A program made the translations under genes and the position numbers. This document shows, in pieces, positions 1-64,000 of a DNA stretch of 64,000 nt (position 1 is the stretch's first letter; each line of letters opens with the position of its first letter). Location of the stretch: assembly GCF_003841505.1 (NCBI RefSeq), contig NZ_REGA01000002.1:248001-312000 (forward strand), given 5' to 3'. The stretch is from Natrarchaeobius chitinivorans. Lineage in GTDB: Archaea > Halobacteriota > Halobacteria > Halobacteriales > Natrialbaceae. A model generated the notes under the pieces. It made no database searches. It was not told the origin of the DNA and was given only the letters and a program-made list of their open reading frames with translations.

Positions 1-206
1 TCGGCCACGTCCTCGGCGTCCGTCAGGTCAGCGTGGACGAACTCGGCTTCGGGCGGAACCCACTCGCGGCGACCGTTCGAGAGATCGTCTGCGACGACGA
101 CCGCACAGTCCTCGAGCAGTGTCCGGACCAGGTGTGACCCGACGAACCCGGCGCCGCCCGTTACCACGACACGTGATCCCGACAGGGGTGACTCGTTCCG
201 GTTCAT
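1..206 (-). CDS. NAD-dependent epimerase/dehydratase, N-terminal fragment (cut by window edge)
   Basis: Only the first ~68 residues lie in the window. After a short Ser-rich start the frame reads SRVVVTGGAGFVGSHLVRTL, the glycine-rich GxxGxxG dinucleotide-binding turn of the extended SDR (nucleotide-sugar epimerase/dehydratase) family, followed by the acidic end of beta-2 (ADDLSNGR), which usually selects NAD. Its ATG overlaps the TGA of the upstream nucleotidyltransferase by four bases (ATGA), so the two are probably translationally coupled. The context suggests sugar-nucleotide interconversion for a surface glycan. The exact substrate cannot be told from this fragment. Confidence 0.88.
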   Translation of the reverse strand, partial: MNRNESPLSGSRVVVTGGAGFVGSHLVRTLLEDCAVVVADDLSNGRREWVPPEAEFVHADLTDAEDVA

Positions 207-1171
207 GGTCCGTTAGAAATCTGCGTATGAGCGCCGACCAGCGCGCCGTTGAACTGGAGCCCGTCGAGATCGGTGTCCCGGTCGATGATCGACGACCGGA
301 CCTCGCAGTCGTCGATCGTCGCGTTCGGAAAGACGATCGACTCCGTGAGGTAGGCGTCGGTCACCTCCGCACCGCTCATCACGTGGACGTTCTCGCCCAT
401 CGTCGTCCCTTCGACGGTCGCACTCTCGGCCACGCGAGTCTCCCCCTCGAGGTGCCAGGCGACCGCGTCGAGATAACTCTCCGGCGTCCCGATGTCGAAC
501 CACGCCTCGTCGAAGGTGAACGCTCGGATCGCCTCCCGTTCGAGGAGCCACTGGACGAACCAGCCGGGTTCGTCCGGATTGTTTCCGTCCTCGAGATACG
601 TCGAGAGCAACGAGAGCGCCTCCGCTGGAAAGCCATAGCAGGCGATGGAGACGAGCGAACTCTCCGGGTTCGCTGGTTTCTCAGTAAAGTCGGCTACCTC
701 GCCGTCGTCGACGGCGACGACGCCGTAGGAGCTGGCACGGTCGACCGACCCGACGTCGTAGACGGCAAGCAGTGGCGACGTCCCGCTCTGGAACGCATCG
801 ACGAACTCCGAGACGTCGAAACTGAGCAGGTTGTCACCGGCGATCACGACCGTATCCTCTTCGATCCCCTCGCGCTCGACGAGCTGGGAGAGCGCTCCGA
901 CGACGCCGAGTTTCTCGGTTTCGGCGGTCGTCTCCTCGACCGTGAGCGTGAGCTTTTCGTACCGACTCGAGGAGAGGTGCTCACGGAAGTGATCTGCGAA
1001 TCGTCGGTTCGTACTCACGAAGACCTCGGAGATGCGGTCGTCAGCCTCGAGTTCGGTGAATATTCGATCGATGACCGTCGCGTCACCGACCGGGAGGAAC
1101 ATCTTCGGCCGGTGTCTCGTGATCGGCCACAGCCGCGTCGCGTAGCCGCCAGCGAGGACGATTGCTTTCAT
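203..1171 (-). CDS. Sugar-1-phosphate nucleotidyltransferase (GlmU/RmlA-type)
   Basis: 322 aa. The N-terminus MKAIVLAGGYATRLWPITRH is the NTP-transferase signature (LAGG-x-x-T-R-L) followed by the conserved Lys-Met-Phe-Leu-Pro-Val segment, so it should transfer a nucleotide from NTP to a sugar-1-phosphate and release PPi. The middle contains the metal-binding region (VIAGDNLLSF) and the sugar-site motif DIGTPESYLDA. The last ~80 residues (TVEGTTMGENVHVMSGAEV and on) look like left-handed beta-helix hexapeptide repeats. It is first in a coupled pair with the epimerase and lies in a glycan block with a flippase, as in haloarchaeal agl-type clusters. Base and sugar specificity are not resolved. 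Confidence 0.9.
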   Translation of the reverse strand: MKAIVLAGGYATRLWPITRHRPKMFLPVGDATVIDRIFTELEADDRISEVFVSTNRRFADHFREHLSSSRYEKLTLTVEETTAETEKLGVVGALSQLVEREGIEEDTVVIAGDNLLSFDVSEFVDAFQSGTSPLLAVYDVGSVDRASSYGVVAVDDGEVADFTEKPANPESSLVSIACYGFPAEALSLLSTYLEDGNNPDEPGWFVQWLLEREAIRAFTFDEAWFDIGTPESYLDAVAWHLEGETRVAESATVEGTTMGENVHVMSGAEVTDAYLTESIVFPNATIDDCEVRSSIIDRDTDLDGLQFNGALVGAHTQISNGP

Positions 1172-1316
1172 ATCCCTGTTCAGTCACGCACTCCGTTCAG
1201 TCATTGTTATGAATCTGGTAACGAATCGTATCCGATCGCTGACTCCGGAGGGACGTAATTTCGCCGTCGAACGGTCCGGTTTCCGGCCGGGAATCGGTCC
1301 GCTACGCTCGAGGCGT

Positions 1317-1508
1317 TACTGTCGAACAGAACGGTGTGACGATCGGTTGCCTTCTTCTATAGTCGCCACTGCACGTCACTGCACACCTGATCGACAGACC
1401 GATCGGCGATGGGTGTCTAAACCGTTGTAATTGTTTCTATAGAGCCGTCTCCGATGGCGACGGCCGCGAAATCGCGACCGACGCCTCACCGACTGCTGTC
1501 CGACAGTA
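1317..1508. repeat. PE-C palindromic element, copy 1, split by PE-A
   Basis: The ends are TACTGTCGAACAG on the left and CTGTCCGACAGTA on the right, an imperfect terminal inverted repeat. The interior (GCCGTCTCCGATGGCGACGG and GCGACCGACGCCTCA) matches the second copy at 16889-17077. The copy is interrupted at 1357-1442 by a PE-A element. Without it about 106 bp remain, the same length as copy 2 without its own insert. No coding capacity. Confidence 0.8.
1357..1442. mobile_element. PE-A palindromic element (86 bp), copy 1, nested inside PE-C
   Basis: Begins and ends with CTATAG. The inner parts CACTGCACG and the GATCGGCGATGGGTGT segment match the copies at 28765, 58640 and 61411, all exactly 86 bp. 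It is a MITE-like element without a gene. No clear target duplication is visible. Confidence 0.8.
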
Positions 1509-1543
1509 GTGACGGAGGTGTGCGTGAGCACGGGAGCGTTCGC

Positions 1544-3064
1544 TCACGCTGGCTCCGGAAGATACCGCCGCACGAACGGGATCGTGACGTCGAGTCGTTG
1601 CTCGAGCAGCGAGATCGGGATCCGATCTGCCGGCTGGAGACACCCCGTAACTGAGACGATCACTACCGAAGCGAGGCCGATGCCGACGAGAAAGACCGGA
1701 AACGTCAGGACCGTCAGCGTAAGCATCCCCTTCAGGACGAACGCGATCGGGAACAGGATCGCCGGGAGGACGACGAACGTCCGTGCGGACCACCTGGAAA
1801 ACGGGCTGATGCCGTATTTCAGCCGCAAGATGGCGTACACCACCAGATTGAGTGTCACGAACGAGAGCATCGACGTCACGGCAGCACCCATATATCCGTA
1901 CCGCGGAATGAGGATCAGGTTCAGGACGATGTTGACGAGAAAGGCGAGGCCGTTTGCGGCCATGATCGCGGCTGTAAAGCCGAGTGCGGAGAGCGTCTCG
2001 CGATTACGTCCGAACATCGCGCTCGTGAAAAACCCGATCGCGAGGATCGACAACGCGAGGCCTGCCTCGCGGTATCCCTCGCCGAAGACGATGTCCAGAA
2101 CGTCCCCCGGAAAGACGACGAACGTGAGAAAAAGCGGGAACGTGATGATGAATACCCACTTCGTCGTCAACTCGTAGATCGATTCGACTTCGGAGCGCTC
2201 GTCGTCCGCGTCGAGACGCGACGCCAGCGGGAGGTACATGAACCCGAACGAGGAGAGGACGAGCAGCATGCCGCTTGCGAGCGGGAACGCGGCGCTGTAG
2301 AGTCCCACTTCGTGAGAGGGGCGGAAGTACCCGAGCATCAGCGTGTCCGTCCGGGTAAGCATGTTCGAAAGGACGGTTGCGAACACGAGCGGCGCGGAGA
2401 ACACGAGCAGTTCACGGACGTGAAGTTGAACCTCGCCGACGAGCGACACGAGTCGGTTCAGGAGGACACAGGCGAGTACACACGAGAGAATTGCACCGAC
2501 GAGGTACGCCATCGCTGCGGCGTGTATCCCGAATCCTGCCAGCAGAAAGCCGGCGAGAAAGAGCAATCGCGCGGTAGGATAGAGGAGGTCTCTCGTGTAC
2601 GTTCGATACAGCGTGTTCTCCCGACCGCGGATCCCCGCGACGGCGAGTTCGAGTCCGACGGTAAAGGGGATACACAGTACGAACAGGAGAACGAGCAGTT
2701 CGGAGTCGGGCCGGTCGAACAGAAGATCCGAGAGGTATCCGGTCCCGAACAGCAAAATCGCCGTCAGAACGACCGTCGCGACGCCCGCGATGAGGACGCC
2801 CGTCACCCATGCCCCGCGTTCGTTCGTCTCGTCGTCGTATCGCGACATAAAGCGCGGAACGCCGTCTCTGACCCCGACCAGGCCGAGCGTCGTCACGAAC
2901 GTGAGCAACGCCAGCCCGATGCTGACCTCGCCGTAGGCGTCGGTCGTCAACAGGCGGGCGACGACGATTCGCTCGATCAGCTGTGAGGCCGAGTAAAACA
3001 CCTGCCCGGCCCCGATGAGCAACGCACTCGAGAGCAGTTTCGAGACGTCGCGTTCGTTGACCAT
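1544..3064 (-). CDS. Oligosaccharide flippase (MVF/Wzx-type polysaccharide transporter)
   Basis: 506 aa, with long hydrophobic stretches throughout, compatible with 12-14 transmembrane helices. The N-terminus (SKLLSSALLIGAGQVFYSAS, later ERIVVARLLTTDAYGEVSIG) matches the polysaccharide_synt/Wzx family, which flips lipid-linked glycans across the membrane. AglR of Haloferax plays a comparable role, though equivalence is inference. The start codon shares one base with the stop of the upstream phosphodiesterase (TAATG), so the two are probably co-transcribed. It lies amid glycan genes. Confidence 0.87.
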   Translation of the reverse strand: MVNERDVSKLLSSALLIGAGQVFYSASQLIERIVVARLLTTDAYGEVSIGLALLTFVTTLGLVGVRDGVPRFMSRYDDETNERGAWVTGVLIAGVATVVLTAILLFGTGYLSDLLFDRPDSELLVLLFVLCIPFTVGLELAVAGIRGRENTLYRTYTRDLLYPTARLLFLAGFLLAGFGIHAAAMAYLVGAILSCVLACVLLNRLVSLVGEVQLHVRELLVFSAPLVFATVLSNMLTRTDTLMLGYFRPSHEVGLYSAAFPLASGMLLVLSSFGFMYLPLASRLDADDERSEVESIYELTTKWVFIITFPLFLTFVVFPGDVLDIVFGEGYREAGLALSILAIGFFTSAMFGRNRETLSALGFTAAIMAANGLAFLVNIVLNLILIPRYGYMGAAVTSMLSFVTLNLVVYAILRLKYGISPFSRWSARTFVVLPAILFPIAFVLKGMLTLTVLTFPVFLVGIGLASVVIVSVTGCLQPADRIPISLLEQRLDVTIPFVRRYLPEPA

Positions 3065-4737
3065 TAGAGGTAGCCGAGGTTCTCGAGTCGATCGACTACG
3101 TCACCGTTCTCGGTCGTTTCGCCACCGTTTTTCCCCGGATCGGGTACGCCCACATCGTCCTCGGGGCCGCCGTGGCCGAGCGAGCCGTACTCGGAAACGT
3201 CCGGGTCCTCGACCAGGAGGCCAGGCGGAATGGTTCCCTGCATCCGTATCGGAACGGGTTGTTCGAGCAGGGCCATCGTGATCGGTGCGACATCGGTGAG
3301 CGTAAGCGGTCCGATCGCATCGGCCTCGCAGTCGTCGAATCCCGGTCCAGCACCGATGAACACACCGGTACGTTTGTGATTGTGTTTGTCGATCGGGACG
3401 AACGTCGACCCGAGCAGGCTGGTCGCAACGAGGTTGTTCATCTCCGACGGTACGAACAACACGTCGCAGGCGTCCTCGGCGTACGGTCCGTCGTAGACCG
3501 CCTCTCGTGGCTCGACCCACTCGAACGCCGGTGTCCCGTCGGGTGCCCGAAGGTCCTCGAGCGTCCGGACGATCTCGGAGCGAACGCTTTCGTACTCGTC
3601 AGGTGCCACGACGCCGTGTGCGTCCCGTCCCTCGAGGTTAATCCTGACCCCGAGTTCCGGACCGCTGCGACAGTAGGCGCGCGAGCGTTTCCAGTCGACG
3701 TTCTCGCCGAGTGTCGCCTGCGTTCCCTTCGGCAGGAGTCGTTCGACGACGCCGTCCGCACCGACGCGCTGGACCATCCGGTAGGCGTCGCCGGCGGACA
3801 GCCCGACGGCCCGGAGGGCGGATTCTGCCATCGAAACCAGCCGAATCGACGCACTGTCGTCGTTTTCGCCGGTGGATTTCCCGTCGTCGCCGAGGTCTCC
3901 CTTACTCTCGCCGAGCGTCGGCGTTCTGCCGTCGGAACACGTCTCGACGAGTCCGCGTCGGCGAAGGACCTCGTTGACGTAGACGTTGTAGCCGTCCGTT
4001 CGGCCGATGCCGTGATCCGAACAGACGATCACGTTCGTCTCGTCCGGGACGGTCTCGAGGACCGTTCCGACGAACTCGTCTGCCGCCTCGTACGCGCGTC
4101 TGAACGCGGACTCCTCGTCGAACGTGTGGAAGACGGTGTCGGTCTTCTGGACCTGCAAGAACGCGAATCGCCAGTCAGTGAGCTCGAGGAGGGCGCGGGC
4201 GGCCCGGCGACGGTGATCGATCAGCGAGACCAGTTCGTCGACCGAGGGCTCCCCGTCCGCTTCGTTTTCCCCGTATATTCGGTAGGGTTCGCCGAGCTCC
4301 TCGGAGAGGTCTTCCCTGATACCGGGTGGCGATCCATCGGCGTCTTCCGGCGCGAGATACCCCGGAATCATCGACCCTCGAATCGAGTCGGAAGGGTGTG
4401 TGACCGGCACGTTCAGGACCGCAGATGGAACGTCACGAGCGGTGAGGTAATCCCAGATCGCAGGAGATCGAACGTTTTCCCGCGAAATAACCTCCGCCTC
4501 GTCGGGATATGCGTCTCCAAAGTCGAAAAAAGAAAAGACACCGTGGTGATCCGGGCCGACGCCGGTGTAGACGGAGGGCCAGGCGCTTCCCGTCCAGGGA
4601 GGAAACGTCGAATCCAGTTCGCTCTCGACTCCCTTCTCGCGGATCGACTGAATGTGTGGCAGGTCGAACCGATCGAGGTAGTCGAACGATAGTGCATCGA
4701 GTCCGATAATAACAGTTCGTGGGGGTTCCGTGCTCAT
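3064..4737 (-). CDS. Alkaline-phosphatase-superfamily phosphodiesterase/nucleotide pyrophosphatase
   Basis: 557 aa from the ATG at 4737 (MSTEPPRTVIIGLDALSFD). An upstream extension is possible, but homology begins here. Visible family features are the first metal Asp in IGLDA, a Thr nucleophile in FPPWTGSAWPSVYTG, the metal-binding CSDHGIGRT, and the late His in NHKRTGVFIGAGPG. These fit the type I phosphodiesterase/autotaxin-like branch acting on phosphoesters. No signal peptide is visible, so it is probably cytoplasmic. An acidic Asp/Ser-rich loop interrupts the middle (around residues 280-300). It overlaps the flippase gene by one base, pointing to a role in glycan or glycolipid processing. 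Confidence 0.85.
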   Translation of the reverse strand: MSTEPPRTVIIGLDALSFDYLDRFDLPHIQSIREKGVESELDSTFPPWTGSAWPSVYTGVGPDHHGVFSFFDFGDAYPDEAEVISRENVRSPAIWDYLTARDVPSAVLNVPVTHPSDSIRGSMIPGYLAPEDADGSPPGIREDLSEELGEPYRIYGENEADGEPSVDELVSLIDHRRRAARALLELTDWRFAFLQVQKTDTVFHTFDEESAFRRAYEAADEFVGTVLETVPDETNVIVCSDHGIGRTDGYNVYVNEVLRRRGLVETCSDGRTPTLGESKGDLGDDGKSTGENDDSASIRLVSMAESALRAVGLSAGDAYRMVQRVGADGVVERLLPKGTQATLGENVDWKRSRAYCRSGPELGVRINLEGRDAHGVVAPDEYESVRSEIVRTLEDLRAPDGTPAFEWVEPREAVYDGPYAEDACDVLFVPSEMNNLVATSLLGSTFVPIDKHNHKRTGVFIGAGPGFDDCEADAIGPLTLTDVAPITMALLEQPVPIRMQGTIPPGLLVEDPDVSEYGSLGHGGPEDDVGVPDPGKNGGETTENGDVVDRLENLGYL

Positions 4738-4950
4738 TGAACAGTCACCTGAAACCGACAGTCCTACCGGATCCTCCCCGATGAAGGGCATTGTTATCCC
4801 CCACTTACCCGAACCCCCCGTCGGGAACGGAGTCCGTTCGACCGGGCGAGACCTCGTTCGCCCGTCAGTCCGGACGACCTGCTGTCAACCCGTGTCGGAT
4901 GGACCGCGAACCCGGTGTGTCACACCGGTAATTCGACACAGAAACCGGTT
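4738..4950. other. Intergenic spacer, nothing recognised
   Basis: Space between two minus-strand genes. No RNA gene, repeat or clear TATA box was seen. Confidence 0.5.
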
Positions 4951-5883
4951 TCAGTCGGCGTACCCGAGCTGTCGAAGCCGATCCTCGACGACGTCGTCTG
5001 CGATCCGCTCGGCGCTCGAGTCGACCGATCCGCTCACCACGTCCCGTCGCGGCCCGTTCTCCGAGACGAGCCAGGGAACCGTAACCAGTTCGTCCGTGTA
5101 GATACCCGGCGGATGCCCCCACTCGCTGAGCGGAATCGGGAATCGCCGCTCGCCGATCATGTTTCCATGGTCCGACGTGACGACCGTTCGCCCCTCCAGT
5201 TCGGAGAGTAACGATCGGATCACTGGAAGCACGAGATCCAGATTCTCCCTGTACGCTTCCCACACCTCTTCGGGCGAGGCCTCGAGGTCGCCGGTCCGGA
5301 GCGCGTTCCAGACGTCCGGCGCGTTCTCGTCGTCGCCAAACGCCGTCGTGTTCAGATCGTCAGCCCCGACGAAGGGGTAGTGTGGCTGGAGAAAGTGACC
5401 GACGATCCGCTTTCGTGGATAGCGTTCGGCTGCCCGACGCACGTAGTCGGCCATCGTCTCGGGCATCACCGTGCCGTGAGTTTCGTCCCAGCCCGCTTCG
5501 TACCAGACGTTGATCACGTCGTGAAACTCGACGTCGATTTCTTCACGCCAGCGATACAGTTGCGGGCTCGCGGTGACGTAGACCGTATCCCTCGCCACCT
5601 TCCCGTCGAAGTTCGCGCGGAGGAACTCCGTCGTGTGAGATGCCCGTGACTGTCGGCGCTCGAGACGACCGGGTAGCCCGTGTTGCTTTTCGAACATGTC
5701 GTACCGACAGGCGTCGAGGATGAACAGCGTGTCCCAGTCTTCCGCGAGGAGGTCCACCCCATCCGGATTGCACTCCCGACGGTACAGTCGCCGATGGTAG
5801 AGACGGTTGAGCTCTTGACCGAAAAACGAGGGATCCGAGAGACCACGCTGAATACCGCGTCGGATCTGAGAGGGCGAGTACAT
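4951..5883 (-). CDS. Sulfatase-like/alkaline-phosphatase-superfamily hydrolase
   Basis: 310 aa. An N-terminal helical stretch is followed by TLFILDACRYDMFE (first metal Asp) and later by SDHGNMIGE (second metal site). SHTTEFLRANF could hold the Thr nucleophile. The family is common next to glycosyltransferases in haloarchaea and is annotated sulfatase-like, but the Cys/Ser that becomes formylglycine in true sulfatases is not visible, so phosphoester or phosphoglycerol chemistry is as likely. It is separate from the longer neighbours at 3064 and 6027 and not a recent copy of either. Confidence 0.75.
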   Translation of the reverse strand: MYSPSQIRRGIQRGLSDPSFFGQELNRLYHRRLYRRECNPDGVDLLAEDWDTLFILDACRYDMFEKQHGLPGRLERRQSRASHTTEFLRANFDGKVARDTVYVTASPQLYRWREEIDVEFHDVINVWYEAGWDETHGTVMPETMADYVRRAAERYPRKRIVGHFLQPHYPFVGADDLNTTAFGDDENAPDVWNALRTGDLEASPEEVWEAYRENLDLVLPVIRSLLSELEGRTVVTSDHGNMIGERRFPIPLSEWGHPPGIYTDELVTVPWLVSENGPRRDVVSGSVDSSAERIADDVVEDRLRQLGYAD

Positions 5884-6026
5884 CGATCGATCGTTCGCTA
5901 CCGCCGGCCATTGTTAATTCTCGGGTATGTGGGACAACCTTCGTCTGCAGATGAAAATAAGGCGTTCGGACCGGTCTATCGGTCAACCTACCGATCGAAG
6001 TCCCATGTCTATCAATGATAGAATGT
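5884..6026. other. Intergenic spacer, nothing recognised
   Basis: About 140 bp of comparatively AT-rich sequence upstream of the 310-aa hydrolase. It probably carries its promoter. No repeat or RNA identified. Confidence 0.4.
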
Positions 6027-7403
6027 TTACATGTACCCGAGGTCTTTCAACTGGGCTTCGACGCTCGCATCGATCTCGTGGCCGGCCTGTGTCGATCCGT
6101 CGTCGTCAGTTTCGTCCCGGTCGGAACCGAATCCGCGAACCCGCTCGGACAACCGTTGTGCACACGCCTCGAGCCTATCTGGATCGGGTCTCGACACGCT
6201 GACGTCGTCGGCCCGATCGTAGAGGTGTTCCTCATCCTCGTCGTTTCGAACGTATTTGAACTCCTGGTCCGCGGCGACCCGCCAGCGGGTGATCTCGTCC
6301 GGGGTCGTCCGGCCGGCGTGGGGGACGAAGTCCTCCGCGATTGCGACATCGCGCGTGTACCGTCCCGACGGTGGATTGCCATCGCGAACGACGTCGAAAA
6401 GCGAGACGAGTTCGAACGGATCCTCTATCGTCTCACCGGTGGACTGTCCCGGCCGTTTGATCCACAGCGGCACGTTGAGGTTGATGTCGCGGAGATAATG
6501 CGGCGGGTTTTCGTCTCGTGGATAATCCCCGAGCGTCTTGCCGTGATCGGCACAGACGATGACGAGCGTGTCGTCGAACAGTCCTTCGGTCTGGAGCAAC
6601 CCGAGCAACTGCTCGACTTTCGAGTCCTGGTATCGAACGCTCGCGTCGTAGTACTCCATCACCCGACGCCGCGTCTCCGCGTCGAGATCCGTCTTCCCCA
6701 TCACGTACGCCAGCAGTTTCGTGTTCAGAATCCGGGGCTCGAGCGGACCGGGAACCTCGAGACCCAATTCCTCGAACGCCCGTTTCGGCGGGAAATACGG
6801 ACTGTGGGCTTCCATCAGGTTGATGAACGTAAACGTCGGCTCCGGATTTTCGGCCTGGCGCGTGAGCCACCGGTTCGCCCGGTCGACGAGGCTATCGGTG
6901 AAAAAGCGCCGCTTCAACAGAAACACCGGCTGACGCGCTGCTTTCCCGAGAATCGAGTGATACTTTGAGTAGCGCTCGTCGCGCCGGGTATGGATTCCGT
7001 CGTCCATCTCACTCGAGATCTCGAGGTCCCACTCGACGAACTCGTCGAAGCCACGGTCCAGGCCCGATAGCTGGCCGACCCACGGGTTGTTCGAGAACCC
7101 GGCGGTTCGATACCCTTCCGCAGACAGCTCCTCGGCGAGCGTCGATTGCGAGGGCTCGAGCCGGCTCATGCCGTCCGAGAAGCCGTTAGTCACCCCATGT
7201 TCGGACGGAAACGACCCCGTGAACATCGACGCGTGGGAGGGAAGGGTCCACGGTGCCGGCGTAAACGCGTTCTCGTAGGTCGTCGCGTACGTCGCGAGCG
7301 TCGAGAGTGCTGGCGTCGTCTCGCGGTCGTGTTCGTACGTCGAGACGCGATCTTTGCGGAGTGAATCGAGCATCAGAAACAGCACGTCCGGACTGTTCGA
7401 CAT
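6027..7403 (-). CDS. Sulfatase-family protein with Thr at the nucleophile position
   Basis: 458 aa. VLFLMLDSLRKDRVSTY is the typical sulfatase N-terminus with the first metal Asp. The active-site motif reads PWTLPSHASMFTG, so Thr replaces the Cys/Ser of C-x-P-S-R and His replaces the Arg. It therefore cannot form formylglycine in the usual way and more likely works like phosphoglycerol or phosphoethanolamine transferases of the same superfamily. CADHGKTLGD supplies the second metal site. The acidic C-terminus is haloarchaeal. It is the third AlkP-superfamily gene in this glycan block. Confidence 0.82.
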   Translation of the reverse strand: MSNSPDVLFLMLDSLRKDRVSTYEHDRETTPALSTLATYATTYENAFTPAPWTLPSHASMFTGSFPSEHGVTNGFSDGMSRLEPSQSTLAEELSAEGYRTAGFSNNPWVGQLSGLDRGFDEFVEWDLEISSEMDDGIHTRRDERYSKYHSILGKAARQPVFLLKRRFFTDSLVDRANRWLTRQAENPEPTFTFINLMEAHSPYFPPKRAFEELGLEVPGPLEPRILNTKLLAYVMGKTDLDAETRRRVMEYYDASVRYQDSKVEQLLGLLQTEGLFDDTLVIVCADHGKTLGDYPRDENPPHYLRDINLNVPLWIKRPGQSTGETIEDPFELVSLFDVVRDGNPPSGRYTRDVAIAEDFVPHAGRTTPDEITRWRVAADQEFKYVRNDEDEEHLYDRADDVSVSRPDPDRLEACAQRLSERVRGFGSDRDETDDDGSTQAGHEIDASVEAQLKDLGYM

Positions 7404-7472
7404 ACCTGTATCTTCGCCATTACTGACTTTGTTACCGCCCGACTACTACGGTCGAGAGCCGCGCGGGGACGT

Positions 7473-7554
7473 GTCGTAGTCACTGCACGGCAGAACACAC
7501 CTGCTCGCCAGGCGGATCGGTGATGGGTGTGCAAAGTCGGTGCAGGCGTTACAG
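7473..7554. repeat. Degenerate PE-A element, copy 2
   Basis: The order CGTAGTCACTGCACG, CACACCTG, CGGATCGGTGATGGGTGTGC, GGTGCAGGCGTTACAG follows intact PE-A copies, but with substitutions in the termini (no CTATAG). It lies in the 277-bp gap before the endonuclease III gene. Probably an old copy. Confidence 0.55.
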
Positions 7555-7623
7555 CGGTCGTTAGAGTGGGAATCGCGCCGACCGCTACGCGAAACGTGTC
7601 GGTATCGAGGGGAAACGCAGCCG

Positions 7624-7653
7624 CCGTCTCACTGACCGCTATCCGACAGTATC
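7624..7653. repeat. PE-C right-end fragment
   Basis: CCGTCTCACTGACCGCTATC followed by CGACAGTATCA corresponds to the right end of PE-C (compare 8413-8445). The left end is not recognisable, so this is a decayed remnant just upstream of nth. Confidence 0.55.
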
Positions 7654-7680
7654 AAACGGGGTGGCTCCGACGACACTCCT

Positions 7681-8364
7681 ATGGGAACGCCACGGGATAC
7701 GGCGTCGACGCAGGCAGCGGTCGTCATCGAACGCCTCGAGGAGGAGTACCCCGATTCGACGATCTCGCTGCGGTACTCGAACCGCCTCGAGTTGTTGATT
7801 GCGGTGATTCTCTCGGCGCAGTGTACGGACGAGCGGGTGAACACGGAGACAGAACACCTCTTCGAGAAGTACGACGGGCCGGAAGACTACGCGAACGCGC
7901 CCCAGGAGGAACTCGCGGAGGATCTAAACTCGATCACCTACTACAACAACAAGGCGTCGTACATCCGCAGCGCCTGCGAGGCGATCGTCGAGGAACACGA
8001 CGGCGAGGTGCCGGATACGATGTCGGAGCTGACCGATCTCTCGGGCGTCGGTCGGAAGACGGCGAACGTGGTTCTCCAGCACGGCCACGACGTCGTCGAG
8101 GGGATCGTCGTCGACACACACGTACAGCGTCTTTCGCGTCGCCTGGGGCTAACCGAGGAGGAGCGACCCGAAGCGATCGAGCAGGAGTTGATGGAGATCG
8201 TTCCGGAGGGGTACTGGCAGCAGTTTACCCACCTCTGTATCGATCACGGACGTGCTACCTGTAGCGCTCGAAACCCGGATTGTGACGGCTGTGTGCTCGC
8301 AGACGTTTGCCCGTCGGAGAAAGGTGACAGCCGGATCGACCTCGCCTCGGGCGAGCCCTGGTAA
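7681..8364 (+). CDS. nth: Endonuclease III (DNA glycosylase/AP lyase)
   Basis: 227 aa, normal for the family. It removes oxidised pyrimidines and cleaves the abasic site in base excision repair. The helix-hairpin-helix LSGVGRKTANVVL carries the catalytic Lys, and the catalytic Asp follows in VVDTHVQRLSRR. The C-terminus holds the 4Fe-4S cluster pattern C-x6-C-x2-C-x5-C (CSARNPDCDGCVLADVC). The start ATG directly precedes the N-terminal helix. A monocistronic layout is likely, because palindromic elements flank it on both sides (PE-A and PE-C remnants upstream, a short PE-C downstream). Confidence 0.95.
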   Translation: MGTPRDTASTQAAVVIERLEEEYPDSTISLRYSNRLELLIAVILSAQCTDERVNTETEHLFEKYDGPEDYANAPQEELAEDLNSITYYNNKASYIRSACEAIVEEHDGEVPDTMSELTDLSGVGRKTANVVLQHGHDVVEGIVVDTHVQRLSRRLGLTEEERPEAIEQELMEIVPEGYWQQFTHLCIDHGRATCSARNPDCDGCVLADVCPSEKGDSRIDLASGEPW

Positions 8365-8380
8365 CTGGCGAGCAGCATCA

Positions 8381-8442
8381 CACTGCCGAACAGAACTATT
8401 CGAAGTCGCGACCGACGTCTCATTGACTGCTGTCCGACAGTA
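8381..8442. repeat. Internally deleted PE-C element (about 62 bp)
   Basis: The left end CACTGCCGAACAGAACTATT joins directly to the right half GTCGCGACCGACGTCTCATT and on to TGTCCGACAGTA, lacking the central GGCGACGG part of full PE-C. Importantly, it shows the uninterrupted sequence GACGTCTCATTGACTGCTG at the point where copy 16889-17077 is split by PE-B. Confidence 0.7.
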
Positions 8443-8531
8443 TCAGCAGCGAACTGAGCTTCTGAAGCGGGCCGACCGTCGCAAGCCCAACGCCTTTTCC
8501 GCGACTTCCGATACCTCCCACCGGGATCAGC

Positions 8532-8798
8532 ATGACCGACAACAGCGACGACGCCGGCGACCGAACCGAGACGGGAAAAGACGAACACGGGCGCGACGTC
8601 GAACTCGCACGCGAGAAAACCGATCCCGACGAGGAAGAAGACGAGGAGCTAACCGAGGAGGAAAAAGAAGCACGAGAGCGCCAGGACGAGGAACAACGCA
8701 GACAGGACATCGAACACAAATCGACCGAGCGGGAAAACGACGCCCTCGAGAACGCGAATCCGGACCACCACCGGGACGAAGAACCGTACAACAGCTAG
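8532..8798 (+). CDS. Small highly acidic hypothetical protein
   Basis: 88 aa. Almost entirely Asp, Glu, Arg, Lys and Gln. Residues 30-70 (DEEEDEELTEEEKEARERQD and following) should form one long charged helix or coiled coil. No domain recognised. The ATG at 8532 gives the whole acidic protein. Similar low-complexity acidic proteins are common in haloarchaea, and their function is unknown. Downstream is the convergent NAD-kinase-like gene. Confidence 0.6.
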   Translation: MTDNSDDAGDRTETGKDEHGRDVELAREKTDPDEEEDEELTEEEKEARERQDEEQRRQDIEHKSTERENDALENANPDHHRDEEPYNS

Positions 8799-8901
8799 TA
8801 CCGTTCCAAACGTCGACTGACGAGCGAAATCGATACCATCCGCATGATTTCGCTCGTGAGTTCTGGCTTGGAACGCCACTACTACTGTCGGCCAGAACTA
8901 A

Positions 8902-9669
8902 TCAGTCCTCTCCGGGGACGGCAAACGTCGAGAGCGAGCCGTTCGGGGTGATCGAGACGTGATCGCCGGCCGGAACCCGTTCGACGATCCGATCGTCCAC
9001 GCACACCACGACGGGATCCGCGTCCCGTTCGACCGACAACACCAGGTCGTCGGCCGGAAGCACCCACCGGTGGATCTGCGTTTTGAACGGCGCGATCGGC
9101 ACCACTGCGACGCCATCGAGAGACGGGGAGAGCAACGGACCGTCCACGGTGCTTGCGTACCCGTGGCTGCCGGCGGGCGTCGCCGCGACGACGCCGTCAG
9201 CCCGAAACTGGGCGATCGATTCGTCGCGACTCGAGACGCCGTACTCGGAGATTTGTGCAGGTTCGGCGGTCACGAGGCTGACGTCGAACAGGGCGCGTTC
9301 GTCGTTCCCGCCCGGCGTCTCGACGCCGAGGACCGGATGCGTTCTGACGATTGCCTCGCCTTCGAGGATCATCTCGAGGGCGCGTGTGACGTCCTCCGAG
9401 TCCACCGACGGAATCCCGGGGACGTCGCCGACGGGAAGGACGGGAGCGCCGGGATCGGCTCTCGTCACGGCGGAGAGATTCGATTCGCCGTCCGCGACGA
9501 CCACCGAGGGGGTGGCCGCGAGGACCGTAGAGAGCGTGCCGGAGACGACGCTCGCGTCGCGACCTGCGAGTGCGGGCTCGAGATCGGCGGGCTCGAGATC
9601 GACATCGTCGCACTCGGTTGCGATCCCGATCGAAGGGGCGGTTCCCGGGGTCCACGCGCCACGGCTCAT
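8902..9669 (-). CDS. NAD-kinase-like protein, catalytic motif degenerate
   Basis: 255 aa from the ATG at 9669 (MSRGAWTPGTAPSIGI). The order of elements is that of the ATP-NAD kinase fold: a short N-terminal domain, the PVLPVGDVPGIPSV segment matching PVLGVNxGxLGFL, then the C-terminal beta-domain with DGVVAATPAGSHGYA matching the (S/T)PTGSTAY loop. However, the GGDGT nucleotide motif is replaced by VVADGESN, and the Asn of ALNE/D is Phe (ALFDVSL). NAD phosphorylation is therefore doubtful; it may be a regulatory or diverged paralogue. It is transcribed away from the CDC48 gene, with about 130 bp between the two starts. Confidence 0.8.
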   Translation of the reverse strand: MSRGAWTPGTAPSIGIATECDDVDLEPADLEPALAGRDASVVSGTLSTVLAATPSVVVADGESNLSAVTRADPGAPVLPVGDVPGIPSVDSEDVTRALEMILEGEAIVRTHPVLGVETPGGNDERALFDVSLVTAEPAQISEYGVSSRDESIAQFRADGVVAATPAGSHGYASTVDGPLLSPSLDGVAVVPIAPFKTQIHRWVLPADDLVLSVERDADPVVVCVDDRIVERVPAGDHVSITPNGSLSTFAVPGED

Positions 9670-9799
9670 GTGGCTACTCGTTCCAAGGGGTCGGACAAAA
9701 GGGTGCGGGTTCGGCGCGCGTCTCCGTCCCGTCTCACCACGCGAGATCGATGGCGTGCCAGGAGTAATTCTCAAGTCGACAGGACGGAAAGAACCGTGT

Positions 9800-12028
9800 A
9801 TGAGTGGGTCGGATTCAGCCGGCGTTTTGTTGTCAGTGCGCGCCGCGGAGAAACGAGACGCCGGGCGTGGCGTCGCCCGGATTCCGGAGTCGGCACGGCG
9901 ACAACTCGGCGTCTTGAGCGGCGACACCGTCGTCATCGAGGGCGAGTCGACGACGGTCGCGAAGCTCTGGCCGGCCGATTCGGCCGTCCCCGAAAACGTC
10001 GTCCAGATCGATGGGGATACCCGCGCCAACGCGGGGGTCCACATCGGCGATACGGTCACCGTTCGGACGAAAGACAAATCGGCGATACGGGAAGCCGAGC
10101 GGGTGACGCTGACCGCCCCGCCGGCGCTCTCGGATCGCCAACAGGCGATCACCACGCGCGAGGCGACCAAGAAACTGCGTAATCGACCGGTTCGGGTCGG
10201 CGAACAGATTCGGATCGAGGGCGTCGACCAGGAGCCGTTTCGCGTCGTCGATACGGATCCCGACGGCGACGTCAGAATCACGAGCACGACGACGATTCGC
10301 GTCGTCGATCCGAGCGGAGCACCCCTCGACGACGCCGGTACCGAGGCGGGGTCCGGTGTCGGAGGTGACGAGTCCGACGCCACCGGCTCCGCCGTCGAAT
10401 CCTCGGGCACGACCGACGCCGGCGACCTGGACCCCGAGTCGGTTCCCGGCGTCACCTACGAGGACATCGGCGGACTCGACGAAGAACTCGAGCTCGTCCG
10501 GGAGATGATCGAGTTGCCGCTCTCGGAGCCAGAACTGTTCCAGCGCCTGGGTGTCGAGCCGCCGTCGGGTGTCTTGCTGTACGGGCCGCCGGGGACCGGC
10601 AAGACGTTGATCGCCCGCGCGGTCGCAAACGAGGTCGACGCCCGCTTCGAGACGATCTCCGGGCCGGAGATCATGTCGAAGTACAAAGGCGAGTCAGAAG
10701 AGCAACTTCGGCGAACGTTCGAAACCGCGCGCGAAAACGCACCGACGATCGTCTTCTTCGACGAGATCGACTCGATCGCGGGCACGAGAGACGGCGAGGG
10801 TGACGCCGAGAATCGAATCGTCGGGCAGCTGCTGACGCTTATGGACGGGCTCGACGGCCGCGGCGAGGTGATCGTCATCGGCGCGACCAATCGCGTCGAC
10901 TCGATCGATCCCGCCCTCCGTCGGGGCGGTCGGTTCGACCGTGAGATCCAGATCGGCGTCCCCGACGCGACCGGTCGCAAAGAGATACTCGAGGTCCACA
11001 CCCGCGGCATGCCACTGGCCGACGAAGTGAGCGTGGACGCGATCGCCCGACGTACCCACGGCTTCGTCGGCGCGGACCTCGACGCCGTCGCGAGCGAAGC
11101 GGCGATGGCGGCCATTCGGGACAGGCCGACCGACGGCGACGAGCGCGCCGAGTGGAACAGAGAGCCGGTCGTCACGAAACGCCACTTCGACGAGGCGCTC
11201 GCGTCCGTCGAACCCTCCGCGATGCGCGAGTACGTCGCCGAATCGCCGAGTACGGACTTTACGGACGTCGGCGGACTCGAGGACGCCAAACAGGTGCTGC
11301 GCGAGTCCGTCGAGTGGCCGCTTACGTACGACAAACTGTTCGAAGAGACGAACACCGCGCCGCCGTCGGGTGTCTTGCTGTACGGCCCGCCGGGGACCGG
11401 CAAGACGCTGCTCGCTCGAGCGCTGGCGGGCGAAACCGACGTCAACTTCGTCCGCGTCGACGGCCCCGAAATCGTCGATCGGTACGTCGGCGAGAGCGAG
11501 AAGGCGATCCGCGAGGTGTTCGAACGCGCACGCCAGGCCGCGCCGTCGATCGTCTTCTTCGACGAGATCGACGCCATCACGGCCGCACGCGGCGAGGGCC
11601 ACGAAGTCACCGAACGCGTCGTCTCGCAGCTCCTGACGGAACTGGACGGAATGCGCGAAAACCCGAACCTCGTCGTTCTCGCCGCGACGAATCGGAAAGA
11701 GCACATCGATCCCGCACTGCTCCGGCCGGGCCGACTCGACACCCACGTTCTCGTCCCCGAACCCGAATGCGAGGCCCGGGAGAAGATCCTCGAGGTCCAC
11801 ACCCGGGGGAAACCGATCGCCGGCGACGTCGACCTCGCCGCGCTCGCCGCCGACCTCGAGGGGTACACCGGAGCGGATCTCGAGGCGCTGGTCAGAGACG
11901 CCTCGATGAAAGCGATCCGCGAAGTCGCGACGGCGTACGACCCCGACGAGGCGAACGCGAAAGCCGGCGAAGTGGTCGTGAAACGCCGTCACCTCGAGGC
12001 GGCGCGTGAAAACGTCGATGCACCGTGA
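9800..12028 (+). CDS. cdc48: CDC48/VCP AAA+ ATPase
   Basis: 742 aa from the ATG at 9800 (MSGSDSAGVLLSVRAAEKRD). The N-domain (about residues 1-200: double-psi barrel, RIPESARRQLGVLSGDTVVI) is followed by an unusually acidic Gly/Ser-rich linker. D1 follows (YEDIGGLDEELELVREM; Walker A GPPGTGKT; Walker B FFDEIDSI) and then D2 (FTDVGGLEDAKQVL; GPPGTGKT; FFDEIDAI). Both ATPase sites and their arginine-rich second regions of homology (NRVDSIDPALRRGGRFDRE; NRKEHIDPALLRPGRLD) look intact. The role is ATP-driven unfolding and segregation, feeding substrates to the proteasome. The longer open frame upstream is not conserved N-domain sequence. Confidence 0.95.
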   Translation: MSGSDSAGVLLSVRAAEKRDAGRGVARIPESARRQLGVLSGDTVVIEGESTTVAKLWPADSAVPENVVQIDGDTRANAGVHIGDTVTVRTKDKSAIREAERVTLTAPPALSDRQQAITTREATKKLRNRPVRVGEQIRIEGVDQEPFRVVDTDPDGDVRITSTTTIRVVDPSGAPLDDAGTEAGSGVGGDESDATGSAVESSGTTDAGDLDPESVPGVTYEDIGGLDEELELVREMIELPLSEPELFQRLGVEPPSGVLLYGPPGTGKTLIARAVANEVDARFETISGPEIMSKYKGESEEQLRRTFETARENAPTIVFFDEIDSIAGTRDGEGDAENRIVGQLLTLMDGLDGRGEVIVIGATNRVDSIDPALRRGGRFDREIQIGVPDATGRKEILEVHTRGMPLADEVSVDAIARRTHGFVGADLDAVASEAAMAAIRDRPTDGDERAEWNREPVVTKRHFDEALASVEPSAMREYVAESPSTDFTDVGGLEDAKQVLRESVEWPLTYDKLFEETNTAPPSGVLLYGPPGTGKTLLARALAGETDVNFVRVDGPEIVDRYVGESEKAIREVFERARQAAPSIVFFDEIDAITAARGEGHEVTERVVSQLLTELDGMRENPNLVVLAATNRKEHIDPALLRPGRLDTHVLVPEPECEAREKILEVHTRGKPIAGDVDLAALAADLEGYTGADLEALVRDASMKAIREVATAYDPDEANAKAGEVVVKRRHLEAARENVDAP

Positions 12029-12067
12029 GGACGACGGCGTGGCGATTTCAGTTCCGGTTCGTCACGG

Positions 12068-12901
12068 TCACGGTTCGTGGTTCGCATCCGGTTCGTCGTC
12101 CCCGGCCGAACCGTCGAAATCGCTCTGGTCCCGATCGAATCCAACCGTTTCCACCTCGAGTCCCGGTGTATCGCCTTCGAGGACGACCGTCTCTCCGGCC
12201 GTCGTCGAATCGCCGGGCTCGACGGCCACGTCCTCGAGGTCGACCGACGGGGGAAAGAGCAGGTCGACGCGGCTACCGAAGGCGATGTGACCGATCCGTT
12301 CGCCGCGCTCGAGTTCGTCGCCCGACTCGACGTAAGGGTGGATGCGACGGGCGAACGCCCCCGCGATGAGGGTGACTTCGGCCTCGCTGTCGGGAACGTC
12401 CGCTCGTGAGTGGTGACCGGTAGACACATCGGTTTTTTCCGGATCGGCGGACCCGTCGTCGGGTTCTGCCGGATCGGCGTCCGCTGTGTGTCCCGGCTCG
12501 GTCGGGGCGGGGAGATTCGGCGAGTCGGTCTCGAGGCGGACGTGAACGCGTTCGTTGCGATCGGAATCTTTCGAAAACGCGGGGCGGTGTGCCCCGGAGA
12601 CGTGTTCGACGTCGACGACGCTCGCTGCGACGGGGGCGCGGACGACGTGGACGTGCCAGACGTTCATGAACACGCCGAGTCGGACCCGGTCGCCTTCCTC
12701 CCGCAGGACCGATACGGTCCCGTCCGCGGGCGAGACGACGCCGGTCGGTGGCGGTGATCGTTCCGGGTCCCGAAAGAAGGCGAGGACTCCCACGGCGAGA
12801 GCGAGCGCGACGATGCTGGCCGTGACGCTGATGATGACCGCGAACGGCGCGGCGAGCAGGGGAACGATCGCGTACTTCCAGGCCCCCGGCGCGAGGTTCA
12901 T
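12068..12901 (-). CDS. psd: Phosphatidylserine decarboxylase-type pyruvoyl enzyme (archaetidylserine decarboxylase)
   Basis: 277 aa. Two N-terminal hydrophobic helices anchor it. The catalytic core includes VVSPADGTV, VFMNVWHVHVVRAP (the conserved His pair), and HIAFGSRVDLLFP near the C-terminus, where the Gly-Ser of FGS is the self-cleavage site giving the pyruvoyl group. It would decarboxylate archaetidylserine to archaetidylethanolamine. Unusually, an acidic low-complexity insert of about 50 residues (around 150-200, rich in Asp, Pro, Glu) separates the two core blocks. Short PSD forms of this type are usually near 200-230 aa, so the insert accounts for the extra length. Confidence 0.86.
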   Translation of the reverse strand: MNLAPGAWKYAIVPLLAAPFAVIISVTASIVALALAVGVLAFFRDPERSPPPTGVVSPADGTVSVLREEGDRVRLGVFMNVWHVHVVRAPVAASVVDVEHVSGAHRPAFSKDSDRNERVHVRLETDSPNLPAPTEPGHTADADPAEPDDGSADPEKTDVSTGHHSRADVPDSEAEVTLIAGAFARRIHPYVESGDELERGERIGHIAFGSRVDLLFPPSVDLEDVAVEPGDSTTAGETVVLEGDTPGLEVETVGFDRDQSDFDGSAGDDEPDANHEP

Positions 12902-12958
12902 ACTGAACGGAGGTGCGCGAATCGTATGGCCGTTACGGACCGGGGCCGGGACGGGGGA

Positions 12959-13345
12959 TCAGTCGCAGGCGGCGATGGCCAGACGGATCCGGTTTGCGAA
13001 GACGTTCATGTCACCGGTCGCCCGGCTACTCTTGCTGACGAACGCGGTCACGCCCGCCTCGATCGCCTCCTCGGCGAGCGGCTCGAGCGGATTGCCGGTA
13101 AAGAGAACGAACGGCATCGTCCCCTCACCGTCGTCGATCGACGCTGCGAGTTCGATCCCCGTCTCGTCCGGCAGTTCGTACGTCGACACCACGCAGTCGA
13201 ACGCCGACTCCTCGAGGGCGGTCCGGGTTTCGGCGGCCGAGGTCGCCGTTTCGATTTCGAACTCGTGTTCCGACTGTAACGTCTCGCTTACGTGTTGCGT
13301 GATGAAATCGCTGTCTTCGACGAGGAGAACGGTGTGCGACGACAT
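12959..13345 (-). CDS. Stand-alone response-regulator receiver domain lacking the phospho-acceptor Asp
   Basis: 128 aa, a single CheY-like domain with no output domain. The acidic pocket (LLVEDSD, residues 7-13), the conserved Thr in VLFTG and the Lys in FVSKSS are present. At the phosphorylation site haloarchaeal proteins read D-C-V-V-S-D-Y, whereas here residues 50-60 read DCVVSTYELPD, with Thr55 in the Asp position. It therefore probably cannot be phosphorylated in the normal way and would act as a pseudo-receiver. The ATG at 13345 matches the domain start. No kinase lies next to it. Confidence 0.85.
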   Translation of the reverse strand: MSSHTVLLVEDSDFITQHVSETLQSEHEFEIETATSAAETRTALEESAFDCVVSTYELPDETGIELAASIDDGEGTMPFVLFTGNPLEPLAEEAIEAGVTAFVSKSSRATGDMNVFANRIRLAIAACD

Positions 13346-13419
13346 ACGTATCAGGTGATGACACAGGTTCGTCTAATAATTCTTCTTGCAGTTCGTGTCA
13401 GACGCACATATAGTCCGAG

Positions 13420-16251
13420 TCAATCCCAGAACGACTGCGTCCGCGCGTACTCGCGTTCTTTCGAGAGGATATCCCGGTAGAACGCCGATTCGTCTTCCCG
13501 GTGTCTGTTGATGATCTGGGCCGCGTTGTGCGGGCCGACACCTCGAGCGGCCATCGCGACGACGGCTTGCTTGCCGTGGCTCTGGACGAGACTCGCGTTC
13601 CGAAACGCGCGTTCGGTCATCTCGTCCTGTTGCTCGTCTTTCTCCTCGGCGCGAACCGCCGTGACGACCTCGTCGGCCCACGGGTTCAACGCCGCGATAC
13701 GAGTCGACTCGCACTCGGGACACTCGGGTTGCTCCTGGACTCGTTTCACTTTCGTTTTCGCTTTCCACTCCCTGCAGTGAGTACAGAGCAGGATGATGCG
13801 ATCGTTCTGAATCCGTTCCCGGACCGTTCTGATGACGCTCGCGTCGGCGTTTTCCGGAGCAAGAAGCTCCTTGCCCGACGAGCGCCCACCCTGTCCGATC
13901 GCCGTGCGGCCGCGATACGTAACCACCTCGAGATTCCCAGACTGGATCCCATCGAGGATCGAACTCGCACGCTCGACGTCCAGATCCTCGTGAAACACCT
14001 CGCGAATCGATTCTTCGTACATGGGCGTGTCCTCGAGCGCCGCCAGCAGCCGGTCGTTCGAGAGTCGTCCCGACCCCTGCCAGCGCTTGAGCGCACCGAA
14101 CTTCGCCGACACCTGCGAGAGACGGAACGCGAGCGCGTCGGATCGTTTGAGCCCGAGTTCGACGATGGCTTCGACGTGGTCCGGATCGGTCTCCTCGAGC
14201 ACCTCGAGGACGTCGCTCGTCGCGATCGAATTCGGCACTTCGAGTTCGATCCGGTAGGGATCCGTCTCGAGGCCGACGGAGGAGCCGGCCCGCTGTCCCA
14301 GTAGCGCGGAGAGGATTCGACCGAGCGTCTCGTTGGCCATGTGCCCGAAGCAGGCGTTGAGGACGACGGAACGACCCTGGCGCTCGAGGACGAGCCGGTC
14401 GGCCGTCGGCATCGGCGCGTCGGCCTCGAGCTGGCGCTCGAGTTGCGAGCAGGCGTCGGCAAGCGTCCGCTCGTCGCCCGGATAACGGGTAGTGAGTTCT
14501 CGTCCAACTGCGTCGGCGTCGCCGCCGACCTCGAGTTGCGAAGCTGCGACGTCGCGAATCTCGCCGACTTCCCCGGCGACGGCCGCCGGGACGGGGATCT
14601 CCTGTCCGATCCACGACGGCACTTCGCCCGCTGGGTCTTCGATCGGACTCACTTTCACCCTGGCTTCGTCGTCGTCGATCTCCGCGATCCGCCACATCTC
14701 GCCGCGCTGGACGAACACCTCGCCGGGTCGTGCGAAGTTGACGACGAACCGCTCGTCCAGGGTTCCGATCTGCGTACTCGAGGCGATGTCGTGGACCTCG
14801 TAGGTCTCTTCGTCGGGGATCATCGAGAGGTTCGAGTAGACGTACTGCCACGTGCTGCCGCTGGTCTCGATGCGGTCTTCGCCCTCGTCGAACCAGACGA
14901 TCCGGTTTCGGTGGAGTTCCGACAGGACGTTTCGAAACCGCTCCTCGGAGAGGTCGCGAAACGGGTACGCTCGGCTGATCGTCTCGTACACGTCGCTTAC
15001 GTGCTTCGATCCGCGACTCTGGACGATCCCTGGAATCTGGTTTGCGACCACGTCCAGACTCCCCTCGTGGATCGCGGCTGGTTCCACCTCGCCCGCGCGG
15101 GCCCGGCGAGCGATCGCGAGCGCCTCGAACGTGTCGTCGGGGTTAGTCGTGACGATCGTTCCGCTCGAGACCTCGTCCCGGCGGTGGCCGGCGCGGCCGA
15201 TGCGCTGGAGCAGTCGGGTCACCTGCCGTGGGCTCTTGTACTGGATCACGTGATCGACCCGACCGACGTCGATGCCGAGTTCCATCGAGGACGTACAGAG
15301 CAGTCCGTCCAGGTCACCCGATTTGAACCGGTCTTCCACGTCGATGCGGGCCTCCTTCGAGAGCGATCCGTGGTGGACGCCGATCGGAAGGTCGAGTTCG
15401 GTAAATCGCGAGCCGAGCGCCTCGGCGGTCTGGCGCGTGTTGACGAAGATGAGCGTCGATTCGTGGTCCTCGACGAGGTCACGAATCAGACGGACGTGAC
15501 TCGCCGTGTCGGGTTCGGTCATCAACGTGCCGGCGAGGGTTTCGTCTTCGTCGGTAACCGCGGGCCGCCGAACGCTCACGTCGACGTTGCTCCCGACGTC
15601 GATCTCGCGGATCTCACACAGTCGGCCGCCGGTGAGGAACTTCCCGACTTCCGCCGGCTCGCCGACGGTCGCGGAGAGGCCGATCCGCTGGAACTCCCCA
15701 GCGAGATCGCGGAGGCGCTCGAGGCCGATCGAAAGCTGTGCGCCCCGTTTCGACGCCGCGAGTTCGTGGACCTCGTCGACGACGACGTGGGAAACGTCCT
15801 CGAGTCCGCTTCGCAGTCGGTCGCCCGTGAGCATCGCCTGGAGCGTCTCCGGCGTGGTGATCAGGACGTCCGGGGGATCTTCGGCCTGCTTGCCGCGTTC
15901 GTACTGGGTCGTATCGCCGTGGCGGACGGCGACCTCGAGGTCGAGGTACTCGCCCCACCACTCGAGGCGCTCGAGCATGTCGCGGTTGAGCGCTCGAAGC
16001 GGGGTAACGTAGAGTGCGCCGAACCCCTCGGCCGGACCGTCGTCGGCGACGAGGTGGTCGAAGACGGGAAGCATGGCCGTCTCGGTCTTGCCGCTCCCGG
16101 TCGGCGCGATCACGAGCGTATTCTGGCGGGCCGCAAGCGGCGGGATCGCCAGCCGTTGTGGAGCCGTCGGCGTCGAGAACCCGCGTTCGGAGAGCGCCTC
16201 GCGAACCGCCGACCCGAGGCGAGTAAACGCCGCCACGTCCCCTTCGGTCAT
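13420..16251 (-). CDS. lhr: Lhr-family superfamily-2 DNA helicase
   Basis: 943 aa, as expected for Lhr-core proteins. The N-terminal RecA domain has Walker A APTGSGKTETA, DEVH in VVVDEVHELAASKRG, and the motif III-like GLSATVGEP. The second RecA domain includes IFVNTRQTAEALG, STSMELGIDVGRVD and QRIGRAGHRRDE. The winged-helix and Lhr-specific C-terminal regions follow, with a late Cys cluster (LLCTHCREW, PECPECEST) that looks like a zinc ribbon. It unwinds branched DNA and RNA-DNA hybrids in repair and replication. It is read toward the small receiver gene. Confidence 0.93.
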   Translation of the reverse strand: MTEGDVAAFTRLGSAVREALSERGFSTPTAPQRLAIPPLAARQNTLVIAPTGSGKTETAMLPVFDHLVADDGPAEGFGALYVTPLRALNRDMLERLEWWGEYLDLEVAVRHGDTTQYERGKQAEDPPDVLITTPETLQAMLTGDRLRSGLEDVSHVVVDEVHELAASKRGAQLSIGLERLRDLAGEFQRIGLSATVGEPAEVGKFLTGGRLCEIREIDVGSNVDVSVRRPAVTDEDETLAGTLMTEPDTASHVRLIRDLVEDHESTLIFVNTRQTAEALGSRFTELDLPIGVHHGSLSKEARIDVEDRFKSGDLDGLLCTSSMELGIDVGRVDHVIQYKSPRQVTRLLQRIGRAGHRRDEVSSGTIVTTNPDDTFEALAIARRARAGEVEPAAIHEGSLDVVANQIPGIVQSRGSKHVSDVYETISRAYPFRDLSEERFRNVLSELHRNRIVWFDEGEDRIETSGSTWQYVYSNLSMIPDEETYEVHDIASSTQIGTLDERFVVNFARPGEVFVQRGEMWRIAEIDDDEARVKVSPIEDPAGEVPSWIGQEIPVPAAVAGEVGEIRDVAASQLEVGGDADAVGRELTTRYPGDERTLADACSQLERQLEADAPMPTADRLVLERQGRSVVLNACFGHMANETLGRILSALLGQRAGSSVGLETDPYRIELEVPNSIATSDVLEVLEETDPDHVEAIVELGLKRSDALAFRLSQVSAKFGALKRWQGSGRLSNDRLLAALEDTPMYEESIREVFHEDLDVERASSILDGIQSGNLEVVTYRGRTAIGQGGRSSGKELLAPENADASVIRTVRERIQNDRIILLCTHCREWKAKTKVKRVQEQPECPECESTRIAALNPWADEVVTAVRAEEKDEQQDEMTERAFRNASLVQSHGKQAVVAMAARGVGPHNAAQIINRHREDESAFYRDILSKEREYARTQSFWD

Positions 16252-16289
16252 CGACTCGTGGTAAGGGCGAACGGCGGATAAGGGCCACG

Positions 16290-16841
16290 CTATTCCTCGT
16301 CTTCGCTCGTTTCTTCGTCGTCCTCGTCGATCACGTCGGCGACGTCGTCGTCGATCGCCATCTCGCCCGGTTGCGCTCGCTCTTCGCTGGCGCGCTCTTC
16401 GATTTCCGACGGCGAGCGCTCCCCCTCGACCACGTCGACGTTCGTCTCCGCGTCGTCGATCCGTTCGTCGGCATCCGGTCCGGACGCGGACCGTTCGTCA
16501 TCGTCGGTACTCGTTTCCTCGTCGACGGTCCCGGTTTCGTCGTCTCCACTCGCATCGCTCTCTCCGTCGATCGGAATCGTCCGGAACTCGTCGGGGACCG
16601 CGTCGTTCGTCCGATCGCGGACGCTCTCGAGCGATGGCGCGCGTTCGCTCACGGCCTCGAGGCGGTGGTCGACGTCACGGCGCTCGAGGTACCGAGAGAC
16701 GGCGTATACGACGGCGGCTGCCCCGACAGCGAACACGAGCAACCGCAGGAGTGATCGGAACCACGATACCGACTGGGCCGAGGCGGAGTTCGATCCGTCG
16801 CCAACCGAAGCTCCATCGCGACTTCCGGTTCGAGTGAGCAT
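16290..16841 (-). CDS. Membrane-anchored acidic hypothetical protein
   Basis: 183 aa from the ATG at 16841 (MLTRTGSRDGASVGDGSNSA). One transmembrane helix at about residues 30-48 (RLLVFAVGAAAVVYAVSRY) is followed by an Arg-rich stretch and then a very long Asp/Glu/Ser tail, probably disordered. No catalytic motif is visible. It lies 38 bp downstream of the lhr start on the same strand, so the two may be transcribed together with this gene first. Function unknown. Confidence 0.65.
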   Translation of the reverse strand: MLTRTGSRDGASVGDGSNSASAQSVSWFRSLLRLLVFAVGAAAVVYAVSRYLERRDVDHRLEAVSERAPSLESVRDRTNDAVPDEFRTIPIDGESDASGDDETGTVDEETSTDDDERSASGPDADERIDDAETNVDVVEGERSPSEIEERASEERAQPGEMAIDDDVADVIDEDDEETSEDEE

Positions 16842-16888
16842 CGTGATTCGTACTCTCTCGAGGGGGAAATCGATTCGGGGTGGGCTGA

Positions 16889-17077
16889 TACTGTCGACAG
16901 AACTATGTGACGATCGGTCGCTCTCCTGCGGCCGTCTCCGATGGCGACGGCCGCGAAGTCGTGACCGACGTTTCATACGGGTTACTGTCCGTCATTGCCG
17001 GTGCACCCGCGACCCGGGCGGCGGGTGAGCCGGTAAATCGGTACAGCAATCCGTCTCACTGATGCTGTCCGACAGTA
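16889..17077. repeat. PE-C palindromic element, copy 2, split by PE-B
   Basis: The ends are TACTGTCGACAGAAC and GATGCTGTCCGACAGTA. The interior GCCGTCTCCGATGGCGACGG matches copy 1 at 1317. A PE-B core lies at 16976-17055 between duplicated TCA triplets. Taking out that insert leaves about 106 bp and restores the GACG(T/C)(T/C)TCA-CTGA junction seen uninterrupted at 8413-8430. Confidence 0.82.
16976..17055. mobile_element. PE-B palindromic element (80 bp), nested in PE-C
   Basis: Terminal inverted repeat TACGGGTTACTGT / ACAGCAATCCGTC. The interior has GCCGGTGCACCCGCGACC and its near complement. It is flanked by TCA on both sides (16973-16975 and 17056-17058). This copy is away from any gene end and gives the clearest pre-insertion comparison. 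Confidence 0.85.
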
Positions 17078-17357
17078 TGACAGCGATCTCGTCAGTCGCC
17101 CGTGGACCGGTATCGTTGTTCCATCCATGTGCTAAACCGGCTGAAAGCCCCTCCTAACTCCGGGTAAGTAGCGCATATTTAGAGGGGCGACCCAGATACA
17201 TTGACCAGATGATCTGTTTGCCTCCACGACAGTCACAGCGTCCGATCGGTCGCTTCGGTACACGAACGACGCTTCGAAACGATCAGTTCGACCACCGCTA
17301 CCACCGGAGTTTACTGGGGACAAACCGTCGCGTTTCGTCGGCGCGGGCGTGGTAACC

Positions 17358-18347
17358 ATGTCCGGGTGCCGACGCGCCGCCCTGGCCGCATCGATCGTTC
17401 CGATCGTCCTCGGATTGCTCGTCGCGAGCGGAGCCGTCGCCGGCGTCGCCGCCCAGACGTCGACGGTTTCCGCCAGTTCGTTCTCGCCGGACGACTCAGC
17501 CGGTTCTGTTTCGGAACCGGCGTACGTCGAATCGGTCCCCGAACCCGGCGACGCGTACTTCGAGGCCGAAGCTGAGGACGGAAGCTGGATCAGCTACACC
17601 AATCCACGCGACGAGTACCAGATTCCCTACGAGGGCGACGGGTCCGGAAAGCTCTGCGTGACGCTCCTCAACGAGGCCGGTGAACCCATCGTCGGTGAAT
17701 CGGTACCCGACACGACCGCGACGATCGAAACCGGAGACGAACTCGAGTGGCACACTCACGCCGACCCGTTCGTCGTCGAGTACCCGTTGACCGACAACTA
17801 CGATCGTCCGCTGGATGCCGATCAGTTCGGAACCCATCCTGACCTGCCACAGGGTGACGGCTACCTCGACTCTCACTGTCTCGAGTGGCACGGCCTGCCG
17901 GAAGACGAAACGGTCGAGTACGGCGAAATCGAACTCGAAGGCGAACACGCCGACAGGATCGAGGTCGTCGGATACATCCAGCAAGCACACGATTCCTGGG
18001 ATACCGACGTCGACCCACACGCGGCAGCGACGTCCTACGACGACGCTGGTGGCTGGACCTACCATCCCGACGGCTCACACGGCCAGGCCGTCGTCGTCTT
18101 GCAACTCGAGGGCGACGAAGGCGACCACGAACAACGCGATTCCACTGACGACGACAGGAGTGACGAGAACGTCGAGGACGACACGGACGGGGCTGAGTCC
18201 CCCTCCAGCGAAGGAAACGTCGAGTCCAATCAGAGCGACGAATCCGAGCCAACAGTATCCGACGAAACCGACCGAACGACCGGCTTCGGCGCTCTGGCCG
18301 CGCTGGCCGGACTCACCGTCGTCGTCTTCGCGATACGCCGATCGTAG
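17358..18347 (+). CDS. Secreted surface protein with PGF-CTERM-like C-terminal anchor
   Basis: 329 aa from the ATG at 17358; a GTG nine bases upstream is less likely. A Sec-type signal peptide of ~35 residues (RRAALAASIVPIVLGLLVAS then AGVAAQ) precedes a soluble, acidic domain of about 220 residues with several Trp and His residues (LEWHTHADP, HCLEWHGLP, DSWDTDVDPHAAA) but no family I can name. A Ser/Glu/Asp-rich stalk follows, then TTGFGALAALAGLTVVVFAI and Arg-Arg. That tripartite end resembles the PGF-CTERM signal processed by archaeosortase A, with TGF in place of PGF. Probably anchored in the cell surface layer. Confidence 0.78.
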   Translation: MSGCRRAALAASIVPIVLGLLVASGAVAGVAAQTSTVSASSFSPDDSAGSVSEPAYVESVPEPGDAYFEAEAEDGSWISYTNPRDEYQIPYEGDGSGKLCVTLLNEAGEPIVGESVPDTTATIETGDELEWHTHADPFVVEYPLTDNYDRPLDADQFGTHPDLPQGDGYLDSHCLEWHGLPEDETVEYGEIELEGEHADRIEVVGYIQQAHDSWDTDVDPHAAATSYDDAGGWTYHPDGSHGQAVVVLQLEGDEGDHEQRDSTDDDRSDENVEDDTDGAESPSSEGNVESNQSDESEPTVSDETDRTTGFGALAALAGLTVVVFAIRRS

Positions 18348-18673
18348 TCGTCTACGCGCGGACACCGGGCGGGAAAAGAGACCGAACGACGTCGATCATC
18401 GACGAACAAAGTCGAAACGGGAGAACGGTTGTTCCCCGAAGCCCGTACCATGGAGCTCTCGAGTAGACGGGGGAGCCCCTGCGTGACTGTCGCCCCGTCA
18501 GTTACAGGTAGTCGGTAGTGTCCGAAAAAATCTGCTAGCCGTTCGAAAACTTATCTCGCCGTACGAGCTACCGGCTCGAGCCGGAGATCGCGTGTTCGAA
18601 CGTGTTCGGGATTTCCCGTCGTCGGTCGAAGTACGTACGTTTTTGGTGATCGGTGCCGGAGCTTCCGAGGACG
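18348..18673. other. Intergenic region, nothing identified
   Basis: About 325 bp after the secreted protein. No palindromic element, RNA gene or credible reading frame was recognised. Confidence 0.5.
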
Positions 18674-18895
18674 ATGAATTCCGATTCGGACACTGGAAAC
18701 CCGCGAGTTCCGATCGTCTGCTCCGAATGCGAGACTTCCTCGCGCGTTCCTCTCTCTGAGCTCGCAGACTCGATCGAACGGCACAACGACCAGCTTCACG
18801 ACGGGGCGGACGTCGCCGAAGTCGATCCGGACGTCGCCGACCGCATCGCCGATCTGATCGCCGAAGAACTCGGACTGCTCGAGGACGCCTCGTAG
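18674..18895 (+). CDS. Small hypothetical protein with one CxxC motif
   Basis: 73 aa from the ATG at 18674 (MNSDSDTGNPRVPIVCSECE). It has a single CSEC motif near residue 16 and a following helical part (LSELADSIERHNDQLHDGAD). It ends in an acidic helix. One CxxC is too little for a zinc ribbon on its own unless it dimerises or uses the nearby His residues. Convergent with the very small gene at 18899-19039, with three bases between the stops. Function unknown. Confidence 0.6.
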   Translation: MNSDSDTGNPRVPIVCSECETSSRVPLSELADSIERHNDQLHDGADVAEVDPDVADRIADLIAEELGLLEDAS

Positions 18896-18898
18896 TCC

Positions 18899-19039
18899 CT
18901 ACCGTTCGAATACGGCGCGGATAGACTCGAGGATTCCGTTCTCGTCCCCGTCGTCTCCGTTTTCGTCTCCGTTGTGCGTGACGATTCCGTCCTCGTCCGG
19001 ACTGTCGTCCAGTCGGACGTCGGGGCGTTTCGAATCCAT
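18899..19039 (-). CDS. Very small acidic hypothetical protein
   Basis: 46 aa from the ATG at 19039 (MDSKRPDVRLDDSPDEDGIV). An Asp/Asn/Gly-rich middle ends in a short amphipathic helix (ILESIRAVFER). A much longer in-frame extension to 19246 exists but has a non-haloarchaeal composition and runs into the neighbouring zinc-ribbon gene, so I prefer the short form. Its acidity is typical of real genes here, but evidence is limited. Confidence 0.4.
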   Translation of the reverse strand: MDSKRPDVRLDDSPDEDGIVTHNGDENGDDGDENGILESIRAVFER

Positions 19040-19145
19040 CGACTCCGAGTCCGTCGCGTGATAAAACGGCTGTTCGCCTTGCGAACGCAACGCGGTTGAG
19101 GTCGCCAGCGGTCGATTTATCGGTTCCCACACGTATGGATTCGCT

Positions 19146-19310
19146 ATGGCCCGTGCGACCCACACCTGTACCTGCGGCGCGGTGTTGCGGTTCAAACAGG
19201 ACCTGCGAAAGGAGCCGGGAACGACCGCCCGGACGTGGAAGTGCAAAGACTGCGGGACCCAGGTTCCCGGAACGGTCGCCGAGAAAATCAGCCATCAGCA
19301 TCCGTCCTGA
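19146..19310 (+). CDS. Small zinc-ribbon protein
   Basis: 54 aa. Two metal-binding knuckles are visible, TCTCGAV (C-x-C) near residue 8 and WKCKDCGTQ (C-x2-C) near residue 33, enough for one zinc site, together with several basic residues between them. Such mini zinc fingers are frequent in haloarchaea and usually of unknown role, perhaps nucleic-acid or protein binding. The TGA stop at 19308-19310 is also the left flanking triplet of a PE-B element. Confidence 0.7.
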   Translation: MARATHTCTCGAVLRFKQDLRKEPGTTARTWKCKDCGTQVPGTVAEKISHQHPS

Positions 19311-19390
19311 TACCGATTACTGTACCGATGTCCCGGCGCACCCGCCGCCCGGGTCGCGGGTGCGCCGACAATGACGGACAGTAAACCGTA
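19311..19390. mobile_element. PE-B palindromic element (80 bp) at the stop codon of the zinc-ribbon gene
   Basis: TACCGATTACTGTACC on the left and GGACAGTAAACCGTA on the right form the terminal inverted repeat. The interior is GGCGCACCCGCC...GGCGGGTGCGCC-like. The left flank is TGA, the stop codon of the upstream gene. The right flank is CGA, best read as a mutated TGA. Confidence 0.82.
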
Positions 19391-19456
19391 CGAGTTAATC
19401 CACCCGACCGAACCGAAGCGCACATCCTCCTCGAACGGATATCGGTAGTCGAAACC

Positions 19457-19717
19457 ATGTCCGAGGAGACGGCTGACTGGATGGCGCCTCCCGACGAGGA
19501 CATCCTCGAGTTGATGCGGTCGGAGGACGTCTTTGCACCGGACCACGTCGATGACGCCGGAATCTGCCGGGGTCCGGATGCCGCGTATCGATGTCGCGAA
19601 CTCGCGAAACGCGGACTCCTTCGAAAGCACGCCCCCGGCCTGTACGATCTCACCGACCTCGGCGAACGGTTCCTCGAGGGGGAGGTCGACCCGACGGAAC
19701 TCGAGTCTACCGAGTGA
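19457..19717 (+). CDS. PhiH1-repressor-like winged-helix protein
   Basis: 86 aa. DILELMRSEDVFAPDHVDDA then AAYRCRELAKRGLLRKHAPG and LYDLTDLGERFLEGEVDP form a compact winged helix. The C-terminal TDLGxxxLEGExD signature is shared with the provirus repressor at 53988-54287 and with the repressor of halophage PhiH1. It is probably a small transcription regulator, autonomous on the chromosome. No operator is obvious, and its targets cannot be deduced. Confidence 0.8.
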   Translation: MSEETADWMAPPDEDILELMRSEDVFAPDHVDDAGICRGPDAAYRCRELAKRGLLRKHAPGLYDLTDLGERFLEGEVDPTELESTE

Positions 19718-19768
19718 GATCGACACAGATCCAGGGGATTGGGGCTACCCGAGGTGATCGATCCATAT

Positions 19769-22243
19769 TCAGGAGATCGACGCCGGGGGACGGCGCTCGT
19801 CGACAGGTTCGCCCTCCGCCCGCCGTTTTTCGGCCGCTTGCTCCGGATCTTCGAGCAGTGCGTCGATCACGTCGGTCGCCGCTGGCGAGTAAAGCGGTCT
19901 GTTGTCGTTCCCACAGCGGGCATCCATCAGACACGCCGGACACCCCTCATCGCGTCCACACGAGCAGTCGGTCATCAGCGCTCGAGCCCGACGTGCCAGC
20001 GCTTCGAACTCCTCGTAGATGCGCCGCGAGAATCCGAGGCCGCCGTCGACGCCGTCGTAGACGAACCACCCGCTTCGATCCGGTCGGTCGGGCAGTCGGT
20101 TCGTCGCCAACCCGCCGAGGTCCGCCGGATCGACCGTGAGTTCGAGCGGGGAAACGGCGATCATCGCGTGTTCGATCGCGTGGATCCCGCCGAGGTAGCC
20201 GTGCAGCCGTGGAGGAAGCTCCGTACAGTCGTCGTTGACGTACTCGCTGTGAGCGTTCGTCACCGCGCGTTCGACGGCCGGTGGAACTTCGGCCCAGCAC
20301 AGTTGCGTTCGCATCTCGAGGGGCGGGACGCCGGTTTCGAGCCCCGCCTCGAGCGTTTCGCCGGTGTCGACGGCCCGTTTCGTGTAGCTGTCGTATCGAA
20401 CCGTCACGGTTCCGTATCCCCAGTTGAGCCGGAAGGAACCGACCCGTCTCGAGTCGCGTACCTCGGTGTCGTATATCGAAACCCTGCGCTGGGACTGGGT
20501 GTAGTAATCGACGTCTGCGGCCTCGAGTTCGACGTACGGCTGCGGTCGGTCCTCCCGAAAGTCACACACCTCGTACCGATCGCCTCGGTGCAAGACCGTC
20601 GCACCCTCGTGATAGTCGCGATACGCTCGGGCGCGTCCGATCGGTTCGTGATCGATTCGTTCCTCGCCGGCCAGCCGAACGTCGAAGGTGTCCCTTCCTT
20701 CGGCGTAGATGCTGACCTCGTTTTGCGGACGATCGCGGTGTGTGTATGTGACCCCACCCGAGAGTCCGCCCTCGAGGTCGCCAATCCGCCGCCCGTACTC
20801 GACGGCCCGTTCGAGTCGGTTCGTCCCGCCGAACTGCTCGGCATCGTCTCGAGTCAGCGGCAGTTCCTGGGCGGCACAGACGACGTGTTGCAGGTAGACC
20901 GGATTGTTCTCGAGGTCGACCACCGCGCGTTCGGGGTCGCCCTCGAGGACGTACTCCGGATGGCGGAGCACGTACTGGTCGAGCGTCGCGTGGCGGGGGA
21001 CGAACGCCGAGATGGTTTCTCGCTCGCCGCGCCCGGATCGCCCGAGTCGCTGCCAGAACGACGCCCTGCTCCCGGGATACCCCTGAAGGACGGTCCCGTC
21101 GATGCGGCCGACGTCGATCCCGACCTCGAGGGCGCTGGTCGTGGCGACGCCGTCGAGCGTTCCGGCCTCGAGTCGACGCTCGGTCTCCCGACGGGAACGC
21201 TTTCCGTGGCCGGCGTTGTACGACGCGAGCGACGTCTCTCCGCTTTCGGCGGGCGAGTACCGATCGAGGAACTCGGTCGCACGATCGATCGCGAGCTCGG
21301 TTCCCTTTCGCGAGTCACAGAACAGCAGGGACGGAACGCCTCGAGAACAGAGGTGAGCCCAGAGTTCGGGTGCCTCGACGGTCGCGGGTCGGCCACTCGA
21401 GGCCCAGCCGTCCCCATCACGTTCGTCACCGACGGCACTTCCGCCCGGCCGGCCGTCGTCCGACGGAGGATCCCAGAACAGGAGATGGCGGCGTCCCCGC
21501 GGCGATCCGTCGTCGTCGATCACCGTCACCGACTCGCCGGCCAGGGTTCGAGCGTGCTCGCCCGGATTGCCGATAGTCGCGCTCGTCAGGACGAACCGGG
21601 GGTCGCCGCCGTACCAGTCGATCACCCGCCTGGCTCGCCGGAGGATCCACGCCGCGTGCATACCGGCGATTCCCGTCCACGAGTGGGCCTCGTCGACGAC
21701 GACGAGCGAACAATCGGCGTGAAACTCGGCCCAGCGGTGGTGGCCCTCGAGGTACTGGTTCAACCCGGCGACGTTCGTGATGACGACGTTGGCGTCCTCG
21801 CGAATCCGTGACTTCTCCTCGGCGTCGGTATCGCCGTCGTAGACGCCGACGGAGACGTCGAGGCCGAGCGTTCGGAACAGCTCGTTCAGTTCTCCCTCCT
21901 GATCCCGGCTGAGCGCCTTCGTCGGGTAGACGAGCAGTGCCCGCACCGACGGATCCTCGAGGTATCGGCGTGCGATCTCGAGGCCGTAGACGTAGCTCTT
22001 GCCCGACGACGTCGAGGTCGAAACGCAGACGTTCTCGCCGGCCTCGAGCGCGCGGAGCGCCTCGGCCTGGTGGCTCCAGAGGTCGACGCCGAGTGCCGAC
22101 GCCAGTTCCGCGGGCAGGACGTCTCCCGCCGGAACGTGACGTGCCGACCGAGCGGGGAGCGTGATCCGTTCGCGGACCTGTTCGCTGTACCGATCGGCCG
22201 GATACGAGTCGACGAGTTCGGCTCCGGTGAGTGCGAGATTCAT
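19769..22243 (-). CDS. MrfA/YprA-like DEAH helicase with C-terminal zinc-binding domain
   Basis: 824 aa from the ATG at 22243 (MNLALTGAELVDSYPADRYS); the longer frame upstream is low-complexity read-through. Motifs in order: Walker A STSTSSGKSYVYG, a YPTKALSRDQ segment, DEAH in VVVDEAHSWTG, LTSATIGNP, CDSRKGTELA, TTSALEVGIDVGRIDG and GRSGRGE. The end contains the four-Cys cluster DCSCGRDEGCPACLMDARCG of the MrfA-binding (DUF1998-type) domain. In Bacillus, MrfA unwinds DNA in mitomycin-lesion repair. The upstream gene on the same strand is a matching exonuclease, so the two probably form one operon. Confidence 0.9.
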   Translation of the reverse strand: MNLALTGAELVDSYPADRYSEQVRERITLPARSARHVPAGDVLPAELASALGVDLWSHQAEALRALEAGENVCVSTSTSSGKSYVYGLEIARRYLEDPSVRALLVYPTKALSRDQEGELNELFRTLGLDVSVGVYDGDTDAEEKSRIREDANVVITNVAGLNQYLEGHHRWAEFHADCSLVVVDEAHSWTGIAGMHAAWILRRARRVIDWYGGDPRFVLTSATIGNPGEHARTLAGESVTVIDDDGSPRGRRHLLFWDPPSDDGRPGGSAVGDERDGDGWASSGRPATVEAPELWAHLCSRGVPSLLFCDSRKGTELAIDRATEFLDRYSPAESGETSLASYNAGHGKRSRRETERRLEAGTLDGVATTSALEVGIDVGRIDGTVLQGYPGSRASFWQRLGRSGRGERETISAFVPRHATLDQYVLRHPEYVLEGDPERAVVDLENNPVYLQHVVCAAQELPLTRDDAEQFGGTNRLERAVEYGRRIGDLEGGLSGGVTYTHRDRPQNEVSIYAEGRDTFDVRLAGEERIDHEPIGRARAYRDYHEGATVLHRGDRYEVCDFREDRPQPYVELEAADVDYYTQSQRRVSIYDTEVRDSRRVGSFRLNWGYGTVTVRYDSYTKRAVDTGETLEAGLETGVPPLEMRTQLCWAEVPPAVERAVTNAHSEYVNDDCTELPPRLHGYLGGIHAIEHAMIAVSPLELTVDPADLGGLATNRLPDRPDRSGWFVYDGVDGGLGFSRRIYEEFEALARRARALMTDCSCGRDEGCPACLMDARCGNDNRPLYSPAATDVIDALLEDPEQAAEKRRAEGEPVDERRPPASIS

Positions 22244-22299
22244 CGAGTACGAATCCGTTCCACCGTCGGGGACGGTCCGGTCGCGAGTTCGTCTCCCGG

Positions 22300-23928
22300 T
22301 CACGGCTCGAAGTCCCCGAGTCCCGTCTGGGCGGTCGAGTCGGCTGTTCGATTCGATGTCCCGCCGGCCGTCCGCTCGGCGTCGCCGGTCGCCCGTCCGA
22401 TCCCGTCGGTTCCGGCCGTCGGCTTTGCGTTCGCGATCGCGTCGTACACTGCGGCCAGTTCGCGAACGTCCGCCTCGCAGTACTTCCGAGCGTTCTCCCA
22501 GTCGATCTCCCGGTCGGTTGCACAACCCGATCCGCCGTGTGGCTCGGTCGGTTCGGTCCCGTCGGGTCCCTCGAGGCGTCGGCGAATCCGCTTTGCGAGC
22601 GTTCGGCCGTCGATCGCATCGACACCGATATCCCGCGTGTACCCGAGCGCGGCCGCAACCTCCTCGAGTCGATTCGTCCGCCCGGGCAAGACCGCGTGAT
22701 CCCGCCGAATCGCCCAGTCGTACGGGTCGTTCGTCGATACGCGCTCGGCCCAGAACTCGCGGTACTCCGGTGCGTAGCGGGCGACGAATCGCTCGAGGTG
22801 GACGAAGTCGAAACCGTAGCCGTTCCAGGCGACGAGTTCGGGGTCGTCGTACTCAGCGGCTAGCCACTCGAGAAACGCCCGCGTCGCGGTGCCCGGATTC
22901 GATCGCGAGAGCTCGGTGTCGACGAAGTCGACGTACCTGTCGCGGGCGGGATCGTAGACCCCGATCAGCCAGACGATCGTCGGCTGCAGTCCGTCGGTTT
23001 CGATGTCGACGAACAGCGGGTTGCCGTCGACCGGTGGCACCGATTCGTCAGTCCGGCGGACGACGCACGATTCCTCGATCGCGCGGGCGCTCCGTCGGAT
23101 TCGACGGGCCGTCGACTCGCCGATCCCGTCGATCGAACGCAGGTCGGCGATCGGAGCCTCGGCGACGTGCATCCTCGAGTCGTACCCGCGGTCCCGAAGG
23201 CGGTCGGCCGTCTCCGGTCCGACGCCAGCGAGCGCACCGAGACCGATGCGGTCGCCGGGAACGGACGAAACGGCGATCGATCCGGCCCCGTCGCAGGTGA
23301 GGCGGGCGAGTTCGGCCGCTCCCGAACGGCGGATCGGACCCAGTCCCCGGACCGGAAGCCGAATCGGTACGCCGTCGACGACGTCGCGCCAGACGTAGTC
23401 GTAACTCGCCGGCAACGATCCGGTACAGAACACCGTTTCCCCCCGTGAACGAGCCTGGTACCGGGCGATCGCCTCCCGACCGTCGAGCGTGGCCTCGAGA
23501 GTGACGCGGTCGGTCACCGGCTCGAGGTCGTCACAGACGAGGTAGTCGACGTCCGTCGGAAACGGTTCGGTATCGTCCCCGGTGTCGGTCGAAACCGCGC
23601 TCCTCTTACGGCCGCCGTCGTCGATGCCGTCGGCCGACGGTTTTGGCTCGCCGATCGCGTCCTCGAGGAGTTCGATCGCGTCGACGAAGGCGAACGTGAC
23701 TCCCGAGACGCTCACCGTGTGACACGTCGCGGGGCCGTCAGGGTCGACGACGGGACCGTCGAACGCTCGCCGCAAGCGACTGGTGACTCGGACGTCGGCA
23801 CCGTCGCGGACGACGTAGACGAGATCGGGATCGGCGTACTCGAGGAGGTCCTCGAGCGCCCGTTCAGTGGTGGAGTCGAGCGCGTCACAGCCCAGGGCGA
23901 GCAGATTCGCGCCGCGGGCGTCGGTCAT
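22300..23928 (-). CDS. MrfB/YprB-like DEDD exonuclease with helix-hairpin-helix domain
   Basis: 542 aa from the ATG at 23928 (MTDARGANLLALGCDALDST). The N-terminal half is haloarchaea-specific. Around residues 235-295 tandem HhH motifs occur (GALAGVGPETADRLRDRGY; RSIDGIGESTARRIRRSAR). The RNase H-fold exonuclease follows, with the acidic residues in FVDIETDG, AWNGYGFDFVHLERF and KYCEADVRELAAVYD. These match YprB/MrfB, a 3'-5' exonuclease working with MrfA in Bacillus. The gene lies 56 bp upstream of the helicase on the same strand. The C-terminus is a Thr/Gly-rich tail. Confidence 0.85.
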   Translation of the reverse strand: MTDARGANLLALGCDALDSTTERALEDLLEYADPDLVYVVRDGADVRVTSRLRRAFDGPVVDPDGPATCHTVSVSGVTFAFVDAIELLEDAIGEPKPSADGIDDGGRKRSAVSTDTGDDTEPFPTDVDYLVCDDLEPVTDRVTLEATLDGREAIARYQARSRGETVFCTGSLPASYDYVWRDVVDGVPIRLPVRGLGPIRRSGAAELARLTCDGAGSIAVSSVPGDRIGLGALAGVGPETADRLRDRGYDSRMHVAEAPIADLRSIDGIGESTARRIRRSARAIEESCVVRRTDESVPPVDGNPLFVDIETDGLQPTIVWLIGVYDPARDRYVDFVDTELSRSNPGTATRAFLEWLAAEYDDPELVAWNGYGFDFVHLERFVARYAPEYREFWAERVSTNDPYDWAIRRDHAVLPGRTNRLEEVAAALGYTRDIGVDAIDGRTLAKRIRRRLEGPDGTEPTEPHGGSGCATDREIDWENARKYCEADVRELAAVYDAIANAKPTAGTDGIGRATGDAERTAGGTSNRTADSTAQTGLGDFEP

Positions 23929-24079
23929 AGACGGTCGGAGACAGCGATCGATGATAAGGTTCGTGATACGGACTGGAGACCGTACGGGGGGTACGTGCAA
24001 ATCGTGTCACCGGTGGATTCGACGGGTCGCTCGAGGCGGATCCCACAAACGATTAGCCCCCTCCGACGAGAGCGAATGT

Positions 24080-24826
24080 ATGGACGTTCTCGAGGCGCTC
24101 GAAGCCGAATCCGGCGTCGTGGCAGTCGTGGGTGCGGGAGGAAAGAAGACGACGCTGTATACGCTGGCAGCCCGCGCTGGCGACCGAGGAACGCGGGCGG
24201 TCGTCACCGCGACGGTGCGAATCCCCATCTTCGATCCCCACGTCGAATCGGTTACCGTGACTGGAGATCCGGTCGCGGCGCTCGAGGAGACGAACTCGTG
24301 GCCGGCCGGCGTCGTTCCGGAGCGGGAAGGAGAGGATCGATACGTCGGCTACGAGCCGGCGGTTATCCGTGACCTCGAGGCGGCGGGTGTCGCGGATCTC
24401 GTGCTCGTCAAAGCCGACGGGGCCCGGACCCGTGAGTTCAAAGCACCGGACGAACACGAACCGCAGCTTCCGGACTGCGTCGACACCGTCGTTCCGATCG
24501 CGAGCGTCGCCGCCGTCGGCTCCCCGCTCTCGTCCGACCTCGTCCACCGGCCGGAGCGGGTGGCGGCGATCACGGGACTCGAGATAGGTGAGACGATCCG
24601 CCCCGAGGACGTTGCGCGCGTACTCGCGAGCGAGCGCGGCGGGCTGGCTGACGTCCCCGACGGCGCGACGGTCATCCCGCTTCTCAACAAGGTCGATGAC
24701 GAGAAGCGCCTGGCCGTCGCCCGCGAGATCGGAACGGACCTACTCGAGCGGACGCCAGCCGTCTCGCGGGTCGTCCTCGGTCGAATGATCGACGACGAGA
24801 CCGTCGTCGACGTGCTCGAAGAGTAG
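24080..24826 (+). CDS. yqeC: YqeC-like putative selenium/molybdenum-hydroxylase accessory protein
   Basis: 248 aa from the ATG at 24080. The N-terminus VVAVVGAGGKKTTLYTLAAR is the P-loop-like start of the YqeC family, followed by ADGARTREFKAP, TVVPIASVAAVG and VIPLLNKVDDE, all family hallmarks. YqeC proteins are associated with molybdenum hydroxylases, probably in cofactor maturation. Downstream and convergent are mobA and, further on, a molybdopterin enzyme, which supports this. The start is fixed by the MDVLEALEAESG segment. The divergent exonuclease gene shares the 150-bp promoter region. Confidence 0.87.
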   Translation: MDVLEALEAESGVVAVVGAGGKKTTLYTLAARAGDRGTRAVVTATVRIPIFDPHVESVTVTGDPVAALEETNSWPAGVVPEREGEDRYVGYEPAVIRDLEAAGVADLVLVKADGARTREFKAPDEHEPQLPDCVDTVVPIASVAAVGSPLSSDLVHRPERVAAITGLEIGETIRPEDVARVLASERGGLADVPDGATVIPLLNKVDDEKRLAVAREIGTDLLERTPAVSRVVLGRMIDDETVVDVLEE

Positions 24827-24893
24827 CAGTGACGTGTTAAGGAAGGAGTCGGTGACGTGCCAGAGAGGGAGCGGTGACGTGCCAGCGAAGGAA
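24827..24893. repeat. Three imperfect 22-23-bp tandem repeats between convergent genes
   Basis: Units starting at 24827, 24850 and 24872 share (C)GGTGACGTGCCAG followed by a purine-rich GAGGGAG-type tail. They begin immediately after the yqeC stop. They do not match the PE families. They may reflect slippage in the shared 3' untranslated region. Confidence 0.7.
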
Positions 24894-24942
24894 GGCGGTT
24901 TCGACGATGGCTCACGTCCCGCCGGCGTCGTCCTCGGACGGG

Positions 24943-25620
24943 TCACGTCCCACTGGAGCCGTCCTCGAGGCGATCGATTGCGGCTTCGAGTTCCGCCCGG
25001 GTGTTGAAGTTTTCGAACGTCTCGAGTGAACTCCGTTCGCGGACCTCTGCCTCCGGGACGACGACGTACTCGAGTTCCGAGAGGGGTTCGACGATCCTGC
25101 GTTCGTCCCGCTCGAGCGCTCGCTCGCAGGCGTTTGCCATCGGTTCGGCTCGATACACCGCCTGGGTCGTCTGGAACCACTGGTCGTCCAGTTGCGGGAC
25201 AGCCCCGTCGTGGCCGTCGGCCCGTTCGAAGAGCAATTCGACGAACTCGGGGTCGACGAACGGCATATCACACGCGACGACGACGGCGTACTCCGTCATG
25301 ACCTCTCCGAGGCCGGTCGCGATCCCCGCCATCGGTCCGCGGTCGGGAACCGGATCGACCGCGAACGACAGCCTCGACTCGGGAGCGGGTTCGAACGACG
25401 GATCGTCGTCCGCGAGCGCCTCCCGGATCGCCGGAACCTGGTCCTCCCGACAGTTGACGACGAGGTCGTCGATGGTCGGAGCGATTCGATCGACGACGTG
25501 ACGGATCATCGGCGTTCCGGCGAGATCGGCGACTGCCTTGTCCGTTTCGCCAAAGCGCGTCGAGTGTCCGCCAGCGAGAACGACGGCAGATCGGGCGTTC
25601 GATCCGTTCTCGAGGGACAT
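24943..25620 (-). CDS. mobA: Molybdenum cofactor guanylyltransferase
   Basis: 225 aa from the ATG at 25620 (MSLENGSNARSAVVLAGGHS). SAVVLAGGHSTRFGETDKAV is the NTP-transferase signature of MobA, with the Lys of TDKAV; VDPVPDRGPMAGIATGL and VVACDMPFVDPEFVE (metal Asp) complete the active site. It attaches GMP to the molybdenum cofactor, giving the MGD cofactor needed by formate dehydrogenase-type enzymes. The longer open frame upstream crosses another gene and is not used. Location between yqeC and the molybdopterin oxidoreductase fits. Confidence 0.92.
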   Translation of the reverse strand: MSLENGSNARSAVVLAGGHSTRFGETDKAVADLAGTPMIRHVVDRIAPTIDDLVVNCREDQVPAIREALADDDPSFEPAPESRLSFAVDPVPDRGPMAGIATGLGEVMTEYAVVVACDMPFVDPEFVELLFERADGHDGAVPQLDDQWFQTTQAVYRAEPMANACERALERDERRIVEPLSELEYVVVPEAEVRERSSLETFENFNTRAELEAAIDRLEDGSSGT

Positions 25621-25643
25621 ACGTGATCTTCGTCGACCCTCCC

Positions 25644-26252
25644 TCAAAAGCCCCCGGTCGTCGGTGATCCGTCCTCTACCTCGTCCGAACCGGAGACGTG
25701 ATCGGAGATCCGCCAGAGCGCTCGATACACCGTCCACAGGTCGCAGTCGAACTGCTCGGCAAGCGACCGACAGCGCTCGAGGTACGTCTCGTAATCCTCG
25801 ACGGACGGCGAGTCCGGATACGACCGCGAGAGTTCCCCGACTTCGAACAGCGTCGCCCACTCGCGAGGGCCGACGACGACGTACTCCTCGGGGTCGACGA
25901 AGGTGAGAAATCCGGAGGCGACGGGAACGTCGACGGCCTCGAGGCGGGTCAGCGCGTCGATCCCGTCGGCCGCGTCGGTCGCGTCGACGACGTCGGCGAT
26001 GGCGGCCCGGACGTCGTCGAACTCGTTGTCCCAGAAACGGTCTTCGGCCGCCCGCCGTTCGTCGTCGGGATACCTCCCTAGGAACCGGCGGTAGTACCAC
26101 CGGACGATCCAGGCGGCGTCGCGGCGGCCGTACTCGCCCGACTCGAACGCCCCGGGGAGCGTCTCGAGGTTCTCCTCCTCGACGAGAGCTAGCGGGGCCT
26201 CTTTTCGGTACTTTCGTGCTTCGGATTCGACGAGCGAACGCGTCAGTTCCAT
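25644..26252 (-). CDS. Conserved haloarchaeal hypothetical protein
   Basis: 202 aa, acidic, predicted all-helical with many Trp/Tyr/Phe. Notable segments are DAAWIVRWYYRRFLGRYPDD, DALTRLEAVDVPVASGFLTF and CDLWTVYRALWRIS. I recognise no catalytic motif; the composition fits a soluble haloarchaeal protein. It lies 23 bp upstream of mobA on the same strand, so the two are probably co-transcribed, possibly hinting at a molybdenum connection. Function unknown. Confidence 0.75.
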   Translation of the reverse strand: MELTRSLVESEARKYRKEAPLALVEEENLETLPGAFESGEYGRRDAAWIVRWYYRRFLGRYPDDERRAAEDRFWDNEFDDVRAAIADVVDATDAADGIDALTRLEAVDVPVASGFLTFVDPEEYVVVGPREWATLFEVGELSRSYPDSPSVEDYETYLERCRSLAEQFDCDLWTVYRALWRISDHVSGSDEVEDGSPTTGGF

Positions 26253-26450
26253 CGAGTGGTCGTTCGATGCGGGTCGTGGTGAGCGTTTCTCTCTGGTCGA
26301 CGCTCGAACCTGACGGCACCCACCACCCAGTAGCGGCGTTCGACAGCAGGGATGAATTGCTACCGTTACCGGTCACGTTCCCTCCCCAGTCTCGGAACTA
26401 AGAATATTATTTCACATCGACATTACTATCTCCATACATATACCACGAAT

Positions 26451-26466
26451 TTGGTAGAAAAACTCA
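26451..26466. promoter_or_regulatory. Inverted repeat upstream of the formate-dehydrogenase gene
   Basis: TACCA-CGAATT-TGGTA lies 59 bp before the ATG, inside an AT-rich stretch (26400-26475) with a TATA-like CATACATATAC just upstream. The position, just downstream of that possible TATA box, suits an operator. Confidence 0.4.
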
Positions 26467-26524
26467 TACACATGCAAGCAGTGGTCTCACACGATGCGAT
26501 CTAAGTCAGAGGGGATCACGCACA

Positions 26525-28660
26525 ATGTCAAGTGAAGAACAAGACACCGTCAAGACGATCTGTCCGTACTGTGGCGTCGGCTGTGGGATACAGGTCCAAC
26601 AGGGCGAGGAACCGGGCGACGTTCGATTTATGCCCTGGGGAGATGCGCCGGTCAACGAAGGCCGGATCTGTATCAAAGGTGGTGCCGCGACGGAGGTCGT
26701 CGACCACGAGGACCGGCTCACGGAACCGCTGATCAAAGAAGACGGAGAGTTCCGGGAGGCATCCTGGGAGGAAGCGTACGAGTACGTCGTCGACGAACTC
26801 GAGCGCATCCGCGACGATTACGAACCGGACGCGATGGGCTTTTTCGGCTCCTCGAAGACGATGAACGAGGAGAACTACCTCCTCCAGAAGATCGCCCGTC
26901 GCTACGGAACGAACAACGTCGACAACTGTACGCGGATGTGTCACGCCTCGACGGTCTGGGCGCTTCGAACCAGCCTGGGCGCGGGCGCGATGACGAACAG
27001 TATGGCCGACCTCGAGGAAGAATGCGACCTGTTCTGGATCCAGGGGGCGAATCCGGGCGAACAACACCCGATCGCCAACAGTCAGTACTTCCGTCAGGCG
27101 GTACTCGAGGGGGCGACGGTTATCCAGGTCGACCCCCACGCCAACAAGACGACCAGATCGTTCCAGATCGACGACACCGACCGTCACCAGCACCTCCAGT
27201 TGAAACCGGGAACCGACATCCCGCTTTTGAACGCCGTCATCAAGACGATCCTCGAGAAACACGAGGAGGAGCCCGAAGCGGGATGGATCGACGAGGAGTT
27301 CATCGAGGAGCGGACCGAAGGCTTCGAGCACCTGAAAGAGACCCTCGAGGAGTTCGACAAGGAAGCGGCCGCCGAGGAGTGTGGCCTTTCCCTCGAGGAG
27401 ATCGAACTGGCCGCCGAGAAGTACGCGATGGCCAACAACGCCGCCATCTTCACCGGGATGGGGATGAGCCAGCACGCCTGCGGCGTCGACAACGTCCAGA
27501 ACGAGATCAACCTCGCACTCATCACCGGCAACGTCGGTCGCCCCGGAACGGGCGTCAATCCACTCCGCGGGCAGAACAACGTCCAGGGAACCTGTGACGT
27601 CGGCGCGATGCCGAACGTGTTGCCGGGCTACCAGTTGGTCGACGACGACGAGGCCAGAGAGAGCGTCGAGGACGTCTGGGGCTTCGAGGTGCCCGACGAG
27701 CCGGGCCTGACCAACGTCGAGGTGTCCCACGAGTTCGGCAACTCGGTCAAAGGGCTGTACGTCATGGGCGAGAACCCCGTGATGAGCGAACCCGACGCCA
27801 ACAGCGTCGCCGAGCGGATCCAGGAACTCGAGTTCATCGTCGTCCAGGACATCTTCATGACCGAGACGGCGGAGTACGCCGACGTGGTCCTGCCCGCGAC
27901 GACCTGGGCGGAACGCGACGGAACAGTGACGAACACCGACCGTCGTGTCCAGCGAATGCGCGGCGTCGACAAGGTCCACGAGAACACGAAACACGACCTC
28001 GAGATCCTCTCTGAGGTCGGGTGTCGACTGTTCGGTCCCGAGAACTTCGAGTTCGACGATCCCGAGGAGGTTTTCGAGGAACTGCGAGAGGTCTGTCCGA
28101 TCTATCACGGCATGACCTACGACACCCTGGGTGAGGAGGGACTCCACTGGCCCTGCTATGAACCGGGCGACGAAGGCGACTCGTACCTCTACGCCGACGA
28201 GTTCGACACCGAAAGCGGGCTCGGCCACATCGAAGGCGTCAGCCACACGCCGCCGGACGAGGTTCCCGACGAGGAGTACCCACTCGTCCTGACGACCGCC
28301 CGCCTCGAGGAACACTACAACACCGGAACGATGAGCCGTCGGTCGCCGACGCTCAACCGCCAGATTCCGGAGAACTTCGTCGACGTCCACCCGGCCGACG
28401 CCGAACGGTACGGTATCGAGGACGGTGACGAGGTCACGATCACGTCCAGACGCGGTGAAATCACCGTCGAAGCACAGGTGACCGAAGACATCAAGGAGGG
28501 CGTCATCTGGACGACGCCACACTTCGCAGCCGCCTCTGCAAACCGGCTCACCAACGACGTACTCGACGAGCGAGCGAAGATTCCGGAGTACAAGGCGGCG
28601 GCCGCAGAGATCGAGGTCGGCATCGAACCGAGCGACGCGGAGACGCCGGCGGACGACTGA
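26525..28660 (+). CDS. fdhA: Formate dehydrogenase-type molybdopterin oxidoreductase, catalytic subunit
   Basis: 711 aa. The N-terminal 4Fe-4S motif CPYCGVGCG plus GRICIKGG, the MGD-binding regions (FFGSSKTMNEENYLLQKIAR; WIQGANPGEQHPIANSQYF) and the C-terminal molydopterin-binding domain (LTTARLEEHYNTGTMSRRSP) are all present. The metal ligand region reads CTRMCHAST, so a Cys is used where some enzymes have selenocysteine. The likely reaction is formate oxidation to CO2 or a related two-electron step in the cytoplasm (no Tat signal). No electron-transfer subunit lies beside it, so its partner is elsewhere. mobA and yqeC are upstream. Confidence 0.88.
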   Translation: MSSEEQDTVKTICPYCGVGCGIQVQQGEEPGDVRFMPWGDAPVNEGRICIKGGAATEVVDHEDRLTEPLIKEDGEFREASWEEAYEYVVDELERIRDDYEPDAMGFFGSSKTMNEENYLLQKIARRYGTNNVDNCTRMCHASTVWALRTSLGAGAMTNSMADLEEECDLFWIQGANPGEQHPIANSQYFRQAVLEGATVIQVDPHANKTTRSFQIDDTDRHQHLQLKPGTDIPLLNAVIKTILEKHEEEPEAGWIDEEFIEERTEGFEHLKETLEEFDKEAAAEECGLSLEEIELAAEKYAMANNAAIFTGMGMSQHACGVDNVQNEINLALITGNVGRPGTGVNPLRGQNNVQGTCDVGAMPNVLPGYQLVDDDEARESVEDVWGFEVPDEPGLTNVEVSHEFGNSVKGLYVMGENPVMSEPDANSVAERIQELEFIVVQDIFMTETAEYADVVLPATTWAERDGTVTNTDRRVQRMRGVDKVHENTKHDLEILSEVGCRLFGPENFEFDDPEEVFEELREVCPIYHGMTYDTLGEEGLHWPCYEPGDEGDSYLYADEFDTESGLGHIEGVSHTPPDEVPDEEYPLVLTTARLEEHYNTGTMSRRSPTLNRQIPENFVDVHPADAERYGIEDGDEVTITSRRGEITVEAQVTEDIKEGVIWTTPHFAAASANRLTNDVLDERAKIPEYKAAAAEIEVGIEPSDAETPADD

Positions 28661-28942
28661 CGACGGTCGCTCCGACTTGCTCAGTTCGGTGGTCGTCGGC
28701 CCCGCGCCAGACTGTCGATCGCTTTCTCGCGGATACGACGAGGTCCAGCTATTGGTTAGCGTGTCTATAGTAGCCACTGAACGTCATCCCACACCCGATC
28801 GCGGGACTGATCGGCGATCGGTGTGCACATCGTTTCAGTTGTTACTATAGCACCACCCGGTATGGTCTGGGAAGAAATCATAGGAGATCGAGTCCATCAG
28901 AGCGGGACCACGTACCGAAGGCCACACTATGCTCGATACCGA
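28661..28942. other. Intergenic region with a PE-A element
   Basis: About 280 bp between convergent genes. Apart from the PE-A copy at 28765-28850 nothing is recognisable. Confidence 0.5.
28765..28850. mobile_element. PE-A palindromic element (86 bp), copy 3, best preserved
   Basis: Starts CTATAGTAGCCACTGAACG and ends CGTTTCAGTTGTTACTATAG, so the two ends pair over about 19 positions with few mismatches. The interior is CACACCCGATC...GATCGGTGTG, also self-complementary. The whole sequence could fold into one long hairpin. No gene and no clear target duplication. Confidence 0.85.
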
Positions 28943-29407
28943 TCAGCTACTCATCACAGCCTCAGTCTCTGCGTATTCGGCCTCGACCAGCTCCTTCATC
29001 GTCTGGAGGTGATTTCGGAACTGTCGGTCCAGATAGCGGTTGAAGACCGGCTGAAGAGCACGTTCGACCAGCGATTCTGGGTCCTCGAATTCGGCCTCGA
29101 AACGGACCAGACTCCCGTCGGGTGTTTCGGAGAAGCGGTAGTGCATCTCTCCGAACATATCTGGTCCCTCGATTCGCGAGTAGGCGTGCTCGTTCGGCTC
29201 CACTACGATGAACGTCGACTCGTCCGTGGATGTCTGGCCGAGCATCTTGAACGTTGTGCGGTGTCGCGTCCCTTCATCGGTCTCTCCGAGGACCTCAACG
29301 TCCGTCATCCCGGGCATCGACCGCTGCCAGTTTTCCGGGTTCAGTCCCCACTCGAAACTGTATTCGACGGGCGTTTCGATCGACACTTCGTGCTCAAACG
29401 TCGTCAT
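28943..29407 (-). CDS. SRPBCC (START-like) family protein
   Basis: 154 aa. The N-terminus TTFEHEVSIETPVEYSFEWG and the following NPENWQRSMPGMTDVEVLGE match the helix-grip fold proteins often annotated as polyketide cyclase or dehydrase or lipid transport. No catalytic residue can be assigned; such proteins bind hydrophobic ligands. A long C-terminal helix (VFNRYLDRQFRNHLQTMKEL) is typical. It is isolated, without obvious operon partners. Confidence 0.8.
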   Translation of the reverse strand: MTTFEHEVSIETPVEYSFEWGLNPENWQRSMPGMTDVEVLGETDEGTRHRTTFKMLGQTSTDESTFIVVEPNEHAYSRIEGPDMFGEMHYRFSETPDGSLVRFEAEFEDPESLVERALQPVFNRYLDRQFRNHLQTMKELVEAEYAETEAVMSS

Positions 29408-29713
29408 ACTGGTAACACTCCAACGTCAGTCCGTACGGAAATCCGCCTTCTCGGCTGTTGCCATCGAGAACGTGAATTCAGACGTCTGACTACCCGTATA
29501 CTGGTCATGAAAGGTAATAAAGTAGTAGCACCGGTTTTCCCACGAACTGGCTTCGAGCCATTTCCCGATTTGGTCGCCTCAACTACGCGAAATACGAACA
29601 CTGTATCTTGCACGCGAGTCTTGACAAGACCCGGATAGACGGACGCACGAAGTTTGCTGTGACAGGGCCACTGGTAGGAAAAGACACAGGTAGGACAACC
29701 TCCTACACCTCGT
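29408..29713. other. Intergenic region, nothing identified
   Basis: About 305 bp between divergent genes, with AT-rich stretches around 29505-29530 (AATAAAGTAGTAG) likely to contain promoter elements of the SRPBCC gene. No repeat or RNA recognised. Confidence 0.4.
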
Positions 29714-30526
29714 ATGGTCCGCCCCTCCCCGCTCTCGATCGCGGCCGGTCTCGCAGGCGGCGTCCTCAACGTCGCCGTCGTCCTCGCGCTGTACGCCCGC
29801 GGCGGGTATCCGACACTCGAGTCCGTCGCCGGGATCGCGGTGCCCGCGTTCGCACTCGGCTTCCTCGCGCTGTTCGTCTCCGCTCACACGCGATTGTTTG
29901 CGCCGGCGATCGGATTCCTCGCAGTCCTCGCCGGGACGGCGTCCGTCGAACTGACGACGCCGCATCCGGAGTGGGGAACCCTCGACGGCTACGTCATCGT
30001 CGACGGGCCGACCCACGTCGCCAGTTACGCCAACACGTGGTACGTCTGGCTCTCGTTGGTGCTGGTCGCCGGGCTGCTCGAGTTCGGAATCCGACGGGGC
30101 TACGGGCTCGGCGGGGAGCGGCTCCGGAACCTTCCGACCGTTCCGCTCTCGAGAGCGACCCTCGCCTGGTTCGTCGGCGGGGGGAGTTCGCTCGTCGGAG
30201 CCGCGACCGTTTTGCTGGTTCTCAGAGCGGGGATTCGACCGCCCGTCGCGTCGGTCGCCGTCTTCGCCGTCACCGCCGCCGTCGTCGGCGTTCCGCTCGC
30301 GGCGCTGCTCGGTCGTGGAATCGTCTCTCCCGCCGTTCTGTTTGCGGTGTTGGTTCCGTACTTTCTGACCGTCGAGGTGTTCGTCGCGACCGACAGCCCA
30401 GTGCACATCCTGCTGTTCGGGCCGTACGCAATCGTTCTCGCGGTCGCCTGGGCTCTCGAGGCCGGAATCCGGTCACGTTTGCGCGGATGGGAAGGGGGGC
30501 GATTCGCCGACGAAGAGCCCGTTTGA
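29714..30526 (+). CDS. Multi-spanning membrane protein of unknown function
   Basis: 270 aa with about seven to eight hydrophobic helices (for example VLNVAVVLALYARGG, AFALGFLALFVSAHTR, WYVWLSLVLVAGLLEFGI, SSLVGAATVLLVLRAG, ILLFGPYAIVLAVAWALEAG). The extracellular or internal loops lack catalytic motifs. The last 20 residues are charged and cytoplasmic. No family recognised. It lies 66 bp upstream of the folate gene on the same strand and may share its transcript. Confidence 0.7.
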   Translation: MVRPSPLSIAAGLAGGVLNVAVVLALYARGGYPTLESVAGIAVPAFALGFLALFVSAHTRLFAPAIGFLAVLAGTASVELTTPHPEWGTLDGYVIVDGPTHVASYANTWYVWLSLVLVAGLLEFGIRRGYGLGGERLRNLPTVPLSRATLAWFVGGGSSLVGAATVLLVLRAGIRPPVASVAVFAVTAAVVGVPLAALLGRGIVSPAVLFAVLVPYFLTVEVFVATDSPVHILLFGPYAIVLAVAWALEAGIRSRLRGWEGGRFADEEPV

Positions 30527-30592
30527 TCCCGGGAACCGGTCGTTCCGATCGGAGTTCGACACCCTAAAGCGATCCCACTCTGTGATTCGCGT

Positions 30593-33070
30593 ATGGAGTA
30601 TCACGAGGCGACGGCGTTTCTCTTTGGGCTGCGGCGATTCCGCCCGAAGCCGGGAACGGAGTCGACGAAACGGCTTCTCTCCCACCTCGAGGACCCTCAC
30701 GAGTCGATCGACTTCGTGCAGATCGCCGGCTCGAACGGAAAGGGGAGTACGGCCCGGATGCTCGAACGCACGCTCCGGGAAGCCGGACTCTCCGTCGGAC
30801 TGTACACCTCCCCACACCTGACGGACGTCCGCGAACGGGTCCGCGTCGACGGGCGGAAGATCCCCCAGTCGGCGCTGTGTGAGTACGTCGATTCCGTCCA
30901 CGAGTACGTGCGAGCACGGGGGGCCGAGGGCGAATCGCCCACGTTCTTCGAGGCGATGACCGGTCTCGCGCTGTGGCACTTCGGTCGCGAGGACGTCGAC
31001 GTCGCCGTCCTCGAGGTCGGCATCGGCGGACGATTCGACGCGACGAGCGTCGTCGACCCGATCGCGAGCGCGGTTACGAGCGTGACCCTAGAACACACGG
31101 GCATCATCGGCGACACCGAACGGGAAATCGCGCGCGACAAGGCACACGTCGCGCCGGCGGATGCGCCGCTGGTCACCGGCGTCTCCGGCCCGCCGCTCGA
31201 GGCGATCCGCGACGTCGCTGGCGACGTGGTCACCGTCGGTGCGGACGCGATCGACGCCGAGGGGACGAGACCGGACGTCCGGGTGAGCTACGAGGGGCGA
31301 ACGAATCACACAGAGGCCGCCGTGTCGATCGACCGGGACGACTGGGGCCTCGAGGCAACGATTCCACTTCTGGGATCCCATCAGGCGGAAAACGCCGGTA
31401 TCGCTGCCGTCCTCTCGCGGCATGTCGCCGCCGTTACCGACGCGGAACTCGCGCGCGGTCTGCGAAACGCCCACTGGCCGGGCCGGTTCGAAGTGATGCG
31501 GACCGATCCGCTCGTGATCCTCGACAGCGCACACAACCCCGGCGCGTGTGAGCAACTGGGTGAGACCCTCGCTACCTACGACTACGACGACCTCCGTGTG
31601 GTTTTTGGGGCGATGCACGACAAGGACATCTGCGGGATGGCCGCCGCGTTACCGACGCCCGATTCGCTGATCGCGACGGAACCGTCGCTCGACCGCGCAG
31701 AGAATTCGGACGTTCTGGCGAGGGTGTTCGAGGACGCTGGCTCCCGGGAGATCCGGACGAACCCGTCCGTTTCCGACGCCCTCGCGACCGCACTCGAGGA
31801 AGCAGACCGTGAGGACTGCGTGCTCGTCACCGGTTCCCTGTTCGCCGTCGCCGAGGCCCGATCGCGATGGTCGGCGACGGGAATTCCGAAACGGATTCGC
31901 AATCTGGACGACGCCCGTGACACACTCGAGCGAGCAGATGTGGACTCGACCGACGTCGATCGAATCGAGCGGAGTGGCGTCCACCGGATCGTCAAAACGG
32001 ACGTACACCACCGCCAGGCCAGCCGGTTGAAACGAGAGCTCGAGCGGCTGGGTGGCGAATGCGTCCTCTCGGGAGGGAGCCGTGGCGAACGAACCGACGC
32101 GGTCCTGATGGGGACGCTCGCACAGTTTCGCCGACTGGTCGAGCGACTCGAATCCGAAGCGCTCTCTCGCGGGAGCGGGCTTCGAGAGACCGCCCGGATT
32201 CTACGGGAGACGCTCGAGATCGATTCCGACGACGCAGATCCGAACTCAACCCTCCCGTGGCATGATCGCACTGCTGTGATGGGGATCCTGAACGTTACCC
32301 CCGATAGCTTTCACGACGGAGGGGAGTACGACTCCGTCGCGGAAGCCGTCTCTCGCGCCGAGGCGATGATCGACGCCGGCGTCGACGTCCTCGACGTCGG
32401 CGGCGAATCGACCAGACCCGGTGCGGAGCCGGTTTCGATCGACGAGGAGATCGATCGCGTCGTTCCGGTCGTCGAGGCACTCGCCGACCTCGACGTTCCG
32501 ATCTCGATCGACACCCGGAAAGCGGCAGTCGCCGAGGCGGCCCTCGAGGCCGGTGCAGAGATCGTCAACGACGTTTCGGGGCTCGAGGACCCCGATATGC
32601 GCTTCGTCGCCGCCGAACACGACGCGGTGCTCGTGGTGATGCACAGTATCGACGCCCCCGTCGTTCCGGACCGGAAAATCACGTACGACGACGTCGTCGA
32701 GGACGTCATCGACGAGCTAACGGAGCGAATCTTGCTCGCGGAGAAAGCTGGTCTCGACCGCGACCGGATCGTCGTCGATCCCGGCCTCGGCTTCGGCAAA
32801 TCAGCCCGCGAGAGCTTCGAGATGCTGGGGCGTCTCGAGGAGTTTCGTGCCCTCGGCTGTCCGATCCTCGTCGGTCACTCTCACAAGTCGATGTTCGATC
32901 ACGTCGGCTGTGGGTCGGACGACCGACTCGAGGCGACCGTGGCGGCGAGTGCGCTCGCCGCGGATCGTGGTGTAGACATTGTCCGCGTTCACGACGTACC
33001 GGAAACCGTTGCTGCGGTTCGGACGGCGCTCTCTGCCAGGGATCCGGAGCGATTCGACTGGCGACCGTAA
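30593..33070 (+). CDS. folCP: Bifunctional folylpolyglutamate/dihydrofolate synthase - dihydropteroate synthase
   Basis: 825 aa fusion. Residues 1 to ~430 are FolC-like: P-loop VQIAGSNGKGSTARMLERTL, SPHLTDVRERVRVDG, EVGIGGRFDATSVV, ILDSAHNPGACEQL. A connecting domain follows (about 450-540, including HRIVKTDVHHRQASRLKREL). The C-terminal ~275 residues are FolP: MGILNVTPDSFHDGG, DVGGESTRPGAEPV, SIDTRKAAVAEAALEAGA, DPGLGFGKSARESFE and VGHSHKSMF. It would condense pterin pyrophosphate with p-aminobenzoate and then add glutamate. Such FolC-FolP fusions are known in haloarchaea. Confidence 0.93.
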   Translation: MEYHEATAFLFGLRRFRPKPGTESTKRLLSHLEDPHESIDFVQIAGSNGKGSTARMLERTLREAGLSVGLYTSPHLTDVRERVRVDGRKIPQSALCEYVDSVHEYVRARGAEGESPTFFEAMTGLALWHFGREDVDVAVLEVGIGGRFDATSVVDPIASAVTSVTLEHTGIIGDTEREIARDKAHVAPADAPLVTGVSGPPLEAIRDVAGDVVTVGADAIDAEGTRPDVRVSYEGRTNHTEAAVSIDRDDWGLEATIPLLGSHQAENAGIAAVLSRHVAAVTDAELARGLRNAHWPGRFEVMRTDPLVILDSAHNPGACEQLGETLATYDYDDLRVVFGAMHDKDICGMAAALPTPDSLIATEPSLDRAENSDVLARVFEDAGSREIRTNPSVSDALATALEEADREDCVLVTGSLFAVAEARSRWSATGIPKRIRNLDDARDTLERADVDSTDVDRIERSGVHRIVKTDVHHRQASRLKRELERLGGECVLSGGSRGERTDAVLMGTLAQFRRLVERLESEALSRGSGLRETARILRETLEIDSDDADPNSTLPWHDRTAVMGILNVTPDSFHDGGEYDSVAEAVSRAEAMIDAGVDVLDVGGESTRPGAEPVSIDEEIDRVVPVVEALADLDVPISIDTRKAAVAEAALEAGAEIVNDVSGLEDPDMRFVAAEHDAVLVVMHSIDAPVVPDRKITYDDVVEDVIDELTERILLAEKAGLDRDRIVVDPGLGFGKSARESFEMLGRLEEFRALGCPILVGHSHKSMFDHVGCGSDDRLEATVAASALAADRGVDIVRVHDVPETVAAVRTALSARDPERFDWRP

Positions 33071-33136
33071 TCGTCGTTGAGCCCACCCCATGGACCGGCA
33101 GCTCTTCGATTCTATCGACGAATGAAGTATGAGTGT

Positions 33137-33438
33137 GGAGGCCGCGATTGCCCGGCGTTCCGACCGGGGGAATCCCGGTTGCCTTCTCCACCCCGCGACC
33201 CGTCGAGCGACAGGTGTCCGGCGGTCCACTGCTCGCTTCCGCGCCTGATGGGCTGTCGCCGGCTAACCACGATGGGACGTCCCTGCGGACGGCCACCGTG
33301 GACCGCTGTCCCCGACGGACGAGGCTTCCACGTTGGCTCCCGGGGCCCCGGTCGGTCTGACCGGACGCCCGCGGCGTTCGGTCCCCGCTGATGACCGTAG
33401 CGCGGGTTGTGAGCAGGGCCAAACTGCCCGACCTATCC
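33137..33438 (-). ncRNA. ffs: 7S signal recognition particle RNA
   Basis: About 302 nt, antisense to the plus strand. The helix 8 signature reads ATCAGGCGCGGAAGCGAGCA in the RNA orientation (33228-33250), matching the conserved GGAAG and AGCAG of SRP54-binding helix 8. The ends pair: GGATAGGTCG at the 5' end with CGGCCTCC at the 3' end (helix 1). The 5' Alu-like part has CCCGC...GCGGGG and GGGCAG...CTGCTC stems. Archaeal SRP RNAs are about 300 nt. Exact ends are inferred from pairing and from the TATA box. Confidence 0.9.
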
Positions 33439-33460
33439 ATCTACCCGTAGGCGACTGGAA

Positions 33461-33466
33461 CTTAAG
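33461..33466 (-). promoter_or_regulatory. TATA box (BRE/TATA) of the SRP RNA gene
   Basis: CTTAAG, centred about 26 nt upstream of the predicted 5' end at 33438, which is the normal archaeal spacing. It supports the transcription start. Confidence 0.65.
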
Positions 33467-33662
33467 GGCCTTTCGTCTTCGGGGGAATTGAACGGACGAG
33501 AATCGACCGACGACTCGAGGGTCCGCCACCGATTCGGTTCCATCAGGGGCTCGAGACGCCTGCCGTCCGACCCGTCACCCTCGCGCGGACGATCGTCCGA
33601 CAATTCCGGCTCGCCGGGGCGGGTCGCGAACGTACCGAGAGGGCAAGCGACGATCGGTCTCA
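33467..33662. other. Spacer between the SRP RNA gene and PE-B
   Basis: About 196 bp with no credible gene. PE-B begins at 33663. Confidence 0.4.
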
Positions 33663-33742
33663 TACGGATTGCTGTAACGGTTTACCGGTGCAACCGCAGG
33701 ACGGGACGCGGTTGCACCGGGAATAACGTACAGCAAACCGTA
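33663..33742. mobile_element. PE-B palindromic element (80 bp) at the stop codon of the DUF2270-like gene
   Basis: TACGGATTGCTGTAAC and GTACAGCAAACCGTA form the terminal inverted repeats. The interior is CCGGTGCAACCGC...GCGGTTGCACCGG. TCA flanks it on both sides (33660-33662 and 33743-33745). The right TCA is the TGA stop codon, read on the minus strand, of the neighbouring gene. Confidence 0.88.
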
Positions 33743-34438
33743 TCACTCGAGGTCGCCGTGTTCTGCCTCGCCCGATTCCCCGCGCTCTTTCGCCGAGAGC
33801 GGTACGGCGAGGACGACGAGCGTAACGTAGAACACGGCGACTGCGGCGACGACGACGACTCCGCTCACACCGGGCAATCCGGCGCTCTCGAGGAACGGTT
33901 CGTCGGGATTGAACGCCCAGATGTGGAACACCCAGCCGATCAGGACGGCGGTCATCAGCGGCAGATAAACCCGCCTGAGCCGATGGCTGAACGCCCCGCG
34001 ATAGCTGATTTTTGGCACCGGATCGCGGTAATCCTCGCTGAGGTCGGCTCGCCAGGTGTCGTGTTCGATACCCCCAGAGGGGTCGAGCGCGTTCGCAAAG
34101 AGGTTCTCCTGAAGAACCCGAACGCGCGACCGCCAGATGTCGTAATCGCGGAATCGACGCGCTTCGATGAACAGGAAGACGGTGCCCATGATCGCGCCGG
34201 CGAGGATAACGGCGTGTGAGACTTCGCCCGAAAACGCGTAGGCGACGATCGCCGCCATCACCGTGACGGCCCAGTTGGTCGTCGTATCGAGACGGCCGCG
34301 CCACTCGACGGTTCGTTCCATCTCGCCTCTGTAGAGGTGTGCCGCGACGGAGCCGAGGCCGGTGCTCTGATCGACCATCTCCCGGCCGATCTCGCGCTCT
34401 TCGGCCGCTTCAGGATCGAACTCCGATTCCTCGCCCAT
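33743..34438 (-). CDS. DUF2270-like integral membrane protein
   Basis: 231 aa from the ATG at 34438 (MGEESEFDPEAAEEREIGRE). A cytoplasmic N-terminus carries the family-like segment YRGEMERTVEWRGRLDTTTN, then NWAVTVMAAIVAYAFSG starts the first helix. In all four helices are likely, the last being VVVVAAVAVFYVTLVVLAVP. DUF2270 proteins are predicted membrane proteins of unknown function; family assignment is from memory. Its TGA stop at 33743 lies directly against a PE-B element. Confidence 0.75.
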   Translation of the reverse strand: MGEESEFDPEAAEEREIGREMVDQSTGLGSVAAHLYRGEMERTVEWRGRLDTTTNWAVTVMAAIVAYAFSGEVSHAVILAGAIMGTVFLFIEARRFRDYDIWRSRVRVLQENLFANALDPSGGIEHDTWRADLSEDYRDPVPKISYRGAFSHRLRRVYLPLMTAVLIGWVFHIWAFNPDEPFLESAGLPGVSGVVVVAAVAVFYVTLVVLAVPLSAKERGESGEAEHGDLE

Positions 34439-34571
34439 ACTCGGTCGTAGGGTGAGTACACGTATTTTCCTTGGCACCGTCCGAAAAACGCGACTGTCCA
34501 CCGATCGAACCAGCGGTGGCGGGCGACGGTAGCCACCGGTCGTCAACACAGACCCGGTTAGTCCATACCCG

Positions 34572-34656
34572 ATCACTCCGTTCGTCGCTCGTGATCGTCG
34601 TTACACACATCACTCCGTTCGTCACTCGTGATCGACGATACACGCATCACTCCGTT
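34572..34656. repeat. 37-bp tandem repeat at the 3' end of the potassium channel gene
   Basis: Units start at 34572, 34609 and 34646 with ATCACTCCGTT(C/T)GTC. Units 1 and 2 are complete (37 bp, about four differences). Unit 3 is partial and is the last codons and stop of the channel gene (34647). The duplicated segment thus seems to come from the gene end. Confidence 0.8.
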
Positions 34657-36293
34657 TGCCCCTCGCCTCCGAACCGTTCTCGGAACCGATCGAGCTGGCG
34701 ATCGGTCCCCGCGACGAGCAACCGGTCGTCCCTTCGAAAGGCCGTTCCGTCGACGTCAGTTTCCAGTTCCCCTCGGCGCTCGAGTGCGACGACGGGACAG
34801 CCCGATTCTCGGCGGAGTTCGGCCGTCGACAGCTCCTCGCCGACGAGTTCGGGTGCGTCGACTTCGACGAGGTACAATCGATCCTCGAGCGTCATGACCT
34901 CGTACTCGAAGATCCGCATCGTGAGCATGCGTCCAGCCACGTTGGGTAAGGCGAGAACGTAATCCGCACCGGCGGTTCGGAGCGCGTTCACGCTCACACC
35001 GCTGACCGCCCCGGCGATTATCTCGACGTCCGGGGCGACGGCTCGAGCGGCAAGCGTCGCGAGGATCGCATCGTCGTCGGCTTCGAGCGCGACGATCACC
35101 GCCTCAGCCTCGTCGATTCCAGCCTCGAGTAGCGTCTTTTCGTCGGTCGAATTACCGACGACGTCGATCCCCTCTCCCGAGTTGGGGCCGACCGAGACGG
35201 TGTCGACGTCGGCTCGCTCGAGCGTCCCGCGTGCCGTCGTACCGACAAGCCCCTCACCGAGGACCACGACGGGGCCACTCGCCATCCTGTATCGGACGCC
35301 CGTCGTTCCGATTCGTTTCGCGACCGCCTCGAGTTCCGCGTCGGTTCCGGCGACGAGCACCGACGTGTTCTCGTCGGCCGTGACGCCCTCGGAAAGCGTC
35401 GTGACGAAGTCACCCCGAACCCACGCGCCGAGCACCGTCGCTCCGGTCCGCTCGAGACGTCGGGAGGCGGCGATCGGTTCGCCGAAGAGGTCCAAACCCG
35501 GTTCGACGGGAAATTCGCGGACGTCGAGTTCCACGCCCAGTTCGACCGTCTCGAGATCGGGGCTGATGACGTCTCGAAGCCGATCGCCGAGCGCCTTGCC
35601 GAGGCCGTGTCTCGGCGAGAGCACCTCGTCGACGCCGGCGTACCGAAAGTATCTCGCGTCTCCGGGATCCGCGACGAGTGCGAGCACCGTCGCCTCGGGG
35701 TCTCGGGCTTCGATCGTGAGCGTCGTCCTCACGGGGTCGCGTTCCGTCGCGTCGATGACGACGGCTAGCGCGTCGGAGAGGTCGACTGCCTCGAGCGTAC
35801 TCTCGGAATCGGAATCGCCGTAGAGCACCCTGAACCCTTCCTCGTGGAGCGTCCGAGCGCGATCCTCGTCCCCTTCGAGAATCACGTACGGGGTCCCGCT
35901 GGCCTCGAGTTCGCCGACGAGGGTATCACAGAGGTTCGTGTAGCCGACGACGATCACGTGGTCCTCGAGGTGATCGATCTCCGTCGGCGGCGCGGGTTCG
36001 ACGAGCGTTTCGAGCCACGGGACGACGAACTGCGGGATAGCGACGACGATGTAGGCGATCCCCGTCACCTGTATCAGAATTACCAGCGCGGTCATCCAGC
36101 GCGTCTCCCACGGAGCGTCCTGGCCGTACCCCGTGGTCGTCATCGACTGGACGACGATCTCGAGCGACTGATACCAGGTTCGGGACTCTCCCTCGTAGGT
36201 CGCCATACCCCACCGATACGCGAGCGTGTAGATGCCGATCAACAGGAACAGCGAACCCACGTACACCGCGAGACGCCGCGTCAGTTTCACCAC
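34647..36293 (-). CDS. Potassium channel with two TM helices and RCK domains
   Basis: 548 aa. The N-terminal pore module has two transmembrane helices (LAVYVGSLFLLIGIYTLAYR; LVILIQVTGIAYIVVAIPQF) around the selectivity filter TTTGYGQ. A first RCK (TrkA-N) domain follows with HVIVVGYTNLCDTLVGELE; a TrkA-C part (TVELGVELDVREFPVEPG) and a second RCK domain (PVVVLGEGLVGTTARGTLER) come next, and the end is again TrkA-C-like. This is the architecture of MthK-like ligand-gated potassium channels, a basic need in cells that accumulate potassium. The gating ligand is not deducible. Confidence 0.9.
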   Translation of the reverse strand: MVKLTRRLAVYVGSLFLLIGIYTLAYRWGMATYEGESRTWYQSLEIVVQSMTTTGYGQDAPWETRWMTALVILIQVTGIAYIVVAIPQFVVPWLETLVEPAPPTEIDHLEDHVIVVGYTNLCDTLVGELEASGTPYVILEGDEDRARTLHEEGFRVLYGDSDSESTLEAVDLSDALAVVIDATERDPVRTTLTIEARDPEATVLALVADPGDARYFRYAGVDEVLSPRHGLGKALGDRLRDVISPDLETVELGVELDVREFPVEPGLDLFGEPIAASRRLERTGATVLGAWVRGDFVTTLSEGVTADENTSVLVAGTDAELEAVAKRIGTTGVRYRMASGPVVVLGEGLVGTTARGTLERADVDTVSVGPNSGEGIDVVGNSTDEKTLLEAGIDEAEAVIVALEADDDAILATLAARAVAPDVEIIAGAVSGVSVNALRTAGADYVLALPNVAGRMLTMRIFEYEVMTLEDRLYLVEVDAPELVGEELSTAELRRESGCPVVALERRGELETDVDGTAFRRDDRLLVAGTDRQLDRFRERFGGEGQTE

Positions 36294-36722
36294 GGCCGCT
36301 CACCCGAAATCCGCCGGTGCTGTAGCCCGGTCGTCCGTCGCATGGCGGACATACAGACTTCCTCACCCTGGAGAGCTATCGTTCTTGGCGGTTGGCCTGC
36401 CGTCCGGTGGTCGGTTTTCGTGTCCGATCGGACCGACGATCGGTCCGGATCCCCCAGGGGCTCGTCCCGTGCCGATCTACCGACGCGATCGCGGCCCTGG
36501 CCGTGTCGGAATCGACTGACAACAATCCGTAGCAGGCTCCTTCCTCGAGGCCATCGTCGAACCCGCATGCGTCGGTTTCGAACGTCTCGGCCGATTCTGA
36601 TGGGGGCTCTTCGAGGCCGTCCAGTTTGGTCAGCAACTGCACGACATCCCACGAGAAATCAGTACACCGAGAACTACCGTGGAAGGAAAAGGCCCATTAG
36701 GCGCTCGATACATTCAGAACAC
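36294..36722. other. Intergenic region, no supported gene
   Basis: About 430 bp between divergent genes. A minus-strand frame of 88 codons (36376-36642) starts with an acidic segment but ends in an Arg-rich one unlike the local proteome, so I do not call it. Around 36690-36710 a promoter for the downstream gene is likely. Confidence 0.45.
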
Positions 36723-37091
36723 ATGGGACTTGGCAGCACGGCAAAGAAAATCCAGGGCCTCTCCGATCGGGCCGAGGCAATGTACAAGCAGGTACAGCAA
36801 CTCCAGCAGCGTATCATCGGGTTAGAAGAGGAGATGGACGACACCCACGACACCGTCAAGCGGTTGGATCATCAGATCTCCGAACAGCGCGCGCTGTTGC
36901 TCGCGATCGCCGACGAACACGACATCGACGGCGAGGAAATCCTCGCCGAGGCAGCGATCGACGAAGCCGAACTGGCGGCCGAACCGAGCAGCGACGAATC
37001 CACAGACGATCCGACTGAATCCGACTCGGAAGACGACGATCCAGCCACCGAAGACGCCGAACCCAGTTCGAGCGAATCCGCCGCGGAGTGA
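36723..37091 (+). CDS. DUF5798-like small coiled-coil protein
   Basis: 122 aa. The N-terminus MGLGSTAKKIQGLSDRAEAM and the following heptad-rich part (VQQLQQRIIGLEEEMDDTHD and on, to about residue 60) predict a coiled coil. The last ~45 residues are a Ser/Asp/Glu-rich tail, probably disordered. This matches small haloarchaeal proteins filed as DUF5798 (from memory). Function unknown. The gap to the next gene is about 110 bp. Confidence 0.75.
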   Translation: MGLGSTAKKIQGLSDRAEAMYKQVQQLQQRIIGLEEEMDDTHDTVKRLDHQISEQRALLLAIADEHDIDGEEILAEAAIDEAELAAEPSSDESTDDPTESDSEDDDPATEDAEPSSSESAAE

Positions 37092-37199
37092 CGGTCGGTT
37101 TCGGTTCGTCACGGTCTGTATCGCCCCTCGTCCGCCTCGAGTGGAGACACTCGGTCACAACAGCAAGACCTAACAGTGGTGGCAACATTTGCCAGCACG

Positions 37200-38180
37200 A
37201 TGACGACCCACGAGCGACCGTTGGACTCGGTGCTCGAGACGATCGGCCGGACGCCGCTCGTCCGGATCCACGACGGGCCCGAAGGCGTCCGGATCTACGC
37301 GAAACTCGAGACGTTCAACCCGGGCGCGAGCGTGAAGGATCGGATCGGGCAATACATGCTCGAACGGATGCTCGAGCGCGGCGACGTTCCAGCCGGCGGG
37401 ACCGTAATCGAACCGACCGCCGGTAACACGGGAATCGGGCTCGCGATCGCCGCCGAACAGCTCGGACTTGACGCGATCTTCGTCGTTCCCGAACGGTTCA
37501 GCGTCGAAAAACAACAGCTGATGGACGCACTCGGCGCGGAGATCATCAACACGCCGACCGACGCCGGCATGGGCGGAGCCATCGACCGCGCCCACGAACT
37601 CGCCGAAGAACTCGACGACGCGGTCGTTCCACAGCAGTTCTCGAATCCGCTCAACACGGAGGCCCATTACAGTACGACCGCTCCGGAGATCTACGACGCA
37701 CTCGACGACGAGGTCGGTGCGATCGTCGCCGGTTGCGGAACCGCCGGAACGCTCATGGGACTCGCTCGATACGCGCTCGAACGGGACGACGAGACCCACG
37801 TCGGTGCCGTCGAACCCGACGGATCGCTGTACGGTGAATTCCTCGACAAAGACCGCGAGGAAGGCGAGTACAAGACCGAAGGGATCGGCACCCACGATAT
37901 CGACACGAACGAACTGTTCGATCCCGAGCGCGTCGACGCCGTGTACTCGATACCGGATCGGGACGCCCACGAGGAACTCAGACGGCTCGCACGCGAGGAA
38001 GGACACCTCGTCGCCTCCAGCGCCGGTGCCGCGAGCGTCGCCGCGAAACGCGTCGCCCGATCGATCGCCGACGGAGAACTCGAAGCTCCTCACGATACGG
38101 TCGTCACGGTGTTTCCCGACTCGAGCGAGCGGTACCTCTCGAAGGGCATCTACAGACAGTTCGAAGAGTGGAGTTCCTGA
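37200..38180 (+). CDS. cysK: Cysteine synthase (O-acetylserine sulfhydrylase)
   Basis: 326 aa from the ATG at 37200 (MTTHERPLDSVLETIGRTPL); an earlier GTG would add eight residues. The PLP lysine is in NPGASVKDRIGQYML, the substrate loop in EPTAGNTGIGLAIA, the phosphate loop in AGCGTAGTLMGLAR, and the C-terminal Ser in ASSAGAASVAA. It makes cysteine from O-acetylserine and sulfide. Fold and length are normal for CysK/CysM. CysM/CBS-type activity cannot be excluded. Transcribed alone. Confidence 0.92.
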   Translation: MTTHERPLDSVLETIGRTPLVRIHDGPEGVRIYAKLETFNPGASVKDRIGQYMLERMLERGDVPAGGTVIEPTAGNTGIGLAIAAEQLGLDAIFVVPERFSVEKQQLMDALGAEIINTPTDAGMGGAIDRAHELAEELDDAVVPQQFSNPLNTEAHYSTTAPEIYDALDDEVGAIVAGCGTAGTLMGLARYALERDDETHVGAVEPDGSLYGEFLDKDREEGEYKTEGIGTHDIDTNELFDPERVDAVYSIPDRDAHEELRRLAREEGHLVASSAGAASVAAKRVARSIADGELEAPHDTVVTVFPDSSERYLSKGIYRQFEEWSS

Positions 38181-38182
38181 CC

Positions 38183-38443
38183 CTACTCGTTTAGCTCAGC
38201 GGAGTCCGAGTGGGTGTCGACCGCCGGTGGTGATGCCGGCGGAGACGTCGATTCCGATGGCTGAGAAGAGCAAAGCGATCGTGCGTCGAGGACGTCGTGA
38301 ACGTCGTCCCGTTCGACTTCCCAGACCCGCAAAACCAGGTGCGCTTTGCAGTGATACTCGACGACCTCCATTCCAGTACTCCGGTTCTCGAGAACGAGTT
38401 GATACGTTCCGTCTTTCGAACAGTTCCCGAACCGGTCACACAT
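38183..38443 (-). CDS. Small haloarchaeal hypothetical protein
   Basis: 86 aa from the ATG at 38443 (MCDRFGNCSKDGTYQLVLEN). A beta-rich first half (GTYQLVLENRSTGMEVVEYH, CKAHLVLRVWEVERDDVHDV) and a Ser/Pro/Asp tail. The N-terminal Cys pair, C-x5-C, and the later HC could bind a metal. The gene ends three bases after cysK ends on the opposite strand. No family recognised. Confidence 0.55.
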   Translation of the reverse strand: MCDRFGNCSKDGTYQLVLENRSTGMEVVEYHCKAHLVLRVWEVERDDVHDVLDARSLCSSQPSESTSPPASPPAVDTHSDSAELNE

Positions 38444-38523
38444 GGATACCGATACCACGTACACTTCTCGGGGGTAAGTCTCTGTCGGTGGTCTGGATCC
38501 GAATTGGATCCCTAACCGTATCA

Positions 38524-38598
38524 TACGGTTTACTGTACGCCGTTACCGAAGACCGGGTCCGCCCCACGGTCTCAGGTACACAGGTACAGCAATCCGTC
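38524..38598. mobile_element. PE-B palindromic element (75 bp) at the stop codon of the CoA-binding protein gene
   Basis: TACGGTTTACTGTACGC and GGTACAGCAATCCGTC form the ends. It is flanked by TCA at 38521-38523 and 38599-38601. The right TCA is the TGA stop codon (minus strand) of the CoA-binding protein gene. Slightly shorter than the other copies. Confidence 0.85.
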
Positions 38599-39009
38599 TC
38601 AGGCGACGAGTCGTCTGTGTTCGACTTTCATACAGCGATCCTGAACGACCGTTCGCCCGTCCGTTACGGCGCGTTCGGCCGCTTCGTCGTCCCGAATTCC
38701 CTGTTGAGTCCAGATCGCCCGAACGTCTTCGCGTTCTAACGCCTCGTCGACGATCCCGGCCACCTCGTCGCTGGGTCGGAAGATACAGACGACGTCGATT
38801 TCCTCCTCGACCGCCGCGAGCGTATCGGGGGCCGATCGCTCGAAAATCTCGTCGGCAAACGGATTGACCGGGACCACGTCGTACCCCCGGTCGTGGAGGT
38901 ATGCGGGGACATCGTGGGCCGCCTTCCCCGGCGTGCTCGAGCAGCCAACGACGGCGATGGTCTCGTGAGACAGGACGTCACGAACGTCCGTGTCGGATTC
39001 GATTGTCAT
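38599..39009 (-). CDS. CoA-binding domain protein (YccU-like)
   Basis: 136 aa from the ATG at 39009 (MTIESDTDVRDVLSHETIAV). A Rossmann-type CoA-binding fold: TIAVVGCSSTPGKAAHDVPA, YDVVPVNPFADEIFERSAPD and VVCIFRPSDEVAGIVDEALE, then AIWTQQGIRDDEAAERAV, all typical of this family related to the succinyl-CoA synthetase alpha domain. The role is unknown, perhaps sensing or binding acyl-CoA. Its stop triplet is shared with a PE-B element. Confidence 0.88.
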   Translation of the reverse strand: MTIESDTDVRDVLSHETIAVVGCSSTPGKAAHDVPAYLHDRGYDVVPVNPFADEIFERSAPDTLAAVEEEIDVVCIFRPSDEVAGIVDEALEREDVRAIWTQQGIRDDEAAERAVTDGRTVVQDRCMKVEHRRLVA

Positions 39010-39373
39010 AGCAGTCGGTACTCGATCCACGGTCAAGTTTCCGACGATTACGGAGTCACGAACCCGCTGTCATGTCCCAAACTACTAACAGCGAGGCCGT
39101 GGTTCAGCGAAGTGTGGCCTCGTCCGCTCGTAAACGCACCGACGGACGCCATCAGTGCGTTGGAAACAGCGCCGATAGTGGAAAGCGCCAATCGATCGAC
39201 GATGTGGCGGTTCGGCGAGACCCTCGACCCGTTCGCCCACCCACAGTGATCGACGTTACGACCCCCTCACCCACAGTGATCGACGTTACGAATACCAGAC
39301 CGCACGCGCGAGTGGTAAGCACCGACTGGGTTCGTCACGTCTCCGACCGTCTCGAACTCGACCGAGGAAACCG
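39010..39373. other. Intergenic region with a 30-bp direct repeat
   Basis: About 364 bp. The only structure seen is the two-unit repeat at 39238-39291; the first 230 bp presumably carries the promoter of the CoA-binding protein. Confidence 0.5.
39238..39291. repeat. Direct repeat, two 24-bp units 30 bp apart
   Basis: CACCCACAGTGATCGACGTT followed by ACGA occurs identically at 39238-39261 and 39268-39291. The part GTGATCGACGTTACRA resembles the 37-bp unit at 34572-34645 (GTGATCG(T/A)CG(T/A)TACAC). Confidence 0.75.
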
Positions 39374-39637
39374 ATGACGAGTAGCGACAGAGACGCCACC
39401 ACAGTCATTCTCATGCTGGTGTTTACGATCCTGCTAGCGGTCGCCGCGTTGTTTCCCGCGTATTTCGTCTGGCTGACCGCGCCGCCTGTCGGCGGTGAAT
39501 TCTTTCCGTATATCCGCGCGACGGCCGCCGTAATCGCCGCCATCGTCGGTGCCTTCCTCGGCGCGTACATCATGCAAAGCAGCGTCAGTATCGCCCGCGA
39601 CCTGAGCGGAAACGATGGCGACGGCGACGACGGATAA
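39374..39637 (+). CDS. Small membrane protein with two TM helices
   Basis: 87 aa. TM1 about 11-33 (VILMLVFTILLAVAALFPAY) and TM2 about 48-68 (ATAAVIAAIVGAFLGAYIM), then an acidic Gly/Asp tail. The loop APPVGGEFFPY contains nothing catalytic. Unknown function. The next gene starts 95 bp downstream on the same strand. Confidence 0.65.
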   Translation: MTSSDRDATTVILMLVFTILLAVAALFPAYFVWLTAPPVGGEFFPYIRATAAVIAAIVGAFLGAYIMQSSVSIARDLSGNDGDGDDG

Positions 39638-39732
39638 CTGTCCTTTTGTGGCGTCTCGAGCCCGTCTCCTGTCGGCTTCACTCACTGAGATGCAACTGAG
39701 GGTATTTGCTGTCTCTCGTGGGACTGGCGAAC

Positions 39733-40305
39733 ATGGGTACCGACGACACTCGGACACGACGAGCGATACTTGCCACCGTCTGCACCGGGATAGCCGGCGT
39801 CGGAGCGACCACGACCGCCGCCGCGTTCGACGAGGGTCCGTTCGACGACACGGCCTCTGCCATCGATTTCGATACGTTCTTCGACGATCTCGGCGTCGAC
39901 ACCGACAGCGAGACACGGACCACGACGACAACGACTACGCGGCCGGAAACCGAAATGAGCACCGGCGATGGAGACTCCAGTACAGCTATGACCACCCGTA
40001 ACGGGATCACCGTCACCTTCGATCACTGCCATCGGGTTCACCTCGAGGGATCTCATCCCGAATTCGATTACGCCGTCGTCAATTCGTGGGAAGCCGGAAT
40101 TATCAGTGAAGACGGCGTCTACCGAGAGCGCCTCACGGACGTCCACGAGTTACCCCAGACGGTGACGACCGACAACGATGCAAACGAACCCGGGCCGGTG
40201 GCTCTGCACAGCGTCGACGTCAGATTTCGAAACGGAGACCGATTCACCGTATCTGCACCCGGCAACTGCCGAACGCTGGTCGAACGGTACGTCGAAGGCG
40301 AGTGA
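39733..40305 (+). CDS. Tat-exported hypothetical protein
   Basis: 190 aa from the ATG at 39733. The N-terminus TDDTRTRRAILATVCTGIAG has the twin Arg and hydrophobic stretch of a Tat signal, followed by an Ala-rich cleavage region. A Thr-rich low-complexity linker (ETRTTTTTTTRPETEM) then leads to a beta-rich domain of about 100 residues (GITVTFDHCHRVHLEGSHPE; HSVDVRFRNGDRFTVSAPGN) with two Cys and several His residues. Likely secreted or surface exposed. No family recognised. Confidence 0.72.
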   Translation: MGTDDTRTRRAILATVCTGIAGVGATTTAAAFDEGPFDDTASAIDFDTFFDDLGVDTDSETRTTTTTTTRPETEMSTGDGDSSTAMTTRNGITVTFDHCHRVHLEGSHPEFDYAVVNSWEAGIISEDGVYRERLTDVHELPQTVTTDNDANEPGPVALHSVDVRFRNGDRFTVSAPGNCRTLVERYVEGE

Positions 40306-40778
40306 CACTCGGACGGATTGCTGTGCCGAGATACCGGTCGGATCGCAAAGCAGGTCGCCGTCCCGCCGGTACTGGCTGACGACAGACCCTCTCACCGGCT
40401 GACGCCGGATCGCTTCATCGGCTACCGACGGATCGTCTCATACTGCTCGTGCTTTTCGGAATCGCCACCTCCATGCTGGGCAGCACACCAAACCGGTTGT
40501 GCGAAGCGAGTTTCCACGCCGACAGGAGTTGTGCTCGTCCCTGCAGTCGATCACCGTGACTTTCGATTCGGACGGTATCCGATAACTCGAGTGAACGTGC
40601 GCTGAGTCTCTTTCGCCACGACTGGCGGAGAATGCCCCTGACTACTACAGCCCAGATAACCGGTCGGGTAACGGTTCCATCGGCATCGCTGGCGTTCTCG
40701 CCAGCAGTGTCGTATCAGATTCAAAACCGGGTTCGACCGATTACGTGATCGTCTCGCCGACGTAGCCGATCACCGCGT
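40306..40778. other. Intergenic region with a possible PE-B remnant
   Basis: About 470 bp between converging genes. Near 40313-40375, ACGGATTGCTGTGCCGAGAT and CGCCGGTACTGGCTGAC resemble PE-B ends and interior, but the second terminus is not recognised. No gene or RNA was identified in the rest. Confidence 0.35.
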
Positions 40779-41405
40779 TCAAAACGAGGCACCCGCCGTC
40801 GTAATCACGGGTTCGTCGCCGTCTCCGCTTTCGACCTCGATGATACCGTCGAACAACTGCTTGAGCGTGTTCATCGTCTGGTCGTCGTGGGCGGTCGAGT
40901 CGATGACGTAGATCCCGAGTGCGTCGGCGCTCTGGATGCGTCCGGTGAACACGTGCAGGAACCGAAACACGGTCTGGAGATCGGAGTACATGAGCAACGT
41001 CGACACCGAGTGCAGGAGAACCCGATTTTCGGTGATCCCACGATTCTCGTAAAACTCCTGTAGAAATTCAGAGAGCTTGATTCCGATCCCCGTCATGTCG
41101 ATGGGCGACGAAGCGTACTTGATCTTGGGATCGTCGTCGACGGTCCCGATCCCGCGTTGTTTCGTGACACAGTCGACGACTCTTACGTTTTCGTTCGAAA
41201 CGTCCGTTTCCTGGGTAAACTCCTCGAGGACCTTTTCGGCGCTGTCTTTGGTCGTGACGACGATGGATCCGTCGCCCCGGATCGCACCGGTTCTCAGGAT
41301 ATCAAACGCGATGCGTCGCTTCCCAGTCATCGGCGGGCCTGCGACGAGAACGTTCGTCCCGGGATCGATTTCGGTATCCGGGACGATATCTACGAAGTCA
41401 TACAT
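40779..41405 (-). CDS. RAD55/KaiC-like RecA-fold ATPase
   Basis: 208 aa from the ATG at 41405 (MYDFVDIVPDTEIDPGTNVL). Walker A is GPPMTGKRR; the Walker B-like strand reads RVLLHSVSTLLMYSD, with Ser replacing the usual Asp after the hydrophobic run. The remainder (TVFRFLHVFTGRIQSADALG, then IYVIDSTAHDDQTMNTLKQL) matches haloarchaeal RAD55/HTR-like proteins, which are thought to be signalling or regulatory ATPases rather than recombinases. The gene is flanked by long non-coding gaps. Confidence 0.82.
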   Translation of the reverse strand: MYDFVDIVPDTEIDPGTNVLVAGPPMTGKRRIAFDILRTGAIRGDGSIVVTTKDSAEKVLEEFTQETDVSNENVRVVDCVTKQRGIGTVDDDPKIKYASSPIDMTGIGIKLSEFLQEFYENRGITENRVLLHSVSTLLMYSDLQTVFRFLHVFTGRIQSADALGIYVIDSTAHDDQTMNTLKQLFDGIIEVESGDGDEPVITTAGASF

Positions 41406-41596
41406 GCCAGTTTCACATCCGTCCACAGTTGGCTGACGACCACAACCAGCACGCCATCTGTGCTCACGTCTACTACAAAAATATCGCATCCAGTTTATAG
41501 TATTTTTGATTAACACCCTGTTATGGTTGGTAATTCCGAATGGATTTGGTGTAAATCAACGTCAATTTCATTCGACTGCGAATGTGGCCGACGGGA
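41406..41596. other. Intergenic spacer
   Basis: About 190 bp, AT-rich around 41468-41525 (AAAAATATCGCATCC, AGTATTTTTGATTAAC); it probably contains the promoter of the RAD55-like gene. The minus-strand prenyltransferase ends here. Confidence 0.4.
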
Positions 41597-42448
41597 TCAC
41601 CCGCCCCCGAATTCGAGGGCTGCTCGACCGACGATGAACGCGAGCGAGGCGAGAAACATTCCGTACTTGAGCTTCGACTGACCGGCGGACGGATCGTCGA
41701 AGCTTTCGACTGCTGCATACAGCATAATCGCGTCGGCCGGAATCACGACGACCAGGTACACAACACCGAAATAACCGAGAACGAACGGAATCGGACTGGC
41801 AAGAACCCCGACGACGAGCAATACACCGGCGATCTGAAGCGCTCTCTGTTCGCCGATCGCGATCGGGAGCGTGTTCAGCCCCTCCTCCCGATCGCCATCG
41901 ATATCTTCGACGTCTTTGATGATCTCCCGCGTCACGGTCGCGATTGCCGCGAGGACGAACAGCACGATCGCCGGCCCGATCCGACCGACAGCAGCTGCAC
42001 CAAAGAGAAACGTACTCCCGACGAGATACGCGACGAGCGCGTTTCCGAGCCCGGGCAATCCCTTGAAAAACTCGGTGTACGCGACGAGCGCAGCGAGATT
42101 CACACCGGCGATTGCGACCGCTAGCCACGGGAGCGTAAGCGCAAGCACCACCGCCAGCCCGAAGAGAACGATACTGAATGCCAGAGCCATCCGCGGCGTC
42201 ACGGCCCCCCGAGGTATCGCCCGCTCCGGTCGATTTATCCGGTCGATCTCCCGGTCGAAGTAGTCGTTGATCGCGTTCCCGGCACCAACCGCGAGCCCAG
42301 TTGCGACGACCGCGGCCGTTACCTCGAGAGGATGCTGAGCGATCCCACCGGCGACGAACGCACCGATGAACGTCAACACGCTGGCAGCGATCACGTTCAC
42401 CGGCCGGGTCAACTCGAGCATCCCGCGAACCGTCTCCCCCACTGTCAT
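41597..42448 (-). CDS. UbiA-type digeranylgeranylglyceryl phosphate synthase
   Basis: 283 aa from the ATG at 42448 (MTVGETVRGMLELTRPVNVI). Nine hydrophobic helices are plausible. The two Asp-rich Mg-prenyl-PP motifs are NAINDYFDREIDRINRPERA and KDVEDIDGDREEGLNTLPI, the second typical of the archaeal DGGGP synthase branch. It would add the second geranylgeranyl chain to form the archaeal diether lipid. A menaquinone prenyltransferase is the main alternative. GGPP synthase at 61605 provides its donor. Confidence 0.88.
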   Translation of the reverse strand: MTVGETVRGMLELTRPVNVIAASVLTFIGAFVAGGIAQHPLEVTAAVVATGLAVGAGNAINDYFDREIDRINRPERAIPRGAVTPRMALAFSIVLFGLAVVLALTLPWLAVAIAGVNLAALVAYTEFFKGLPGLGNALVAYLVGSTFLFGAAAVGRIGPAIVLFVLAAIATVTREIIKDVEDIDGDREEGLNTLPIAIGEQRALQIAGVLLVVGVLASPIPFVLGYFGVVYLVVVIPADAIMLYAAVESFDDPSAGQSKLKYGMFLASLAFIVGRAALEFGGG

Positions 42449-42552
42449 CGAACGAGAGTGCTCAGCGCGGGTGGTTAAACGGTACGATACGCGACGAATC
42501 TCGAGGGCACAACCGACGGACAAAAAAACGCCCTCGTCTGGTTTCCGACTGA

Positions 42553-42735
42553 TTATCGCCACTCAGTGAGATCGCAGAGCGCGTCGCCGTCGATCGAAAG
42601 CCACTTGCTCACCCGTTCGTCACCGCTGGCGTCGACGGGAACGACGGTCCAGACCTCGTCGTCGTCGGTAAGCAACTCGAGCTGTGCGTCTTCGAACTGG
42701 CCGTCTTCTGGAACGGGGAGATCGTGCACCGTCAT
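42553..42735 (-). CDS. Small acidic conserved haloarchaeal protein
   Basis: 60 aa from the ATG at 42735 (MTVHDLPVPEDGQFEDAQLE). LELLTDDDEVWTVVPVDASG and DALCDLTEWR are compact and acidic and look like a real folded domain. The long upstream frame runs through the tRNA gene and is not used. I recall similar short proteins in haloarchaeal genomes, possibly a DUF7511-type family, but that is unverified. Confidence 0.6.
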   Translation of the reverse strand: MTVHDLPVPEDGQFEDAQLELLTDDDEVWTVVPVDASGDERVSKWLSIDGDALCDLTEWR

Positions 42736-42893
42736 GGTGTACCTGTACGAAGGATCCCCTCTACAAAGACCCTTGGCCGTCATTTTCAGCTCGTGGGAAT
42801 CGACGCCACCGTCGACGGCGCCGTGTGCTGACGGGTGTCGAAATAGGGTGAAATCGAGTGACTTATACGGAGTCGACGGAAACGGATGAGTGA

Positions 42894-42968
42894 GGGCGCT
42901 TAGCTCAGTCTGGACAGAGTACTTGGCTTCGGACCAAGTTGTCGCGGGTTCAAATCCTGCAGCGCCCA
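42894..42968 (+). tRNA. tRNA-Arg (anticodon UCG)
   Basis: 75 nt. The acceptor stem GGGCGCT pairs with AGCGCCC and ends in an A discriminator. The anticodon arm is CTTGG-CTTCGGA-CCAAG with anticodon TCG (34-36), reading CGA. The TYC arm has GCGGGTTCAAATCCTGC. No CCA is encoded. Its last bases serve as the attachment site of the provirus. Confidence 0.96.
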
Positions 42969-42971
42969 TCC
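42956..42971 (+). other. attL: 16-bp attachment core in the 3' end of tRNA-Arg
   Basis: CCTGCAGCGCCCATCC, identical at 56059-56074. The tRNA is complete at this side, so integration leaves its function intact. Confidence 0.9.
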
Positions 42972-43142
42972 CGATCCCACCCGTTTTGGATCTAAACTAA
43001 ATTCCCCAGTAGAGGCCTCGATATTCGGAAATTCGACGGATTCGGTCACTTCTAATCTGCCGTCTAAATCCAATACAAGGCGGAAGCAACCCGCGGCCCC
43101 TTCACGTCGGGCGGTTTGCCGCGCAAATCAGGGGTGGTCGGC
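42972..43142. other. Provirus left end, spacer before the first early gene
   Basis: About 170 bp containing AT-rich stretches near 42990-43080 that probably carry the early promoter (GATCTAAACTAAATTCC). No gene. Confidence 0.4.
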
Positions 43143-43385
43143 GTGAAATCACTCGAGGACCTTCTCGGGGAGATCGATCGGGACGAACTCGATCGGCGGA
43201 TCTGTTCACATCCGAAGCCCCGAACCTCCCGCGAGTTCGTTTGTCCGGAGTGTGAAGCGCGCTGTACCCGTCTACTAAACAAAGACGGCGAAGCGGGCCA
43301 CGCAAAGGGCTGTTCGCGGCGGCTTCGCCGGACGGGTTCAGTCCGCAAACCGCCAATGCTCACCGACGGGGGTGAGAGCCAGTGA
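43143..43385 (+). CDS. Provirus early protein with zinc-ribbon-like Cys cluster
   Basis: 80 aa from the GTG at 43143 (VKSLEDLLGEIDRDELDRRI). After an acidic helix come an isolated Cys-His (ICSHPKP) and the cluster FVCPECEARCTRLL, then HAKGCSRRLRR, so one zinc site formed by four Cys and perhaps His is likely. It would suit DNA binding. Translation starts earlier are possible (GTG at 43134, TTG at 43116). The TGA overlaps the next GTG (GTGA), so the two genes are coupled. Confidence 0.68.
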   Translation: MKSLEDLLGEIDRDELDRRICSHPKPRTSREFVCPECEARCTRLLNKDGEAGHAKGCSRRLRRTGSVRKPPMLTDGGESQ

Positions 43386-43897
43386 GTTCCCGAACCTCGG
43401 CTCTCGAGAGTTCGAAAGCGAGCGGCGATGCGCTCGAAGCGCACCTGATTCAGTCCATCGATGCTCTCGAGTTCGTCGGTGATCGGACCGCAACCTGGCA
43501 TGATGCCCGAACGACGACGCTTCTCGAACCGGCCGAGAATCTACCGTTTTACGGAATTGTCGTCGTTGAAGCGGGTATTCCGGTCGAAATCAAAGGATGC
43601 CAGATAGAGACGAGCAACGGGAGTGGATCGACACGCGGACGCTTTTACGTCAAGCGTGAGGCCCATTCGCGGTTGCTCGAGGCGGGCGGGATGTACCTGT
43701 TCGTCGTCTACCTGCCGCGGCCGGGACTTCCCCAGGTGGCGCGGGCGGTCGTCCCGGCGACGATCGTGGACGAACTGCTCGCCGGGCGGTGGTACGACGT
43801 CGGCGGCCCACGGTCAGAGGACGAGGTAGCAAAACTCGCGTGGTCGCACGTCATCGATCCGACGACCGTCGATCCGTCAGGAGGTGAGCGGCCGTGA
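43382..43897 (+). CDS. PD-(D/E)XK-like nuclease, provirus early gene
   Basis: 171 aa, GTG start overlapping the upstream stop. The active-site pattern is visible as TATWHDARTTT (Asp), then IPVEIKGCQI (E-x-K) and RGRFYVKREAHSRLLEAGGM. This is the fold of archaeal Holliday-junction-resolvase-like nucleases. The closely similar order WHDAR...PVEIK...GWYCFVVY occurs in the product of 48256-48588 in the same provirus. A role in processing viral DNA during replication or recombination is inferred. The C-terminus extends beyond the catalytic core by ~50 residues. Confidence 0.75.
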   Translation: MSSRTSALESSKASGDALEAHLIQSIDALEFVGDRTATWHDARTTTLLEPAENLPFYGIVVVEAGIPVEIKGCQIETSNGSGSTRGRFYVKREAHSRLLEAGGMYLFVVYLPRPGLPQVARAVVPATIVDELLAGRWYDVGGPRSEDEVAKLAWSHVIDPTTVDPSGGERP

Positions 43898-44004
43898 CGC
43901 CGTGCCCGGTTTGCGGCGCCTGGAGCGAGAAGTGCTACCGGTGTACGGAGTGCGGGGCCGATCTCGTTCGGCGGACAGATTCCGAGAACAGTCGGGGGCG
44001 ATGA
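43894..44004 (+). CDS. 36-aa zinc-ribbon miniprotein, provirus
   Basis: GTG at 43894 overlaps the previous stop by four bases (GTGA), as the other early genes do. The product has CPVCGAW near the N-terminus and YRCTECGADL, two CxxC knuckles that make a complete zinc site, followed by a charged tail. Small but supported by coupling and by the motif. Likely a regulatory or nucleic-acid-binding factor. Confidence 0.65.
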   Translation: MTPCPVCGAWSEKCYRCTECGADLVRRTDSENSRGR

Positions 44005-44007
44005 CCG

Positions 44008-44208
44008 ATGTCGGACCTGACTGCCTTCGGCCTCGAGCCGCGGGACTCGCCGGAAGATGACGACGAGAATGAATTATCGGAAACGGTTTCGGAAACGTGG
44101 TCGGAGTGCGTCGACTGCGAGTACGTCGGCTACGAGGTGAAGGCCCGACTCCAGCATTCGGTACCGCTGTGTACGGCCTGCTTCGCCGAACGGGAGGGGT
44201 TACTGTGA
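44008..44208 (+). CDS. Small zinc-finger protein, provirus
   Basis: 66 aa. An acidic N-terminus (DDDENELSETVSETW) precedes ECVDCEYVG and LCTACFAERE, again two CxxC knuckles. The fold resembles small zinc-binding proteins of haloarchaeal viruses. It begins three bases after the stop of the previous gene, and its stop TGA overlaps the GTG start of the next gene, so all five early genes look like one polycistronic unit. Confidence 0.75.
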   Translation: MSDLTAFGLEPRDSPEDDDENELSETVSETWSECVDCEYVGYEVKARLQHSVPLCTACFAEREGLL

Positions 44209-45971
44209 GCGCACGGAAGTTCCTTCGGTTCCAGTGCCACGAGTTCGACGCGCACTTTCACCTCGTGCGTGAGGCGCTGAAGCCGTACTACGCGCTCACG
44301 GACGTTCGGAAAAATCACGACTGGGCGACCAACGGGAAGCCGACCGGAACGTTCGAATCTGGCGGCGAAACGTGGCGAGTGTGTCTCGACTACGACGACC
44401 AGCCCATACTCCCGTGGTCAGATCCGTCCTACCGCCTCGAGACGGCCTACCTGTATCGGATCTACTTCGTGTGCGAAGACGCGACCGACGACGGGGAGCG
44501 CGCCGATCGGAGCCACCGGGTGAAAGGCGGAACGATCACCTTCCGACCACGGTGGCCCGATATGAAGAAGCAAGACGACGGGACGGGGAAGATTTCGGAC
44601 GTGAACGGCTACATGGATCTCGGTGTGCCGTACATCGACGCCCAGGTGCAGGCGTCGAACATCGACTTCGAGCGGTACCCGGACCTGCTCGCCGAATCGG
44701 CTGCCGCGTTCGGCATTCCGCGACGGTACTTCGATACGTTCCACCACACGAGTAACATCGGAGACGCAGCAGTCTACGTCCGAATCATGCGGTCGGAGTC
44801 GGGATCGGTGTACGCCCCGGATGGCCCGCTTGCGCGGATTCACTCGCTGCTCGAGTCGGACCGATCAGGGTATCGGAAACACGTCGAAGACAACCGCGAC
44901 CGGCCGGGTGACTACGTGACGACCGTCGTCGACGATGGGCGGGCGAGAAAGATCATTCGTGGTCACGAGATCGGGAAAGAGGCGAAGCACTACTACATGA
45001 AAGACCCCGACACGTACAATCCGGACCAGTACGGCTGGCATCCGAAACTCGAGGTCGGCTACCAGACGAGCGCAACGGATCGGACCGTCTACTGGGAACG
45101 GGAAGACGACGAACTCGACCGCCACGATCTCCGACGCGAGCTCGAGGAACTGCTCGCGAACCTGCTTGAATGGGCTGGCCTGGATGCAACCGGCGGCGAG
45201 CAGTACCACGAGGATGCGTATTTCGATCCGGACGACCGCGAGCGGCGGTCGCTAAAGATGGTCGACTGTCCGCTTCCGAAAATCGAGAGCGAACAGGAAG
45301 CGGCCGTGATGCGTCTGTGGGGAGATATGAACCCGTCGGACCGGGCAGTCGTCGACACGCTGCTCACCGACGGTGGCGAGGTCTCGCCCCAGGAGACAGC
45401 CAGCGAGACGGGATATTGTTACGATACCGTCCTTCGCGCCGTCGACCGACTCGAGGGGTTCATAGAGCACACTTACGGAGAGTTGTCGATCACGAGCGAC
45501 TACGCGGCCCAGGAAATGCTGAAACGCGTCAGGTCGGCCGAGGAACAGTTTCGGCGGGAAGTCGGATCAACGGTGATGGAAGTCGCGGAAGCGTCCCAGG
45601 GCGTCACGAGCGACGCGCTGGATGCGTTCGTACGTCGGTACGACGCCGGAGTTGATCGGAGTCGCGACGACTGCCGCGCTCTGTTGAAGCCCCGCGTGAC
45701 GGCCCGTACCCGCGACCACGCGAAGGAAATCGCTCGCGAAGCGTTCACGGCTGTCTGCGACCGCTTCGGGACCCATCACGGCATCCACATCCGGGTGGAA
45801 CTCGCCGACGGAACCATGATCCGGTGGCGGGACCTGAAAGATCAGCCGTTCAGCGGGGCCTCCTACGACAAAGGCGAGGTTCGCGAACGGTGTTCGACGC
45901 GATCTCGCCTCGACGAGGAACGCGAGAACCTGCCGCGCTGGAAGAAAAACCGCTTCGGGACCACCCGGTAG
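44205..45971 (+). CDS. Large provirus early protein, candidate replication initiator
   Basis: 588 aa from the GTG at 44205 (VSARKFLRFQCHEFDAHFHL). The first ~330 residues have no motif I can name; Tyr, Asp and Arg are frequent (TYLY-like segments, SDRSGYRKHVEDNRDRPGDY). Residues around 370-440 form a winged helix (DRAVVDTLLTDGGEVSPQET; ETGYCYDTVLRAVDRLEGFI). The C-terminal part is basic. No rolling-circle HUH motif or helicase motif is visible. Haloarchaeal provirus proteins of this kind exist, some filed under DUF7845 (from memory). Its size, place and the hairpins downstream make replication the best guess, but not proven. Confidence 0.7.
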   Translation: MSARKFLRFQCHEFDAHFHLVREALKPYYALTDVRKNHDWATNGKPTGTFESGGETWRVCLDYDDQPILPWSDPSYRLETAYLYRIYFVCEDATDDGERADRSHRVKGGTITFRPRWPDMKKQDDGTGKISDVNGYMDLGVPYIDAQVQASNIDFERYPDLLAESAAAFGIPRRYFDTFHHTSNIGDAAVYVRIMRSESGSVYAPDGPLARIHSLLESDRSGYRKHVEDNRDRPGDYVTTVVDDGRARKIIRGHEIGKEAKHYYMKDPDTYNPDQYGWHPKLEVGYQTSATDRTVYWEREDDELDRHDLRRELEELLANLLEWAGLDATGGEQYHEDAYFDPDDRERRSLKMVDCPLPKIESEQEAAVMRLWGDMNPSDRAVVDTLLTDGGEVSPQETASETGYCYDTVLRAVDRLEGFIEHTYGELSITSDYAAQEMLKRVRSAEEQFRREVGSTVMEVAEASQGVTSDALDAFVRRYDAGVDRSRDDCRALLKPRVTARTRDHAKEIAREAFTAVCDRFGTHHGIHIRVELADGTMIRWRDLKDQPFSGASYDKGEVRERCSTRSRLDEERENLPRWKKNRFGTTR

Positions 45972-46340
45972 CGCGGTCCTCGTGAGTGGCAACGCTACCG
46001 ACCACACTTCTTTTCGGCTGTTTTCGCCTGTATTACCCCGGGTTGGGCCGGTCGCGGTGCGTGCGGCCGGGGCCGATCCTCGCTATCGCTACGGTCGGCC
46101 CCGGCCGCACCCATCCCGGAATTCGACCCACGGGGTCGGATTCCGGGTTAGGGGGTGTGGCTAAGGCCAATGTTACAAACCAACCGCCTGCCTCCGCACA
46201 AGCTCAGGCAGCGAACGAAAATTCGCTAACCTTCGCAGAGTAGCCAAGACGAAAACGCTAAACAATACACCATTCTGATCCCCAGTTGAACTACATGAGT
46301 TAAAATAGAACTATATTCATATTAGATATGAAGTTTGATA
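45972..46340. other. Hairpin-rich non-coding region of the provirus
   Basis: About 370 bp between the large early gene and the first AT-rich gene. It contains two strong hairpins (46061-46147) and then turns abruptly AT-rich after about 46230. It could hold the origin of replication or a bidirectional terminator. Confidence 0.5.
46061..46147. repeat. Two adjacent hairpins, candidate replication origin or terminator
   Basis: Hairpin 1: GTGCGGCCGGGGCCGA (46061-46076) is exactly complementary to TCGGCCCCGGCCGCAC (46095-46110), loop 18 nt. Hairpin 2: CCCGGAATTCGACCC (46115-46129) pairs with GGGTCGGATTCCGGG (46133-46147), one mismatch, loop 3 nt. They do not match PE-A, PE-B or PE-C. Confidence 0.8.
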
Positions 46341-47105
46341 CTAGGAGTAGGCTGCTTGAAGAATATTGTTTCTAACCTTTTCCACCATTTCCATTTCGGT
46401 TTTAAGCTTTTGTAGGTCATCTTCTATGCCATCGTAGAGGACTATGTCTGAATAAATTGTACCTTTCAACTCATCAATACCGTCCAAAGCGCGCGGGTCA
46501 ATTTCATGTCCTTCAGAAGCTTCTATGATTTCTTCATGGGTTCCAAGGATGATATTGTCAGTAGTAGTTTCAATATCATCTTGGAATCCTGGTTCAAAGG
46601 ATTCGGCAATACCTATATATTCTTCATCGATCTCGTCTAGCTTTTTATAAATTCTAGCAGCCCGATATATACCCTCATTCATTCCCCATCTGTAATTTGT
46701 ATCAAACTTTTCGCTCGTCGATTCTAGTCCAACCCTAACTCCATACCAAGAATTTTCTCCTTTATATTTTCTAAGGACTTGTTGCGCACTCTCTACTCTT
46801 TCATCGGAATTTCCAACATCAATATTCAGCTTTGCAGGTTCTTCTGTGAAGAAGGTATACGCAACCATCTCTCTAGAGAGCATGCTTAAATTGGAGTTTA
46901 GATCTACATTTGAGGTCGGTTCATTTAGCGTATTATATATCCATTCCATTCGACTATGCAAATTATTCAACTCTTTTGCCAATTCCTCTAGCATTTCTTT
47001 CCTTTCTTCATCTGCTTTCCTGGACTTATACATGTATCCTCCAAAAGTAGCACCAATTATACCAACTAGAAACGCAAGCACAGTCAATATCGTGACAATA
47101 GGCAT
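46341..47105 (-). CDS. AT-rich provirus cargo gene: membrane-anchored coiled-coil protein
   Basis: 254 aa from the ATG at 47105 (MPIVTILTVLAFLVGIIGAT). One N-terminal transmembrane helix is followed by a charged coiled coil (ADEERKEMLEELAKELNNLH) and a mainly helical cytoplasmic domain rich in Asp, Glu, Asn and Ile. Its AT-rich codons (AAA, ATA, AAT) contrast sharply with every neighbour. It belongs to no conserved virus block, so it is probably a recent acquisition. A membrane effector such as an exclusion or defence protein is one possibility, but no motif proves it. Confidence 0.7.
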   Translation of the reverse strand: MPIVTILTVLAFLVGIIGATFGGYMYKSRKADEERKEMLEELAKELNNLHSRMEWIYNTLNEPTSNVDLNSNLSMLSREMVAYTFFTEEPAKLNIDVGNSDERVESAQQVLRKYKGENSWYGVRVGLESTSEKFDTNYRWGMNEGIYRAARIYKKLDEIDEEYIGIAESFEPGFQDDIETTTDNIILGTHEEIIEASEGHEIDPRALDGIDELKGTIYSDIVLYDGIEDDLQKLKTEMEMVEKVRNNILQAAYS

Positions 47106-47387
47106 GACTGAGAGTGTGAATTGAAAGCACAAATAATTTTATTTAGCCATAATTTTCTTCTTTACCACTGTAATACTTTGCTATCACCCCCAGGGGTTGC
47201 ACGTTCGAAGAATCGATTTCCCGAATATGAACACGAGCGCGAGTCGGCCGTGTTCATATTCGGCTGGTTTCCACCGTGATGGACCGGGTGTCCGCCCCGA
47301 TCGGGCCACCTTCCGCTCCGGTCTTTATAACTGACCACTGACTGAGTGACCGGAAAAATCTAGGATTTGTGGCTCGTGTTCACGAGC
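47106..47387. other. Provirus intergenic region with a perfect palindrome
   Basis: About 280 bp between divergent genes. The palindrome at 47221-47263 is listed separately; the rest is a likely dual promoter region. Confidence 0.5.
47221..47263. promoter_or_regulatory. 15-bp perfect inverted repeat in the provirus
   Basis: CCGAATATGAACACG (47221-47235) and CGTGTTCATATTCGG (47249-47263), 13 nt apart. It lies 125 bp before the DUF7692-like gene and in the divergent promoter region of the AT-rich cargo gene. It could be an operator or part of an origin. Confidence 0.6.
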
Positions 47388-47681
47388 ATGGTCCGAAACC
47401 AGACGCCTGGATCGGTTCGAATCCGAACCGACGAAGGCAACGAATGGCGATACGACGCCATCGAGAAGGCCGCGACGTTCTACGATTGCAACCGATCGAA
47501 CGCCGTTGCGTTCGCTTGCGAAGACGTCGACAAGCTCGTCAGAGCAGCCCGCCACGTCCTCGAGCGGGACGACCTGACTCGAGAGCAGCGCCGGGAGATC
47601 GCCGAAACGCTCTCGACTCGAGCAGTTACCTTTGAGGTAGAAACGGCGGTTTCAGTTACGAAAAAAGGAGATGAAGCATAG
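47388..47681 (+). CDS. DUF7692-like small provirus protein
   Basis: 97 aa from the ATG at 47388 (MVRNQTPGSVRIRTDEGNEW). The segment RYDAIEKAATFYDCNRSNAV then AFACEDVDKLVRAARHVLER is a ribbon-helix-helix-like or short helical DNA-binding domain, and REDLTREQRREIAETLSTRA resembles proteins found in haloarchaeal mobile elements (DUF7692, from memory). It is the only GC-rich gene between two AT-rich ones, which points to a viral core gene. Role probably regulatory. Confidence 0.7.
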   Translation: MVRNQTPGSVRIRTDEGNEWRYDAIEKAATFYDCNRSNAVAFACEDVDKLVRAARHVLERDDLTREQRREIAETLSTRAVTFEVETAVSVTKKGDEA

Positions 47682-47704
47682 CTTAGCTTTGTTCTGTACC
47701 TGAT

Positions 47705-48172
47705 TCAGAAATCATCCAGAGTCAATTCCTCGCTCTCATCTGGTCTCAGGCCAGATACGGATTTAATGAACTGTTCTGCGTTCTCGGCTGAGAGGGTGTT
47801 GGTGAATGTGACTGGATATTCCAGCTTGCTGCGATTAAACAATGCGAATTGGTGAAGCTGGCTCTGATTACAGTAGACGCAAAGTGTGACTTGATCCTGG
47901 TTTGTCCGAGCAGGATCATCTGGACCAACACTGGTAACGCCAATTGAATCATAATCAGTGCCCGTGAGATAGTTGTCGACACGAGACGAAACAGGATGTG
48001 TGTTTTCGAATTCTAATGCGACGCAGTACTTGCCATTTATCTCGCTTTGCCGGATTTGCTTACAAAGTTCAATAAGATACGACTCAGTTGTTCGGAATCT
48101 TAGTTCAAACCCTTCCTGAGTAGATGTTGTCAAATCAAGTTTTACAGAGTGTGGTTCTGAACCCTTACGCAT
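47705..48172 (-). CDS. AT-rich hypothetical provirus protein
   Basis: 155 aa from the ATG at 48172 (MRKGSEPHSVKLDLTTSTQE). Beta-rich, with two Cys (CVALEFENTH; CVYCNQSQLHQFALFN) and no known motif. The composition (many AAT, ATA, TCA codons) is intermediate between the strongly AT-rich gene at 46341 and the virus core. It lies alone on the minus strand, and the C-terminus is acidic (DESEELTLDD). Possibly cargo. No function proposed. Confidence 0.6.
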   Translation of the reverse strand: MRKGSEPHSVKLDLTTSTQEGFELRFRTTESYLIELCKQIRQSEINGKYCVALEFENTHPVSSRVDNYLTGTDYDSIGVTSVGPDDPARTNQDQVTLCVYCNQSQLHQFALFNRSKLEYPVTFTNTLSAENAEQFIKSVSGLRPDESEELTLDDF

Positions 48173-48255
48173 TGTTCTAAGAACAAATGAAAGGATTCAA
48201 TATAATATTTGTCACGTGTGACTCGACGCTCTTATCTTGACGGGTAGAACTCTTG

Positions 48256-48588
48256 CTAAAAGATATCTGATATCGCTATCTTCGCTTGCTTAGTCTCACG
48301 ATGTTTCCCGCCACCGTGCCAGCGAAGCAGCGGCAGGTTCTCGGCCTTGCACATCTGGTCTTTCAGAATCGTACAGCCAGACCTCCCGTGAGGCCGATAA
48401 ACGACGAAACAGTACCAGCCGTCGGCCCGCAGGAGACGATCATGATAGGCCCGATAGACTTTGAAGTTCCCCGGCTGGCCGTCGCTGTGCTCGAGCATGG
48501 TGCTCTTAATCTCAACCGGCGTTCCGTTTTGGAATCGAGCGTCGTGCCACGACGATCGCTCGAGTTCGAACCGCCGCTTCTTGGCCAT
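48256..48588 (-). CDS. Second PD-(D/E)XK-like nuclease of the provirus
   Basis: 110 aa from the ATG at 48588 (MAKKRRFELERSSWHDARFQ); an in-frame start at 48648 would add 20 residues. The pattern WHDARFQNGTPVEIKSTMLE, then VYRAYHDRLLRADGWYCFVV, mirrors the product of 43382-43897 (WHDAR..., PVEIKG, GGMYLFVVY). The missing C-terminal ~50 residues make it a shorter paralogue, perhaps a nuclease subunit or inactive partner. Basic, so likely to bind DNA. Confidence 0.72.
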   Translation of the reverse strand: MAKKRRFELERSSWHDARFQNGTPVEIKSTMLEHSDGQPGNFKVYRAYHDRLLRADGWYCFVVYRPHGRSGCTILKDQMCKAENLPLLRWHGGGKHRETKQAKIAISDIF

Positions 48589-48697
48589 CCGCTTTTCGCA
48601 GATCGTCCCGAAATGGTTGGCTCGCTTCGAGCGATTCACGCAGACCACGCGCTACGCGCGCCGATATATATCAACTCCTCTGGCTGGTTCGACGAGC

Positions 48698-48739
48698 GCC
48701 CATCGGTCGCTCGGCTTCCGAAGGAAGCGAGCGATGGGC
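48698..48739. terminator. Hairpin downstream of the virion gene block
   Basis: GCCCATCGGTCGCT...CTTCC GAA GGAAGCGAGCGATGGGC is a strong but imperfect hairpin just after the end of the NTPase gene, where a terminator for the minus-strand virion operon is expected. Confidence 0.5.
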
Positions 48740-48805
48740 ATGGGCGGATGGGCTGTAGACTAACGGGGGGTGTGTAACCGTAACCAGCTAACCACCCCGT
48801 CGCAG

Positions 48806-49987
48806 TCATCCGATTACCTCTTCGACCTTGCCAAGCGTTTCAGTGTGCAGACCGTCGTTCCGGTATTCGTTCCACCGAGAATTGACCCATCCGTGGCTGT
48901 ACGGTACAAATTTCGCGGTTTCACGATCCGTCATGCCTTCCTCTTTGCACCGGATCACGGTCCAGATCGCCGTCATCTTCGCCGCTTCGTCGGCCTCGAG
49001 ATCGTCGGTTTCGTCCCCGTAAGCCGACCACGACCAGTCCGACGCCTCTTTCGTGTTGTACCGGAAGTCTGTCGGCGGAACGCCTTCGACCTGTCCGTGA
49101 ATGTCGGCGAGTTCGGCGTTCCGAATCGAGTCAGCGATGACGGCTTTCTTCTTGCTCACCTTCTTGACGATCGTGCCGACGCGCCACAGCATCGGATGGA
49201 TAGACCGCTCGCCGTGAGCGATGTAGATGAGTGCCCCGCCGTACTTGCGGATCTTGTAGACGAGCGGAGCCATCTTCTGCCGGGTTTCGTAGCCCTGCTT
49301 GCCGGTTCCGCTGGCTGCACTCGAGAACTCGTCGCCGATGAAGAGCTTCGGCCGCTGGCTGTGCTCGAGGGGATCGCCGTCCTGTTCGACCCACTCCATG
49401 AGGGTGCCGTAGTCGGGAATCCAGCCGTCTTGAACGTCGCCGTCGTCGTCTACCCAGCGGTCTTTCTCTTCGAGACTCTGGATATTCGTCCCGAGTAGCG
49501 ACTGCCCTGAGTGTAGTGCTCGCCATCGTTGGGCGAGCAGACAGGCAAAATCGGTCTTTCCGGCCCCCATCTCGCCGAGTACGACCACGACCGGAGCCGG
49601 ACCGTTAATCAGTTCGTCTACCTTCCCGATCGCTTTCAGTCCGCTCACGTCCGCCCGCTGTGACGAGTCACCGACCATGTGCTTGATTGTGGGAATATCG
49701 CCGTTCTCGAGCGCGTTACGGAAGGTTTCAGTTCCTTCGACCAGCCGGATTTGGCGGTGCTTCTCGAGGTCTTTCGCCTGGCCGGGCATCTTGTCCGGCC
49801 GGTCGGACTCGAGGGGATCGTAGTGAATCGATCGGATGGACATCGCCCGCGAGACGTGTTCGTCCCGAACGATCCCGCCGTGATCGTGAATCTCGCGGTT
49901 CTCCCGGTCGCTGTACCCTTCTTGGTGCTCGCGCGCCTGTGCAGTCGTGAATAGTGCTTGCTGGTCGGCTGTAGAATCTTCACTCAT
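48806..49987 (-). CDS. Pleolipovirus VP8-like P-loop NTPase
   Basis: 393 aa. Walker A GEMGAGKTDFACLL and a Walker B-type RPKLFIGDEFSSAA mark the ATPase; the rest (KIRKYGGALIYIAHGERSIH) resembles viral packaging-type AAA ATPases. In pleolipoviruses a similar NTPase closes the conserved virion block. Ahead of the P-loop is an acidic-basic domain (DPLESDRPDKMPGQAKDLEK), and the C-terminus contains a helix-turn-helix-like end (KEEGMTDRETAKFVPYSHGW). It overlaps the previous gene by eight bases, so the cluster is one operon. Confidence 0.82.
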   Translation of the reverse strand: MSEDSTADQQALFTTAQAREHQEGYSDRENREIHDHGGIVRDEHVSRAMSIRSIHYDPLESDRPDKMPGQAKDLEKHRQIRLVEGTETFRNALENGDIPTIKHMVGDSSQRADVSGLKAIGKVDELINGPAPVVVVLGEMGAGKTDFACLLAQRWRALHSGQSLLGTNIQSLEEKDRWVDDDGDVQDGWIPDYGTLMEWVEQDGDPLEHSQRPKLFIGDEFSSAASGTGKQGYETRQKMAPLVYKIRKYGGALIYIAHGERSIHPMLWRVGTIVKKVSKKKAVIADSIRNAELADIHGQVEGVPPTDFRYNTKEASDWSWSAYGDETDDLEADEAAKMTAIWTVIRCKEEGMTDRETAKFVPYSHGWVNSRWNEYRNDGLHTETLGKVEEVIG

Positions 49988-50780
49988 TGTGTCCTCCGTC
50001 GGTCGCCGCGGCCTGCTGGCCGCTGTCCATCGTGATCGGTTCCATCGGCTCGGTCGGATCGAAGTCGTGTTCGTAGTCGCCGACGTCTTTGATTTCGTCG
50101 CTGGACCACTCGTCGGCGTCGTCTTCGGCTGCCTCGAATCGATCCTTCACGCTGGTTTTCTTCGTCATCAAGCCCCGTTCGTCGGCCTCGGCCTGGGCGT
50201 TGATCGAATCCCGTTCGATCTCGACGCCCATTTTCGAGATTCGCCCACGGAGCCGATTGTAGGCGATCGCCGTTCGAATGAGGTCGCCGTGAACGTCCTC
50301 GAGCATGGCCTTGACAGTGGTGAGTTTGCTGTCGGCGAGTCGGCTGAAGAAACAGCCAGTGACGACGAGCGTTTCGGTGTCTTCGTGCCAGTCGAACTCG
50401 CGGACTTCGAACGCTTCGTTATCGTTGCAGCGGTACGGAGACGGCCCCTCGACGGTCTTTTCGTCCCACACACCGGGTTCGACGTAGTACTTCTCTCGCT
50501 CGTCGGTGACGCCGTTGATGTGGTAGACTTCGACCATCCGTCTATTTCGGAGCCAGCGCGCGCCGGTGACGAACAGGGCGAGCAGCGGCGGCCCCAGGAG
50601 CAAGAGCGCGGCCAGCCAGCCGTAGGCGATCGGGGGAATGCCGGGAATTGACGGACGAATCCAGACTAACGCCGCACCGAGCGAGACGAGCAACCCGAGG
50701 ACGACGAGCTGGCCCTCGGCAGCGATGTACGTCAGCCGGTCCGACCAGGAGCCGAACGTTCCGCTGAGACCGTCACTCAC
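49980..50780 (-). CDS. Membrane-associated provirus protein (ORF7-like position)
   Basis: 266 aa, GTG start overlapping the previous stop by four bases. Two N-terminal transmembrane helices (QLVVLGLLVSLGAALVWIRP; YGWLAALLLLGPPLLALFVT) are followed by a soluble domain with many charged residues (YYVEPGVWDEKTVEGPSPYR; FFSRLADSKLTTVKAMLEDV) and an acidic tail. It has no motif I recognise, but it has the size and place of the conserved protein between ORF6 and the NTPase in pleolipoviruses. Probably internal side of the membrane. Confidence 0.68.
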   Translation of the reverse strand: MSDGLSGTFGSWSDRLTYIAAEGQLVVLGLLVSLGAALVWIRPSIPGIPPIAYGWLAALLLLGPPLLALFVTGARWLRNRRMVEVYHINGVTDEREKYYVEPGVWDEKTVEGPSPYRCNDNEAFEVREFDWHEDTETLVVTGCFFSRLADSKLTTVKAMLEDVHGDLIRTAIAYNRLRGRISKMGVEIERDSINAQAEADERGLMTKKTSVKDRFEAAEDDADEWSSDEIKDVGDYEHDFDPTEPMEPITMDSGQQAAATDGGHNE

Positions 50781-51589
50781 GCTTGGACCACCCCGCTTTC
50801 CTCGCCACGAACGACGATGACAGCGCCGAGAGCGGCCAGTCCGGTGGTCATCACGACTCCAGAGAACAGCCCGCTCGTACCGCCGAAGTGGCGGAATGGG
50901 TCTTGCTCGCCTTGCGTACCGGTACTGATGTACGGCCCGCGCTGTTCTTCCATCGAGAGCGGTGTCGCGAACGACAGCGCCACACCGTCGTTCTCACCGG
51001 CGAAGGTGTTCACGTAGACCGTGTTATTCCCCTCGTCGACGTCTTCGACCATCGTTCGATACTCGCCGCTACCTTCCTCCCAGTCGGCGCTCTCGGCCAT
51101 CGTGACCGTCGTCGACTCGAGAGCGAAGATGTGGACGACGAACTGGCCGTCGGTGAACTCCCAGTCGGTGATGTAGGTTTCCGAATCGATTTCCCGAACG
51201 TACTCGGGAATCCGGTCGTCTGGATCGGGAGCGGCCGCTAACCACGCCTCGAGTTCTTCGCGTTCATCGTCGGTGAGTTCGTCGCGCTGTTCGTCGGTCG
51301 CCCAATTGTCGACCGATTCGACCTGCTGGTACGACGCATTCTTGGCGTCGGTGCGCTCGAGAATCGAGTGTAGGTTGCTCGAGTCACTGGCGTCCGATTC
51401 GCTCTCGTTGTCTTCGTCGTGTTCCTCCTGGTCGTCCTCGAGCAGGCCGCGGATCTGGTCAACTACACCGGCGTCGGTTTCGTTCGTCTCGGTGCCATCG
51501 TCGGCGATCGCGGTTGCCGCGCCCATACTGCCCATGCCCATCGCGAGCGCCACGGCTACGACTATCGAAACAAGAAAAATCCGTTTCAT
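50777..51589 (-). CDS. Secreted membrane-anchored provirus protein (ORF6-like position)
   Basis: 270 aa from the ATG at 51589 (MKRIFLVSIVVAVALAMGMG), five bases after the spike stop; a GTG at 51604 would overlap it. A signal peptide precedes a very acidic part (TDAGVVDQIRGLLEDDQEEH then DEDNESESDASDSSNL) and a folded domain with beta strands. A C-terminal helix (GLFSGVVMTTGLAALGAVIV) anchors it. One Asn sequon (NNTV) is seen. By position it corresponds to the protein that follows the spike in pleolipoviruses. Confidence 0.68.
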   Translation of the reverse strand: MKRIFLVSIVVAVALAMGMGSMGAATAIADDGTETNETDAGVVDQIRGLLEDDQEEHDEDNESESDASDSSNLHSILERTDAKNASYQQVESVDNWATDEQRDELTDDEREELEAWLAAAPDPDDRIPEYVREIDSETYITDWEFTDGQFVVHIFALESTTVTMAESADWEEGSGEYRTMVEDVDEGNNTVYVNTFAGENDGVALSFATPLSMEEQRGPYISTGTQGEQDPFRHFGGTSGLFSGVVMTTGLAALGAVIVVRGEESGVVQA

Positions 51590-51594
51590 ACGAA

Positions 51595-53229
51595 TCAGGT
51601 CCACGGAAGGATGTCAGTCACGAACCCGACGACGAGGAACACAACTCCGACGACGATGACCAGTCCGACCATCACACCGCTGTACTCGCCGAGTGCGTCC
51701 TCGATGTCGCCGACGCCCGGAAGCGTTACCCCGTCGCCACCGTCGTCGCGGTCTTCGAGTTCGTCGTGTAGCTCCTGAATTTCGTCGATGAGTTCGACGT
51801 ACTCACTCGAGTTGTAGGTGTCGTAGGACGGCCGATCCCAGGTGACGTTTTGGACGGGATCACCGGCCGAGTCGTACAGCGCGTCGATGGTGAACTCACC
51901 GTGTTCGAAGTAGACCGACTCGTTCTCGGTCACCATCATCAGGGTGCCGTCGAGATCGTCCGTGTGGTAGGATTCGTTCACTTCGAATCCGCCCTCAGGA
52001 ACGTCGCCAGCGAACAACAGCCCGTTGTACGTCTCTGAGACGTGACTCGAGTAGTTCGCTTCGCGGGTTTCAGCCGATTCGTTCCACTCGTACTCGATGT
52101 CGGTGTAGCCGTCGTAGGAGACGACCATCGTACTATCGAACTCAGTGTGTTCGAGGCCGAGAACCGACGAAAGGGCGATCTGGAAGCGCTCTTCGGTAAC
52201 GTCCGAATCACCAGACATGTAGCGGACGGTTCCTTCAGCGCCACGGACGTCTTCGGGATCGATTTCGCCTTCATCAAGTGCGGTGTAGAGGTCGTCGACG
52301 AACTGTTCGTCGTAGTTCTCGACGGCGACCTGTGCCTGATCGTGGAGTTCGTCGAGTTTGTCATCGGGATCGGACAAGTCGTACATAACCCGACTCTCGA
52401 GATTATATTCGGGTTGATTCAGCGTGACTGTCTTGCCGTTCCATTCGACACTATTGGAGGTGTGGACGATTTCGAACGAAGGCGAGTCGTAGTTCCCCCC
52501 AAGTTCGGGTGTCCACGTAATATCATCACTGTACGAGTTGTCACGTTCGTCGATATAGCCGTACATCACGGGCATCTCGTACTCGTGGACGGTCCCGTTG
52601 CGCAGGTCATATGTTGCATTCCCCGATTCGTGTGTGTAATAGAACTCCTTGAGTGTCCCGTCGTAATACCCAAGCGAGCCTGCGGGATGGACCATATCAC
52701 CGTTTACATCGTCTGTTTCGCGGGATTGGTTTTGCTGGTAGGCGAGTTCATGCTGGTGAGCAGACGCCTCTTCGATCACCTGGATCTGCAACTGACTATA
52801 GTAGTCGTTGATCGCCTCTTTCGCAGCAATATCGGCCTCGTCGACGTCGTCGCCCTCTTCCCACGAGGTCGCGATCGCATCACGCGCCTCGAGCGAGGCG
52901 ATCGTCGGCGTGTCCTCCATGTAGTTGCCGAGCAGGACTTCCGTCGACTCCCACGACTCGCCGGTCTGGCGAGCGTTCAACCAGATGTCCGCCTCGATTT
53001 TGTCGGTACTCTGGGAGTCGTCGATGTCATCGAGATCGGCGACCCCGCAGGCGTAGCCGTAGACGAACCGCGCCGAGGAGTCACAGACTTCCTGTACGGT
53101 GTCGTCGGTGAGGCTCCCGTCGTCTGCGGCGGTCGGTGTCATCGCCGCTGGTGCGACGAGCGAGCCGACCATCAGGACGACGAGTAACACCGTCCCGAGA
53201 CGGTGGGCTGTGGGCAGGATGGGCCGCAC
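51595..53229 (-). CDS. Pleolipovirus VP4-like spike protein
   Basis: 544 aa, GTG start. A cleavable Sec signal (LGTVLLVVLMVGSLVAPAAM) is followed by a long exposed domain rich in Tyr, Asp and Glu, with many Asn glycosylation sequons (NATYD, NGTVH, NYSSH, NESYH, NVTWD, NSSEY). A short coiled coil (ELIDEIQELHDELEDRDD) leads to one C-terminal transmembrane helix (GVMVGLVIVVGVVFLVVGFV). This matches spike proteins of pleolipoviruses, which bind the host and fuse membranes. Sequence conservation cannot be checked here. Confidence 0.85.
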   Translation of the reverse strand: MRPILPTAHRLGTVLLVVLMVGSLVAPAAMTPTAADDGSLTDDTVQEVCDSSARFVYGYACGVADLDDIDDSQSTDKIEADIWLNARQTGESWESTEVLLGNYMEDTPTIASLEARDAIATSWEEGDDVDEADIAAKEAINDYYSQLQIQVIEEASAHQHELAYQQNQSRETDDVNGDMVHPAGSLGYYDGTLKEFYYTHESGNATYDLRNGTVHEYEMPVMYGYIDERDNSYSDDITWTPELGGNYDSPSFEIVHTSNSVEWNGKTVTLNQPEYNLESRVMYDLSDPDDKLDELHDQAQVAVENYDEQFVDDLYTALDEGEIDPEDVRGAEGTVRYMSGDSDVTEERFQIALSSVLGLEHTEFDSTMVVSYDGYTDIEYEWNESAETREANYSSHVSETYNGLLFAGDVPEGGFEVNESYHTDDLDGTLMMVTENESVYFEHGEFTIDALYDSAGDPVQNVTWDRPSYDTYNSSEYVELIDEIQELHDELEDRDDGGDGVTLPGVGDIEDALGEYSGVMVGLVIVVGVVFLVVGFVTDILPWT

Positions 53230-53349
53230 TCAGATCACCCCCGCCGCACCCGCGAGAACCAGTGAAACGTAGCCAGCGCAGCCGCCAGCCGTCGCAATGC
53301 CGAGCGCTGCGAACAGGTCGTACGTCGCTCGCGAGAGACTGTCGGGCAC
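53230..53349 (-). CDS. 39-aa membrane protein, provirus virion block
   Basis: GTG at 53349. The product has one hydrophobic helix (LFAALGIATAGGCAGYVSLV then LAGAAGVI). The stop is directly followed by the spike start, and the upstream tiny gene ends one base before it, so the reading frames are arranged as one operon. Short membrane proteins of this kind accompany the spike in pleolipoviruses. Confidence 0.55.
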   Translation of the reverse strand: MPDSLSRATYDLFAALGIATAGGCAGYVSLVLAGAAGVI

Positions 53350-53350
53350 T

Positions 53351-53476
53351 TCAGACCACCCCCGTCGCCATCAGCGCGGTCAGGCCGATCGAGACGGCCG
53401 AGCCGGTGACGATGTATCCCGTCATCACGGAACTGTACCACTCGACGCTCTTGCCGTGGAATAGTGGTGTTTGCAT
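53351..53476 (-). CDS. 41-aa membrane protein, provirus virion block
   Basis: ATG at 53476. The sequence MQTPLFHGKSVEWYSSVMTG then a single hydrophobic segment (YIVTGSAVSIGLTALMATGV) fits a small single-span protein. It lies between the four-TM protein and the 39-aa gene with very short gaps, supporting a shared transcript. Function unknown; it may be a minor virion component. Confidence 0.55.
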   Translation of the reverse strand: MQTPLFHGKSVEWYSSVMTGYIVTGSAVSIGLTALMATGVV

Positions 53477-53489
53477 GATTCGATCCCCC

Positions 53490-53987
<498 letters not shown>

Positions 53988-54287
53988 TCAGTCCCGCTCG
54001 AGGTCTTCCGCGTCTAACTCCCCCTCGAGATACTGTTTGCCGAGATCCGTGATTTCGTAGTACCCCCCTTTCTCTTCGACACATTCGATGAGGTCAGCGT
54101 TTTCCAAGTGTTCAAGCCGTCTCTTGATCGTCGAATAAGAAACTTTGACGCCCCGATTTTCAAAGTTAACCTGAATCCCTCGTTTCGAGAAGGCTGCACC
54201 TGTTTCACGCAAGAATTCCAAGATAGTATCATCACTATCTGTCATCCATTGGGGGCGGTAACGCACATTTGCGAATACCCGTATCAC
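53988..54287 (-). CDS. Provirus PhiH1-repressor-like winged-helix protein
   Basis: 99 aa from the ATG at 54287; a GTG at 54266 or an ATG at 54245 are other options, but the conserved pre-helix YRPQWM favours an early start. The segment DDTILEFLRETGAAFSKRGI then STIKRRLEHLENADLIECVE is a winged helix, ending with YEITDLGKQYLEGELDAEDL, the same end as the chromosomal protein at 19457 (LYDLTDLGERFLEGEVDPTE). Probably the lysogeny repressor. It faces away from the integrase across the region holding the operator palindrome. Confidence 0.8.
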   Translation of the reverse strand: MIRVFANVRYRPQWMTDSDDTILEFLRETGAAFSKRGIQVNFENRGVKVSYSTIKRRLEHLENADLIECVEEKGGYYEITDLGKQYLEGELDAEDLERD

Positions 54288-54339
54288 TGGTATAATATCA
54301 CCGATAAATCAGACCAGTGAACAAATAGTGGATCACTCT

Positions 54340-54355
54340 GACCAAATATTTGGTC
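54340..54355. promoter_or_regulatory. Perfect 16-bp palindrome upstream of the repressor, likely operator
   Basis: GACCAAATATTTGGTC, in the AT-rich 54246-54370 intergenic region between repressor and the rightward genes. A second, weaker inverted repeat (CACTGGT at 54285-54291, ACCAGTG at 54313-54319) overlaps the repressor's own TATA-like TATAATA. Confidence 0.65.
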
Positions 54356-54360
54356 AAACT

Positions 54361-54731
54361 TTATTACATAGTATCATCATTATCACCAGAAGGAAGCTAT
54401 ACGCGGACCTGACTGTCGTAGGTCCTGACGAGAAGCGGGCCGGTGGTGATGTCACCGGGTCCGCGGGAAGCTTCCGTAACCAAGGTACAGAAGCATGTTT
54501 GCCAACACAGACGCGCGGGATAAAACTCCCGCTCAGTCGAGCCGAATCGTCTCCGCGCAATGGGCTGCGCGAGCACTTGTCACTGTTATCGGAAATATCG
54601 GAAACGGTCCCCTCAAGACTAATACCCCCCGGGACAACCGATACGAATCACCGACGGACAGCAACCGCGCACGCCCCCAGTTCCACCAAGCGGCGCGCGC
54701 GGTGAGTCCGCGGTCCCAAATCACTGAGACC
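54361..54731. other. Provirus region without a supported gene
   Basis: About 370 bp before the first small gene of the integrase operon. A 125-codon frame (54328-54705) runs through it, but its codon use and composition do not look coding. It may carry regulatory sequence. Confidence 0.4.
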
Positions 54732-54809
54732 ATGCACGAATGCACGCTTCACAACGGTAAGAGTACCGGATTCTGTAATCAGAGTAATAACTTCGAGGTG
54801 GGACGATGA
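54732..54809 (+). CDS. Possible 25-aa Cys protein, upstream of the integrase operon
   Basis: MHECTLHNGKSTGFCNQSNN then FEVGR. It overlaps the next gene by four bases (ATGA), which is the only real argument. Longer in-frame starts to 54495 exist but the extra part does not look like haloarchaeal protein. Confidence 0.35.
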   Translation: MHECTLHNGKSTGFCNQSNNFEVGR

Positions 54810-54973
54810 GTTCCAAACCCTCCCGCGTCGGCGCGTGTGACACGCCGTCCTGCACCGGAGACGCCGAGACGATCACCCCGGAAGGGTACGTCTGCGAGAC
54901 TTGCGCCGCCGAGATCGCCGTCCACTACGAGCAGGCGCGCGAGCGAGATTCGGAAGCTCGAGGTGAACGATGA
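54806..54973 (+). CDS. 55-aa zinc-ribbon protein directly ahead of the integrase
   Basis: ATG at 54806 with GAGGTGG just upstream. The Cys pattern ACDTPSCTG and VCETCAAE (two pairs) forms one zinc site; a helix with Arg, Glu and Asp follows. The stop overlaps the integrase ATG by four bases (ATGA). Position and motif suggest an excisionase or regulator working with the integrase, but this is inference. Confidence 0.68.
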   Translation: MSSKPSRVGACDTPSCTGDAETITPEGYVCETCAAEIAVHYEQARERDSEARGER

Positions 54974-56010
54974 GCGACCTGCAGCCGATTCCACCGTCCG
55001 AAGCGATCGAATTGTATCTCGACTCCATGCAGGACGACTCAGCCGAGTGGACACAAACCTCTCACAAGAGCCACTTGCGGGCGTTCCGGGAGTGGTGTCG
55101 GGAACACGGCGGAATCGACAACATGAACGACCTGAACGGCCGGGACCTCTACCAGTTCCGTGTCTGGCGTCGCGAGGGCGGCTACAGTAAGGGACAGAAC
55201 GCGACGATCGCCCCGAAAACCCTCGATTCGGCGTTGACCACGGTTCGGGCGTTCCTCCGGTTCTGTGCTCAAATCGAAGCCGTTCCCGAGGATCTGTACG
55301 AGAAGGCCCCGCTCGTTTCGCTTTCGCCCAGCGAGGAAGTGAGCGACAGCAAAATGGACCCTTCACGCGTTGGTCCGATTCTCGAGTATCTCGACCGGTA
55401 CGAGTACGCGAGTCGAAGTCACGTGATCTTCCTGCTACTGTGGCATACGGGTGCCCGAATCGGTGGAATCCGTGCTCTTGATCTGCAGGATTGCGACCTC
55501 GATGGGCGGAAACCCGGTGTCGACTACGTACACCGGCCGGAGTCGGGTACTCCACTGAAGAACGACGAGAAGGGAGAGCGGTTCAATCGCGTCAGTGAGC
55601 GCGTCGCTCAGGCGCTTCAAGATTACATCGAAGGTCCGAGACAGTCTATCACGGAGGACAGCGGCCGGCAGCCACTCGTCACTACTCGGTTCGGACGTGC
55701 ATCACCGACCTGTATTCGAGATACACTCTACAAGTGGAGCCGCCCCTGTGCCATCGGAATCGACTGTCCCCACGACGAAGACCCTGCGACCTGCGAAGCG
55801 GCGACCCACGATGCCGCGAGTAAGTGCCCGTCATCCCGATCGCCTCACGACGTGAGGAAGGCTCGCGTCACGAAGTACAGAAACGACGGCGTTCACCGGG
55901 GAATCGTCTCCGATCGCCTCGATGCGTCCGAGCAGGTTCTCGATAAGCACTACGACCGCGCATCAAAGCGTGAAAAGGCTGACCGGCGATGGAGGCAGAT
56001 TCAAGGATGA
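54970..56010 (+). CDS. int: Tyrosine recombinase (provirus integrase)
   Basis: 346 aa. An N-terminal SAM-like core-binding domain (SAEWTQTSHKSHLRAFREWC, WRREGGYSKGQNATI) precedes the catalytic domain: Arg in LLWHTGARIGGIRALDLQD (about residue 160), the HxxR of SRSPHDVRKARVTKYR (~292), the second His position (Arg-Leu-Asp-Ala-Ser region) and the nucleophile Tyr in LDKHYDR (~327). It recombines the 16-bp cores at tRNA-Arg and 56059, and lies 48 bp before the right core, as typical for site-specific integration. Confidence 0.92.
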   Translation: MSDLQPIPPSEAIELYLDSMQDDSAEWTQTSHKSHLRAFREWCREHGGIDNMNDLNGRDLYQFRVWRREGGYSKGQNATIAPKTLDSALTTVRAFLRFCAQIEAVPEDLYEKAPLVSLSPSEEVSDSKMDPSRVGPILEYLDRYEYASRSHVIFLLLWHTGARIGGIRALDLQDCDLDGRKPGVDYVHRPESGTPLKNDEKGERFNRVSERVAQALQDYIEGPRQSITEDSGRQPLVTTRFGRASPTCIRDTLYKWSRPCAIGIDCPHDEDPATCEAATHDAASKCPSSRSPHDVRKARVTKYRNDGVHRGIVSDRLDASEQVLDKHYDRASKREKADRRWRQIQG

Positions 56011-56058
56011 CGGGAGCCGTTGATACCCCGAAAGTGGCAGCAGGCGTGGGGGTGAAGG

Positions 56059-56074
56059 CCTGCAGCGCCCATCC
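56059..56074 (+). other. attR: second 16-bp attachment core
   Basis: CCTGCAGCGCCCATCC, identical to the core inside tRNA-Arg. Flanks differ (AAGG before, TTCT after), so the tRNA is not duplicated beyond the core. Confidence 0.9.
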
Positions 56075-56529
56075 TTCTTTCACGTGGGTAGAATCCAAGC
56101 GACAGCGCCGGGGTGTTTATACCAAACCGTCGCGGGACCACCAAGAGTTCACGCGTTTTTCACTCGATTGAAACGGGCACGATCGCATCTGGATCAGCCA
56201 CAAGTTGTGTTATTTATCCATCACACTGTTACTGAGTTGGCTGGGAATAGCCATGGAAACCCCTCGAGAGATCCGTACTGTCCGTCATTCCCGGCGCACC
56301 CGCGACCAGGTCGGCGGGGCGACGGGATATATAAAACCCAGACAGAGAGGCAGTCCCCCACGATGTAGCTTCCGTGGGAACTCCAGTCGATATCCCGATC
56401 AATTACTGTGGAATGCAGGAGAGAGGTACTAAAAATACTTCTAAACGAGAAATTATGGGATATACCACTCACCACATATCTGACCTATTCTGTCAAACAA
56501 CACCATCTATCATGCCAGAACCCACGTGA
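56075..56529. other. Region right of attR with PE-B remnant
   Basis: About 450 bp without a supported gene. The PE-B fragment at 56275-56330 is listed separately. The rest shows AT-rich stretches near 56430-56520, probably the promoter of the HalOD1 gene. Confidence 0.45.
56275..56330. repeat. Truncated PE-B element
   Basis: TACTGTCCGTCATTCCCGGC then GCACCCGCGACC corresponds to the left half of PE-B copies at 16976 and 58307; the TACGG terminus and the right half are missing or altered (GGGGCGACGGGATAT). Confidence 0.6.
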
Positions 56530-56552
56530 TTTGGTAAGGCTTTTATACCAAA
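56530..56552. promoter_or_regulatory. Promoter and inverted repeat of the HalOD1 gene
   Basis: TTTGGTA and TACCAAA (56530-56536, 56546-56552) flank a TATA box (TTTTATA, 56541-56547). About 26 bp downstream is the ATG at 56571, so the transcript is likely leaderless. A repressor binding there would cover the TATA box. Confidence 0.55.
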
Positions 56553-56570
56553 CTGATGCATATCGAGTCG

Positions 56571-56876
56571 ATGTCAAAGAGTAGCACGCAGATCAAGAAA
56601 CCTGACTTTGCAACTAACACGACAGTTCTCAACGAGGCTGAATGGCGACGCGACGACGAGAACACGCCGGTGTATGCCGTTGTTACGGCTGTTGCAGAGG
56701 TCGAAGATTCTGCTGTCGGCGACTTGCCGCCACTCTACGACGCTATCGACCCGGAAGCATTGAACAAGCTATTTACATCCCGTTGTGAGCCAACTGTCGA
56801 TCTGGTCGAATTCGAGTACGCCGGCTACTCCATTGCAGTTCGCGGAAGTGGTGACGTAGCGGTCCATCCAGCGTAG
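56571..56876 (+). CDS. HalOD1 output-domain protein
   Basis: 101 aa from the ATG at 56571 (MSKSSTQIKKPDFATNTTVL). The C-terminal ~75 residues contain PLYDAIDPEALNKLFTSRCE and LVEFEYAGYSIAVRGSGDVA, the signature of HalOD1, a haloarchaea-specific domain found mostly as an output module. It is not preceded by a receiver or sensor, so it acts as a single-domain protein or with a partner. The leaderless promoter fits the start. Short and acidic. Confidence 0.8.
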   Translation: MSKSSTQIKKPDFATNTTVLNEAEWRRDDENTPVYAVVTAVAEVEDSAVGDLPPLYDAIDPEALNKLFTSRCEPTVDLVEFEYAGYSIAVRGSGDVAVHPA

Positions 56877-56925
56877 TAGGTGCGCTGAGATGCTTCGTTT
56901 TTAGAACCGTAGTCACGTCTATAGC

Positions 56926-57225
56926 AGCAGAAACGGACGAACAGGGAGGCTGTACATCTCCAAAGACGTACGAGAAAAATACGGCGAGAAGTACCACATC
57001 GTCACGTACGAGGATAGAATCGAACTCGCTTCGGTTGCGGACGACCCCTCGCTGCAGTACGGGCCAGCAGGCGAGTTACGTGATGTGTCCATCGTCGGTA
57101 TTCGTGCGGACATCGAAGCAGAAGGGAAAGCTGCGGCCCGCGAGAAAGGGATGGTGAATGGCGTCGCAATATCTCCGTCACGTGTTACCGACTCCTGCGC
57201 TGCTCAACTTTGTTCAGGTCTATGA
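56926..57225 (+). pseudogene. AbrB/SpoVT-type antitoxin remnant (frameshifted, start lost)
   Basis: From 56947 the frame reads LYISKDVREKYGEKYHIVTY and continues EDRIELASVADDPS..., ending REKGMVNGVAISPS and a TGA at 57225, the usual swapped-hairpin AbrB domain and tail of haloarchaeal antitoxins. The expected N-terminus (ETDEQG) lies in a different frame just before it, showing a one-base change near 56946, and there is no start codon. No toxin gene follows. A decayed antitoxin left without its partner. Confidence 0.7.
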
Positions 57226-57321
57226 CTCACGTTACCACGTTTCGTATCTGTTATCGCTTTTTGCTACGTTGGTCACTGTGCCCAAGCGATTTTGCTTCGC
57301 GCTAGTGCTTTTAAGTGTACA

Positions 57322-57340
57322 TGTAGTACTGTGTACTACA
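57322..57340. promoter_or_regulatory. VapBC operator and promoter
   Basis: TGTAGTAC and GTACTACA flank three bases (57322-57329, 57333-57340), directly before the ATG of vapB. A TATA-like CTTTTAAG (57308-57315) is about 26 nt before the start, so the transcript is leaderless. VapB autoregulation of such palindromes is known for the family. Confidence 0.6.
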
Positions 57341-57601
57341 ATGGCGACGAAAACGATTTCACTCGACGAAGAAGCCTACGAGCGGCTGAAGGCTCGGAAG
57401 AAAGAGGGGGAAAGCTTCAGCGAAACCGTCAAACGTCTCGCAGGAGAACGGTCGTGGAACGAAGTCGCAGGTATCCTTTCTGAAGGAGAGGCCAGAGACC
57501 TCGAAAGCGCTATCGAGGAGGGGCGCACTCGCTCCAAAGGACGGAGTAACCGCCTCACAGCGGAGCTAGACGAAGCTGTTGGCAACGAGAAGCCGGAATG
57601 A
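57341..57601 (+). CDS. vapB: VapB-like antitoxin
   Basis: 86 aa from the ATG at 57341 (MATKTISLDEEAYERLKARK). A ribbon-helix-helix N-terminus (ISLDEEAYERLKARKKEGES, FSETVKRLAGERSW) should bind DNA as a dimer; the C-terminal helix (ILSEGEARDLESAIEEGRTR) would sit in the toxin. The gene overlaps vapC by four bases (ATGA). The upstream palindrome is a likely autoregulatory site. A longer in-frame start at 57158 is not supported by the promoter. Confidence 0.85.
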   Translation: MATKTISLDEEAYERLKARKKEGESFSETVKRLAGERSWNEVAGILSEGEARDLESAIEEGRTRSKGRSNRLTAELDEAVGNEKPE

Positions 57602-57990
57602 TTCAGGATACATCGTTCATCATCGACCTGTTACGTGGAGATGAAAACGCGAAACGACTTCTCGACATCGTTGAAAAGGAATCACGACCACAGAAGGTAT
57701 CCTCTGTAACGGTGCTCGAACTCTACGAAGGTGTCGTCCGTTCACACGTACCAGAAACAAAACGAGAGCGTATCCTCGACGTGCTGGAAACGAAGCACGT
57801 TGTCAGTGCCGACCAGCCCGTAATGCGTAAAGCCGGAAAACTCTCCGGTGAACTAATAATCGGTGGCGAACGGATCGAACGGGAGGATTGTATTATCGCG
57901 GCCACTGCCCTTCTGACCGACGAGCCAATCGTCACGAGAAACACGAACCATTTCAACCGTATCGCCGATCTCGAAGTACGGTCGTACTAG
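57598..57990 (+). CDS. vapC: VapC-like PIN-domain toxin
   Basis: 130 aa, normal for VapC. The PIN-domain acidic residues appear as QDTSFIIDLLRG (Asp4), TVLELYEGVVRS (Glu), EREDCIIAATAL (Asp ~97), and TRNTNHFNRI. It cleaves RNA, usually tRNA or rRNA, when free of VapB. All catalytic residues look intact, so unlike the neighbouring MazEF-like pair, this one should be functional. Four-base overlap with vapB. Confidence 0.9.
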   Translation: MIQDTSFIIDLLRGDENAKRLLDIVEKESRPQKVSSVTVLELYEGVVRSHVPETKRERILDVLETKHVVSADQPVMRKAGKLSGELIIGGERIEREDCIIAATALLTDEPIVTRNTNHFNRIADLEVRSY

Positions 57991-58137
57991 TGAAATAATT
58001 CGGTAGGGTTGCTGCTATCGATTTTCACGCTGCTTAACTTTGTTTAACTCGTTGAAGTCCATGGTACGAGTCACAGAAAATGTCTGTCGTGGGTATCAGT
58101 GGCCAAAACTCATTCAGCAGTAGGTCAAGTCGGTAAC
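57991..58137. other. Spacer between the VapBC and MazEF-like remnants
   Basis: About 150 bp, no repeat or gene recognised. Confidence 0.4.
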
Positions 58138-58459
58138 ATGACGAAAGTAGATGCTCGGGACCCACGACTAACGAGATCGATGACCGAGGTCGAATCTATC
58201 TCGGAACGGAGTACGCGAACAAGCGTGTAACCGTCGCTGTCGTCGAAGTAGAATCTGATCGCCCCGACGAAGATGAATTGGCTGCCGCGTACCGCGAGGC
58301 TTCTGATACGGTTTACTGTAAATCATTACCGGCGCACCCGCGACCCGGCCGACGGGTGCGCCGGTAAATAGTTCCAGTAATCCGTATGAGAGTGCGGAAG
58401 AACTTGCGGACGAGTGGGTCGAACCATCGGACGAGGCGTGGAACGAGCTGGATAAATGA
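58138..58459 (+). pseudogene. MazE/AbrB-like antitoxin, split by PE-B and frameshifted
   Basis: From 58179 the frame reads DDRGRIYLGTEYANKRVTVA through VVEVESDRPDEDELAAAYRE and ASDT, then PE-B begins. Beyond it, the reading continues SAEELADEWVEPSDEAWNEL-DK and TGA at 58457-58459. Deleting 83 bp (80-bp core plus one TGA) joins the two parts in frame. The presumed start (MTKVDARDPRLTRS, ATG at 58138) is two frames off relative to DDRGR, so at least one additional frameshift exists near 58179. The stop overlaps the next ATG (ATGA), as in an active TA pair. Confidence 0.85.
58307..58386. mobile_element. PE-B palindromic element (80 bp) inside the antitoxin gene
   Basis: TACGGTTTACTGTAAATC and TTCCAGTAATCCGTA form the terminal inverted repeat; GGCGCACCCGCGACCCGG and CGGGTGCGCC form the inner arm. 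TGA flanks both sides (58304-58306 and 58387-58389). Here the insertion is within the coding sequence, showing that PE-B does not need a stop codon, only TGA. Confidence 0.9.
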
Positions 58460-58948
58460 GCGAGGACTCGGAAATTCGTCGCGGCGACGGTGTTATCGTT
58501 CGGCTCGATCCTGCGGAAGGGCACGAGATCTCGAAGTGCCACAGCCACTTCGATGAGTCGTCGGAAGACCTCTGGTCTTCCGAGGTGAAGAAAACTCGTC
58601 CTGCGGTAGTCGTCCAGAACGATGTTGGGAATAAAAATGCTACAGTAACAACTGAAACGATGTACACACCGATCGCCGATCCGTCTGGCGATCGGGTGTG
58701 CAATGACGTTCAGTGGCTACTACAGTATGACTATCGTTGCACCTGCGACGGGGATATATCGGGGCTATCCGTTCGGGGTTCTCGTTGAAGCAGCGGAGTC
58801 GCCGTTCGAGAAAGATTCCTCGATTCGCCTCGATCAAATTCGTGTCGTCTCCATCGACAAACGGATTCACTCGGTGCTTGGAAATCTCGACAGAGAGTCG
58901 ATGGAGGCAGTGGACGAAGCGTTGAAACTGAGTCTCGGACTGGACTGA
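58456..58948 (+). pseudogene. MazF/PemK-like toxin, split by PE-A
   Basis: The left part reads IRRGDGVIVRLDPAEGHEIS through TRPAVVVQNDVGNKNA, the MazF core. After PE-A the right part resumes in another frame as TIVAPATGIYRGYPFGVLVE and continues to RVVSIDKRIHSVLGNLDRES and LGLD, TGA at 58948. Together they cover the complete MazF fold (about 130 aa), an endoribonuclease. The frames differ by one base, consistent with an 86-bp element plus two more bases. Confidence 0.88.
58640..58725. mobile_element. PE-A palindromic element (86 bp) inside the toxin gene
   Basis: CTACAGTAACAACTGAAACG and CGTTCAGTGGCTACTACAG form the ends; the interior GATCGCCGATCCGTCTGGCG is the PE-A core. Orientation is opposite to copies 1 and 3, as the ends show. 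No clear target duplication. Confidence 0.88.
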
Positions 58949-58980
58949 CGCATCTGCTGTGATCAGTATAGGCGAAGGAC

Positions 58981-59160
58981 TTACTGGAGTTCTTCTTCGG
59001 TTAATCGACGGTGATACTCAGATTTCATTACGTGTAGGGTGAGAAGCACCGGAAAGAGAAGAAGTGGCCATAACCACGGAACCAGTAGGATAAGTAGGGT
59101 GAACTGTACAGCAAAGAGCATCAGTAAAATATCGCCCTGCCTCTCTGAATCTATAGGCAT
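58981..59160 (-). CDS. Small membrane protein (59 aa)
   Basis: ATG at 59160 (MPIDSERQGDILLMLFAVQF). Two closely spaced hydrophobic segments (LLMLFAVQFTLLILLVPWLW and LLLFPVLLTLHVMKS) followed by a charged tail (EYHRRLTEEELQ). Function unknown. It may be expressed from the AT-rich sequence upstream of 59160. An in-frame ATG at 59178 is also possible. Confidence 0.55.
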   Translation of the reverse strand: MPIDSERQGDILLMLFAVQFTLLILLVPWLWPLLLFPVLLTLHVMKSEYHRRLTEEELQ

Positions 59161-59348
59161 TGTATTATTATTTTTCAAGATTTACGATACATGTTCCGGT
59201 TCTAAGTGATCAATTCGCACGTGTAGTGTCCGCTGGTTCTGGTGATCGGTCTACTGCTCAATCCGTTCAACACGAACCAACTGAACAGCAACCGGAAGAT
59301 TGCTAATCGCTTATTGAGCGTTACGGACGATTAGAAACTCGCTTAGTG
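59161..59348. other. Intergenic spacer
   Basis: About 190 bp between two minus-strand genes; no element or RNA identified. Confidence 0.4.
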
Positions 59349-59672
59349 TTATCTACTATCCCTTTGTTCGACCTTGTTCAGTTCGATAAGGAGTCGAAAG
59401 ATGGCTTTCACCAGATTCGCGTCGACGTCGAACTGCTTCGCGTTGCGTCCGGCACGGTCCATCACCTGCTGTTCCTGTTTTTCGTCCGTGGTCGGCAGAT
59501 CGTGTTCGGCCTTGACCTGGGCGATCGTATCCGCGACGTAGGTACGCTGGGCGATCAGTTCGACGATCTCCTGATCGATCGCCTCGATCTCTTCGCGAAG
59601 CTGGTCCAGTGACATCTCATCAGGTGTGCGATTCGTCGTATCGTTTGCTGTCTTATCTACGTCTCGAGTCAT
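59349..59672 (-). CDS. Chorismate mutase (AroQ type)
   Basis: 107 aa from the ATG at 59672, which overlaps the shikimate kinase stop by four bases (ATGA). The core LREEIEAIDQEIVELIAQRT then YVADTIAQVKAEHDLPTTDE and AIFRLLIELNKVEQRDSR is the three-helix AroQ fold. It would turn chorismate into prephenate for Phe and Tyr. An N-terminal acidic-Thr segment is a haloarchaeal extra. It is second in a two-gene aromatic operon. Confidence 0.9.
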   Translation of the reverse strand: MTRDVDKTANDTTNRTPDEMSLDQLREEIEAIDQEIVELIAQRTYVADTIAQVKAEHDLPTTDEKQEQQVMDRAGRNAKQFDVDANLVKAIFRLLIELNKVEQRDSR

Positions 59673-60541
59673 ATCGTTCGTGTTCCGTCCGTTCGCGTTC
59701 GAACTAGTTTCGTCCACCCGTCGCGTTCATTCCACCGGTCTTGGACCTCCTCGAGCGTCGCCCGGTTGCCGATAGCGACGTAGCTCGGTCCAGTCCCCGA
59801 CAGCGAAACGCCGTCGACGTCCGGAAGCGCCTCGATCATTGGATCAGTCGAAAAGCCGAGTGCGCCACAGAACGCAAAACCGTTTACCGTCATCGCCTCG
59901 CCGTAGCGTCCCTCGAGTGCGAGTTCCTCGACGAGTTCGGCCATCGGTGCAATCCGTTTGCTCGCCGAGACGTCGGCGTCGGCGCTGAAAGAGCGTTCCG
60001 GTGGCGTGTACGCGAGCGCGTACCAATCGACTTCCTCCCGGGCGAGCAGTTCGTCGGTTCGATTGTCGGTGACGGTGACGCCACCGAGCATGCTCGCACT
60101 GGCGTCGTCGAACGAACCGGTGATCGTCACGCCCGCATCCCGTGCGGCACGGACGCCGAGTCGACAGGCAGTGATTCGGTCGACGGAGTCGGCGACTGCC
60201 AGGGCATCGAGTGCTGCAAGCACCGTGGCGTTGGCCGCCGCACTGGAGCTTTTCAGTCCGCCGGCCAGGGGAACCTCGCTTTCGGTTCTGACGTGTGCGC
60301 CGATGGTCGCTTCGTCGAGTCCTGCGATGCCGGCGTACTCGTCGATCGTCAGTTCTACGCAGCGTTCGATGAGCGACGTGTCTACGTCGGGTTGCCCCTC
60401 GATTTCGCCGACGACCGTCCCGTCGTCGGTGAGTTCGACCGTGGCGGTCGTCTCGAGGTCGATCGCGAACGCGGATCCAGTCCCGGTGGCGAGGGCGTTG
60501 AGAACCGTCCCGGCTGCCGGAGCGACGGCGCGGCCGTCCAT
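59669..60541 (-). CDS. aroK: Archaeal shikimate kinase (GHMP type)
   Basis: 290 aa from the ATG at 60541 (MDGRAVAPAAGTVLNALATG). The GHMP kinase motifs are visible: EVPLAGGLKSSSAAANATVL (ATP-binding Ser/Gly-rich helix), DDASASMLGGVTVTDN and the C-terminal SLSGTGPSYVAIG. Bacterial shikimate kinases belong to a different family, so this is the archaeal solution. It phosphorylates shikimate in the common aromatic pathway. Chorismate mutase overlaps its 3' end. Confidence 0.93.
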   Translation of the reverse strand: MDGRAVAPAAGTVLNALATGTGSAFAIDLETTATVELTDDGTVVGEIEGQPDVDTSLIERCVELTIDEYAGIAGLDEATIGAHVRTESEVPLAGGLKSSSAAANATVLAALDALAVADSVDRITACRLGVRAARDAGVTITGSFDDASASMLGGVTVTDNRTDELLAREEVDWYALAYTPPERSFSADADVSASKRIAPMAELVEELALEGRYGEAMTVNGFAFCGALGFSTDPMIEALPDVDGVSLSGTGPSYVAIGNRATLEEVQDRWNERDGWTKLVRTRTDGTRTI

Positions 60542-60675
60542 ACGAAACCACTCACAGAGAGCGTATTTACGGCTGACGGTCTCGATGCGTCTCACCCCCA
60601 CGGGTTCCTGTACCAGACACCCCTCGTGCAGACGAGAGCGGACCGTTTTTCCCGACTGCGACCGAAAATCGGCCT
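60542..60675. other. Divergent promoter region
   Basis: About 130 bp between aroK and the DUF5796-like gene; no element seen. Confidence 0.4.
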
Positions 60676-61155
60676 ATGAGCACACGGAACAACGTCGCAC
60701 CCAGTACGATCGGCGTCGACTTCGTCGAGGGGGGCGTCGTCGTCCAGTATCTAGACGGCCGGGATGTCTTTTATCACGGTCCGCCGAAACCGGTCGAGCG
60801 ATCGATCAGAACGCCGCCGGGAAAGGACGTTCACGTTCTCGTCACCGACCCTGACGGCGTCGAGGGCGTCATGACCTACGTCAACGATCGGGACACACAC
60901 GACGGGATCCTCGAGACGACGGGCGTCGGGCGCGTAATGCTCGACGGAGACGACGAGGAAGTGCTGTTTCCGGGTGTGACGGTGTCGACGGAAGCGTACT
61001 CGATTCGCGTCGAGGCGGAGCCGTCGGTCGTCGACGGCCGAGTGTTCGTCTTCGCCGAGGACGAGATGAGCGAACACGCCTACGAACTGATCGGCGAAGA
61101 CGGTCCGAGTGCTGAGAGCAAGTCGGGAGACGCCGACCGAACGGACGGTGCGTAA
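60676..61155 (+). CDS. DUF5796-like haloarchaeal protein
   Basis: 159 aa. A beta-rich domain (TIGVDFVEGGVVVQYLDGRD, VFYHGPPKPVERSIRTPPGK) with conserved Pro/Gly turns is followed by a second beta segment (RVMLDGDDEEVLFPGVTVST) and an acidic tail. This matches conserved haloarchaeal proteins labelled DUF5796 (from memory), function unknown. The next gene starts three bases after its stop, so the two are co-transcribed. Confidence 0.75.
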   Translation: MSTRNNVAPSTIGVDFVEGGVVVQYLDGRDVFYHGPPKPVERSIRTPPGKDVHVLVTDPDGVEGVMTYVNDRDTHDGILETTGVGRVMLDGDDEEVLFPGVTVSTEAYSIRVEAEPSVVDGRVFVFAEDEMSEHAYELIGEDGPSAESKSGDADRTDGA

Positions 61156-61158
61156 TCG

Positions 61159-61404
61159 ATGCCGCTCGAGAAACCCTGGCGGGATCTGAATCGCGACACC
61201 GTCGCGAGCGCGCCGGATCGGCCGGGGACGTACGAACTCGGAAACGAATCTGGAACCGTGCTCGCGGTCGATCACGGTGTCCTCCGGGACGAACTGAAGA
61301 CGGCGCTCGCCTACGGCGACGCTGACCGGGTCCGATGGACGGAAACGCACACGCTCGAGCGATCTCGAACCCTCGCCGAGGAACACCGAGAGCGCCTCGA
61401 GTGA
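61159..61404 (+). CDS. Small GIY-YIG-like/DUF7508-type protein
   Basis: 81 aa. It reads APDRPGTYELGNESGTVLAV, then DHGVLRDELKTALAYGDADR and RSRTLAEEHRERL. The pattern (PGxYELGN...L...) resembles the first strands of a GIY-YIG domain without its catalytic residues; haloarchaeal DUF7508 proteins look like this (from memory). Tight spacing to the previous gene supports reality. PE-A follows seven bases downstream. Confidence 0.7.
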   Translation: MPLEKPWRDLNRDTVASAPDRPGTYELGNESGTVLAVDHGVLRDELKTALAYGDADRVRWTETHTLERSRTLAEEHRERLE

Positions 61405-61410
61405 GACGGA

Positions 61411-61496
61411 CTATAGTAGCCACTGCACGTCATCTCACGCCTGATCGACAGTCGCATCGGCGATGGATGTATACATTATTTCACTTGTCACTATAC
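61411..61496. mobile_element. PE-A palindromic element (86 bp), copy 5
   Basis: Begins CTATAGTAGCCACTGCACG and ends ATTTCACTTGTCACTATAC, with the familiar CTGATCGACAG and CATCGGCGATGG interior. Sits between the DUF7508-like gene and the GGPP synthase promoter. Right terminus carries one mismatch. Confidence 0.85.
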
Positions 61497-61604
61497 CGTC
61501 CAGGAGAAAGCGTCGCTTCGGACCGACCGCTAAGCGTAACCCACCTAACGTTTTCGTACACGAATAACTGAATCTTTTTTACCTCGCTCCCTCTCGGGAC
61601 GGGT

Positions 61605-62669
61605 ATGCGGGAGACGCTTGCCGAGTGGCGGCCGGCCGTAGACGAGGCCATCGACGACCTCGTTCCACGGGAGATAGACGCCGAATACCTCGAGTCGTTT
61701 TTCGGCGAGCCGACCTACGAGTACGATCCGGATGGGATCCAGCGGGCACTGTCGGATCCGCTCTGGGACTTGCTCGACCGGGGCGGCAAACGGTGGCGGG
61801 CCGTGCTCTTTCTCGTCTTCGTCGAGGGGTTCGGTGAGGATCCAGCGGAGTACTTGCCGTACGCGTGTATTCCCGAGATTCTTCACAACGGAACGATCAT
61901 CGTCGACGACGTGGAAGACGAGGCTGCGATACGCCGCGGCGAACCGGCACTCCATCACCTCTACGGACAGGACGTCGCGCTGAACGCTGGCAACGCGATG
62001 TACTTCCTTCCGTTGAAGATTCTGACGGAGAACCCGGCTGACCTCCCGGCAGAGCAGCGTCTGGCAGCCTACGAGATGCTGATGTACGAACTCAATCGCA
62101 CCCATCTCGGTCAGGGAATGGACATCTGCTGGCACAACGAACACGAGGTGCGGGTCACCCCCGCCCAGTACCTCGAGATGTGTGCGTGCAAGACCGGTTG
62201 CCTCGGACGGATCGTCGCTCGACTGGCGGCGATAATCACGGATCAACCACCCGAGGTCGAGGAAGCCGTTGCGAACTACGCCGAACTGACGGCGGTCGCG
62301 TTCCAGATCGGCGACGATATTTTAGACGTCGAAAACTCGCTTGGACGTGCCGGAGAGTTCGGCAAGGAGTTCGGAAACGACGTCCGCGAGGGGAAGAAAA
62401 CGTTGCTCGTTATCCATGCCATCGAAGAGAGTCCTCCGGATCGGGCCCAGCGTCTCCAGGAGATTCTCGAGGCCAACGCCAACACCGACGAGGAAGTGCT
62501 CGAAGCGCTGTCGATCATCGAGGAGGCGGGGAGCATCGAGGACGCCCGCGAACGGGCCCTCGAACTCGCAGCGCAGGCTCGCGAAGAGATCGACGGGCTC
62601 GATTTCGATGCGGAGACGTCACGAAAGCTTCGGGAGTTCACCCAGTTCGTTATCGATCGCGACGTGTGA
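61605..62669 (+). CDS. idsA: Geranylgeranyl diphosphate synthase (polyprenyl synthetase)
   Basis: 354 aa. First Asp-rich motif IVDDVEDEAAIRRGEPALHH, second IGDDILDVENSLGRAGEFGK, plus GGKRWRAVLFLVFVEGF and the conserved Gln/Lys-rich parts. An extra N-terminal ~60 residues precede the core (DEAIDDLVPREIDAEYLESF). It builds GGPP (or FGPP) for archaeal lipids and supplies the prenyltransferase at 41597. Its TGA stop (62667-62669) is the left flank of a PE-B element. Confidence 0.92.
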   Translation: MRETLAEWRPAVDEAIDDLVPREIDAEYLESFFGEPTYEYDPDGIQRALSDPLWDLLDRGGKRWRAVLFLVFVEGFGEDPAEYLPYACIPEILHNGTIIVDDVEDEAAIRRGEPALHHLYGQDVALNAGNAMYFLPLKILTENPADLPAEQRLAAYEMLMYELNRTHLGQGMDICWHNEHEVRVTPAQYLEMCACKTGCLGRIVARLAAIITDQPPEVEEAVANYAELTAVAFQIGDDILDVENSLGRAGEFGKEFGNDVREGKKTLLVIHAIEESPPDRAQRLQEILEANANTDEEVLEALSIIEEAGSIEDARERALELAAQAREEIDGLDFDAETSRKLREFTQFVIDRDV

Positions 62670-62748
62670 TACGGTCTATTGAAACGATGTACCGACGAGA
62701 CCGCGATCCGTCTGCGAACCCACCAGCAACGACGTACAATAGTCCGTC
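62670..62748. mobile_element. PE-B palindromic element (79 bp) at the stop codon of the GGPP synthase gene
   Basis: TACGGTCTATTGAAAC and CGTACAATAGTCCGTC form the ends. TGA flanks both sides (62667-62669 and 62749-62751); the left one is the stop codon. The interior differs most from the other copies, suggesting an older or distinct subfamily. Confidence 0.82.
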
Positions 62749-62849
62749 TGAGTGACGAGTGACATCCTCCTCGCGCTAAACGCGAATCCCTCCGAACGGT
62801 GTCAAACCACCCCACAACGTTTTTCTCGAATACGCTCCCTCTGTGAGTC

Positions 62850-64000
62850 GTGCCTCTTGCGTTCACGTCGCTTCACGCGGCCTCTCTCGTCTCCGTCGGG
62901 CTCTTGAACCTCGCACTCGCCGCCCTGATTCTCGAGACGCGGTCGGACCAGGACGTCCGTCCCCTCGGCGCGTTCCTCGTCGGGATCGCGTTGTGGACGA
63001 TCCCGCAGGGGTTCTTGCTCGTCGAAACCGACCCTACCATCGGGTTCGCGCTGTCGGTCGTGATCAACTCGGGGGCCGTAATCATGGCGACGGGGCTCTT
63101 TCATTTCGCGCTTGCGTACACGGGCCGCACCGACTGGCTCAGGCCGGATCGAATAGGCCTGATCTACCTCGGCACGTGTCTCTGGCTTCTCGTGATCTGG
63201 ACGGACCCGATCCACCACTGGATGCACCAGCCGATGGAGTATACAGAGGTCTTGCTCCCGGTCGTCGAATACCAGAACACCGGCTACTGGCTCTACGTCT
63301 TCTGGAACTGGTCGCTCTCGGCCGGGGGGATCTTCCTCTTTTTCCTCGAGTACGTCAACGCCCGTGGGAGCGGCGTTTATCACAGACAGTCACGTCTGGT
63401 TGTACTCGCACCGCTCATCCCGGGGACAGCGAACGTCTTCGCGTTCCTCGAGGTGACCAGCGTCAACTACTCGGTCTGGGGGTTTGGTGCGACGGGGATC
63501 CTCATCGCCATCGCCCTCTACCGGTACCGGTGGCTCGACCTCGTTCCGATCGCCCGCGACCGAGTCATCGACGAGATGCGCGACGGCTATCTCGTGATCG
63601 ACGACGACCGGCGCGTCGTCGATTACAACGCTGCAGCCCGTTCGATCGTCGACGAGGACGTCGCCATCGGTGAGCCGATACGGACCGTCCTCCCGGAAGC
63701 TGGCACCCTGCTCGACGGCGAACGGACCGAGCTAACGATCTCTCGTGGCACGACAATCGTCGACGCGACCGTCTCGAGCGTCGGCGACGAACGAACCGAG
63801 AGAGCGGTGTTGATGCTCAGAGACGTCACCGAACAGCGCCGGGCCGAGCGACGATTCCAGGCGCTCATCGAGAACGTCACCGACGTCGTCATAGTGGTGA
63901 CTGGCGACGGTCAGATCACCTACGCAAGCCCCTCGGTACACTCCGTCCTCGGCTACCAGCCTGCCGACGTTATCGGTGAGTCGGTGTTCGACTTCGTCCA
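62850..64000 (+). CDS. 7-TM/PAS sensor protein, probably histidine kinase (cut by window end)
   Basis: At least 383 residues from the GTG at 62850 (VPLAFTSLHAASLVSVGLLN). Seven hydrophobic helices occupy about residues 1-225 (for example ALAALILETRS, TGLFHFALAYTG, YLGTCLWLLVIWTDPI, FFLEYVN, GFGATGILIAIALYRY). They match the N-terminal 7TM region of haloarchaeal histidine kinases. A first PAS domain (MRDGYLVIDDDRRVVDYNAA) and the beginning of a second (ALIENVTDVVIVVTGDGQIT) follow. The kinase part would lie beyond the window, so this is inferred. Confidence 0.87.
   Translation, partial: MPLAFTSLHAASLVSVGLLNLALAALILETRSDQDVRPLGAFLVGIALWTIPQGFLLVETDPTIGFALSVVINSGAVIMATGLFHFALAYTGRTDWLRPDRIGLIYLGTCLWLLVIWTDPIHHWMHQPMEYTEVLLPVVEYQNTGYWLYVFWNWSLSAGGIFLFFLEYVNARGSGVYHRQSRLVVLAPLIPGTANVFAFLEVTSVNYSVWGFGATGILIAIALYRYRWLDLVPIARDRVIDEMRDGYLVIDDDRRVVDYNAAARSIVDEDVAIGEPIRTVLPEAGTLLDGERTELTISRGTTIVDATVSSVGDERTERAVLMLRDVTEQRRAERRFQALIENVTDVVIVVTGDGQITYASPSVHSVLGYQPADVIGESVFDFV

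Follow-up and report, generated by a model that had tools for sequence, protein, structure and literature searches.

Two adjacent minus-strand genes lie at the centre of this analysis of the window (i.e., the whole 64,000-nucleotide stretch of Natrarchaeobius chitinivorans DNA). The 5' partner is a nuclease gene of 542 aa (22300..23928; ATG at 23928, stop at 22300), and downstream of it lies the gene of a MrfA/YprA-family DEAH helicase of 824 aa (19769..22243; ATG at 22243, stop at 19769), for which an alternative GTG start at 22303 would give 844 aa, its GTGA overlapping the nuclease stop. A preliminary description of the locus had named two adjoining genes on one strand, for a DEDD exonuclease and for a DEAH helicase whose C-terminal part carries a Cys cluster, and both genes are found as it placed them. 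Motif II of the helicase reads DEAH, and its Cys cluster, located in an MZB zinc-binding domain (19928..20176, minus strand; PF09369, 3e-18), aligns with that of MrfA. The Pfam domains detected (DEAD, Helicase_C, WHD_HRQ1 and MZB, the last annotated as ‘MrfA Zn-binding’) correspond to the features of the YprA/MrfA family, namely DEAD/DEAH RecA domains, a winged helix and a C-terminal MZB (DUF1998) zinc domain. This domain set agrees with the best PDB match, MrfA/YprA itself (6znp, 1.5e-103), and the earlier placement of the helicase in this family therefore holds.

In the nuclease, Pfam recognises HHH_5 and RNase_H_2. The former marks a tandem helix-hairpin-helix (HhH) module resembling the RadA/Rad51 N-terminus (about residues 229-287; 23068..23244, minus strand; HHH_5 1.1e-9; PDB 1pzn Rad51, 3.7e-6), which, as had been proposed, follows an N-terminal domain and precedes the exonuclease. 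The exonuclease itself (residues 301-504; 22417..23028, minus strand; RNase_H_2 1.5e-16) is of the DEDDy 3'-5' type and matches 5mdn in fold (Z 15.6, rmsd 3.3, 170 aligned), the fold being that of the proofreading domains of family-B polymerases; MrfB was not among the 50 fold matches listed for the nuclease model. Its catalytic residues D308, E310, D374, Y483 and D487 are invariant in all 57 rows of our family alignment (A2, window included).

N-terminal fold and C-terminal motif

Two features of the nuclease had been overlooked in the preliminary description and are new here. One is the N-terminal domain (residues 1-226; 23251..23928, minus strand), which is predicted to adopt a calcineurin-like metallophosphoesterase fold. 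We folded this domain alone (AF2 model, pLDDT 89.2), as the aligned rows for the whole model were filled by exonuclease matches. The fold assignment rests on VIA-align scores (Rv0805 Z 10.3, rmsd 4.2, 186 aligned; GpdQ 10.1; SbcD 9.0; Mre11 8.6) and on matches of the whole nuclease model to LpxH (5.3e-4) and YmdB; a Foldseek search with the domain alone returned nothing under 1e-3. The ten best VIA-align rows (Z 9.0-10.3) are phosphoesterases. In the 57 rows no column reached 60% His, as a conserved metal ligand would require, and the ligand columns of L221, a haloarchaeal phosphoesterase-exonuclease fusion, are not kept in the window domain, with the caveat that the alignment of this part is uncertain (hhalign aligns the two only from residue 204 on). 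The small subunits of polymerases delta and zeta, to which the domain shows weak matches (E 0.05-0.12), carry an inactive phosphoesterase fold. The metal site of the modelled domain thus appears to be lost, and its most likely role is that of a scaffold that binds protein or DNA.

The other feature is a PIP-box peptide, QTGLGDF, in the predicted disordered C-terminal tail (residues 534-540; 22309..22329, minus strand; pLDDT <50 for residues 516-542). It conforms to the pattern of PCNA clients, i.e., Q-x-x-h-x-x-aromatic at a flexible terminus (cf. the definition QXXhXXaa given in PMC4929162), and its key columns are conserved throughout (Q in 57/57 rows, L or I in 57/57, F or W in 57/57). The motif was present in 79 of 80 named loci, whereas of the 356 other ORFs that were called across 21 stretches, 4 had one. 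The second aromatic of the textbook PIP box is missing, as it also is from the genome's own Fen1 (QTGLDRW) and NreA (QSSLDAF), which end in the same form of the motif. We infer from this sequence pattern that the nuclease may be tethered to PCNA via the PIP box.

Pairing and spread among haloarchaea

Across 145 haloarchaeal genomes, the helicase gene was found downstream of the nuclease gene, on the same strand and within 1.5 kb, in 61 of the 62 nuclease places kept. The gap between the two genes was at most 430 bases in 60 of those 62 places (largest 426 bases), while the remaining one of the 61 (G136) has a 559-aa ORF between nuclease and helicase. Among the named loci, the helicase lay at most 0.7 kb downstream of the nuclease in 79 of 80. 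These counts rule out chance adjacency. Moreover, the distance matrices of the two proteins were strongly correlated (r=0.968 across 55 loci, against at most 0.098 on permutation), a value which still includes the shared descent of their hosts. The complete module occurred in 56 of the 145 genomes; a more distant, unpaired family helicase was the only member in 72, and 17 had neither (split read by eye, helicases counted at E <1e-60). In none of 18 regions around unpaired helicases did we find a nuclease partner within about 6 kb. Because the module is so patchily distributed, it must be dispensable.

The pair is also found on plasmids. There were 36 plasmid records with the nuclease, including PHS3 of Halobacterium salinarum R1 (OE_RS12870/OE_RS12865), and some plasmid copies adjoin PLD-like and JAB/ThiF-like genes. 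By contrast, 7 of 20 other loci share three of the genes that flank the window pair (clusters 2, 3 and 4), which suggests that the window copy is stably chromosomal. In three loci, genes that by eye resemble Mre11/SbcD and SbcC come after the pair. Phage records gave no nuclease match at E 1e-5, and viral contigs gave at least two weak matches, confined to the exonuclease part, among the matches listed.

A patchy, horizontally moving distribution with many plasmid copies is what one might expect of an anti-plasmid or antiviral defence module, the more so as the plasmid lineage adjoins a second YprA-like helicase gene besides the PLD-like and JAB/ThiF-like ones, and as the YprA family includes the helicases of DISARM, Dpd and Druantia (PMC12458937). 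We nevertheless regard a defence role as unlikely. Against PADLOC models the nuclease had no match at E 0.01 and the helicase matched defence helicases only partially, so that this search of the two proteins recovered no recognised DISARM, Dpd or Druantia component; in addition, the window copy has the stable chromosomal setting described above, and a PIP box would suit a host replication factor.

Relationship to MrfA and MrfB

The preliminary description had regarded the two genes as counterparts of YprA and YprB, and one reading is that they are genuine archaeal orthologues of MrfA and MrfB, repairing mitomycin-type lesions as the Bacillus pair does. The Pfam families are identical, MrfA is the closest solved structure to the helicase, and the nuclease has a PF13482 DEDD exonuclease domain beside a YprA-family helicase, as expected of MrfB. 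The order of nuclease then helicase also recurs in MrfB-like/MrfA-like loci of other archaea, where an MrfA-like helicase lay directly downstream in 9 of the 12 examined. However, at catalytic position 483 the window family has Tyr in 57/57 rows, where Bacillus MrfB and 12 MrfB-like rows from archaea have His (DEDDy instead of DEDDh). In an exonuclease tree (29 hand-picked rows, unrooted, with a long MrfB branch), one clade (98/98) united Bacillus MrfB with the DEDDh exonucleases found in other archaea of the phylum, and a different one (99/97) contained the window family, so that the nuclease was rejected as an MrfB orthologue. The helicase was likewise rejected as the MrfA orthologue, as its clade was split at 100/100 from the clan holding Bacillus MrfA and MrfB-associated helicases (33 hand-picked rows, unrooted, with a long MrfA branch). 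In addition, the bit scores of MrfA were higher against unpaired haloarchaeal helicases (18 proteins, median 418 bits) than against paired ones (25 proteins, medians 338 and 360). No TPR domain matched in the window nuclease at E up to 1; as none was found in six scanned archaeal MrfB-like proteins either, the C-terminal TPR may be a bacterial-type feature only. Taken together, we consider orthology with MrfA-MrfB to be quite improbable.

Fusion of the HhH module had been proposed as an archaeal twist, which it probably is not, since weak HhH signals ahead of the exonuclease were also seen in 5 of the 6 MrfB-like proteins scanned (E 0.017-0.087, under the Pfam cut-off). We also considered whether a short paralogue, L001, might be the MrfB instead, as it has the higher PF13482 score (146.9 versus 62.6 bits), but dropped it because a PDB search with E values up to 1 gave no match to MrfB.

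Proposed function and known systems

Our preferred reading, to which we give somewhat better than even odds, is that the pair forms a two-gene haloarchaeal DNA-repair module, a PCNA-tethered helicase/3'-5' exonuclease of a lineage separate from MrfAB. We favour it because of the near-perfect pairing and the correlated divergence of the two proteins, the MrfA top match, the exonuclease fold and its intact catalytic residues, the PIP box, whose form recurs in this genome's Fen1 and in its copy of the mitomycin repair factor NreA, and the negative phage and PADLOC searches of the nuclease. We count against it the patchy spread, the plasmid copies near PLD-like and JAB/ThiF-like genes (which could point to defence) and the missing second PIP aromatic. 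In such a module, the YprA-family motor would open the duplex where there is a lesion or a stalled end. The exonuclease, whose C-terminal PIP box would hold it on the PCNA sliding clamp while the HhH module positions it on the duplex, would then digest the exposed 3' end, leaving a gap for a polymerase on the same clamp to refill. The N-terminal phosphoesterase fold, its metal site lost, would act as a scaffold for protein or DNA binding. The mode of action would resemble that of MrfAB, i.e., a helicase and a 3'-5' exonuclease working beside UvrABC on bulky adducts. The analysis establishes the gene pair, its domains, the conserved motifs and the trees, whereas PCNA binding, strand polarity, lesion type and helicase-nuclease contact are what we infer for this scheme; crosslink repair by the pair, though plausible, would be a guess.

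Alternatively, the pair may act not on chemical lesions but on replication forks or intermediates of recombination, for instance in 3'-end trimming or in restart. The PIP box, the RadA-like HhH and the proofreading-type exonuclease fold would all fit, as would the Mre11/SbcD- and SbcC-like genes named by eye in three loci; since the module is not universal, however, it is not a core fork factor, and we consider this alternative possible without thinking it probable.

If the pair is indeed a clamp-tethered repair module, archaea would have their own, clamp-coupled counterpart to a bacterial repair pathway that was discovered recently, the pairing of helicase and exonuclease would be present in two deep lineages, and one more nuclease would join the non-core archaeal PCNA clients. 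A bolder conjecture, to which we lend little credence, is that haloarchaea, without any debt to MrfAB, put together a repair machine on the clamp from components typical of a replicative polymerase, though with no polymerase among them. Its DEDDy exonuclease would be of the proofreading type, its dead phosphoesterase fold would resemble the one in polymerase B-subunits, and a PIP box and a dedicated YprA-family helicase would complete it; acting in trans on PCNA, it would edit or resect 3' ends that are blocked. Judged by titles and the start of abstracts, searches on MrfA/MrfB/YprA/YprB and haloarchaeal PCNA-exonuclease topics returned no paper on the haloarchaeal pair, although these helicases may be listed in the supplementary data to PMC12458937.

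Among known systems, the Bacillus subtilis system MrfA-MrfB (YprA-YprB) likewise pairs a YprA-family helicase carrying MZB with a DEDD exonuclease. Bacillus MrfB is a DEDDh enzyme with a C-terminal TPR (PMC11194089), whereas the window nuclease is DEDDy, has an N-terminal phosphoesterase fold and a PIP box, and belongs to another clade. In other archaea of the phylum, the MrfB-like/MrfA-like pairs (L209-L213, L216-L218 and L220; hosts probably methanogens, at a guess) share the placement of the nuclease directly upstream of the helicase, and L216 matches the solved MrfB at 1.8e-21. They differ in being DEDDh, in giving no phosphoesterase match (six scanned), in having no PIP box at the C-terminal ends inspected and in the clades of both genes. 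Collinear with the window nuclease is the haloarchaeal phosphoesterase-exonuclease fusion (L221, L222), in which a phosphoesterase and an HhH-like region likewise precede a DEDDy exonuclease (HhH plus exonuclease aligned by hhalign at 99.6%, E 7.4e-24), but its Metallophos domain is recognisable by Pfam, it is without a PIP box and no YprA-family helicase was found in the 12.5-kb stretches examined. NreA, the PCNA-dependent mitomycin repair factor of Haloferax, is also a haloarchaeal protein with a C-terminal PIP box but belongs to another protein family (Nre_C); as described in PMC4929162, it has no known biochemical activity and works with UvrABC, its PIP motif being required for mitomycin C repair. 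Finally, the proofreading domains of family-B DNA polymerases share the DEDDy exonuclease fold, which the window nuclease carries without a polymerase domain.

Pairing and distribution of the nuclease and helicase genes

The window carries, on the minus strand, a 542-aa nuclease gene (23928-22300; domains HHH_5 and RNase_H_2) and directly downstream an 824-aa helicase gene (22243-19769; DEAD, Helicase_C, WHD_HRQ1 and MZB), confirming the preliminary description of a helicase and an exonuclease as same-strand neighbours. An alternative helicase start (GTG at 22303, giving 844 aa) overlaps the nuclease stop. Bacillus MrfA is the closest solved relative of the helicase (E 1.5e-103). The C-terminus of the window helicase (19769-19795) is a conserved tail, RRPPASIS (RRPPLFYS/A in another subgroup); such a tail ends 54 of 80 partner helicases and may be a short motif for interactions. 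Another large helicase of SF2 type (Lhr-like by eye) is encoded 3.5 kb from the pair, at 13420-16251 on the minus strand.

Nuclease and helicase form one unit. When 145 haloarchaeal genomes were searched with each protein, 61 of the 62 nuclease places kept had the helicase within 1.5 kb downstream on the same strand, with a gap of at most 426 bases at 60 of them; in one genome (G136) a 559-aa ORF lies between the two. The sole exception (G039) encodes a different protein, a phosphoesterase-exonuclease fusion. The pair was present in 56 of the 145 genomes, while 72 had only an unpaired helicase of the family, more distantly related (by eye from both search tables, E <1e-60), and 17 had neither (by eye, helicase E <1e-60). 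A scan of named genomes with nuclease alignment A1 detected 110 relatives. The record titles of the best 80 were all haloarchaeal; distant relatives could escape patterns derived from haloarchaeal sequences. The helicase lay directly downstream at 79 of these best 80 loci, and at L122 it lay 869 bases beyond the nuclease. Nuclease and helicase distances were correlated (r=0.968, 55 loci).

Architecture of the nuclease

In the AlphaFold model of the nuclease (mean pLDDT 86.8), residues 301-504 fold like the proofreading domains of family-B polymerases (5mdn, Z 15.6, rmsd 3.3, 170 residues), and D308, E310, D374, Y483 and D487 are invariant in all 57 rows of alignment A2, window included. The HhH module is similar to the RadA/Rad51 N-terminus. 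The N-terminal domain, modelled alone (pLDDT 89.2), matches a calcineurin-like phosphoesterase fold (Rv0805, Z 10.3, rmsd 4.2, 186 residues; GpdQ, Z 10.1; SbcD, 9.0; Mre11, 8.6), and no column reaches 60% His across the 57 rows. Foldseek gave no match below 1e-3 for this domain alone; the whole model matched LpxH at 5.3e-4.

A rare haloarchaeal fusion (L221/L222) has, ahead of the HhH-exonuclease unit that it shares with the window nuclease (hhalign 99.6%, E 7.4e-24 over window residues 204-499), a phosphoesterase domain that Pfam recognises (5.5e-9 and 3.3e-9) and whose motifs look intact by eye. This arrangement supports decay of the window N-domain from an originally intact phosphoesterase, although in that comparison the two N-domains gave no sequence alignment. 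Close relatives or fragments of the fusion occur in about a dozen of 292 genomes, and the stretches read contained no helicase partner for it.

The C-terminus of the nuclease, which follows a variable linker, is Q-x-x-L-x-D/E-F/W; in A2, Q, L or I, and F or W each occur in 57/57 rows. PMC4929162 defines the PCNA-binding PIP motif as QXXhXXaa and reports that in Haloferax NreA requires this motif to repair mitomycin C damage with UvrABC. A Q..h..aromatic end was found at 79 of the best 80 named loci (the miss, L109, has a broken frame) and in 4 of the 356 other ORFs called near these loci, three of them one family. In the same genome the C-terminus of Fen1 reads VTQTGLDRWT, and QSSLDAF lies near the end of NreA. 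We infer that the window nuclease binds PCNA.

Genomic setting and possible role

The pair is mobile: the nuclease occurs on 36 plasmid records, all from haloarchaeal genera, and Haloferax larsenii, of the Haloferacaceae, and Natronolimnohabitans innermongolicus, of the Natrialbaceae, have nucleases that are 98% identical. Within the genus of the window, one genome (G119) is without the pair and another (G401) has a related nuclease. Three neighbours of the window pair recur at 7 of 20 other loci, indicating a conserved chromosomal setting for this copy. Integrase-like and PIN-toxin-like ORFs (by eye) at 54970-57990 (plus strand), within a lower-GC stretch, are perhaps an integrated element.

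Elsewhere, the genes of a pair overlap by 4 bases on Halobacterium salinarum R1 plasmid PHS3 (L168:7704-12304), where a 214-aa RNase_H_2 protein follows; at L071, L074 and L075, Mre11/SbcD-like (~440 aa) and SbcC/SMC-like (~1157 aa) genes, named by eye, come after the pair.

Most likely, the helicase would open DNA where a lesion or stalled end occurs, and the exonuclease, tethered to PCNA, would trim the 3' end for refilling. It is possible that the pair serves defence, mainly in the plasmid lineage, which sits behind PLD-like, JAB/ThiF-like and second YprA-like helicase genes (plasmids of Haloprofundus and Haloarcula, L167 and L170; gene order helicase-nuclease-helicase).

Relation to MrfAB

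An exonuclease profile matched 84 of 294 genomes of the phylum. Of 16 hand-picked regions, 14 were non-haloarchaeal, in genomes that we guess to be methanogens; 12 of these held a DEDDh exonuclease, nine directly upstream of an MrfA-like helicase. One such DEDDh locus (L216) matched solved MrfB at 1.8e-21, whereas the haloarchaeal nuclease profiles reached only 0.26 and 0.029. Of 6 archaeal MrfB-like proteins scanned, 5 showed weak HhH signals, which suggests that the HhH module is not the haloarchaeal twist. PMC12458937 assigns MrfB-associated YprA helicases to a repair branch; the words HhH and Mre11 do not appear in its main text as available, and searches of an open-access library gave no description of the haloarchaeal pair.

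In the unrooted exonuclease tree MrfB groups with archaeal DEDDh proteins (98/98), and the DEDDy clade that contains the window family (99/97) also includes L221/L222 and two more unpaired proteins. The unrooted helicase tree separates the paired haloarchaeal clade (100/100) from a clan of MrfA with actinobacterial, other archaeal and unpaired haloarchaeal helicases. Because both trees are unrooted, they allow either independent assembly or a very deep split. MrfB is described in PMC11194089 as a DEDDh exonuclease with a C-terminal TPR, whereas the window nuclease is DEDDy. The window pair thus resembles Bacillus MrfAB in its parts and gene order, yet by these trees it is a separate lineage.
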